DNA of 37,504 nucleotides from Myxococcales bacterium (GTDB lineage: Bacteria; Myxococcota_A; Bradymonadia; Bradymonadales; Bradymonadaceae). Below are positions 1 through 37,504 of this stretch, piece after piece; within the stretch, counting starts at the first letter, position 1; each line of letters opens with the position of its first letter. The notes under the pieces were generated by a model. It ran no database searches. It saw nothing but the letters and a program-made list of their open reading frames with translations, and was not told the origin of the DNA. Location: assembly GCA_007119175.1 (NCBI GenBank), contig SKQC01000390.1:1-37504 (forward strand). The letters run 5' to 3'. The position numbers were made by a program, and so were the translations under genes.

Positions 1-3000
1 GACGTCTCCGGACAAAGCCGATTGTTGGCGCTATAGCCCGCTCCTCGCACACAGAGTCGCACATCCTCGACCACCGGAGTTCCATCCATCAACGAATCAG
101 GGGCCGTCGACGGTGCAAAACTGGCCATCTTTCGGTGCAATAATTGGGGAATATAAGCCCAGGCCTCGCGTTGCTGTTTTGCATCGCCGCCATCGTTATC
201 GTCACCACCGTCGACGGCCGGATCGTCGCCTTCGGCGAGATTATTATTGACGAGCACCGTTTCCGGCTCCCCGGTATAAATTGCCCGCAATTGCCCGTCG
301 AGAGTGCTCGTATAGGTCATGGTCGTTCGCGTGGAGTACAACCTCTGAAAAGCGCGATAGCTATCGATGGGAAGGTCGAGCGATGGGGGGCCAACGGTGA
401 CCGGGTTGGAATTGCGGATCGCCCCCAGAACCCGATCGGATCGAAAGTCGGTGCGACCTCGATATTCGTCGATGGCATCGCGTAACTCGTCATCGTCATC
501 GACCCGCCAATAATCCCGAAACTCGGAGCTACTCAGTCCGGGACCATCGTCAAAGGCTGCTGTGAGGGAGCTAAAATCGAAGGGAATTCGGGTCTCTTCC
601 TGCTCGTAATCATCGATTCCGGGGATCGTGTATTCATCGCCAAAGGTGTCGCCGTCGTTACCGGCGCTATATAATTGATAGGTCATATTGAAGAAGTTAT
701 TGGCCTCGCTGCCTCCGAGTCCTCCCAGCCCCATCGAATCCAGCTCCTCGTCCTCCTCCTCTGCTACAAATTGCGGTAGCGATGTAAATACCCGCCGTCG
801 ATCGCCGTCGGCCGCTTCCTCGGGAAGGTCCTCGAAGTCCGTGCCTGTATCGGCGCGAAGCCTGAGGAGGTCGTCATGTAGCGAATACTCCGCGTCTTCC
901 CCGTCAGTCCCGGGGTCGACATCGATGTTGCCATCGGCCTGGCAGCCCAGAAATTGCCGCTCCAACAAGCCCTTCCAATGCGGATTGTCGCCGGCCACGG
1001 AGAACCCGGAATAGATTCGATATTGGCCGATCTCACCAGCCCCGCGGTCAACGTGGTTGGTGATCGACGGAACGGTCGGTGCGGAGAGCCCGGACATCCC
1101 GGCGATCTCATTGAAGATCAGAGTAAATGCTTCCCGCAGACTGTCTCGATCATCATGGGTTAATATCACCGCTGGATGTTCACAGTTGATGCTATCTCCG
1201 TCGGGCGCCTCATATTCATAACCCTCGTAGTCTCCCAGGTTTTGAGGCACCAGGCAGGGCTCCTCCCTGGTCGCCTCACTGACGTTACAGTCGCCATAGA
1301 TCCGATCGTCCTCCTCGTCGAATTGCCCGGTGGGATAGCCGTCGGGAACATAGTTGGCCGGCAGATAAAATTGGGCACAGGTACGCCCTTTTTCCGCCAT
1401 CGTCGCCAGCTTTTTCAGCACATCCTCGCGCAACTCGTCGCCGGGTCTGGGAACCCCGACGCCTAGCGTATGAACTCGCGGGATATATTGCTCATCGAGT
1501 TCTTCATCACTGGCATTCTCCATTTCATCGATCACGGCATCGATCATCTCTTCTATCGCATCTTCGGCTGTCATATAGGGAAATCTATCGGGCAGATAGC
1601 CAAATCCCCCTCCCATTAATGTCGTGCTACCGAGCCCGTCGCCGGCACCGCCGGGCGCCTCCGGCTCAGCGATTCCGTCCGTGAAAATCACCGAGTGGCG
1701 GGCGCGACAGGCCATATATGGATCGTCTGCGAAGGGATTGATTTCATCTCCGTCCAGATCCTCTTGTCCGTTGAGATAAAATTGGTGGAGGTCGTGAAAT
1801 ACAGGGCCGAAAGGGCTGGACTGGGCGATGGGCTGGCGGCCCATGGCATATTCGAAGACCGGGACCGAGCCGTCCCCATAATCGCCGTCCAGAGTTCGCA
1901 ACCAGTCCTCTTCGTCTTCATCGTCATAATATTCCAGAAACCCCATATCGAGAATCGCCTCCTGGACGTGATTGGAGGAACGCATCCGATCGCCCTGACC
2001 AATATCGAACTGAGAGGGTCCGATAAACCGATACAGGCCCATATCATAACAGCTTGAATCATCCTCATTATCGCAATTCGGATCCGGATATCCATCCCAC
2101 TCCACGCCATTATACGGAGAGCTGCCGGCCATCACGTCTCTCGTATCGTAGGGCCAACCGTCGCTCTGGACTGCCCCATCGCGATAGCCGTCAAACGCCG
2201 CCAGCGAAAATAGGGCCGTCGATCCCATTGAATCTAAGAGCCCGTTGTCGAGCTGCGTATCGTAGACTTCCTGATAATGCGGAACGGGATCATCATAGTC
2301 TGGATATAACCCAAACCGGCGATCCTCCTGATCGCAGCCCCCGGAGCTGTTAACGTCATCACAGCATCTGCCGTTGTCGTCGAGTTCCAGGCAACAGACC
2401 TGCTCCTCATTCGTCGCCCCTCGAAACCGCGGCACGAACCAGCAGCCCGGTCCGCTCGGCTCACCGGTCTGATGATTGAGGCGCATATCCCCGGTCAAAA
2501 TCTGTTTGACCTGAATATGGCGAGGTGTATTGGCGTCGTCAGTCAGCCGCAACCGCGGCTCATCCCACATTTCCTCTTCCATATCCTCAAGATCGCCGTA
2601 CCACCGGTCGGGATGTTTGGGGTACACATCGCTGCAATCATTATCTCCGGCGTCGCATACTGCAGGGGGCGGTCGCGTATAATCGTCGCAATGCTCGTGG
2701 TCCCAGTCTTTTCCTCCATCTTCGTGGGCCGGTTGCCAGACCATGCAGGGGCCGACGGAGCGTATCCAGTTGTTATCTCCACTAAAAAGCGGCTCCAGGC
2801 CCTCGTCGGTAAACTCACGGGAGGCGGAAAACCCGAGTCGACTTTCTCCCGACTCCCAGGTCTTGAGATGACGACCGTCGGAGTGGTAGGGGGACTCCGA
2901 GTTATCCAGCGTTGGAAACTTCCCCTCCCCCTCTTCGGTCCACTGCATACTCGAGGAGGAATCGAAGATAATCGTCACCAGCGGTGCCTGCGACAGGCCC

Positions 3001-3173
3001 AGATCGCCCTGCCCGGTCTCGGCGAGCCGAGGCAGCATCAGAGCCGCCAGGCCCACACACGCCAGGGTCCCCACAATCCACCACCGTCGCCGTTTCACAT
3101 TCGTCTTTTCATCCATTTCGACACCTCTTGATTGGCCTCGGCGATCGTCGATTTGATTCGCTTCATCAGTCAT
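1..3173 (-). CDS. PilY1/PilC-like type IV pilus tip-associated protein, partial (3' end beyond left edge)
   Basis: Manual reverse translation from ATG at 3173: MTDEANQIDDRRGQSRGVEMDEKTNVKRRRWWIVGTLACVGLAALMLPRL...APLVTIIFDSSSSMQW (VWA/MIDAS-like DxSxS). Near the left edge it reads EAWAYIPQLL...LMDGTPVVEDV, typical of the PilY1 C-terminal propeller. No stop seen in the stretches I translated or at the edge. It is missing from the ORF track because it has no stop in the window. Alternative start at 3116. Confidence 0.85.
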   Translation of the reverse strand, partial: MTDEANQIDDRRGQSRGVEMDEKTNVKRRRWWIVGTLACVGLAALMLPRLAETGQGDLGLSQAPLVTIIFDSSSSMQWTEEGEGKFPTLDNSESPYHSDGRHLKTWESGESRLGFSASREFTDEGLEPLFSGDNNWIRSVGPCMVWQPAHEDGGKDWDHEHCDDYTRPPPAVCDAGDNDCSDVYPKHPDRWYGDLEDMEEEMWDEPRLRLTDDANTPRHIQVKQILTGDMRLNHQTGEPSGPGCWFVPRFRGATNEEQVCCLELDDNGRCCDDVNSSGGCDQEDRRFGLYPDYDDPVPHYQEVYDTQLDNGLLDSMGSTALFSLAAFDGYRDGAVQSDGWPYDTRDVMAGSSPYNGVEWDGYPDPNCDNEDDSSCYDMGLYRFIGPSQFDIGQGDRMRSSNHVQEAILDMGFLEYYDDEDEEDWLRTLDGDYGDGSVPVFEYAMGRQPIAQSSPFGPVFHDLHQFYLNGQEDLDGDEINPFADDPYMACRARHSVIFTDGIAEPEAPGGAGDGLGSTTLMGGGFGYLPDRFPYMTAEDAIEEMIDAVIDEMENASDEELDEQYIPRVHTLGVGVPRPGDELREDVLKKLATMAEKGRTCAQFYLPANYVPDGYPTGQFDEEDDRIYGDCNVSEATREEPCLVPQNLGDYEGYEYEAPDGDSINCEHPAVILTHDDRDSLREAFTLIFNEIAGMSGLSAPTVPSITNHVDRGAGEIGQYRIYSGFSVAGDNPHWKGLLERQFLGCQADGNIDVDPGTDGEDAEYSLHDDLLRLRADTGTDFEDLPEEAADGDRRRVFTSLPQFVAEEEDEELDSMGLGGLGGSEANNFFNMTYQLYSAGNDGDTFGDEYTIPGIDDYEQEETRIPFDFSSLTAAFDDGPGLSSSEFRDYWRVDDDDELRDAIDEYRGRTDFRSDRVLGAIRNSNPVTVGPPSLDLPIDSYRAFQRLYSTRTTMTYTSTLDGQLRAIYTGEPETVLVNNNLAEGDDPAVDGGDDNDGGDAKQQREAWAYIPQLLHRKMASFAPSTAPDSLMDGTPVVEDVRLCVRGAGYSANNRLCPET

Positions 3174-3205
3174 TTTTTCTCTCCGGCAATCAACATCTTC
3201 GAGAC

Positions 3206-3907
3206 TCATCCGCTGCATTCGACGGGACCCAACATGGTGCGTTTGACGTGACGCCCCAGCGCCTGCGGTCGCCGGGCGCGCTCTTCAGCGGCCTCGCCGT
3301 CGTCCTCCAGGGTCACACCACCGAGATTTGCATGGGAACCGATGGTGACGACGAGAAAGCAGAAATCATCACCAAATCCCTGCACCCGGGGCCCGGACAT
3401 CAAGTCGCGGACGATATAACTATAATTCATGTCGTGGCGCGTCTCGACGGCGCCAACGAAGCCATTTCCGTCGAGAAGAGGCTGCCCCGTCCCGCCGCCT
3501 GCGGTCTGGATGGGATGTAAGGCATCGTCTGCCACGATCTGATCGGAATAGGCGTCGGTATCGGACCCAAAGAGCACCAATCCGCCGCGGCGCCGTATAC
3601 TATCCTGTTCATATTCATTGCTTGGAGGATCCGGATCATCAGCGTGCAATGGCTCATCCTGCAAGGTGTGGATATGATCGCGATATGCCGAGGCTTGATG
3701 GCCACCGCGGGCGACGCCGAGTTTATTGATGGCCGCCGAGAATGAATTAGCCTGGATGCGCAACTGCTGCATCGAGCTCAACGAGGCGCTCGTCGTCGTG
3801 GCGTGCAACGCCACCAATCCGAGTCCCGACAATACCAACATGACCAGCAGAGCGAGAATAAGAGCCGCTCCTCTCTCCGACTGCCAATTTTGGGTCGCTT
3901 CAATCAT
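3206..3907 (-). CDS. PilX-like minor pilin/assembly protein
   Basis: N-terminus QSERGAALILALLVMLVLSGLGLVALHATTTSA matches the PilX N-terminal prepilin-like pattern; located between pilW-like and pilY1-like genes. Confidence 0.75.
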   Translation of the reverse strand: MIEATQNWQSERGAALILALLVMLVLSGLGLVALHATTTSASLSSMQQLRIQANSFSAAINKLGVARGGHQASAYRDHIHTLQDEPLHADDPDPPSNEYEQDSIRRRGGLVLFGSDTDAYSDQIVADDALHPIQTAGGGTGQPLLDGNGFVGAVETRHDMNYSYIVRDLMSGPRVQGFGDDFCFLVVTIGSHANLGGVTLEDDGEAAEERARRPQALGRHVKRTMLGPVECSG

Positions 3908-3973
3908 CGCTTCGCCTCAGGTGAGGTCGTCTTCATTGCATTTTCTGCGGGCGCCATCCACGGCGATCGCAGG

Positions 3974-5470
3974 TCACCACGATCTGGTCGATACCACGTT
4001 TCGCATCGCAAAATTCGTCAATTCCACACTGGTCTGTGTGGTCACCACGGCTGCCGAGCCCTCGGCCTGAGGCACCACATCGTAGGTTCGCATCTGTCCG
4101 CCTTCATCGCCCGGGTCCTCAAACCCCTCCCAACCGGCCTCCACCGTATAATGAGGGCGATTGGAGTTCTGGGTCTCCGTACGCGTCGACAGGCGAATAT
4201 GCCCAAACCTGGCCAACTCCGGCTCTGACGCTGCAGCCGTCGGGTCGTCGGTGATGCAGTCATCGGTGTCGGGCACCCAGTCGCCGCCTACATTGTCGCC
4301 CTCGCCATCACAGCTAAACCAGATCCGAAAGTCGACGACATGCTCCGCCACCACCATCGCCGGTCCCACGGTGTTGATATTGCCGGCATCGGCGGGCGAA
4401 TTACTGCTGAGTTGATCTGCGTGCTCGACCACCGTATTGGCATCGAGTCGCTGCCGGACCAATTGGAAATTCATCGGATCATCGGCAGCAGGCTGTACAT
4501 AATACCAATAGGCGTCGATCAAGGCTGCGTCGTAGCGCACATCTGGCTCTGAGTGTGGGTCGAATCCCGTCGGCTCATCGCCGCCAGTAAAAAGGAGATC
4601 TCCGACGACGGGAAAGTCCATCACATCGCCAGCTCCGGTGATCATCCCCGCCCCGGAATCATCGTCATTGACCGCGTGGCGATTCTGGATCACCACCTCG
4701 TTAGCACCGTCGGTATCAATTCTGGCGACCTGGGAGAAGCCGTCCATATTCGTCACGCGAAGCAACGAGGCGTCCACCCGGGCAGGTGAGTCTTCGTGCG
4801 TAAAAATATCGCGCAGGTCCACACCGGACGTTCCGTAATCGTCAAAGTCAATCCCGTCGCGGGCGGCCAGATCGAATGGATCATAGCCCAGAAGCCGGTC
4901 GATTCCGGACTCCGTGCTCTCCAGGATCATCTTATCGGCATTGGTGTGATTCAATGCATCATCCGGCCCGCCGGGAAAACTGACCTTGAGATTGGCGGGC
5001 ACATTAAAGGATCCGAGAATGATCACACCGCTAAATTGCGAACGCGGATTGCGATTGGCGATCTCGGCATCCAGATCATCATAAATGCTGTCGTCGTTTT
5101 GCCAGCCGTCATAGCCCATGATTCCATGAACGGTAAGATCGCTATCAGGGGGCACGAAAAACCAGGGATCTTCCTTTGCATTCGGCGTCATATGCGCACC
5201 CGCATTATTTAAATCAGAGCGCACATGATCGATTCCAAACCGGGCCTGGTCCAGCGCCTTGCTCATCCCCTCCACATCGACGAGCGCATCAGAGGTGCGT
5301 ATAAAAAGCCCGTAGATCAACGCCGTCAGCACGCCAACGAGCGCCATGGCGATCATCATCTCCACCAGCGTAAACCCCCGCCGGCCGGTTGTGCTGAGTC
5401 TATTTCGCATCGATTGCATCTCGACTCCTCGTCTCTTCATGGCCCGGAGCTCTGGCACCGGTGGCGACAA
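3974..5470 (-). CDS. PilW-like prepilin (type IV pilus minor pilin)
   Basis: GRRGFTLVEMMIAMALVGVLTALIYGLF prepilin cleavage/methylation motif; likely true start at 5440 (MKRRGVEMQ) or 5419 (MQSMRNR). Confidence 0.8.
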   Translation of the reverse strand: MSPPVPELRAMKRRGVEMQSMRNRLSTTGRRGFTLVEMMIAMALVGVLTALIYGLFIRTSDALVDVEGMSKALDQARFGIDHVRSDLNNAGAHMTPNAKEDPWFFVPPDSDLTVHGIMGYDGWQNDDSIYDDLDAEIANRNPRSQFSGVIILGSFNVPANLKVSFPGGPDDALNHTNADKMILESTESGIDRLLGYDPFDLAARDGIDFDDYGTSGVDLRDIFTHEDSPARVDASLLRVTNMDGFSQVARIDTDGANEVVIQNRHAVNDDDSGAGMITGAGDVMDFPVVGDLLFTGGDEPTGFDPHSEPDVRYDAALIDAYWYYVQPAADDPMNFQLVRQRLDANTVVEHADQLSSNSPADAGNINTVGPAMVVAEHVVDFRIWFSCDGEGDNVGGDWVPDTDDCITDDPTAAASEPELARFGHIRLSTRTETQNSNRPHYTVEAGWEGFEDPGDEGGQMRTYDVVPQAEGSAAVVTTQTSVELTNFAMRNVVSTRSW

Positions 5471-5474
5471 AACC

Positions 5475-6086
5475 TTATCCGTCGCTGCGCGCCCGTACGG
5501 CCGTCGTCAGATGGACTATTCGATAGCCCGCAGCTTCATAATCCAGTAGATTGGCCTGGTCGGGATCGTTACCACCCACCTCGGTTACGACATCATCGCA
5601 GTCGCCATCAAACCCCCTTCGAGACCGGGGATAGACGACGGCGATGGCGCCCCGAAAAAAATCTTCCTCCGGCTCGGCTCCACCTACTGCGGCGACGGGA
5701 AGCTGATCGCCGGCGACGTAGACGCAATAGCGAGGTACTCCCGCCGCGCTCATCCCATAGGCCACAGGATCGTCGGTGGCTGCCGTCCAGCCGCCACCGT
5801 CGTCTTCCATTTTTTCCAAAAAATCGGGTTGACCCGGAAACGGAGAAGTTACAGCACCCAGATTATCACCTCTCTCGAGTGCACGCGCCTCGTACCAGAT
5901 CATCTGCTCTACGGTCCGTGCCAGGTCATTGGCCGCCGTCAGCTCCGAGGCCGACGTATATCCGGCCAGTGCCGAAAACTGCATCGCCATCGTCGCTAAA
6001 ATGCCGATCGCCAATACGACCATGGCGATCAACAACTCCACCAGGGTAAATCCCCTCTGCTTTATCGCGCGTCGTCTCCAGCTCAT
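5475..6086 (-). CDS. PilV-like prepilin (type IV pilus minor pilin)
   Basis: KQRGFTLVELLIAMVVLAIGILATMAMQFSALAGYTSA, PilV-type N-terminus; overlaps the upstream gene end (6083). Confidence 0.8.
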   Translation of the reverse strand: MSWRRRAIKQRGFTLVELLIAMVVLAIGILATMAMQFSALAGYTSASELTAANDLARTVEQMIWYEARALERGDNLGAVTSPFPGQPDFLEKMEDDGGGWTAATDDPVAYGMSAAGVPRYCVYVAGDQLPVAAVGGAEPEEDFFRGAIAVVYPRSRRGFDGDCDDVVTEVGGNDPDQANLLDYEAAGYRIVHLTTAVRARSDG

Positions 6087-6769
6087 CGGATCACCCTCAC
6101 CTGTCCACCATAAGCCACGTGAATCATCGAAAATTTATCGACCTCTCGCTTCACCGATTGCTCCGTACTCGGATCGCATTCCATTAAGTCACTGACGTCG
6201 CTTTCCGTATCACCGGCGGCGATGATTGGAATCAATAAATTCAGATCGTCACAATCCGACGCGCTGGCCGCGATCGGCTGTCCATATTCTGTCGTGACCC
6301 GTCCGGTGGGACCGATGCACACCGTGTCCACATCCGCCGCCTCGATGACGACATCAAGGCCCCTTTCCTCGGGCCGAATTGTAATGAGTGTATTATTCGC
6401 GTCGGGGTCCATCTCCGCTCCGCGAGCGCAAGAGGAAGCAAATCCTCCACCGGCGTCTTCCGCTTCATAAAATATGATGCTTCCGTTGGGGCCGTCACTG
6501 GAGCTCGAATTGATATCGATATACACCGCTCTTCCCTGCCGCATGGCGTAGGAGCGGGCCTCCAAAAAGCCATTCGCCACGTCCCGGTTGAGCTGCGTGA
6601 GTCGATTTCGCTCCATGGACGCCAAAATGGTGGGCGTCGAAAAGGCGGCCAGAGCGGCGACCAAAACCACGACGATCATCAATTCCACGAGGGTAAATCC
6701 TCGACCCCTCGCCAACGCGGGTACGCCGGATGTTTTATTGGCTTTTATTTTGTCCATGAGACCACTCAT
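6083..6769 (-). CDS. GspH/FimT-family pseudopilin
   Basis: GRGFTLVELMIVVVLVAALAAFSTPTILASMERNRLTQLNRDVANGFLEARSYAMRQGRAVYI; GspH/FimT-like N-terminus at the head of the pilin cluster. Confidence 0.8.
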   Translation of the reverse strand: MSGLMDKIKANKTSGVPALARGRGFTLVELMIVVVLVAALAAFSTPTILASMERNRLTQLNRDVANGFLEARSYAMRQGRAVYIDINSSSSDGPNGSIIFYEAEDAGGGFASSCARGAEMDPDANNTLITIRPEERGLDVVIEAADVDTVCIGPTGRVTTEYGQPIAASASDCDDLNLLIPIIAAGDTESDVSDLMECDPSTEQSVKREVDKFSMIHVAYGGQVRVIR

Positions 6770-7210
6770 CTATTGTGACCTGGGGTTCATCGCATCTAAA
6801 CACTGCAATATCTGCACCAATGCAGCCCGGGGGTTCCGACTGACTGCGGCCAATGATTCATCCAGCCGCCAGCCCCCTTTTTCCTTGGTCGACAGCGACC
6901 CTTGCATAAGCGCCCGCACCGAGGTTTCAAATCGCCCCTTCCACAATCGATGCGAAAACTTTTCATAGCCCTGAATATTTTGCGCAGAACGAGACTGGCC
7001 GGGCGGCGAAAAATTCGCCGGATGCCGCGGTATTGGCCGTCGCATCTGTCCAGATCTGAAAGAGATCGCCATCATCTTCATTTCACTGCGGGCGATGGTC
7101 GTGTAAAAGTAGCGGAGTTGGTAATTGTTATTATAGCGCCGGGCCGTCGATTTCTCATCCTTCTTTATTGGATCGCCGCGCCGGTGTCCGCGCCCGGGCT
7201 CGACTTCCAA
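6770..7210 (-). CDS. hypothetical protein (dubious; possibly from an internal start)
   Basis: ORF ends immediately before the FimT-like start. Basic composition, no recognisable domain, and it overlaps the likely promoter region between divergent genes. Confidence 0.25.
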   Translation of the reverse strand: MEVEPGRGHRRGDPIKKDEKSTARRYNNNYQLRYFYTTIARSEMKMMAISFRSGQMRRPIPRHPANFSPPGQSRSAQNIQGYEKFSHRLWKGRFETSVRALMQGSLSTKEKGGWRLDESLAAVSRNPRAALVQILQCLDAMNPRSQ

Positions 7211-7212
7211 TC

Positions 7213-8652
7213 ATGACCCGTCTTCTCCGTCGGCGAATCACCCGTCATTTTTGCGGGATCACTCTTTTCTTGGCCATCGCCTTCTCGGCGGGCTTTGCGC
7301 CGACGACGTTCGGCACCATCGAAAGCGCGCAGGCGACGACCTATCAGATCCAGACCCGAACCTCCGTAAGAGCCACCCAGCATCTTCGCTCCGATACCAC
7401 CTTTGCGACCCCCCGTGTGCTCTCGCAGTCGCTGACTCTGTCGGCCTACGATCTGCGCGGCCACGACGATAACGACGTCAACGCAAGGATCAGCCTTCGC
7501 TACGGCACCGACCTGGGGCTTGCGGAGCGATTGCGACAGGATCCGCTCTTTGATGCCCGGTGGAATGATCTGAGCCTGGACGTCGCCTATGTGGAGTGGA
7601 AACCCGTCGACGCCCTGGAATTGAGAGCGGGCCGCCAGTGGTATCGAAGCTCACTTGGCATCACCGATATCGACGGCGTCTCCGTAAGCTGGCAGGACAC
7701 CGGCGAGGGCTTAAGTCCCTTTGTGGCGGTGGCCGCCGGGCGCGACGTTCAGCGCGGACTGACGCCCTGGGATCCCGGCGCCTGGGATATTCAGGGATTG
7801 CCACCGAATGAATCGGTGGTCGTCGACGATCCCTGGCATCTGATGGGCGCCGTTCGCGCAGGGCTGACCGATAACTCGCGCCATCGCGTCGAGATCAGCG
7901 CCCAGCAGCACCGCCGCCCCTCGGGATCTGCCAACGGCGCGGCGACGACTCGCCGATTCGGCGCCACAGCCACCGCCTCGCCCGCCGAGGCGCTGACGCT
8001 GACCACGACGGCCTCGTTTCACTCCCTGATCGATCATATCGACCGCGCTCGTCTCGACGCCGCCTACCGAATCGGCACCGGCGTCGCCAGCGCCGGTGTC
8101 GATCACCGCCGGCCGATCTTCGACTCCTCGAGCATCTTCAATCTCTTCGGTGCCCAGCCCAGCCGCAGCGCCTACGCCACCTACCGGCGGCCCATCGACG
8201 CCCTGTCGACCACCGTGGAGCTGCGCGGATGGACCCGGTTTTATTTCGACGAATCCGCCCCTCTCGCCAGCCGCGGCGACGAGCAGGCGCTGGGAGCGGC
8301 GTTGGCCAACCACCACCGGCTGACGCTGGTCGTGCCCCTCGATATACACTGGCAGCTCAGCGCTCAGACACTGACCGGCAGCTCCGGCGGCGATCAATAT
8401 CTCGGCACGGCCCGACTTCGCGGCCCCGGCCCGGTGGACGGCCTGTTCTTGACGGGTCGACTGACCGGTTTATGGGCCGCCCCCGGCCACCATCGCCGCG
8501 ACTCCGGCCACGCCACGACAGCCGGACTCGGCGCCGAGGTAGAGCTCGGCGAGGTGGGCCAGCTATCGGTGAACGCGGAGAGTCGTTTTGGCAGCTTTAC
8601 CCCGGCCAATATGGCGCTTTTTGCACTCTTTGAACTGGAGACCTGGCGATGA
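7213..8652 (+). CDS. outer-membrane beta-barrel protein (porin-like; candidate cytochrome conduit partner)
   Basis: Signal peptide MTRLLRRRITRHFCGITLFLAIAFSAGFA; alternating hydrophobic/hydrophilic strands through the length; ends in an aromatic-rich strand (ALFALFELETWR). ORF track start is 7168; ATG at 7213 fits the signal peptide better. Confidence 0.65.
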   Translation: MTRLLRRRITRHFCGITLFLAIAFSAGFAPTTFGTIESAQATTYQIQTRTSVRATQHLRSDTTFATPRVLSQSLTLSAYDLRGHDDNDVNARISLRYGTDLGLAERLRQDPLFDARWNDLSLDVAYVEWKPVDALELRAGRQWYRSSLGITDIDGVSVSWQDTGEGLSPFVAVAAGRDVQRGLTPWDPGAWDIQGLPPNESVVVDDPWHLMGAVRAGLTDNSRHRVEISAQQHRRPSGSANGAATTRRFGATATASPAEALTLTTTASFHSLIDHIDRARLDAAYRIGTGVASAGVDHRRPIFDSSSIFNLFGAQPSRSAYATYRRPIDALSTTVELRGWTRFYFDESAPLASRGDEQALGAALANHHRLTLVVPLDIHWQLSAQTLTGSSGGDQYLGTARLRGPGPVDGLFLTGRLTGLWAAPGHHRRDSGHATTAGLGAEVELGEVGQLSVNAESRFGSFTPANMALFALFELETWR

Positions 8653-9341
8653 AGTTTTCCCACGCCATCACGACAGCTCTGACGCTATTGCTCGCCCTCC
8701 TCTGGTCGGCCTCGGCATGCCAGGGCGGATCGCCGCCGCCACCACCGGGCAGTTGGTCTGCCGACTCTGAAGAACCGCTGGACTATAAAGACGATCCATT
8801 GATGCCCGCCGATCACGACGTGGATTGGATTCGCCGCCACGGAGCGATGTCCCTCGGCCAGGGCGACGACTGCGCGGTATGCCACGCCGAAAACGACTGC
8901 ATCGAATGCCATGTAGAATCGCTGGACGAGCCCTATGCGGTCCATCCGCCCAACTTCGAGGTCGTCCATGCCGTCGACGCCCAGCAGGGAGTCCAGGACT
9001 GCACCTCCTGTCATAGACTGGACACATTTTGCGAGGCATGCCACGTGGAAGCTGGCGTCTCTCCGCGGCTCGACGCCCAACCGCCGACGACCGTCGATTT
9101 CCACCCGCCGGACTGGCTCGACTCGGCGGCTCCGGAAAACCACGGCGTCATGGCTCGACGCGACATCAACGACTGCGCGAGCTGCCACATCGAGCAGGAC
9201 TGCATTACCTGCCACGTGGGAATCAATCCCCATCCGCCGGAATTTCGCTTCGACTGCGGCCCGATGTTAGAGACCAACCCGGCGCCCTGTGCTCAATGCC
9301 ATACCGAAAACCCGGAGTATTTGCGGCAACTCTGCCTGTGA
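8649..9341 (+). CDS. seven-heme c-type cytochrome lipoprotein
   Basis: Seven CXXCH motifs (CAVCH, CIECH, CTSCH, CEACH, CASCH, CITCH, CAQCH); lipobox LWSASAC; ATGA overlap with the preceding beta-barrel gene. Confidence 0.9.
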   Translation: MKFSHAITTALTLLLALLWSASACQGGSPPPPPGSWSADSEEPLDYKDDPLMPADHDVDWIRRHGAMSLGQGDDCAVCHAENDCIECHVESLDEPYAVHPPNFEVVHAVDAQQGVQDCTSCHRLDTFCEACHVEAGVSPRLDAQPPTTVDFHPPDWLDSAAPENHGVMARRDINDCASCHIEQDCITCHVGINPHPPEFRFDCGPMLETNPAPCAQCHTENPEYLRQLCL

Positions 9342-9369
9342 ATATTCGACTGACCTCGCCAGGCCCACC

Positions 9370-10797
9370 GTGAGTGACGATTCCGTCGACGACATCGAAT
9401 ACCCCGACCGCCGGACAGCGCGTCTGGGAATGGTATTGGTCTGCGCGGTGGTCTTCTTCGCCGTGGTCAACGGCAATATGGTCAATGTGGCGCTCCCCTT
9501 TATCGGCCGCGACTTCGGCGTCACCGAAGGGGTCTATGGCTGGATCGTCACCGGTTTCTCACTGGCCTTCGCCATCTTCAACGCCGTCCACGGACGCCTG
9601 GTAGGACGTATCGGTCTACGCCGTCTATATGCCTTCGGAATCGCCACCCTGGGCGGGACATCGCTGCTATTGGCCCTGTCGCCGAATGTGGCATTTGCCA
9701 TCGCCCTTCGAATCATTCAGGGCGCCGGAAGCGCCGCCCTTCCCGCCCTGGGCACAGTCATCATAGCCCGACTATTTGCTCCGGAGCAGCGCGGCGTCGC
9801 CATGGGATGGGTGCTGGCCGTGGTAGGCGTCGCCGCCAGCATCGGCCCCTTTTTAGGGGGGCTACTGGTCGAACTCGGCGGCTGGCGACTCGTCTTCGCC
9901 TCCACCAGTGTCGTCCTGTTGGTCATCCCCGGCATCTGGCGGCTGCTCCCGGCATCACTCGACGAGCGAACCGAGCAGCCCTTCGATCTTTTAGGTGCCA
10001 TCTTATTGGCCGCCGGTGTCAGCGCCCTGCTCTACGGCTTTGTCGTCGTCGAGCGCGCCGGTCCCGGGGCGGAGTTTTTGCTCTTATTGGCGTTCGGCGC
10101 CGCCTGTCTGGTGATCTTTGCCTGGCATATCCAGCGCGTCGACGATCCCTTCGCCTCACCAAAGCTCTTCGCCGATATCCGCTACGTCATCAGCATCACC
10201 GTCGCCTTTTTGGCCAACGCCACCCGTTTCGGGACAATCGTCCTGGTGCCGATCTTTTTAATCGAGGTCAACGAAGTTTCGCCGATCACGGTCGGCCTAG
10301 TGCTCCTTCCGGGCGCTTTATTTATCGCCGTGATCTCACCGGTCGCCGGCCGGGTCGGCGATCGCCTCGGCGCCCGCCTCCCGGTGGCCTGCGGCACAGT
10401 GCTCATCATCGCCGGTAATATCGTCACCGCCCTGACCGCTGGAGGACCAATCTTAGGTCCCACGGTGGGAATGGGGCTGTACGGACTGGGATTTGCCTTT
10501 ATCCAGAGCCCGATGGTCAGCGCCACCTCTCAGATATTGCCCCGCAATCTTGCCGGCACCGGCATGGGTATTTTTATGATGATTTTCTTTCTCGGCGGAG
10601 CCTTCGGTGTCGCTATCAGCGTCACCGTCGTCGAATTGCAGGCCCCGGGCGCCGCCGGCTGGTTCGGCCTCACCAGCGGCCCCGGCGCGGTCTATTCCAA
10701 CGCCATCTTCACCTTGACCGCGCTGGCCGTGGTCGCCCTGTTTCTGAGCCGGGGCATTCCCGGCCATCGGCCATCGCCGCCCCTGCTCAGGGAATGA
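9370..10797 (+). CDS. MFS transporter, DHA2 (EmrB/QacA-like) family
   Basis: Many hydrophobic helices; NMVNVALPFIGRDFGV...WIVTGFSLAFAIFNAVHGRLVGRIGLRRLYAFG and LRIIQGAGSAALPALGTVII are typical of drug:H+ antiporters. Proposed start GTG 9370; the ATG at 9289 overlaps the cytochrome gene. Confidence 0.85.
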   Translation: MSDDSVDDIEYPDRRTARLGMVLVCAVVFFAVVNGNMVNVALPFIGRDFGVTEGVYGWIVTGFSLAFAIFNAVHGRLVGRIGLRRLYAFGIATLGGTSLLLALSPNVAFAIALRIIQGAGSAALPALGTVIIARLFAPEQRGVAMGWVLAVVGVAASIGPFLGGLLVELGGWRLVFASTSVVLLVIPGIWRLLPASLDERTEQPFDLLGAILLAAGVSALLYGFVVVERAGPGAEFLLLLAFGAACLVIFAWHIQRVDDPFASPKLFADIRYVISITVAFLANATRFGTIVLVPIFLIEVNEVSPITVGLVLLPGALFIAVISPVAGRVGDRLGARLPVACGTVLIIAGNIVTALTAGGPILGPTVGMGLYGLGFAFIQSPMVSATSQILPRNLAGTGMGIFMMIFFLGGAFGVAISVTVVELQAPGAAGWFGLTSGPGAVYSNAIFTLTALAVVALFLSRGIPGHRPSPPLLRE

Positions 10798-12670
10798 CTT
10801 CGCACTGCCCCTCTTCGGTACATGTCAGGCCGAAGCAACACTCGGCCTGTTCCTCGCAGCTCTCAAAGGCGCCCACGCAATCCCCTTCGAGCTGACAGGT
10901 ACCGTCGGTGCACTCCAGCGGGGTGCAGCAGTCTCCGGAGTCCTCACAGCTATTGCCCTGAGTGCGACAGGGATCATCGTCGTCGGGGGGATCATCGGGA
11001 ATATCGGCGTCGGCGTCGTCGGGCACGCCGACATCGTCTGTCTCATCGGGCGGATCATCGGGATCGTCATCGGGACATTGATCGCCAACGGTCAAGATTC
11101 GCCGATCGAAGTGAATCGCCGTACGGTGATCGGTGTCGTAATCCTGAGTGTACAAACCACCGAAGACCTCCAATCGATGACCGAAGTCCGCGCCACCGGG
11201 AACACTGTATAAAAACCCGGCCAGCTCAAATCGATGATCCGTGGTGAGTCCGCCGTCGCCTCCCACATAAACCCTCATCAGGGCCGGGTAATTTGGAGAA
11301 CCCAACTGCACGCGGGCCCCGAAGGTGACGTCGCCGGCGACAAAGACATCGAGCTCGGCATCCGCCGTGGGGGTAATAATGGTGCGGTGATCGAAGTGGA
11401 CGTCGCCGTCGATATACAGCGCCGTATTGCCGTGGGCGACGATCGTCAATCGATGGTCGACGTCGATGCCGCTGAGATAATAATTTCCGCAGGGCAGGTC
11501 GATGCGCGTCTCCCCGCCGAGTTCCGAGGGGTTGAGGAGATCTTCGTCGAGTCCGATGACGTCGTTGTCGTTATTATTGCCGCCTCTGGCCTCGACGATA
11601 GAGGCAATATCGATTCGGTCTTCCGGCTCGCACTCCGTACAGGCTGCTCCGATATCGAATTCGTCGCGCTCCACAGAGTCATAGCTTACTCTATCCGGGT
11701 CGTAATCGGAGTCCGGTGACAGGTGAAGCGTGCCGCCAAATTCGAGGGGATCACCATCGACATCGCCGAGGACATAGCCGTGCCGCTCGACGATGAGCTC
11801 ACGCTGAGCCTCCAGATCTCCGCCTGTATAAAGCCGGTCACCAACCCAGGACTCCTGAAACATGCCCAACGGATCTGTGCCGGCGGACCAGATGGTGCCG
11901 GTCATCTCCAGGCGATTGTCGGAGTAAATCGACTCATTGGCCCCCACTCCTCCGCCATATCCCCCGGGAACGTAGGGACCGACGGAGCTGTCGAAGCCGT
12001 CGATATACGCATCGTGTTGAAAAATTACGGACTCACAGGAGCACAGCCCCCAGCGAAAGGTGGTCGACGCCACATCTCCGGCGCATAGATCTTCTTCGCC
12101 GGCTTCCTCGCCGAAGAAAATCGGCGGGCCACCGTCTTCGCACATCTCCGGTTCACCATCGAATTCCACCACGTCGTGGCAGGTCCCGAAGCTACATCCC
12201 GATCCGTCGGCGCAGGCGTTGTCGCATTGTCCACAATGATCTTCATCCCACCGGGTATCGACACACTGGCGATCGCAGGCCGTCATCTGGTAGTCCTCGC
12301 CGGACAGGCACGTGTCGGCGTCGATGCACACCCCGCCCGAGCAGGCCTGATCGTCGCTACAGGAGACGCCGCATCCGCCGCAATTGTCGGGGTCAACGCT
12401 GGCCGGGATGCACTCCCCATCACACTCCACCTGATAGGTCGGGCAATCGTCATCGTCCCAGGGCTCATCGACATCGGTATCGCCGCCGGGTGGAAGGTCG
12501 CCATCGTGCGGCATTTCGGTATCCAATTCGCCGCTGGCATCGCCGACGGCATCACCACCGGCGTCGCCGACCCCATCGTTGTCACCGTTCTCGACCTCGT
12601 CGCTGCAATTACACGCCGAAAATGACAGCATCAATAGTGCCGCCAGAATAGCCATATATCGAATCTTCAT
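10787..12670 (-). CDS. Cys-rich secreted lipoprotein with beta-rich central domain
   Basis: Lipobox LSFSACNCS; Cys modules (DNCGGCGVSC, DHCGQCDNAC) at the N-terminal side; central beta-rich DHR-containing region; C-terminal C-x5-CC-x4-C modules. Confidence 0.8.
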   Translation of the reverse strand: MKIRYMAILAALLMLSFSACNCSDEVENGDNDGVGDAGGDAVGDASGELDTEMPHDGDLPPGGDTDVDEPWDDDDCPTYQVECDGECIPASVDPDNCGGCGVSCSDDQACSGGVCIDADTCLSGEDYQMTACDRQCVDTRWDEDHCGQCDNACADGSGCSFGTCHDVVEFDGEPEMCEDGGPPIFFGEEAGEEDLCAGDVASTTFRWGLCSCESVIFQHDAYIDGFDSSVGPYVPGGYGGGVGANESIYSDNRLEMTGTIWSAGTDPLGMFQESWVGDRLYTGGDLEAQRELIVERHGYVLGDVDGDPLEFGGTLHLSPDSDYDPDRVSYDSVERDEFDIGAACTECEPEDRIDIASIVEARGGNNNDNDVIGLDEDLLNPSELGGETRIDLPCGNYYLSGIDVDHRLTIVAHGNTALYIDGDVHFDHRTIITPTADAELDVFVAGDVTFGARVQLGSPNYPALMRVYVGGDGGLTTDHRFELAGFLYSVPGGADFGHRLEVFGGLYTQDYDTDHRTAIHFDRRILTVGDQCPDDDPDDPPDETDDVGVPDDADADIPDDPPDDDDPCRTQGNSCEDSGDCCTPLECTDGTCQLEGDCVGAFESCEEQAECCFGLTCTEEGQCEVIP

Positions 12671-12824
12671 CGCTCACTCCCAAAAACTTAGAAATAGCCA
12701 TCTGGCGAATCTCAGTCGGTGACTCATCGGATGCGGGGCTACTCCCCTGGACTGTCGCCTCGGTCGGCGATTACCCATTCCATGGTAGTACACACGAGGT
12801 CTGCCTTGTCGATTCTTAAGGTAT

Positions 12825-12830
12825 TATAAT
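12825..12830 (+). promoter_or_regulatory. possible -10 element TATAAT
   Basis: AT-rich stretch GTATTATAAT in the intergenic gap between divergent lipoprotein genes; no strong -35 at ideal spacing. Confidence 0.25.
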
Positions 12831-13007
12831 CGGTACAATTTCTCTTACAAACCCCGGTGTGACGCGCCGTTATTTCTTGCAGCCCTGGCGTCCATCGACG
12901 CCGGTCATCAGGTGGAACTGGGGCCCAATCCGTGCTAAATCAGCGATAGTGGGAATCGTTCACCAGCAGCCTCACAGCCGCTTCTACCCTATTTTCGGAC
13001 AGCTATT

Positions 13008-14966
13008 ATGGCATTCAACACCCGATTCATCGCCGCCGCATCGGCATCGCTATTTCTGCTGGCTTTCGGTCTCGCCTGCTCCAGCGCTCCCGATACGGTG
13101 GACGACGAGTTGCGCCTCGACGAGGAGCGTGCCGAGGATCTGCTTCAGACCCCGGATGTGTTGATGGCCCTGCGCATCGAGCCCGATCGCTTCGCCGAAT
13201 TGACGCCGGCTCTGCAGCGTCTGGCCGACAGTTCCGGCGACCGGGAAATCGCTCAAATCGCCGCCGCCAGCTCCGATCCGGTGGGTCATCTTGCCGAGGA
13301 ATTCGGCATGCCCAACGAATTGCCGTCACTCGACAGCGAGCGCCCCTCCTATCTCGTGGCTTCATCGCTGGGCAATCTCCCATTTTTACAGCCCGCCTTG
13401 CTCGGCATGCCCACCGATCCGGAGGAGTGGCCGGCCTACGTCAATCTGCGCCTGTTATTGCCCACCGAACAGCCCGATTCACTGAGTGAAGAGTTAACGC
13501 CCTGGCTCGACAATCTGATCGACGCCGATATCGTCGGTGCCTATCGACTCTTCGACGGTCCCCAATTCGTCCGCGTCGAATTTACCGTGCCCTTTAGCGG
13601 AGCGGGCCATCGCCAGGGAGTTGACGCCGATGCCTGGCTCGACGATCTGAACCCGGAACAACTTCAGCCCCCGGCGGAAGTCGATTTTCGCCCCACGCCG
13701 GCCTACGACGCCTTCGTTGAGGCCGACTCTCCGGTCGGGTTCTGGTCACCCATCGAGTCTTTTTCCGCACTGGCAGCCTTTGAACTTCTCGACGTCTTTG
13801 CCAGCGACTACAATCAGGTCGGCCCCGCCGGCCAACCCCGCTTTTTCCTCGAAGGCGTCTCCCGGATCGCCGCTGCCGGAGTTGCCGAGGATCCATTGAG
13901 CGCCGAACACGAAGATATCGCCGTCCTCCTGTCGGTTCAGCCCGACGATGCGGTAGCCGTCGACTTTCACGCCACACGCACCGAACGAGGCGCCGATCTT
14001 CACCGCACGATGGAGCGCTCTTATACGTTGCCGGAGTTAGAGACGGCGAGCGCTTTTCTTCACCTGGGCTTTCTCTCCGACCTCGACACGCTTCGCCAGC
14101 AGGCGGAGCTTCCCTATTGGACGACCATCGAGGAGCCCGACGAGCCGATGGGCTTTGAGTCTCTCGACCAATCGGCGCTGCCGTTTAGCGACGACGACAA
14201 CCTGGTCTTTACGACGCTGACGATGGCCCTTCAATATCCCTGGACGGGCTTTTTAATCGGCAGCGAAATTCTCGAACAATTCGTCCCCTTGCCGCGGGCG
14301 ATGCGACTCGACGGGGTCGTCGTCGAAGACAATCCCGAATTGCCCGTAGGCGCCGTGCTCGTCGGCGCCTTTCCCGACGTCCCGGAGACGCGAACGGCGA
14401 TCCAACAACTTTTTATGCTCGCCGAAAGCTATATCCCGGATATGATGGACGCCGAGTTTTTGGAGCGCGGTGATGAATTGCTGGAGGTGCGACTGGTCGT
14501 CGGCATCGAGCTTGCCGAGGCATTTGGAGACTCGCCGGCCTCGGTGGCCGTCGAAGAGCCCAGTGTGACGCTCGACTTGACTGCTCTCGACATATTGGAG
14601 GGGATGGTCGAGGGCACCGAGGAGGCAGCCGACATCTTCGACACCATCCACCTTCGCAGTCGCAGCGAAGAGACCCATCAATCTCTGCGACTATCCATCG
14701 GCACCAGCCAGGAATTAAAGCCGGAACCGATTACATCGCGTCTGGAATCGCTGCGCGCCCCGCAAGATCGGTGTCGAACCGAGATCGCCTCCGCCGCCGT
14801 GGAGCATCTCTCCGATCTGCAACGCGACCCCCAGGGCAAACTCGACGCCTGGATCGCCGCCGTCGAAGAGCGGGCCTCGCGCTGTATCGAGCCCACCGAC
14901 CCGGCCTATTCGATCATCGATGCCCATATCGAACGGGCCCGCGATCTGGCCGCCGAAATTCCGTAA
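13008..14966 (+). CDS. hypothetical lipoprotein
   Basis: Signal peptide with lipobox FLLAFGLACSSAP; 652 aa continuous ORF; no domain recognised. Confidence 0.8.
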   Translation: MAFNTRFIAAASASLFLLAFGLACSSAPDTVDDELRLDEERAEDLLQTPDVLMALRIEPDRFAELTPALQRLADSSGDREIAQIAAASSDPVGHLAEEFGMPNELPSLDSERPSYLVASSLGNLPFLQPALLGMPTDPEEWPAYVNLRLLLPTEQPDSLSEELTPWLDNLIDADIVGAYRLFDGPQFVRVEFTVPFSGAGHRQGVDADAWLDDLNPEQLQPPAEVDFRPTPAYDAFVEADSPVGFWSPIESFSALAAFELLDVFASDYNQVGPAGQPRFFLEGVSRIAAAGVAEDPLSAEHEDIAVLLSVQPDDAVAVDFHATRTERGADLHRTMERSYTLPELETASAFLHLGFLSDLDTLRQQAELPYWTTIEEPDEPMGFESLDQSALPFSDDDNLVFTTLTMALQYPWTGFLIGSEILEQFVPLPRAMRLDGVVVEDNPELPVGAVLVGAFPDVPETRTAIQQLFMLAESYIPDMMDAEFLERGDELLEVRLVVGIELAEAFGDSPASVAVEEPSVTLDLTALDILEGMVEGTEEAADIFDTIHLRSRSEETHQSLRLSIGTSQELKPEPITSRLESLRAPQDRCRTEIASAAVEHLSDLQRDPQGKLDAWIAAVEERASRCIEPTDPAYSIIDAHIERARDLAAEIP

Positions 14967-14981
14967 AAACAAACGATCTCC

Positions 14982-15009
14982 TTGTCAAACCGACGATAGT
15001 GGCTAGCTT
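14982..15009 (+). promoter_or_regulatory. sigma70-like promoter (TTGTCA-16-TAGCTT)
   Basis: -35-like TTGTCA (14982-14987), 16-bp spacer, -10-like TAGCTT (15004-15009), upstream of the DUF2267-like gene at 15102. Confidence 0.35.
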
Positions 15010-15101
15010 ATCCCGACGGATGTGGACATAAATCTCCCCTTTGCCGAGCACCTGATTCGGGCTGCGCGCACGTTCCCCCCTGTCAGCCAAGAGGACTTTC
15101 C

Positions 15102-15725
15102 ATGACATACGAAATCTTTTTAATGCGGGTGATGCATCGCACCGGTCTGACGGACCGAACGACAGCCGACGATCTGACTCATCACGTGGTCAAGAATCTG
15201 GCCTATTGTCTTCCCGAACAGTTGAGCGAGGAGATTGCCCAGGCCCTTCCGGCGCCCTTAGACGGCACCTTGCGCAGCCATGTCGCCATCAATGCCTGCG
15301 ATTTGGACGCCCTGTATCACTCCGTGGCCGAACGCCTCGACGTCGACGTCTCATTCGGTCTTGAATTTACCCAGGTGGCCTGTCAGGTCTTCGGTGAAGC
15401 CGTCGGCCCCGCGGGTCGTCAGACCCTTCAGGCTGCACTTGATCCGGCCTGGCATCCACTCTTCGAGCCTCGCCAGGCGGCGATTAGCCCCCCACGGCCT
15501 CGCCACGATGACCGACGCACATTATCCAGTGCCGAGCCCGGAAGTTCGCGGCCTATAAGCGAGTCTCAGCCCGGCCACCGCAACTCCATCGCCCGCAGCA
15601 GCCGACCCCAATTCGGCACCAAGTTGTCGACGAGCCACGGAAAACCGGAGCACCGCACGCTTGCCGGCGGGCGGCCGGGGAGCTCGCGACCGATAAGCCA
15701 GGGCAATAACGCCCGTGGCGAATAA
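15102..15725 (+). CDS. DUF2267-like protein with basic repeat-containing C-terminal tail
   Basis: N-terminal MTYEIFLMRVMHRTGLTDRTTADDLTHHVVKNLAYCLPEQLSEEIAQALPAPL is DUF2267-like; tail carries PGSSRPIS twice. Confidence 0.65.
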   Translation: MTYEIFLMRVMHRTGLTDRTTADDLTHHVVKNLAYCLPEQLSEEIAQALPAPLDGTLRSHVAINACDLDALYHSVAERLDVDVSFGLEFTQVACQVFGEAVGPAGRQTLQAALDPAWHPLFEPRQAAISPPRPRHDDRRTLSSAEPGSSRPISESQPGHRNSIARSSRPQFGTKLSTSHGKPEHRTLAGGRPGSSRPISQGNNARGE

Positions 15726-15878
15726 GCTCCCTATCCACGGGCACAACGCTTAAGAGCGCTTTCGGGGGGGACAAGACCTCCTTTGCAAGTCGTATCGGAG
15801 GGAATCACAACGTCGGCGATGCGGTTGTGTACGTCGATTAGATCTGTGCCCCCTACAATCCCCAACCGAGACCGTAAG

Positions 15879-17954
15879 ATGACACGCTCGACTCTCCTTA
15901 AAAGCACCGCCATTATAGCTCTCACTTTTTGTTTTTCGGCGTGCAGTTCGGCCCCGCCGACTGACGATGATGCGCCCCCGGCGAAGAGCGACCAGACAGA
16001 ACCAAAAACCCTGGATGCCGATGAGGAATACGAGATCCAATTTCGGGACCGGACCATCGACCTATATCCCTACGTGCAGGGCTTTCCCTACAGCCGATTC
16101 ATGCCTCAAATCGAGCACGGGTTTATGCTGTATTTCGAGGACCGGCCCGATGGAAAATGGCTTCAACACCTCGAATTTGACGGCGACGACGATATCGACG
16201 TCACCGACGGTCGCCGAGTCCATGATATCGACTGGTCGACCCGTAGCTTTCGCCCCGGCTTATACAACCCGGAGCTTGAGCGCTATATCTTTTTGGGCGA
16301 TGAGAAAAATGACGAAATCTTCAATGTCTATGCCCTCGACCTCGACGACGGCAAATTAGAGCAGCTCACCGATGTCGACTATATCTATGGCTATGGGTTT
16401 TCCGACGACGATCGCCTCATGGGCTATGTCGCCCGTCACGGAAGTTCAGAGCCCTTCAATAGCTGCCTGCACGTCCGCGACCTACACAGCGATGAAGACC
16501 AGGTCATCTGGTGTGATGAAGGCGGCGACGATCGCCTGACATGGACGGGCGTCGAATTTTCGCCGGATGCCCACTCAGCAATCGTGCGCATGCAGCACGA
16601 CGGAAATCGAAACACCACCAACCTGGGCCGCTTTATGCTCGACGAACCGGGTCCCCCGCAGCTTTTGTTGGAGCGCGGCGAAAAGCATCTATCTCTGTGG
16701 TGGATGCGCGATAGTTACGACGGCGATCAGCTCCTATATGTCTCCTCGAAGGGCGGTATCAACGACGTATACCGGTACAAATTCGAGACACAAGACAGCG
16801 AACGGATCACCGAGTTGGAGCACGATATCCGAGGTTCGGCACATCTCGAAAAAGAGGGACAGCCACCGCTGCTTGTGCTATTTCTACAACTTCCCTACGG
16901 CACGATCGTCGAGGTCCGCGATCCCGGCGACGGCGAGCTGCTGTGGAGCGAGACCCGCGACGAGACAATCTCGGTGGTCGACGATCACGGCCACGAAGCA
17001 ATCCTGGCGATGAGTTCGGTGAGCACTCCCTTTGCCATGGAACGAGTCGGACTACACGGCGACGACGCAGCGCTGGCTTTTGAGAATTTCGCCTCGGTCC
17101 CCGATGAATTGGCAGAACAACTCATTCAATGCGACGTCGAACGCGTGGAATTCGCCACTTTCGACGAGGTCGACGGCGAGACGCGAATGCTCCACGCCTA
17201 TCTCTTCGAGCCCCGCGAACAACCCCCGGAGCATCTTCGACTGGCACGGATCACCGCATTTTATGGCGGCGGCAACTTCTTTCGCAGCGCCCACCAGATC
17301 ATGTGCGAGGCCGGCATCACCACCTTTAGTCCCTCTCCGCGCGGCTCGCGGGGCTTCGGCGCCGAATTCGCCGCCCTCAACGACGGCGACCTCGGCGGCG
17401 ATGACATCGTCGACTTATTTTACGCCGCCCGCTGGTTGGAGGTCGAACGCCAGTTGCGCCACTACCAAATCGGGGTCTACGGGGCGAGCCACGGTGGTTA
17501 TGCGGCGATGCGGGCGCTGACCTTTCCGCCGGAGACCAACGACCGCGACGATCACTATCAATTCGGGTTCGGTCTCAGCCACGCCGGCATCAGTGATCTT
17601 CTTCACTTTCACCAGACCAGCAATATCCCCGACTGGCTGGTCCTGCTGGCCGGCGATCCGGAAACCGAACCCGAGAAACTGCGCGAGCGCTCACCGTTGC
17701 ACCATATCCAGCGTCTTCAGGCCCCGCTTTTATTGACCCATGGGTCCCACGACAGCCGGGTTCCCGTCGATGAGAGCCGCCGGTTTTCCGAGGCTGCCAA
17801 AGAGCACGATCTGCCTGTATTTTACGAGGAATTCGACGGTCAGGGCCACGGTATCGACGGGCTGTCCAACCGGCTTCGCTATTACCGGGCCATCTTCGAA
17901 TTTCTGGAAAAGCGGGTCGATCCGCGACTCCAAGATCGGGCCGATGCCCATTAA
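15879..17954 (+). CDS. S9-family (prolyl oligopeptidase-like) peptidase, lipoprotein
   Basis: Lipobox FCFSACSS; catalytic GxSxGG in GVYGASHGGYAAM; SHDSRVPVDESRRF and FDGQGHGID fit the Asp/His of the triad. ORF track start 15783; ATG 15879 gives the signal peptide. Confidence 0.85.
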   Translation: MTRSTLLKSTAIIALTFCFSACSSAPPTDDDAPPAKSDQTEPKTLDADEEYEIQFRDRTIDLYPYVQGFPYSRFMPQIEHGFMLYFEDRPDGKWLQHLEFDGDDDIDVTDGRRVHDIDWSTRSFRPGLYNPELERYIFLGDEKNDEIFNVYALDLDDGKLEQLTDVDYIYGYGFSDDDRLMGYVARHGSSEPFNSCLHVRDLHSDEDQVIWCDEGGDDRLTWTGVEFSPDAHSAIVRMQHDGNRNTTNLGRFMLDEPGPPQLLLERGEKHLSLWWMRDSYDGDQLLYVSSKGGINDVYRYKFETQDSERITELEHDIRGSAHLEKEGQPPLLVLFLQLPYGTIVEVRDPGDGELLWSETRDETISVVDDHGHEAILAMSSVSTPFAMERVGLHGDDAALAFENFASVPDELAEQLIQCDVERVEFATFDEVDGETRMLHAYLFEPREQPPEHLRLARITAFYGGGNFFRSAHQIMCEAGITTFSPSPRGSRGFGAEFAALNDGDLGGDDIVDLFYAARWLEVERQLRHYQIGVYGASHGGYAAMRALTFPPETNDRDDHYQFGFGLSHAGISDLLHFHQTSNIPDWLVLLAGDPETEPEKLRERSPLHHIQRLQAPLLLTHGSHDSRVPVDESRRFSEAAKEHDLPVFYEEFDGQGHGIDGLSNRLRYYRAIFEFLEKRVDPRLQDRADAH

Positions 17955-18014
17955 CCCTCATTTCTCACCAGATGGGGGCCGAGGCGATGCTGAAGTCTAT
18001 TTGCAACGGGCTGC

Positions 18015-18491
18015 TCAGGTCGATTTATCATCAACAGTCGACATCTCCAGCTTTCCGATAATCGTCTGCTGACGCTCAGAGGGGATTTCAAAGGCTTTGA
18101 CCAGGTGTTTCAAAAACAAGCGCTCCTGCTCGACCACCTCGGCGTCGGCCAGGGCAATGCGCGAGGCCAGAAAATAACCCTCTTCGCGCAGCCATTCGGC
18201 CCCTAAGCGCTGGCCAATATCGGCGAAGAACGCCTGAAGTGACTCCGCCACAGGCTCCAGCTCTTGGGCCCGCTCCACGGCGTCCTCGACGTATCGGGCC
18301 ATGGTCTGGTCGCCGCTCCACTCGAGCATATCGAGCACCTCCAGCAATTCCCGCTGCTCTACTTTGCGCAATTCACCGTCGATCGCCTTCGCCGCCGTCA
18401 ACAGATCGATGAGCGCCTCATTTTGCTCCTGGTCGAGATTCGCGAATTTCCGCGACGTCTTCAGATTAGCGATAAATTGAAATACCGGCAT
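18015..18491 (-). CDS. TerB-like (tellurite resistance TerB fold) protein
   Basis: All-helical acidic protein with NEALIDLLTAAKAIDGELRKVEQRELLEVLDML...ALADAEVVEQERLFLKHLVKAFEIP, resembling TerB domains. Confidence 0.6.
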   Translation of the reverse strand: MPVFQFIANLKTSRKFANLDQEQNEALIDLLTAAKAIDGELRKVEQRELLEVLDMLEWSGDQTMARYVEDAVERAQELEPVAESLQAFFADIGQRLGAEWLREEGYFLASRIALADAEVVEQERLFLKHLVKAFEIPSERQQTIIGKLEMSTVDDKST

Positions 18492-18689
18492 ATCTATCGT
18501 CCCTATCTAGGAAATTGGGGTTCCCTGACTCGCCCGTTATAAGAAGCATCTATATCAGAGGACCAAATGGAGTCGAAGGTGCGGGTCGCCACCATCGTTG
18601 CACTTCCACTGAGCCGTGACACATTGCAACAAAACCAAGTACGCTCAGCTCCTACGCTCGTCGTTGTGCACGATATCTGGAGTTTACCC

Positions 18690-21600
18690 ATGTCCTCATC
18701 GCGACGCCTGACACCGATTGCTGTGGCACTTTTCGCCACGGCCATGCTGACCATCCTCGCCTGTGTCGAAGATCCAGACTCCTTTGAAAGCGGCGATGTG
18801 GGAAGTGATAACCATTTTTGCAGCGCCGGAGCAGAGTTTTGCGAAGAGGCCACAGAAGCCGGTGGCGCCTGCATTAATCTCACAAGCGATCCCAACCACT
18901 GCGGTGAATGTGGCCGTCATTGTGACGACGGACCGGAACACTCAATTCCGAGCTGCATCGACGGTGATTGTGAGTTTATCTGCGAGGTGGGCTTCGATGA
19001 ATGCGACGGTCGATGTGTAGACTTCGAATCCGACCCCGATGCCTGTGGAGGTTGTGGCGACGAATTCTCATGCACTCCGGACCAGGTCTGCACTGCCGAG
19101 GGCTGCGATGACGATTGCACTGCAGGCCTTGAGGAGTGCGACGGAGGCTGCGTTGATACCGATAATAATGTCCTCCACTGCGGCGGATGCAATATTGACT
19201 GCGACGAGGGCGAACAATGCTCTGCCGGCGAGTGTCTGCCCGAGGAATGTCCCGGCGACCTCGAATTGTGCGGCGCTGATTGCGTTGACGTGAGCACCGA
19301 CGTCGCCCATTGCGGAGTGTGCGACAATCAATGTCTGTCGGGCGATTGCGAGGACTCACTATGCGACGCCCTTCCCTGTGATGGCGTAGACGGCCCATTC
19401 GGCGGCGGCTCGGGCACGGAGCAAGACCCCTTTACGATCTGTACCGTCGAGCACCTGCAAAATGTGGATACCGAATTAGATGCCCATTTCGCTCTCAGCG
19501 ACTCCGTTGACCTTGAGGGCGTTGAGTTTGAGCCGATCGGCACTGCCGATACGCCGTTTTCCGGCTCTTTTGACGGTCTGGGGCGAGCGCTAAAAAACCT
19601 GACGCTATGGCGCGACGACGTCCCCGACCTGGGCCTATTTGCTCACACTTCCGAAGGTGCGGAGCTGACTAATTTGCGCCTTAAACAGGCAGCGATCTCC
19701 GGCGATTCAAATGTGGGCGCACTCGTTGGCCAAAACCACGGCACCCTGCGCAATATCACCGTTGAAGCAGCGGTCGCCGGGACTGGCGAAAATATCGGCG
19801 GGATGGTTGGCGAAAACCACGGAGCGATTTCTCTTGCCGAGTTGGCGGTGACCGTCGACGCCGATGAGGCCCAATACGTAGGGGGCCTGGCGGGCGTCAG
19901 CACGGCTTCAATTTCGCAATCCTCGGCAGCGGGACAAACCTCTGGGAATGCCACCGTGGGCGGACTTGTCGGAGACCTCCGAGACAGCGCGTCGCTCGAC
20001 GATGTGCAGACCAATATGACCGTCGTCGCCTCCGGCGATGACGCGGGAGGTCTTGTGGGATCACTGGGCGACGACCTAATGATCACCGACTCCACGGCGC
20101 TCGGTAATACGACCGGGGAAAACGCCGTCGGCGGCCTGGTCGGTGTCGCTATCTCCAATGGCGTTATTCGAAATTCACAGGGTATGGGCAACGTCACCGG
20201 CCACGGCGACCACGTCGGTGGACTGGTGGGTTATCTCGGTGGCGACTCCACCATCGACGCCTCCACGGCAGCCGGTACGGTCACAATTCATGACGGGATC
20301 CGCGCTGGCGGCCTCGCCGGCGAAGCGTCGTATAATACGGAAATAATCGACTCTTCGGCATCGGGCTCGGTTCTATCCCTTGAGGAAAACCGGAACGTCG
20401 GCGGGCTGATCGGCTTTAATTCCGGACTGGTAGACTCCTCAAACGCCACTGGCGCCGTTTTCGGCGGCGACTATACCGGGGGGTTGATCGGGCAGAACAA
20501 CGGGACCATCCAGTCGTCTCGAGCCTGGGGTGGCGTCATCGGCCACGGCCGGCGCGTCGGCGGCCTGGTGGGGCGAAATCGCGCCGAGGACGTCGGCGAT
20601 GCCTGCGAGATTCGCGACTCTCAGGCCTCGGGCGCCGTCTTCGTCGTCGGCGGGGAAGAAGAGATCGGCGGACTCGCCGGGCGTCATGGCGAGGGCGAAT
20701 GCCTGATCGTCAACTCCTGGGCCACCGGAAATGTCACGGCCACCGACAGTCGACGCGTCGGCGGCCTCGTCGGTCGTCACGCAAGAGACGCAGAAATCCG
20801 CGACTCCTGGGCACAGGGAGATGTCGCAGGCGATCGAGTCGTCGGCGGCCTCGTCGGTCGGGCGACCGAGGAAGCCCAGATTATCAGTTCCTATGCCACA
20901 GGTTCGGTGGAGGGAAATGACAGCCGCATCGGGGGGCTGGTAGGACGGATGCTCCACGACACAATGGTCGTTGACTCCTGGGCCAGTGGAGATGTCTCAG
21001 GCGACGTGCGCACCGGCGGTCTCGTGGGGCAAATGATCGACAATTCGGTGGTCGAAGAGTCCGATTCCTTCGGCCATGTCAGCGCCAGAGCGCGAGTCGG
21101 CGGCCTCATCGGGCGAATGCACGATGAATCGTCTGTATCGCAGAGTAGCGCAGCCGGCCATGTCGTTGCCGATGAGGAAGTCGGCGGCCTCATCGGCCGA
21201 ATGCAGAATGAATCGTCTGTTTCTGAGGGTAACGCCGCCGGTGAGGTGCACGGACAAAACCGCGTCGGCGGACTGGTGGGCCTGGCCATTCACAACACCG
21301 AGATCGACGACTCACATGCCACCGGCAATGTCTCCGGGGGAAGGTATACCGGCGGCCTCGTGGGGCGGATGTCTGACGAGGCGGCGATTTCGACCACCAC
21401 GGCATCAGGCGATGTCGTCGGCGACGACGTCCAGACCGGCGGGCTCGTCGGAAAGGCCCGCCACCAGACGAGCATCTCCGACTCCCAGGCACTCGGCAAT
21501 CGGGTCGAGGGCACCTCCCGGGTCGGCGGATTGGTCGGAAAACTCCTCAACGGTGCAGAGGTTTCGGACGTCTCGTCGACCGCCGAAGTCGTTGCTGAGG

Positions 21601-22811
21601 AAGGATATGCCGGCGGCTTGATCGGCTATATGGACGATAATTCAAGTGCCATCGCTGCCACCGCCGAAGGAGACGTTGAGGGACATAACAATTATGTGGG
21701 CGGCTTTGCGGGAAGGATAAGAGGTGGCGTTTTCGTCGAAGACGCGACGGCCTCCGGAGATGTCGTGAGCACCGATCACGATGTTGGCGGACTCGTCGGT
21801 CGAGTCACCGGCGAGATTGTCGAATCGCACGCAACGGGAGGCGTCGAGGGCCGAGACCACATCGGCGGACTGGTGGGACGGCTCGACAATTCCGGCACCA
21901 TCGACGACTGCACCGCCACCGGTGAGGTCATCGGCGACAGATACCGTGTGGGCGGATTGATCGGCTATATGAACGACAACGCCGTAGTCTACGACTCCTC
22001 GGCGACAGGCGATGTTCACGGCAAAGACTTAAACGTCGGCGGACTGGTGGGCCGAATGAATGGAGACGCCGAACTGCAGGAATCCTACGCCACCGGTATG
22101 GTTCATAGCGAGGCAGCGCGCGTCGGAGGGTTGGTCGGCTATATGGACGATCACTCTCGAGTCTACGATTCCTTCGCCACGGGAGACGTGGACGGTGACG
22201 ACACCCGAGTGGGCGGTCTCGTCGGCTATATGGACAATGAGGCGAGGGTCTATGACTCCTATGCCGCGGGCCCCGTCCACGGTGAAGGCGATTATGTCGG
22301 CGGACTGGTTGGGCGAATGATCGAGTCCTCACAGGTCCATCGATCCTTTGCCCACGGAGATGTGATCGGCGACAACGAATACGTCGGCGGGCTTGTGGGA
22401 CGCGTCGATGATGACTCCAGCGAAATTCACAATAGCTATGCCATGGGCGACGTCACCGGCGATGATAAGGTGGGCGGTCTCATCGGCGAGGACCGCGGAG
22501 ATATAACCGCCAAATGCTATTCCATCGGCTCCGTCGAGGCCCTCGACGGCGACGATGTCGGTGGATTGGTCGGCAACCGCGGCGGCGATGTCGAAGATTC
22601 ATATTGGGACGAAGACACCAGCAATCAGGAATCCACCAGCGGCGGGGGAGAGCCTTTAGGAACCGAGGAATTTAAGTACGAAGACAATTTCGAGGACTGG
22701 GATTTCGACGATGACGAGATCTGGATCATGCCAGATGACGAAGGTCAATTGCAGGGAATGGGTGGCGACGAGGACAATATCCGCCCACGGCTGCACTGGG
22801 AATTTGATTAA
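18690..22811 (+). CDS. giant GLUG-repeat lipoprotein (adhesin-like) with Cys-rich N-terminus
   Basis: Lipobox LTILACVED at start 18690; Cys modules (HCGECGRHC, ACGGCGDEFSC, HCGGCNIDC, HCGVCDNQC); then about 34 GGLVG-type GLUG repeats by eye; C-terminal SYWDEDTSNQESTSGGGEPLGTEEFK typical of GLUG proteins. ORF track start is 18567. Confidence 0.85.
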   Translation: MSSSRRLTPIAVALFATAMLTILACVEDPDSFESGDVGSDNHFCSAGAEFCEEATEAGGACINLTSDPNHCGECGRHCDDGPEHSIPSCIDGDCEFICEVGFDECDGRCVDFESDPDACGGCGDEFSCTPDQVCTAEGCDDDCTAGLEECDGGCVDTDNNVLHCGGCNIDCDEGEQCSAGECLPEECPGDLELCGADCVDVSTDVAHCGVCDNQCLSGDCEDSLCDALPCDGVDGPFGGGSGTEQDPFTICTVEHLQNVDTELDAHFALSDSVDLEGVEFEPIGTADTPFSGSFDGLGRALKNLTLWRDDVPDLGLFAHTSEGAELTNLRLKQAAISGDSNVGALVGQNHGTLRNITVEAAVAGTGENIGGMVGENHGAISLAELAVTVDADEAQYVGGLAGVSTASISQSSAAGQTSGNATVGGLVGDLRDSASLDDVQTNMTVVASGDDAGGLVGSLGDDLMITDSTALGNTTGENAVGGLVGVAISNGVIRNSQGMGNVTGHGDHVGGLVGYLGGDSTIDASTAAGTVTIHDGIRAGGLAGEASYNTEIIDSSASGSVLSLEENRNVGGLIGFNSGLVDSSNATGAVFGGDYTGGLIGQNNGTIQSSRAWGGVIGHGRRVGGLVGRNRAEDVGDACEIRDSQASGAVFVVGGEEEIGGLAGRHGEGECLIVNSWATGNVTATDSRRVGGLVGRHARDAEIRDSWAQGDVAGDRVVGGLVGRATEEAQIISSYATGSVEGNDSRIGGLVGRMLHDTMVVDSWASGDVSGDVRTGGLVGQMIDNSVVEESDSFGHVSARARVGGLIGRMHDESSVSQSSAAGHVVADEEVGGLIGRMQNESSVSEGNAAGEVHGQNRVGGLVGLAIHNTEIDDSHATGNVSGGRYTGGLVGRMSDEAAISTTTASGDVVGDDVQTGGLVGKARHQTSISDSQALGNRVEGTSRVGGLVGKLLNGAEVSDVSSTAEVVAEEGYAGGLIGYMDDNSSAIAATAEGDVEGHNNYVGGFAGRIRGGVFVEDATASGDVVSTDHDVGGLVGRVTGEIVESHATGGVEGRDHIGGLVGRLDNSGTIDDCTATGEVIGDRYRVGGLIGYMNDNAVVYDSSATGDVHGKDLNVGGLVGRMNGDAELQESYATGMVHSEAARVGGLVGYMDDHSRVYDSFATGDVDGDDTRVGGLVGYMDNEARVYDSYAAGPVHGEGDYVGGLVGRMIESSQVHRSFAHGDVIGDNEYVGGLVGRVDDDSSEIHNSYAMGDVTGDDKVGGLIGEDRGDITAKCYSIGSVEALDGDDVGGLVGNRGGDVEDSYWDEDTSNQESTSGGGEPLGTEEFKYEDNFEDWDFDDDEIWIMPDDEGQLQGMGGDEDNIRPRLHWEFD
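19700..22620 (+). repeat. degenerate in-frame repeat array encoding GLUG motifs
   Basis: Recurrent GG(L/M/F)(V/I/A)G with SxATGxVxG, spaced about 25-30 aa; about 34 units counted by eye. Confidence 0.85.
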
Positions 22812-22945
22812 TCTCTTTCGATTCGCTCTTAAGCGTCGACGAGCCGGCGTCCACAACGGCAGTTAAGCGCTCGCTGTCAGGTCGAGGCCGAATTTACCGT
22901 CACAAAGTTGCTCCGCAGTCGATTCGGCGCTACAACAGAGCGGGC

Positions 22946-22953
22946 TCTGTATT
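22946..22953 (+). repeat. 8-bp target site duplication, left copy (TCTGTATT)
   Basis: Identical to 23065-23072; flanks the 111-bp inverted-repeat element exactly. Confidence 0.75.
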
Positions 22954-23064
22954 GTAAGCGTTCAGCCCCCGGGGCCCGCGGCCAGCCTGGCCGCCTTTCG
23001 GACTGCTAGCCCGAAACTTAGGGGCGTACTGGCGCATAACTTCGTCAACCAACTGAACGCTTGC
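22954..23064. mobile_element. IS66-family-like MITE (non-autonomous, 111 bp)
   Basis: IRL GTAAGCGTTCAG (22954-22965) and IRR GCAAGCGTTCAG (reverse complement of 23053-23064), 11/12 matches; perfect 8-bp flanking duplication. GTAA-type ends plus 8-bp duplications are typical of IS66-family elements. Confidence 0.7.
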
Positions 23065-23072
23065 TCTGTATT
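23065..23072 (+). repeat. 8-bp target site duplication, right copy (TCTGTATT)
   Basis: Identical to 22946-22953. Confidence 0.75.
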
Positions 23073-23095
23073 TGCACCTCTGGACAGCGTCACCG

Positions 23096-24043
23096 ATGTC
23101 TATCCTGTTTCGACACATCCAAATTTCCATCGCCTGTTTGATGGCGTTGCTCATCGCGGTGGGCTGCGGTGACGATCCCGTCACGACGTCACAACCGTAT
23201 TTTGACGAGGCGTCGCCGGAACCGGGCGCCCCCCTGAGCGAATACGAACGTCGCTTTGGCGACTCCCATCTAGTGCGCTACGCCGCTCCTTTTCCGGAAA
23301 ATACGGCGATCCTCAACGATTCCGCCCGCCGAGGCCCGGGACTGCCCTTGATGCTTCAAGGCGACTACTCCATCGAGGCCGACGGCGGATTGCGCATCGA
23401 TGGCGACGGCCCTGACGAGGCCGGAGGCATCGCCACACCCGGCGATGACGCTCGGCTGCCTCAGCGCCTCCGCGACGCCATGGCCGGCAGCGGATTTACC
23501 GCGGAATTCTTCGTCCATACCGGTGGGATCACCATTCACGGTGGTATCTCCAGCCCCGCTCGCGTCTTCGCCATCGGCGAGGGAATTGCAAATAATACGC
23601 TCGTCGGCGGATTTCACGAGCAAGTCGAGGGGGCATTGGAGCTGCAATTTCAATTGCCCGACGCCCACTTCGAGCGAAGAACCTTTATGAAGACGTCGGT
23701 AGTCCGTCACGATCAGGCGCACCACGTAGCGCTGGTCTATCGCCGCGAAGGCGAGCGTCTGGGACTATATGTCGACGGCCAATTGGAGAGCACCGCCGTG
23801 TGGGAACGCCTCGACGACAGTACCCCCCAGCAGATCTCTCAGGCCGATCTTCCGGAAGCGCTATTTTCCACGGTCGGTGACAACGAATTGTTCGTGGTGG
23901 CGAATACTCCTCGCGGCACGACCCGGTATTTCAGCGGCATCATCTACCATATGGCCATCCACGACAGAGCGCACGACGCAGACGAAATCTCGGCAATGAA
24001 CGAACTTCTTCGCCAACGCTACTGCGGCCAGGAAGGATGCTGA
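23096..24043 (+). CDS. LamG/concanavalin-like domain lipoprotein (copy 1)
   Basis: Lipobox LLIAVGCGDD; FTAEFFVHTGGITIHG...HHVALVYRREGERLGLYVDGQLESTAVW...FSGIIYHMAIHDRA is a LamG-type pattern; C-terminus RYCGQEGC. Confidence 0.8.
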   Translation: MSILFRHIQISIACLMALLIAVGCGDDPVTTSQPYFDEASPEPGAPLSEYERRFGDSHLVRYAAPFPENTAILNDSARRGPGLPLMLQGDYSIEADGGLRIDGDGPDEAGGIATPGDDARLPQRLRDAMAGSGFTAEFFVHTGGITIHGGISSPARVFAIGEGIANNTLVGGFHEQVEGALELQFQLPDAHFERRTFMKTSVVRHDQAHHVALVYRREGERLGLYVDGQLESTAVWERLDDSTPQQISQADLPEALFSTVGDNELFVVANTPRGTTRYFSGIIYHMAIHDRAHDADEISAMNELLRQRYCGQEGC

Positions 24044-25017
24044 TGCACAATCGGTGGCCAACGAAAATCAAGGCGCCAATCTGCGCCGCCATATGGATTT
24101 TGATTTGTCTTTTCTCCGTTGCCAGTTGTATCGACGATCCCGACGAAATTACGACTACCACGCCCCTGCCGCCACACGCTCACGACATGAGCGAAAGCGA
24201 CGACGATCCTCCCGAGGACTACGAGGAGGCGTTTTCCCACTCGTCCGTATTGAGCTACAGCACCCCCTTTTCGGCGTCGCCTCCCATTGTCAACGACAGC
24301 TCCGGTCGCATCCCGGGGGTTCCCCTGAGATTGGCGTCGCCCTACTCTGTCGACGACGATGGCGCCCTGCGAATGGCCGCAGCCGACGAGGGCAACGACG
24401 GCGGTCACGCCTCATCGCAACCGGACGTCGATCTTCCCGGTTATTTTATCCAATATTTAGGTGGCGACTACGATTTTACGGTGGAGTTTTTCGTCCACAC
24501 CGGGGGGATGACCTTCCACGGAGACATGGCCGACGCAGCACTGGTATTTTCCGTCGCCAAACCGGGATCCGACAGCTTTTTGAGCGCTGGCTTCCACCAG
24601 ATCGATGGTGAAATCCATACTCAATTACGGCTGCCCGACCAGACACTCGGCGATCCACTATACGTCAGCAGCTATGATGTATATCTCGATCGCCACCACC
24701 ACATCGCCTTCGTCTACCACGCCCGCTACAACGATATGACGGTCTACGTCGACGGTCACCGGGTCTCCTCGCAGGCATATCACCGCTACTCCACAGTAGC
24801 CCCTCCGGAGCCGCTGGACCGACTTCCCTATCCCCTTTTCGGTGATTTCGATGCCGGTAATCGACTCGCCGTCGGCAACCGACCCGGCCCCTACGATCGC
24901 TACTTCAGCGGCGCGATCTATCACCTCGGCTTTCACGACCGAGCCTGGGACGCAGCGGCGGTCGCGGAGATGAATAAACTGCACCGGGAGCGATTTTGCG
25001 GCTCCGAGGGGTGCTAG
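24043..25017 (+). CDS. LamG/concanavalin-like domain lipoprotein (copy 2, tandem paralogue)
   Basis: FTVEFFVHTGGMTFHG...HHIAFVYHARYNDMTVYVDGHRVSSQAY...FSGAIYHLGFHDRAWD; lipobox FSVASCIDD; C-terminus RFCGSEGC. Start 24037 or 24043, overlapping the end of copy 1. Confidence 0.8.
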   Translation: MHNRWPTKIKAPICAAIWILICLFSVASCIDDPDEITTTTPLPPHAHDMSESDDDPPEDYEEAFSHSSVLSYSTPFSASPPIVNDSSGRIPGVPLRLASPYSVDDDGALRMAAADEGNDGGHASSQPDVDLPGYFIQYLGGDYDFTVEFFVHTGGMTFHGDMADAALVFSVAKPGSDSFLSAGFHQIDGEIHTQLRLPDQTLGDPLYVSSYDVYLDRHHHIAFVYHARYNDMTVYVDGHRVSSQAYHRYSTVAPPEPLDRLPYPLFGDFDAGNRLAVGNRPGPYDRYFSGAIYHLGFHDRAWDAAAVAEMNKLHRERFCGSEGC

Positions 25018-25193
25018 CTCGGGTTATAGTGCGCAACAGTGCTCCCCTTATCCGAGGATGAACTCTGAGGCGAAATTCTCTATCATGCCCCATGAATTGA
25101 CGCGAAATTACTGCCTCCCGTCAACCCACCCGGCGATATCTGCGCATTTCTGGGTTCGACTATGATTGTCATTGCTACTTCCAGGATTGAGCT

Positions 25194-26975
25194 ATGAATA
25201 ACACCCAAACTTGGCTCTTTAGGCTCCCATTGGCCGTCATTATTTTCGTCTTCGCCGCCTATGGCTGCGTGGGATGTGAAGACGGTATTTCGAGCGGCGA
25301 TTGCGACAGCGACGAGGTGTGGGACAGCGACGCCGAAGAGTGCATTCCCGACTTGACCCAGATCGATGCCGGCAGCAGCGACGCAATCGGCGGGGGCAAC
25401 GGAGGAACAGGTGACGGCGGCCAAACGACCGGCGACGGTGGTGGTGGCACTGAGCCTCCCTGCGTCAATCTGGCCTGCGATCAGGTCGAGTGTCCCGACG
25501 GCCAGACGACGACCAGTCTCTCCGGAAATGTCACCATTCCCTCCGGCGAACTGCCTTTGCCAAACGTCAGCGTCTACGTTCCCAACTCCGAACTCGGCCC
25601 CATCGCCCAGGGGGCCTCCTGTGAGCGCTGCGAGGATATGGTCACCGGCGATCCCCTGGTTCACACCACCACCAATCCCCGCGGTAATTTTTATCTGGAG
25701 GACGTCCCGGTCACCGATAATCTGCCCCTGGTAATCCAGACCGGCAAATGGCGCCGGAAGGTCGAGATCTCCACCGTCGAAGAATGCACGGAAAATCAGG
25801 TCGATCCCGACAAGACCCGCCTTCCCCGCAATCGCAGCGAAGGAGAGATTCCGTCTATCGCCGTGACCACTGGAAATTGCGACGCTCTGGAGTGTCTGCT
25901 GCTCGATATCGGCCTCGACGATGAGGAATTCAGCACCGATGTCGGCAATGGTGCCGTCCACCTTTTCACCGGTAGCTCCGGCTCCACCGGCTGGGCCAGT
26001 TATCCCACAGGTACAAATAGCTTTGACCACTCCTTTAGTTCGGAGACCCGAAACTTCAGCGACGGCACGACGTATTGGAATGATATAGATAACCTGCTCC
26101 AATACGACATGATGCTTCACTCCTGCGAATGCAACCCCTATGCAGACCAAAAATCGCAACAAGCCCGCGACGCACTTCAAGCATATGCCTATGAGGGCGG
26201 ACGAGTCTTTTTGTCCCACTGGCACAATACCTGGCTGGAAGACGGTCCCGCCGATTTTCGATCCGTCGCCGACTGGCGAAGCGACAACTCCGTGGGATTT
26301 AACACGGTCACCACCGCCTATATCGACGAGTCCTTCGCCGCTGGATCGCGAATGTACGAATGGATGGATTACGTCGATGGGCTCAACGCCACCGATGGCG
26401 TCGACATCCATGAGGGGCGAATCACCGTGCAATCCATCAATCCCACGCTGGCGGAGCGATGGTTGTATATTCCCTATCAGGGCACTGACTGGGATCATTA
26501 TTTTGCGTTCAATACGCCCGTCGGCGCCGCCGAAGAACAGGAATGTGGACGCGTGGTCTTCAGCGATCTCCACGTGGCCGCCGGAAACCAGTCCAGCCCC
26601 TCTCATCCCTTTCCCACCGGATGTATTGGCACTGAGCTGAGCGGCCAGGAAAAAGCGCTGATTTATATGCTCTTCGACCTCTCAGCGTGCATCACTGATT
26701 GTGTCCCATTGCGCTGTGAGGATATCACCGGAGCCTGTGGGCTGGAGCCCGACGGCTGTGGAAGCCACATCGAGTGCGACGAATGCTGCGTCGAAGAAGA
26801 CGAGCCCTGCGAGGTCGACGACGATTGCTGCCACAGCTTGTGGTGCGATGACGACACCGGGCTATGCACCGATCGCTGCCGAGATCCCGGCGAGCGCTGC
26901 GACCAGAACTCGGATTGTTGCTCCAACGTCTGCGACGCGACGGCCGGCGATGAGGGCGAATGCATCGAGCTTTGA
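25194..26975 (+). CDS. lipoprotein with carboxypeptidase-regulatory-like domain, ThuA/GATase-like central region and cystine-rich tail (copy 1)
   Basis: Signal/lipobox near AAYGCVGC; LSGNVTIPSGELPLPNVSVYVPN...NPRGNFYLEDVP resembles a carboxypeptidase regulatory-like beta-sandwich; LQYDMMLHSCE...ALQAYAYEGGRVFLSHWHNTW; tail CEVDDDCCHSLWC...CDQNSDCCSNVC. Confidence 0.8.
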   Translation: MNNTQTWLFRLPLAVIIFVFAAYGCVGCEDGISSGDCDSDEVWDSDAEECIPDLTQIDAGSSDAIGGGNGGTGDGGQTTGDGGGGTEPPCVNLACDQVECPDGQTTTSLSGNVTIPSGELPLPNVSVYVPNSELGPIAQGASCERCEDMVTGDPLVHTTTNPRGNFYLEDVPVTDNLPLVIQTGKWRRKVEISTVEECTENQVDPDKTRLPRNRSEGEIPSIAVTTGNCDALECLLLDIGLDDEEFSTDVGNGAVHLFTGSSGSTGWASYPTGTNSFDHSFSSETRNFSDGTTYWNDIDNLLQYDMMLHSCECNPYADQKSQQARDALQAYAYEGGRVFLSHWHNTWLEDGPADFRSVADWRSDNSVGFNTVTTAYIDESFAAGSRMYEWMDYVDGLNATDGVDIHEGRITVQSINPTLAERWLYIPYQGTDWDHYFAFNTPVGAAEEQECGRVVFSDLHVAAGNQSSPSHPFPTGCIGTELSGQEKALIYMLFDLSACITDCVPLRCEDITGACGLEPDGCGSHIECDECCVEEDEPCEVDDDCCHSLWCDDDTGLCTDRCRDPGERCDQNSDCCSNVCDATAGDEGECIEL

Positions 26976-27046
26976 TACGATCGCCGAGATCGACGGCAAT
27001 GGTGTTCTTAAGGGACGAAGATGAAATTCAGTTCCAATTGCCGTAT

Positions 27047-27061
27047 CATTGCGTCGCAATG
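27047..27061. promoter_or_regulatory. perfect palindrome CATTGCG-T-CGCAATG (possible operator)
   Basis: 7-bp arms with 1-bp centre, intergenic, about 115 bp upstream of the 27177 start. Confidence 0.3.
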
Positions 27062-27176
27062 CCATTGTATCTGTGCAGGTCAGCCGGACGTGTCAGCTCG
27101 CACCATCCGGCGACACCGATGATTTTGAAATGCTAATTTAGCGTCGACATCCGCCGCCGAAACAGGAAACCCCACC

Positions 27177-28985
27177 ATGGATCGATCCTCCCTTCGATCG
27201 GGCGACACCCGCCTGAACCTATTCGTCATCTCCTGTGGTTTGCTGCTCGTCATCACAGCATGCAGCACCGACCCCTTAAGTCCCAGCGACTGCGACGGCG
27301 ACGAAACCTGGGATGAGGCGCAAGAAGAATGCATCGGCGGCTCTACCCCCGGAGACGACGCTGGCCATGTGGACACAAACTCCACGACACCGAATCAGAC
27401 CAATAACACCCCCAATACCGGTCCCAACTCCACGCCGAATAGCGGCAACAACACCAATAACACCCCCAATAATGGCGAGGAAGACACGGGCAACGGTGAG
27501 CCGGCCTGCGTCAATCTGGAGTGTGACCAGGTCGCCTGCCCCAGCGACGCGGAGCCAACGAGCCTCAGCGGCACCGTGCATATTCCCTCCGGCGATCTCC
27601 CCCTGCCCAACGTCACAGTCTATGTGCCCAATGCCGAATTGGATGACATCACCGAAGGCGTCTCCTGTGAGCGCTGCGAGGATATGGTCACGGGCAACCC
27701 GCTGGTTCAGACCACGACCGATATGCGCGGCGATTTTCATCTTTCGAACGTTCCGGCCGGCGACAATATCCCCCTGGTCATGCAGACCGGAAAATGGCGC
27801 CGAAAAGTCGAGATATCGACCGTCGAAGAATGCACGGAAAACGAAATCACCGACCAGAACCTGACCCGCCTGCCGCGAAATCAGAGCGAAGGTAATATCC
27901 CCCGCATCGCCGTCTCCACCGGCGGCTGGGATGCCCTGGAATGCCTGATCTACGAGATTGGCCTCGACGACCAGGAATTTGGCACCGAAAATGACGCCAG
28001 CGGCCGGGTGACACTCTTTGCCGGAAACCACGGTGGCCACTCTGAATTCGCCAGCCATTTCCACGGCGGCGCCTCCTTTACCAGCGTCAGCAATTGGTGG
28101 AACGATTTCGAAAACCTCGCCGAATACGACATCGTCATGCACTCCTGCGACTATCCCGATCCCTCCGTGGAGGCCACTGAAGCTCTGGAGCAATTCGCCA
28201 ACGAAGGGGGACGCGCCTTTATGACCGATCTTCACCGCGAGTGGTTCGAATATGGCACCGCCGACTTTCAATCGGTGGCCAATTGGCAGACACCGATCGC
28301 CTATCCCGGGGTCAATATGTCGGCGCGCCTCGATCTGTCGCCCCCCGGCGCCGGTATGATGTTCGACTGGATGGACGCCCTGGGCCGATTCGACGTCAAT
28401 GACCAATTCGACGTGCAGTCAATCCAGAAGAATATCGGCTCCGTCAACACCGGGCTCGCCGAGCGATGGCTGTACTCTCCGGACGGTGCCACCGGTCAGC
28501 GCGATCTTTATTTTGCGTTCAATACCCCGGTGGGAGCCGGAGAAGACGATCAGTGCGGCCGCGTCGTCTACAGTGACCTGCACGTCGCCGCCGGTGGGGG
28601 CGCCGATCCCAATCAGCGCTTTCCCGACAGTTGCACCGGCACAATGTCCACCCAGGAAGAGGCATTGGTCTATATGTTCTTTGACCTCGCCGCCTGCATC
28701 GCTCCGGACTGCATCCCCGTCACCTGTAGCGATGTCCCCGACAATTGTGGCACCCACCCCAACGAGTGCGGTGGCACCATCGACTGTGGCGAGTGCTGTG
28801 AGGAAATCGACGAGCCCTGTGAGGTCGACGAGGACTGCTGTGACAGCCTGTGGTGCGATGACAACACCGGATTGTGCACCGACCGCTGCCGCGATCCCGG
28901 CGAGCGCTGCGATCAGAACTCGGACTGCTGCTCCAATGTCTGCGATGAATCGGCGGGCGACGACGGCGAGTGCATTGAACTCTGA
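27177..28985 (+). CDS. paralogue of 25194-26975 (copy 2), lipoprotein
   Basis: Lipobox LLLVITACSTD; same architecture (LSGTVHIPSGDLPLPNVTVYVPN, CERCEDMVTG, GKWRRKVEISTVEECTEN); near-identical C-terminal cystine-rich tail. Confidence 0.8.
   Translation: MDRSSLRSGDTRLNLFVISCGLLLVITACSTDPLSPSDCDGDETWDEAQEECIGGSTPGDDAGHVDTNSTTPNQTNNTPNTGPNSTPNSGNNTNNTPNNGEEDTGNGEPACVNLECDQVACPSDAEPTSLSGTVHIPSGDLPLPNVTVYVPNAELDDITEGVSCERCEDMVTGNPLVQTTTDMRGDFHLSNVPAGDNIPLVMQTGKWRRKVEISTVEECTENEITDQNLTRLPRNQSEGNIPRIAVSTGGWDALECLIYEIGLDDQEFGTENDASGRVTLFAGNHGGHSEFASHFHGGASFTSVSNWWNDFENLAEYDIVMHSCDYPDPSVEATEALEQFANEGGRAFMTDLHREWFEYGTADFQSVANWQTPIAYPGVNMSARLDLSPPGAGMMFDWMDALGRFDVNDQFDVQSIQKNIGSVNTGLAERWLYSPDGATGQRDLYFAFNTPVGAGEDDQCGRVVYSDLHVAAGGGADPNQRFPDSCTGTMSTQEEALVYMFFDLAACIAPDCIPVTCSDVPDNCGTHPNECGGTIDCGECCEEIDEPCEVDEDCCDSLWCDDNTGLCTDRCRDPGERCDQNSDCCSNVCDESAGDDGECIEL
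27399..27471 (+). repeat. 19-bp direct repeat ACCAATAACACCCCCAATA (27399-27417 and 27453-27471) in N/T/P linker
   Basis: Exact repeat read directly from sequence, inside the coding region for TNNTPNTGPNSTPNSGNNTNNTPN. Confidence 0.8.
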
Positions 28986-28987
28986 GT

Positions 28988-29704
28988 TCAGGCGCCGAGT
29001 TCACCGAGCAGGTCGAGAAGCCCGAAGCGCTCGATGATGGCCCGTTTTCGTTTTACGCGAAGATGCTCACGTCTTGCCGAGGGGCTCATTCCCTGGACGT
29101 AACCCTGATTTACTTCGGCCAATGAGGACTCGATGACACGGCGTTCCTCGTCGTGCAACGCCTCCATATAGGCCTCGACGAGCGCCGCGTCGACGGCCTC
29201 TACCTCGGCAAATGAAAAGCCCTCGCCCTCCGGCCGAATCCGCTGCATTTCTCTCCACGCCGTGCGATAGGCGCTGCGCCAGCGCTCCTGGCCCGCTGAC
29301 TCTCCTGCTCGTCGGATTGCCCGCTGAACCTGATTGAAGAGTCCTCCCCCCTCGTCTTGCTCCTGTTGCGCTTTCTGACGCTGCTTTGGTGGTGTCGGCG
29401 AACCCGCCGGACTCATTTCTGCATCGGCCTCATCGTGACACCCCACCGTATTTTGCTGCACCGCCTCCCATTGGCGATCGACGTAGGGTTCGCATTGGGC
29501 AAGCGAGCGAAGACCGCCGTCGCGGCACGCAATCGCTTCGCGTATCCCACGGCAGACCACCTGGGCTGAACGCCCCTCATCCTTCCACTGATCGAGTAGA
29601 GCCCGGTCGCGGGCTCCAAAGAGAGCCACCCGGTCGGTGACCTCCGTAAAATAGACCTGAATAGCCTCGTAAAAGCCCGTCTCCTGTGGCGGAAGATAGC
29701 TCAT
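28988..29704 (-). CDS. hypothetical protein
   Basis: 238-aa ORF; start overlaps the stop of the upstream gene (TAATG), indicating an operon; ends 2 bp from the convergent gene. Confidence 0.7.
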   Translation of the reverse strand: MSYLPPQETGFYEAIQVYFTEVTDRVALFGARDRALLDQWKDEGRSAQVVCRGIREAIACRDGGLRSLAQCEPYVDRQWEAVQQNTVGCHDEADAEMSPAGSPTPPKQRQKAQQEQDEGGGLFNQVQRAIRRAGESAGQERWRSAYRTAWREMQRIRPEGEGFSFAEVEAVDAALVEAYMEALHDEERRVIESSLAEVNQGYVQGMSPSARREHLRVKRKRAIIERFGLLDLLGELGA

Positions 29705-30225
29705 TATTGCGCTGGATCCTCCACGCCGGCCTCTTCCTCACCTTCACCAACGGCCGGCTCGTCATCCGGCTCACTGTCAAAGACCTCGCCGCGATCGCGG
29801 TATTCGCTTCGCTCCATGCGCTCGCGCATCCACCAGCGGCCGTCTTCATAGACCCAGCGCTCCACGAATCGCTCCTTTTCCACCATCGTGCTCGGCAGTT
29901 GATACCACTGCTGCTCCACTTCGACGACGGCGGCGAATCCCTCCTCGACTAAATCGACGCGTTTCATCTCCATGTCGACGATCTCATAATCGTCGCCACG
30001 TTCCTCGAATTTTCCATCGAACGTCGGCCGGTAGGCGTCGTGCACCGTATTTCGGGCGTGGTCGTAGCGTGCCCAGCGCAGATCGCTATGAAATCCGCGC
30101 ATCTCCTCGTCAAGAGCTTCCGCATCGCCACCTCGTTCCTGGCCGACACTCGAGCAGCCTGCGAATACTCCAAAGGAGATAACGGCGGCGATCATCGTCA
30201 ATCCAATCCAACGGGCACACTTCAT
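29704..30225 (-). CDS. hypothetical lipoprotein
   Basis: Lipobox SFGVFAGCSSV; overlaps neighbouring genes at both ends in a tight operon. Confidence 0.75.
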   Translation of the reverse strand: MKCARWIGLTMIAAVISFGVFAGCSSVGQERGGDAEALDEEMRGFHSDLRWARYDHARNTVHDAYRPTFDGKFEERGDDYEIVDMEMKRVDLVEEGFAAVVEVEQQWYQLPSTMVEKERFVERWVYEDGRWWMRERMERSEYRDRGEVFDSEPDDEPAVGEGEEEAGVEDPAQ

Positions 30226-32012
30226 GTGGTCTCCTCACTGCTATCCGATTTCTTTCGGCTGATAACGGCCATAAACCGCTCCCAGTCGCGTTTGGTAAAT
30301 TCGCGACCGGCCAATAATACAGCGAGCGCCGCAAGGCCCATCACCGTCATCTTGCCCAGCACCATCGCGAGATAGGCGATATTACCGTATTCGCCGACCA
30401 TTTCCACGGGGAGTACGATGAGCATATCGATGCCCCACATCACCACGGCCACCAGCGTCAGTCGCGCCAGGGTCGCCCACGGCGGCGTCGCTCCGAACCG
30501 CATCCATAACCAGGCAACGGAGAGAATAAAGCCGGTGGCCATCGCCAGCAATGTCGCCAGCGACGCCCACTGCATATATTCAGTGGATTTGATCAGCCAG
30601 GGAGCGGCGAAATCGGCGTGAGCCGCCCCGCGCTCGACGGCCCCGGCCACAATCTGTGAGGGATCACCTGAGATGGCCCCCGTTTTCAGTGCTTCAAAAT
30701 CCTGGACCGTCTCGTCGTGAATGCGACGGACGAAGATATAATTTAATACGGCGCTGACCACCATGCTGATGGCCATAATCACCACCGCCACTTTCGGATG
30801 GCCGGAGCCGATGATCATGGTCGCCGTCACGTAGAGCAGGGCGAAAAAGATGATCGCCACGCTCAAAATCGACAGCGGCACCGCGGCGTGGAGATACTCC
30901 GGAGAATAAAGCCCACCGACGATGCCGTCGGCGTTAAACGCCAGCAATAATGCAACAACACCGATCAAGATCAGGCAGTAGCGCAGTGTTTCACGGATAT
31001 ATTGCCGAGTCTTTTCCTGGTCCTCTTCAAAGGTGGCCTCGCTGATCAGCGGGAAGATCACGAAGGTCACGGCGATCACGCCCTGATAGGGAATGCGAGC
31101 GATATTGAGCACAGCGCCGTAAAAGCCGGCGAATTTATTGCTCATCAGCCCGAAAAATTCCTCCATTCCCGTCAGGTGCGCCGGCACGTCGGCGGCCACC
31201 GACTTCAAGACGAAGAGATCGATGCGCATCACGCCGTTGAGAGCAAAAGTATACAGCATGATCAGAATCAGATAGCCCAGAAGCCGTCGAAACGACTCCT
31301 TCATCTCATCTTTATCTGAGGGCTCCGTCTGGTCAGTGCGCCGACTGACCCGTCGCGTCACCCAGATGGCAGCCACCAAAAAGATAAAGCCGGCGGCACC
31401 CACAAAGCCGGCCACCGCACCGGTCACACCAAAGCCGAGCAGCACCAGGCCGACGATGCCGATCATCTTGACGGTGGAGAACGTAAAATCGAGCGTCGCC
31501 TGGCGCACGAACTGCTTGAGCCCGTTGAAATAGCCGACGAAAATCGCGTAGAAGGCGTAAAATAAGATAATCAGCGCCGACAACTGCATCAGCGGCGCCA
31601 GGGAGGGATCGTTGAATCCCAGATCGGCAATAAAAGGACTGGCCAGAAAATACAAAATGGCCACGGGAATGCCGAGTAAGCACTGCATCTTGACGGCCAT
31701 ATTGACCAGCACCCGCGCCCGGTCGGGCTGCTCGCTGACCAATTTACTCACCGCGTGGAGAGTCCCGGTGATCATGACCATATTGATCAGTCCGATGGAC
31801 TCGGTGACGATCTTGAAGACCCCGAATTCCTCGGCGGAACCGAACATGATCGGCAGGCCGAGTTGAATGACGGCACTGGTCAGCAAAAACCAGACCTTGG
31901 CCGCCGTGATGATCAGAAAACCGCGTCCGGCCTTTTTGACCGTATCGGTATCCATCTCCTCATCGGAACCCTGATTTTGAGATTGCTCTTCGTCGTCGAG
32001 GTGGTCGTTCAT
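30222..32012 (-). CDS. MATE/MOP-superfamily polysaccharide flippase-like membrane protein
   Basis: Many transmembrane helices; GRGFLIITAAKVWFLLTSAVIQLGLPIMFGSAEEFGVFKIVTESIGLINMVMITGTLHAVSKLV resembles Wzx/MVF-type polysaccharide transporters. Confidence 0.75.
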   Translation of the reverse strand: MNDHLDDEEQSQNQGSDEEMDTDTVKKAGRGFLIITAAKVWFLLTSAVIQLGLPIMFGSAEEFGVFKIVTESIGLINMVMITGTLHAVSKLVSEQPDRARVLVNMAVKMQCLLGIPVAILYFLASPFIADLGFNDPSLAPLMQLSALIILFYAFYAIFVGYFNGLKQFVRQATLDFTFSTVKMIGIVGLVLLGFGVTGAVAGFVGAAGFIFLVAAIWVTRRVSRRTDQTEPSDKDEMKESFRRLLGYLILIMLYTFALNGVMRIDLFVLKSVAADVPAHLTGMEEFFGLMSNKFAGFYGAVLNIARIPYQGVIAVTFVIFPLISEATFEEDQEKTRQYIRETLRYCLILIGVVALLLAFNADGIVGGLYSPEYLHAAVPLSILSVAIIFFALLYVTATMIIGSGHPKVAVVIMAISMVVSAVLNYIFVRRIHDETVQDFEALKTGAISGDPSQIVAGAVERGAAHADFAAPWLIKSTEYMQWASLATLLAMATGFILSVAWLWMRFGATPPWATLARLTLVAVVMWGIDMLIVLPVEMVGEYGNIAYLAMVLGKMTVMGLAALAVLLAGREFTKRDWERFMAVISRKKSDSSEETT

Positions 32013-32159
32013 CGCACGGCTTCCACGGAAGTGGTTGAAAACGACACCGTTGTGGCATAAATCCGGGTTGTGTCAACATTCGTCCGTTGTGCGCTTTGCA
32101 GAACCGACGATTCGACAGAACAGACGCACCGCGTCTTCGACTCCAACCGGTGACGATTT

Positions 32160-32678
32160 ATGGCACGACTTTTCTTGGCCACCTTGCTGGGTATAATTAT
32201 CAGCCTGGCTGCCTCACCTGCCGTCGGCGATGAGTTGCCGGAAGCCGGCGACGAGGCCGATCAACTCGAAGAGGGGGAAGTCAGCGAGGAAGTAGTCGAC
32301 GACTTCGGCGCCGCCCATCGACAGCGCATCTACGAAACATCACGCCTCGATCGCCGTCGGGCAGTCTTGTATTCACTGGCGCTGCCGGGGTTGGGTAATT
32401 TTTATGCCGAACAGCCGGCGGTGGGCGCAGTGGCCATGATGTCATTGGTGTTCAGCGCCATGTTCATCGCCTTCGGGTTGCGCAACAACCAATCCGGCCT
32501 GGTCAGGCTCGGCGCCGCCACCGGCGCCGCCACCTATGGCGGCAGCGCGGCCATCGGTTACCTCGGCGTGCGCCGGTACAACGACCGGCTGCGCCGAAGT
32601 CTTCATGTCGATGAGCGCGCCGCCACTCCCACCGCCACCTCGTCATCCTGGACCATTGGCTGGCAGTGGGAGTTTTAG
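32160..32678 (+). CDS. hypothetical membrane protein
   Basis: Signal peptide MARLFLATLLGIIISLAASPAVGD; LYSLALPGLGNFYAEQPAVGAVAMMSLVFSAMFIAFGL hydrophobic segments. Confidence 0.65.
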   Translation: MARLFLATLLGIIISLAASPAVGDELPEAGDEADQLEEGEVSEEVVDDFGAAHRQRIYETSRLDRRRAVLYSLALPGLGNFYAEQPAVGAVAMMSLVFSAMFIAFGLRNNQSGLVRLGAATGAATYGGSAAIGYLGVRRYNDRLRRSLHVDERAATPTATSSSWTIGWQWEF

Positions 32679-32693
32679 CTCACATCTAAAAAC

Positions 32694-33251
32694 TCACATG
32701 CCACTTTCGACCTGTACGGCCTGAAATTCACCATTCGTGACCGTGATCTGGTCCGGGTCCTCCAAACTGCCGGCATAAAATTCGAACGTACCGCTGACGG
32801 CGTCGTCACTCGACGAGGTCAATTCCACGGTGCCCGACGGAGTGTCCTGAGTCGAGTATTCGTCCGGGTCCATCATGCCCCCCTCCTCAAAATCGCTGTA
32901 GATGGCATGAAAATCTTCGCTGCTTATGATGGACCCACCGACGTCATACGTCCCCACCGGCGGCGGGGAATTGCCCTCGATACCGATCCGAAGTTGGATG
33001 TGAAACTTCGAGTTGTCGGTAAGAGCGACACTAAAACTGTTATTCTCGAGCGACGCGTCCGTATAAGTGGCAAAGCCGCTGAAGTCGCCCTCGACCTCGC
33101 CGCTGACGGTCAATGACGAGGAGCCACCACCGCCCGGCCCACCGCCTCCGCCGTTGCCGTTATCGTCGTCATCGCCACATCCAAGACCCAGGCCGACGGC
33201 GATGATAAATGCCGCACCGATCGCGACTGTCTGTCGATTCAATACCCTCAT
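32694..33251 (-). CDS. hypothetical lipoprotein with Gly-rich linker
   Basis: Lipobox VGLGLGCGDDDD followed by GNGGGGGPGGGGSSS; beta-rich remainder. Confidence 0.75.
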   Translation of the reverse strand: MRVLNRQTVAIGAAFIIAVGLGLGCGDDDDNGNGGGGGPGGGGSSSLTVSGEVEGDFSGFATYTDASLENNSFSVALTDNSKFHIQLRIGIEGNSPPPVGTYDVGGSIISSEDFHAIYSDFEEGGMMDPDEYSTQDTPSGTVELTSSSDDAVSGTFEFYAGSLEDPDQITVTNGEFQAVQVESGM

Positions 33252-33397
33252 TTTTTGCTCCTATTTTGCTATTAGAAAATGACTTGATTGCAGTCCGAAA
33301 ACGCCTCGCTCAACGCCGAAGAGCTTGGAGTGCGACCAATTGCACATACATAGTACACCGTTGAACTAGGCGCAAAGCTATAGCCCCACTGCACGAT

Positions 33398-35290
33398 TTA
33401 TTCGTCGTAGAGTTTGACTGAGATTCGCGGCTCGTCGGCGTCGAAGAGCTCCTGTGCGGTCTTGACCGCCGAGTTCTCGCGCAATTGAGAGGCGAGCGCG
33501 GCGCGGCGTCTTTGAATATCCTCTTCGCGCTCCTGAGCCAGCGTCTTTTTGTCGGTCGGATCGTCACCGCGACGCTCGAGTCGAACACTCCATGCCTCGC
33601 CAAACAATTCGCGCACGGCGCGCTCCAGCGCTTCTACGCGCTCGTCGTCACCGGCCAGGTCGACATATCGCTCGCCGAATGTCAGGTGGACCTGCTCGTC
33701 GTCAAAGCCCTCCAGATAGGCGTACTCACACGTCGCCGCCACCGGGGCATTGGTCGTGCGCAGATACTCCACAACAGCCCGCCAGCGCTCTTCTGGCGTG
33801 TCGAGCCCCGATACATCGGGCCGCTCTGCTGAGTCGCTCCGATCGGGCCGCAGCCGCTCGGGCATCTGCGGCACCACTTCCGCCTGCTTTTTGTCGGCTG
33901 TATTTTTCTCTTCGGCCCGGCTCTCTTCGGCGCTGTCAGTCGTCGAAGAGTCCCGGGCTCTGGACTTTCCCGAGCTTTCGCCTCCCGGGTCATCCGGTGG
34001 CTCATCTTCGTCGACCTGTTTCACCACTTCTGCTTTATCGTCCGACTTCTCTTCGGCGGGCTCTTCTTCAGCGACCTTCGTCGACCCAACTTCCGCAGCA
34101 TCTGTACCAGCGGTATCGGGCCAGGCCACATCACCGGCGTCGCCCTCCAGGGTAGACTCCAATAATTGAAGCCTGTCGACGAGCAGATCGAGATTCATCA
34201 TCGGCTCCAACTCCGCGAGCCGAACTAAAGTCATCTCAAAAATCAATTTCGGATGTCCGGAGCGGCTCATCTCCTCGGCGCCGTCGGCCATCACCGTAAA
34301 GTGACGGTGCAATAGCTCTGAGGGATGCCCGTCGACCTGCTCGCGGGCGATCGCCAATTCGCTCTCCGTAAGCTGCGTGACCTTGTCGGGCTCTTTAACC
34401 ACCGCCGTGACCATCAGATCGCGAAAATGGGTGACCAATTCGGAGGCAAATTGCTGAAGGTCGTAGCCAAAGCGATTGACGTCGTCCAGGACCAATAAAG
34501 CCCGTTCCGTATCACCGGCGAGCACGGCCTCGCTGAGTTCGAAGAGGTGCTTGCGGTTGGCCACGCCGAGGATTTCGGTGATCTGTTTTTCCGTGATGCG
34601 CTGGCCGGAGAAGCTGATGATCTGGTCGAGCAAACTCAGGGCATCGCGCATCCCGCCGTTGGCCTGGCGAGCGATGACCTGCAGTGCGGATCGTTCGGCC
34701 TCCAGCCCTTCGTGTTCGCATAATTGCTCAAGGTGGGCCACGATATCGCGCTGACTGATTCGCTTAAAATCAAAGCGCTGACACCGGCTTAAGATGGTGA
34801 CCGGAATCTTCTGTGGTTCCGTGGTCGCGAAGATGAATTTGGCGTGTGGCGGCGGCTCCTCGAGGGTCTTCAAAAGAGCGTTGAACGCCTCCTTGGTGAG
34901 CATATGCACTTCGTCGATGATGTAGATCTTGTACTCATCTCGACTCGGCGCATAGCGAACGCCGTCGCGCAACTCGCGAATTTCGTTGATTCCGCGATTC
35001 GACGCTCCGTCGATCTCGAAGACGTCGACGGACTGACCGTTTGAGATCTCGTCACAGGACGAACAATTATAGCAGGGCCGCGCCGTCGGCCCCTGCTCAC
35101 AATTCATCGCCTTCGCCAAAATTCTGGCCGTCGATGTCTTACCAACCCCGCGGGCGCCGCAAAATAAATAGGAGTGGGCCACCCGATCTTGCTCGATCGA
35201 GTTGATCAGAGTTTGAGCGACGTGCTCCTGACCGACCACCTCGTCGAAGTGATCGGGCCGCCATTTTCGGGCCAGGACTTTATAGGACAT
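33398..35290 (-). CDS. dnaX: DNA polymerase III subunit gamma/tau
   Basis: MSYKVLARKWRPDHFDEVVGQEHVAQTLINSIEQDRVAHSYLFCGARGVGKTSTARILAKAMNC, Zn-binding Cys cluster CYNCSSC, and EVHMLTKEAFNALLKTLEEPPPHAKFIFATTEPQKIPVTILSRCQRFDFKRI. Confidence 0.97.
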   Translation of the reverse strand: MSYKVLARKWRPDHFDEVVGQEHVAQTLINSIEQDRVAHSYLFCGARGVGKTSTARILAKAMNCEQGPTARPCYNCSSCDEISNGQSVDVFEIDGASNRGINEIRELRDGVRYAPSRDEYKIYIIDEVHMLTKEAFNALLKTLEEPPPHAKFIFATTEPQKIPVTILSRCQRFDFKRISQRDIVAHLEQLCEHEGLEAERSALQVIARQANGGMRDALSLLDQIISFSGQRITEKQITEILGVANRKHLFELSEAVLAGDTERALLVLDDVNRFGYDLQQFASELVTHFRDLMVTAVVKEPDKVTQLTESELAIAREQVDGHPSELLHRHFTVMADGAEEMSRSGHPKLIFEMTLVRLAELEPMMNLDLLVDRLQLLESTLEGDAGDVAWPDTAGTDAAEVGSTKVAEEEPAEEKSDDKAEVVKQVDEDEPPDDPGGESSGKSRARDSSTTDSAEESRAEEKNTADKKQAEVVPQMPERLRPDRSDSAERPDVSGLDTPEERWRAVVEYLRTTNAPVAATCEYAYLEGFDDEQVHLTFGERYVDLAGDDERVEALERAVRELFGEAWSVRLERRGDDPTDKKTLAQEREEDIQRRRAALASQLRENSAVKTAQELFDADEPRISVKLYDE

Positions 35291-35308
35291 CGAAACTTCC
35301 GATTCGCG

Positions 35309-37201
35309 TTATTGGCTATTCGCCTCGCCGGGCTCGGCGATGACGATATCTCGAAATTGCTCGTTGACGTTTGTCCCACCCTGCGTGACCTGCGGTTGCC
35401 GCCAGCTTCCGGCCTCGGAGCCGTCCATCGCCGTTCCGTCGGAGTTAAATAGCCGCTGCATCGAAAACGTCTGGTCCCCCTGACGACCACCGGCAAACGC
35501 TGCCCCGCCATTTCCGGCGCGGTCGATGGTTCGCTGCTGAGTGTCTTGAAGTCGAATATCCATATGCGCTTTTTTCAAATCCAGAGCGCGAAACCGCGGA
35601 TCATTGGCCGTATTGAGCACAAAGTTCGGATTTCGAAAGGCGTGCTCCCCGCGCTGTGGATCGCCCTCGGAGAGGGGCACCGTATTGTGATCGAGGATCA
35701 AAAATCGCTGGCCGGGCTGAATCACCGTCCCCGGCGTAAAGCCCATAATAATGTCGTGGCCCTGCGACAGCGTCCACATCGACAGATTCACCGGCTCGTC
35801 GGTCCGGTTATATAGCTCGACGAATTGGTCATTCGTCACCGGCCGGCGGCAGTCGAAGTCGTCGGCAAAATCCGAGCAATTATGATCGCCGGGATCGCGC
35901 TCGGCATTATATCCATCGAAGTGCACCTCGCTGATGACCACGTCGCCGGGCTCTAAGATGGGCTCATCGTCGCTGTCGGTGTGAACATCGCATAATAGGT
36001 CGTCTGCATCGCCGTACATCAGCCGGCACATCGAGTAGGACAGGTCTTTCGCCTTATTCCAGATATTGCTGTACTCGTTGAGATATTGCTCGGTGATATC
36101 CTCACCGCGCATAATCAACAACACCTCGTCGTTGGAGATAGTCGCCGCCGCCGACCAGTTGAAACTTCCCGTGATCACCCGGGCGTCCTCCGTTCCCGCA
36201 TCGAGAAACATGGTCTTTGCATGCATTCTTCCGCCACCGGCCTGATAGTCACCCGGCGTGCGCGAATTATAATTTCCGTCGAGGCGAAGGTTGAGTCCGT
36301 TCGCCAGCAGTCGATAGCCCTGATGGTATTGGCCGTTACCGTGCAACTGCGATCGATCGAGCACGCCCATGACCTTTCGGGGCCGCTCCCAGACCGGCAA
36401 TTCGTCGTAGCCGTGTTCCTCGTTATAGGCCTGAAATTCCCGATGGCGATTGATAAATTCCGAGGCCACCTGATCTTTTGTGAAGGCGAAAATCGAGAAG
36501 TGAATCGAGGTGTGGACCTGTTGTAATTCCTCGAGCATCCTCCCCATGGCGTCTTCCTGGGGGGCAAACCAGACCTCGACTTCCGTATCGCCAATCTGGA
36601 AGGTATTTGGGTTTTGCATCGGTCTTTTGGCCGCCGAAAACCGCCCCTCGAACATCTGCTCGAATTCCTCAGAGAATAGCCGAGCCATGGGAACGCTGTC
36701 GATCCACACCCAGTTATTGTCGTTGAACGTAAACTCGGAGCGCGAAATATTACCGGTACCCGTAAAGATAAAGCGGTCATCGACGATAAAAAACTTATTA
36801 TGCATGATGTGGAATTGGTTGCCCGTCTGGACCTCGATTTTATGTTCTTCCATCGCCTGATAGCCCGGCGATCCACGGCCATATTCGCCGGCATCACCGA
36901 TGAGGCGGACGTCGACTCCGCGATAATGGGCACGGATCAGGGCGTCGATGATATTTTGCTTATTAAATCCATAGACCGCGGCGTGCACCGTGGTCTGGGC
37001 GGCGTCGATGCGTTCCACGATAAATTCGCTGGGCTTTCGATTGACCTCGGTGCCATCGCGATAGCCAGGAGAGTTGAAAAAGACCTGCAATTGCGGCGTC
37101 GCCGCCATCTCTTCGTTGGGATCGTCGAGTTCACACCCGGACCAACTCAGGGCCCCGGCGATCAATGCCGCCACGGCCAGCAAAACAGTTGTATATCGCA
37201 T
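35309..37201 (-). CDS. phospholipase D-like (two HKD motifs) lipoprotein with C-terminal lamin-tail-like domain
   Basis: Lipobox GALSWSGCELDD; HKD motifs HIMHNKFFIVDDRFIFTGTGNIS and RMHAKTMFLDAGTEDARVITGSFNWS; VVISEVHFDGYN...DQFVELYNRTDEPVNLSMWTLS is lamin-tail-like. ORF track start 37225; lipoprotein start 37201. Confidence 0.85.
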   Translation of the reverse strand: MRYTTVLLAVAALIAGALSWSGCELDDPNEEMAATPQLQVFFNSPGYRDGTEVNRKPSEFIVERIDAAQTTVHAAVYGFNKQNIIDALIRAHYRGVDVRLIGDAGEYGRGSPGYQAMEEHKIEVQTGNQFHIMHNKFFIVDDRFIFTGTGNISRSEFTFNDNNWVWIDSVPMARLFSEEFEQMFEGRFSAAKRPMQNPNTFQIGDTEVEVWFAPQEDAMGRMLEELQQVHTSIHFSIFAFTKDQVASEFINRHREFQAYNEEHGYDELPVWERPRKVMGVLDRSQLHGNGQYHQGYRLLANGLNLRLDGNYNSRTPGDYQAGGGRMHAKTMFLDAGTEDARVITGSFNWSAAATISNDEVLLIMRGEDITEQYLNEYSNIWNKAKDLSYSMCRLMYGDADDLLCDVHTDSDDEPILEPGDVVISEVHFDGYNAERDPGDHNCSDFADDFDCRRPVTNDQFVELYNRTDEPVNLSMWTLSQGHDIIMGFTPGTVIQPGQRFLILDHNTVPLSEGDPQRGEHAFRNPNFVLNTANDPRFRALDLKKAHMDIRLQDTQQRTIDRAGNGGAAFAGGRQGDQTFSMQRLFNSDGTAMDGSEAGSWRQPQVTQGGTNVNEQFRDIVIAEPGEANSQ

Positions 37202-37217
37202 CGGTTTGCCTAGTTTT

Positions 37218-37504
37218 TCAGTCATTGGTCGCCTCCGACCACATCTGTTCCCAGCTCTCGATAAAGGGCTCTACTGCCGGATTTTGCACCGGATTGCGGG
37301 GGGAGCCGGACTCTGCGATCTCCCACAATACCCCGTCGGCGAAGGTATCGGAGGGATAAAACCGCACCCAGTTATTGGGGATAGCTGCGATCACTTCGTA
37401 GGGCTGAGCCCGCCACAATTCATGACTCAACACCTGCACCTGGCGGGGCTGGCGATTGCCATTTCGGTCCCTTTCAGAATCGATAATCACGAAGCTCGGA
37501 AGCC
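37218..37504 (-). CDS. C-terminal part of an upstream gene, partial (5' end beyond right edge)
   Basis: Frame stays open to the edge: LPSFVIIDSERDRNGNRQPRQVQVLSHELWRAQPYEVIAAIPNNWVRFYPSD...; overlaps the PLD gene start region. Confidence 0.6.
   Translation of the reverse strand, partial: LPSFVIIDSERDRNGNRQPRQVQVLSHELWRAQPYEVIAAIPNNWVRFYPSDTFADGVLWEIAESGSPRNPVQNPAVEPFIESWEQMWSEATND

Follow-up and report, generated by a model that had tools for sequence, protein, structure and literature searches.

A MITE with IS66-type ends that very probably carries a captured REPIN in a bradymonad genome

Introduction

In the stretch of bradymonad DNA analysed here (37,504 nucleotides, hereafter the window), a short insert lies just upstream of a predicted lipoprotein gene, and the locus raises the question of what kind of element this is and what has spread it, together with the sequence in its interior, through the genome. 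The initial annotation, made from the sequence of the window, described an insert of 111 bp with ends matching at 11 of 12 positions between perfect 8-bp flanks (TCTGTATT), which can be read directly from the window, and took it for a fairly recent, very short non-autonomous derivative of the IS66 family. The interior was missed at that stage, and it is here that a near-invariant 17-nt hairpin, a second hairpin and a conserved right-hand stretch are found.

Materials and Methods

The genome to which the window belongs (G000) is a draft assembly of 5.37 Mb in 494 contigs, 86% complete. The copy census in this genome was made from sequence searches and retrieved stretches, and a covariance model of the MITE family was built from 34 copies. 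The copies used for conservation were picked by searches with the whole element, its ends or its right end, and not by the hairpin.

Results

The insert itself occupies positions 22954-23064 of the plus strand and is a full-length match to the family profile (131 bits), belonging to subfamily A. The target-site duplications on its left (22946-22953) and right (23065-23072), to which no strand is assigned, are perfect copies of each other, and 8-bp duplications are found also at most other copies. The left terminal inverted repeat, GTAAGCGTTCAG (22954-22965, plus strand), is of IS66 type and resembles the GTAAGCGCTCAG present at both ends of an IS66 element from the same phylum (L080). The right one (23053-23064, minus strand) reads GCAAGCGTTCAG, or CTGAACGCTTGC on the plus strand, and is one change away from the left end. 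Between them, all on the plus strand, lie a REP unit (22971-22994) composed of the tag GGGGCCC and the almost invariant 17-nt hairpin GCGGCCAGCCTGGCCGC (22978-22994); a second hairpin, TTTCGGACTGCTAGCCCGAAA (22996-23016), which appears to be a degenerate second REPIN half, judging from its fold, from paired changes between congeners and from the intact GGAGC-tagged inverted REP found there; and a right-hand segment (23031-23052, the GGCGCATAACTTCGTCAACCAA region) that is conserved in the copy alignment and includes the search motif GAYTTCGTCACC. No transposase or other recognised gene is contained in the element, which is thus short (MITEs are under about 300 bp), non-coding and bounded by inverted ends, as MITEs are.

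The window copy is intergenic. Upstream, on the plus strand, is a gene for a GLUG-repeat surface protein (18567-22811; PF07581, 294 bits), the stop codon of which lies 142 bp before the MITE, and downstream on the same strand is a gene for a predicted lipoprotein with a Laminin_G_3/ConA-like domain (23096-24043; PF13385, 45.5 bits). The ATG of the latter was confirmed at 23096, 31 bp past the right end, as originally placed. The downstream gene and the adjacent, slightly overlapping 24037-25017 are lipoprotein paralogs with Laminin_G_3, and the MITE lies upstream of the first only. Further on, 25194-26975 and 27177-28985 form a tandem pair of paralogs of about 600 amino acids with near-identical Cys-rich C-terminal ends (CRDPGERCDQNSDCCSNVCD). 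As RNA, the window element folds more stably than shuffled sequences (z about -2.6) at 31 bp from the start codon, and its hairpins could affect the 5' leader of the putative lipoprotein gene; the insert may also have displaced or split the native promoter or 5'UTR, as initially annotated. Neither a sigma-70-like promoter nor a terminator signal was seen at the window element, and an Rfam search with it gave no match. The DNA flanking the locus has no alignable counterpart in any congener.

That the insert is a mobile element with further copies at different 8-bp flanks was borne out by the genome search, so the arrangement at the window is not a chance pattern: a nucleotide search gave 48 matches in the window genome, most of them between differing 8-bp direct repeats. 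With the family model, at least 150 matches were obtained in the window genome, 51 in the congener G004, 37 in G003 and one in G001, and none in the congener G002 or in three other members of the taxonomic family; the MITE family is restricted to the genus. Among 70 full-length copies in the window genome, the 8-bp duplication was perfect at 31 and matched at 7 of 8 positions at 14 (45 of 70 at 7/8 or better), and randomly paired flanks, used as a control, gave 0.035% perfect and 0.115% 7/8 duplications. The duplications at the copies show that the family has moved with 8-bp target duplication. The exact end GTAAGCGTTCAG occurs at 78 sites in the window genome and its reversed control at none.

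Two subfamilies can be distinguished, a young one (B), with nearly identical copies, and an older one (A), which includes the window copy. Since the latter is a member of the older group and shares 95% identity with a consensus-like query, the intact duplication alone is no proof of a recent insertion, and the earlier dating is weak. No MITE copy lacking the REP was found among the copies recovered (the right-end-selected and the 70 full-length sets). At one locus (L229, contig C84 of the window genome, about 3100-3300), the right end of a young MITE copy is missing and 12 bp of target (GGCAACCCGTCT) are repeated on the other side; this loss is a deletion joined at the flank repeat.

The 17-mer GCGGCCAGCCTGGCCGC is present at 298 exact and about 350 near-exact sites in the window genome and at 13 and 18 exact sites in two congeners. 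No other genome among 379 of the phylum has more than 4 exact sites, and the 0-4 per genome outside the genus we take as chance. Together with its tag, this hairpin forms a 24-nt palindromic unit in high copy number, as expected of a REP (a tagged palindrome of 20-40 nt). Most described REPs carry a GTAG tag, and the tag here is GGGGYCC in the window genome and GGAGC in the congeners; the hairpin, though of REP type, thus falls outside the GTAG superfamily.

Copies of the REP are present outside the MITE as well. On contigs C13 to C156, picked by number alone, 110 hairpins were found in 57 clusters; the right end of the MITE was unrecognisable in 29 of these and the left end was also absent in about 19, some of the clusters running off their contigs. 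Free copies have a sharply bounded unit consisting of GGGGYCC and then the hairpin. They are often arrayed, 2 to 7 at a time, each repeat of the REP bringing along a locus-specific spacer. In several arrays (L118 and L228; also L133), target flank, left end and hairpin are repeated beside an intact element with the duplication outside the whole, and some arrays have thus grown in place after insertion of the MITE. Some of the free copies may be decayed MITEs or may have been cut by contig ends. Many contigs of the window genome (C15, C19, C26, C34, C35, C38, C101, C144 and others) end inside REP arrays, so that there are more and longer arrays than could be counted, and the arrays are one cause of the fragmented assembly. 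Beside or inside several arrays (L201, L213 and L217 on contigs C28, C110 and C130) a dispersed repeat like CGCAAAGAACGCAAAGAAATACAAAG was observed, which may be a separate repeat family.

The hairpin has hardly changed. In the older subfamily, substitutions were found at 6 of 612 hairpin sites, 63 of 782 sites in the ends and 164 of 1673 other G/C sites, a tenfold contrast, although the P values of this comparison treat sites as independent, which shared ancestry violates. In the copies found by the right-end motif (GAYTTCGTCACC), the hairpin was perfect in 45 of 53, with one change in 6 and two changes in 2. It follows from this near-invariance that RNAalifold detected no paired double change among the copies of the window genome; such changes are seen only in comparisons between species or with the repeats of the RAYT gene. 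Two explanations fit the contrast, selection on the hairpin at many sites and its continual renewal.

In the congeners G003 and G004, two GGAGC-tagged hairpins in inverted orientation make up the interior of the MITE, as in a REPIN, and the second hairpin differs on both of its sides between the two genomes (GCGGGCTGCCAGCCCGC vs GCGGACTGCCAGTCCGC). A GGAGC-tagged inverted pair was also found standing without MITE ends (L074). Two inverted REPs are therefore present in the copies of G003 and G004; in those of the window genome the second half forms a hairpin, with no clear tag.

One recognisable RAYT gene was found in the window genome, on contig C352 (NCBIfam NF047646, 86.9 bits at a cut-off of 80). 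It has GGGGTCC-tagged hairpins on both sides, 12 in all, and these repeats are identical to the REP unit of the MITE at 22 of 24 positions; the two hairpin types (GCGGGCAGCCTGCCCGC and GCGGCCTGCCAGGCCGC) are each one complementary pair of changes away from the MITE hairpin. By sequence, then, repeats of apparently cognate type flank this RAYT, and it probably recognises the REP of the MITE. The exact RAYT-flanking hairpin was rare away from the gene in the loci examined. RAYTs related to it (40-51% identity) occur in congeners and in further bradymonad assemblies. As one would expect of such genes, each is bordered by arrays of another palindrome, peculiar to it, and none has the MITE-type tagged hairpin beside it. 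The loci L370, L371, L367, L368 and L364 of other bradymonad assemblies, for example, hold their own palindromic arrays, such as TGGTGCGATGCCATCCCTGGCATCG or GGAGCGCCGGCATCCCTGCCGGCAT. The RAYT-side arrays of bradymonads look like fast-evolving, species-specific REP families.

As to the ends, the terminal inverted repeats of IS66 elements are 20-30 bp long, and the inverted match between the MITE ends stops after 12 bp; being shorter than in IS66 proper, it places the element among MITEs with IS66-type ends and not in IS66 itself. The inverted repeats of IS66 begin with GTAAGCG and the target duplication is 8 bp (PMC11946415), and the MITE has both. In the same phylum, the ends of L080 (GTAAGCGCTCAG at both) and of another IS66 element, L081, match the MITE end at 11 of 12 positions, and four others (L092, L095, L098, L101) have GTAA ends and perfect 8-bp duplications. 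The number of IS66 loci with GTAAGCGTTCAG-like 12-mers (8 of 30) is not above that of shuffled 12-mers (mean 4.5, maximum 14), so that the match to IS66 rests on the verified element ends and on the literature. What was annotated as IS66-type thus holds for the ends and the 8-bp duplications, and the description as a very short IS66 derivative is not supported, as no recognisable IS66 sequence lies in the interior, which is a REP or REPIN.

Neither TnpC nor TnpB of IS66 was found in the window genome (a draft, 86% complete, in 494 contigs). An IS66 remnant is present in the congener G001 (L129), with no MITE-like ends near it. Isolated ends considered as a possible autonomous partner were discarded: on C17 the end belongs to a truncated MITE next to an ordinary gene, and on C407 the sequence runs off the contig. 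We infer that the MITE was moved in trans by a DDE transposase, with IS66 as the most likely family. On contig C228 of G001 (L130), a short-period tandem repeat (one frame reads SVVGPSSVGPSSVG) and a larger repeated segment adjoin a partial IS66 TnpC and a Y1-like transposase frame.

Discussion

Taken together, the insert is very probably a non-autonomous DNA transposon, a MITE with ends of IS66 type and a captured REPIN inside. Its outer 12-bp ends would be recognised by a DDE transposase acting in trans, which would insert the element at new targets and duplicate 8 bp there. The capture may have come about by a REPIN landing in a MITE or by MITE ends gathering around a REPIN. The interior would have begun as an inverted pair of REPs, each a tag with a 17-nt hairpin, of which the first was presumably kept and the second decayed in the window species; the REP and the repeats on either side of the genome's RAYT would be of one family. 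The REP would have spread by two routes, carried within the MITE and alone, as free copies and in-place tandem arrays. We suggest tentatively, as a possibility that falls somewhat short of even, that two engines are at work, an IS66-type DDE transposase that moves the MITE by its ends and the RAYT (HUH) that recognises the inner REP and maintains or multiplies it. If so, each jump of the MITE would seed a REP, arrays would expand in place, and two non-autonomous families would spread together.

The driver could also belong to another DDE family that makes 8-bp duplications. This would agree with the failure to find IS66 TnpC or TnpB in the window genome (an 86% complete draft) and with inverted repeats of 12 bp and not 20-30, but we consider it unlikely, as the GTAAGCG start and the 8-bp duplication fit both the description of IS66 and the IS66 elements of the phylum, and one congener retains an IS66 remnant. 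The hairpins might be incidental to an ordinary IS66-type MITE, and the free hairpins and arrays might be broken MITEs multiplied by slippage at a stable, GC-rich palindrome. Several arrays did clearly form in place after insertion (L118, L228, L133), and many free copies retain a few MITE bases on one side. However, this account leaves unexplained the nearly identical tagged hairpins at the RAYT gene, the tagged inverted pairs in congeners and the roughly tenfold lower mutation of the hairpin in old copies, and it seems to us decidedly improbable.

The low mutation has a further possible source, namely that the hairpin is a host protein-binding site or an RNA element, spread by the MITE and selected copy by copy for gene control, a role proposed for BOX and BIME repeats. 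Its conservation is sequence-specific, with almost no change, even compensatory, in the window genome, and the RNA fold is more stable than that of shuffles (z -2.6). Strong conservation is nevertheless typical of REPs too (PMC3116915), and neither an Rfam match nor a promoter or terminator signal was found. The restriction to one genus and the burst in one species suggest selfish spread more than a host function, and there is little chance that this explanation is the right one. A BOX element as such was rejected, the boxA and boxC ends being absent, the ends consisting of GTAAGCG inverted repeats with 8-bp duplications, and Rfam giving no match.

A MITE with a captured REPIN would combine in one element two mobile-repeat systems that normally work apart. 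RAYT-driven movement of REPs has mostly been inferred, and how REPs and REPINs reach new places is therefore still open. In REPs carried by a MITE, the 8-bp duplication marks each arrival, so that new REPs can be dated and located and carriage by the MITE can be told apart from spread by the RAYT, and copies of different ages give a direct measure of the retention of the REP against the surrounding DNA. It also means that a short GC palindrome found hundreds of times in a genome may have been multiplied by a different transposon.

We found no description of a MITE carrying a REPIN in the open-access literature. The closest likeness of the interior is to the REPIN/RAYT system of Pseudomonas fluorescens SBW25 (PMC3116915), with which it shares the tagged short palindrome, inverted doublets, high copy number, strong conservation, related repeats at the RAYT and tandem clusters in which flanking sequence is repeated too. 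Unlike the SBW25 REPINs, the REP or REPIN here lies inside a MITE with transposon ends and 8-bp duplications, its tag is GGGG/GGAG and not GTAG, and the second REP has decayed in the window species. The ends and the duplication are those of the IS66 family (PMC11946415; L080, L098, L101), whereas the lack of coding sequence, the 12-bp inverted repeat, the non-IS66 interior and the absence of a detected autonomous partner in the genome set the element apart from it. Among MITEs, MITEPsy1 (100 nt) and MITEPsy3 (102 bp, 78 copies) of Pseudomonas syringae (PMC3189936, PMC6053426) are likewise about 100 bp long and non-coding with terminal inverted repeats, MITEPsy3 being similar also in its high copy number and MITEPsy1 in its target duplication. 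They are attributed to IS5 (ISPsy2) and IS630 (ISPsy25), in contrast to the IS66-type ends, 8-bp duplication and internal REP observed here.

In Streptococcus pneumoniae, BOX (PMC3049150) is similarly MITE-like and modular, with an internal module in variable tandem copies (boxB between boxA and boxC), but the module described here is found free as well, with spacers specific to each locus, and is similar to the repeats of a RAYT. Longer palindromes with a REP dimer inserted in them have been reported for GTAG-15 of Anabaena variabilis and CGTC-1 of H. neapolitanus (PMC3733652), and there, too, the dimer is regularly enclosed by a second repeated inverted-repeat sequence. Neither target duplications nor ends of transposon type were described for those cases, whereas the carrier here is demonstrably a MITE. 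MITEs, IS66-type ends, REPs and REPINs are thus each already known, and it is their combination, a REP or REPIN within a MITE, that is a new variant.
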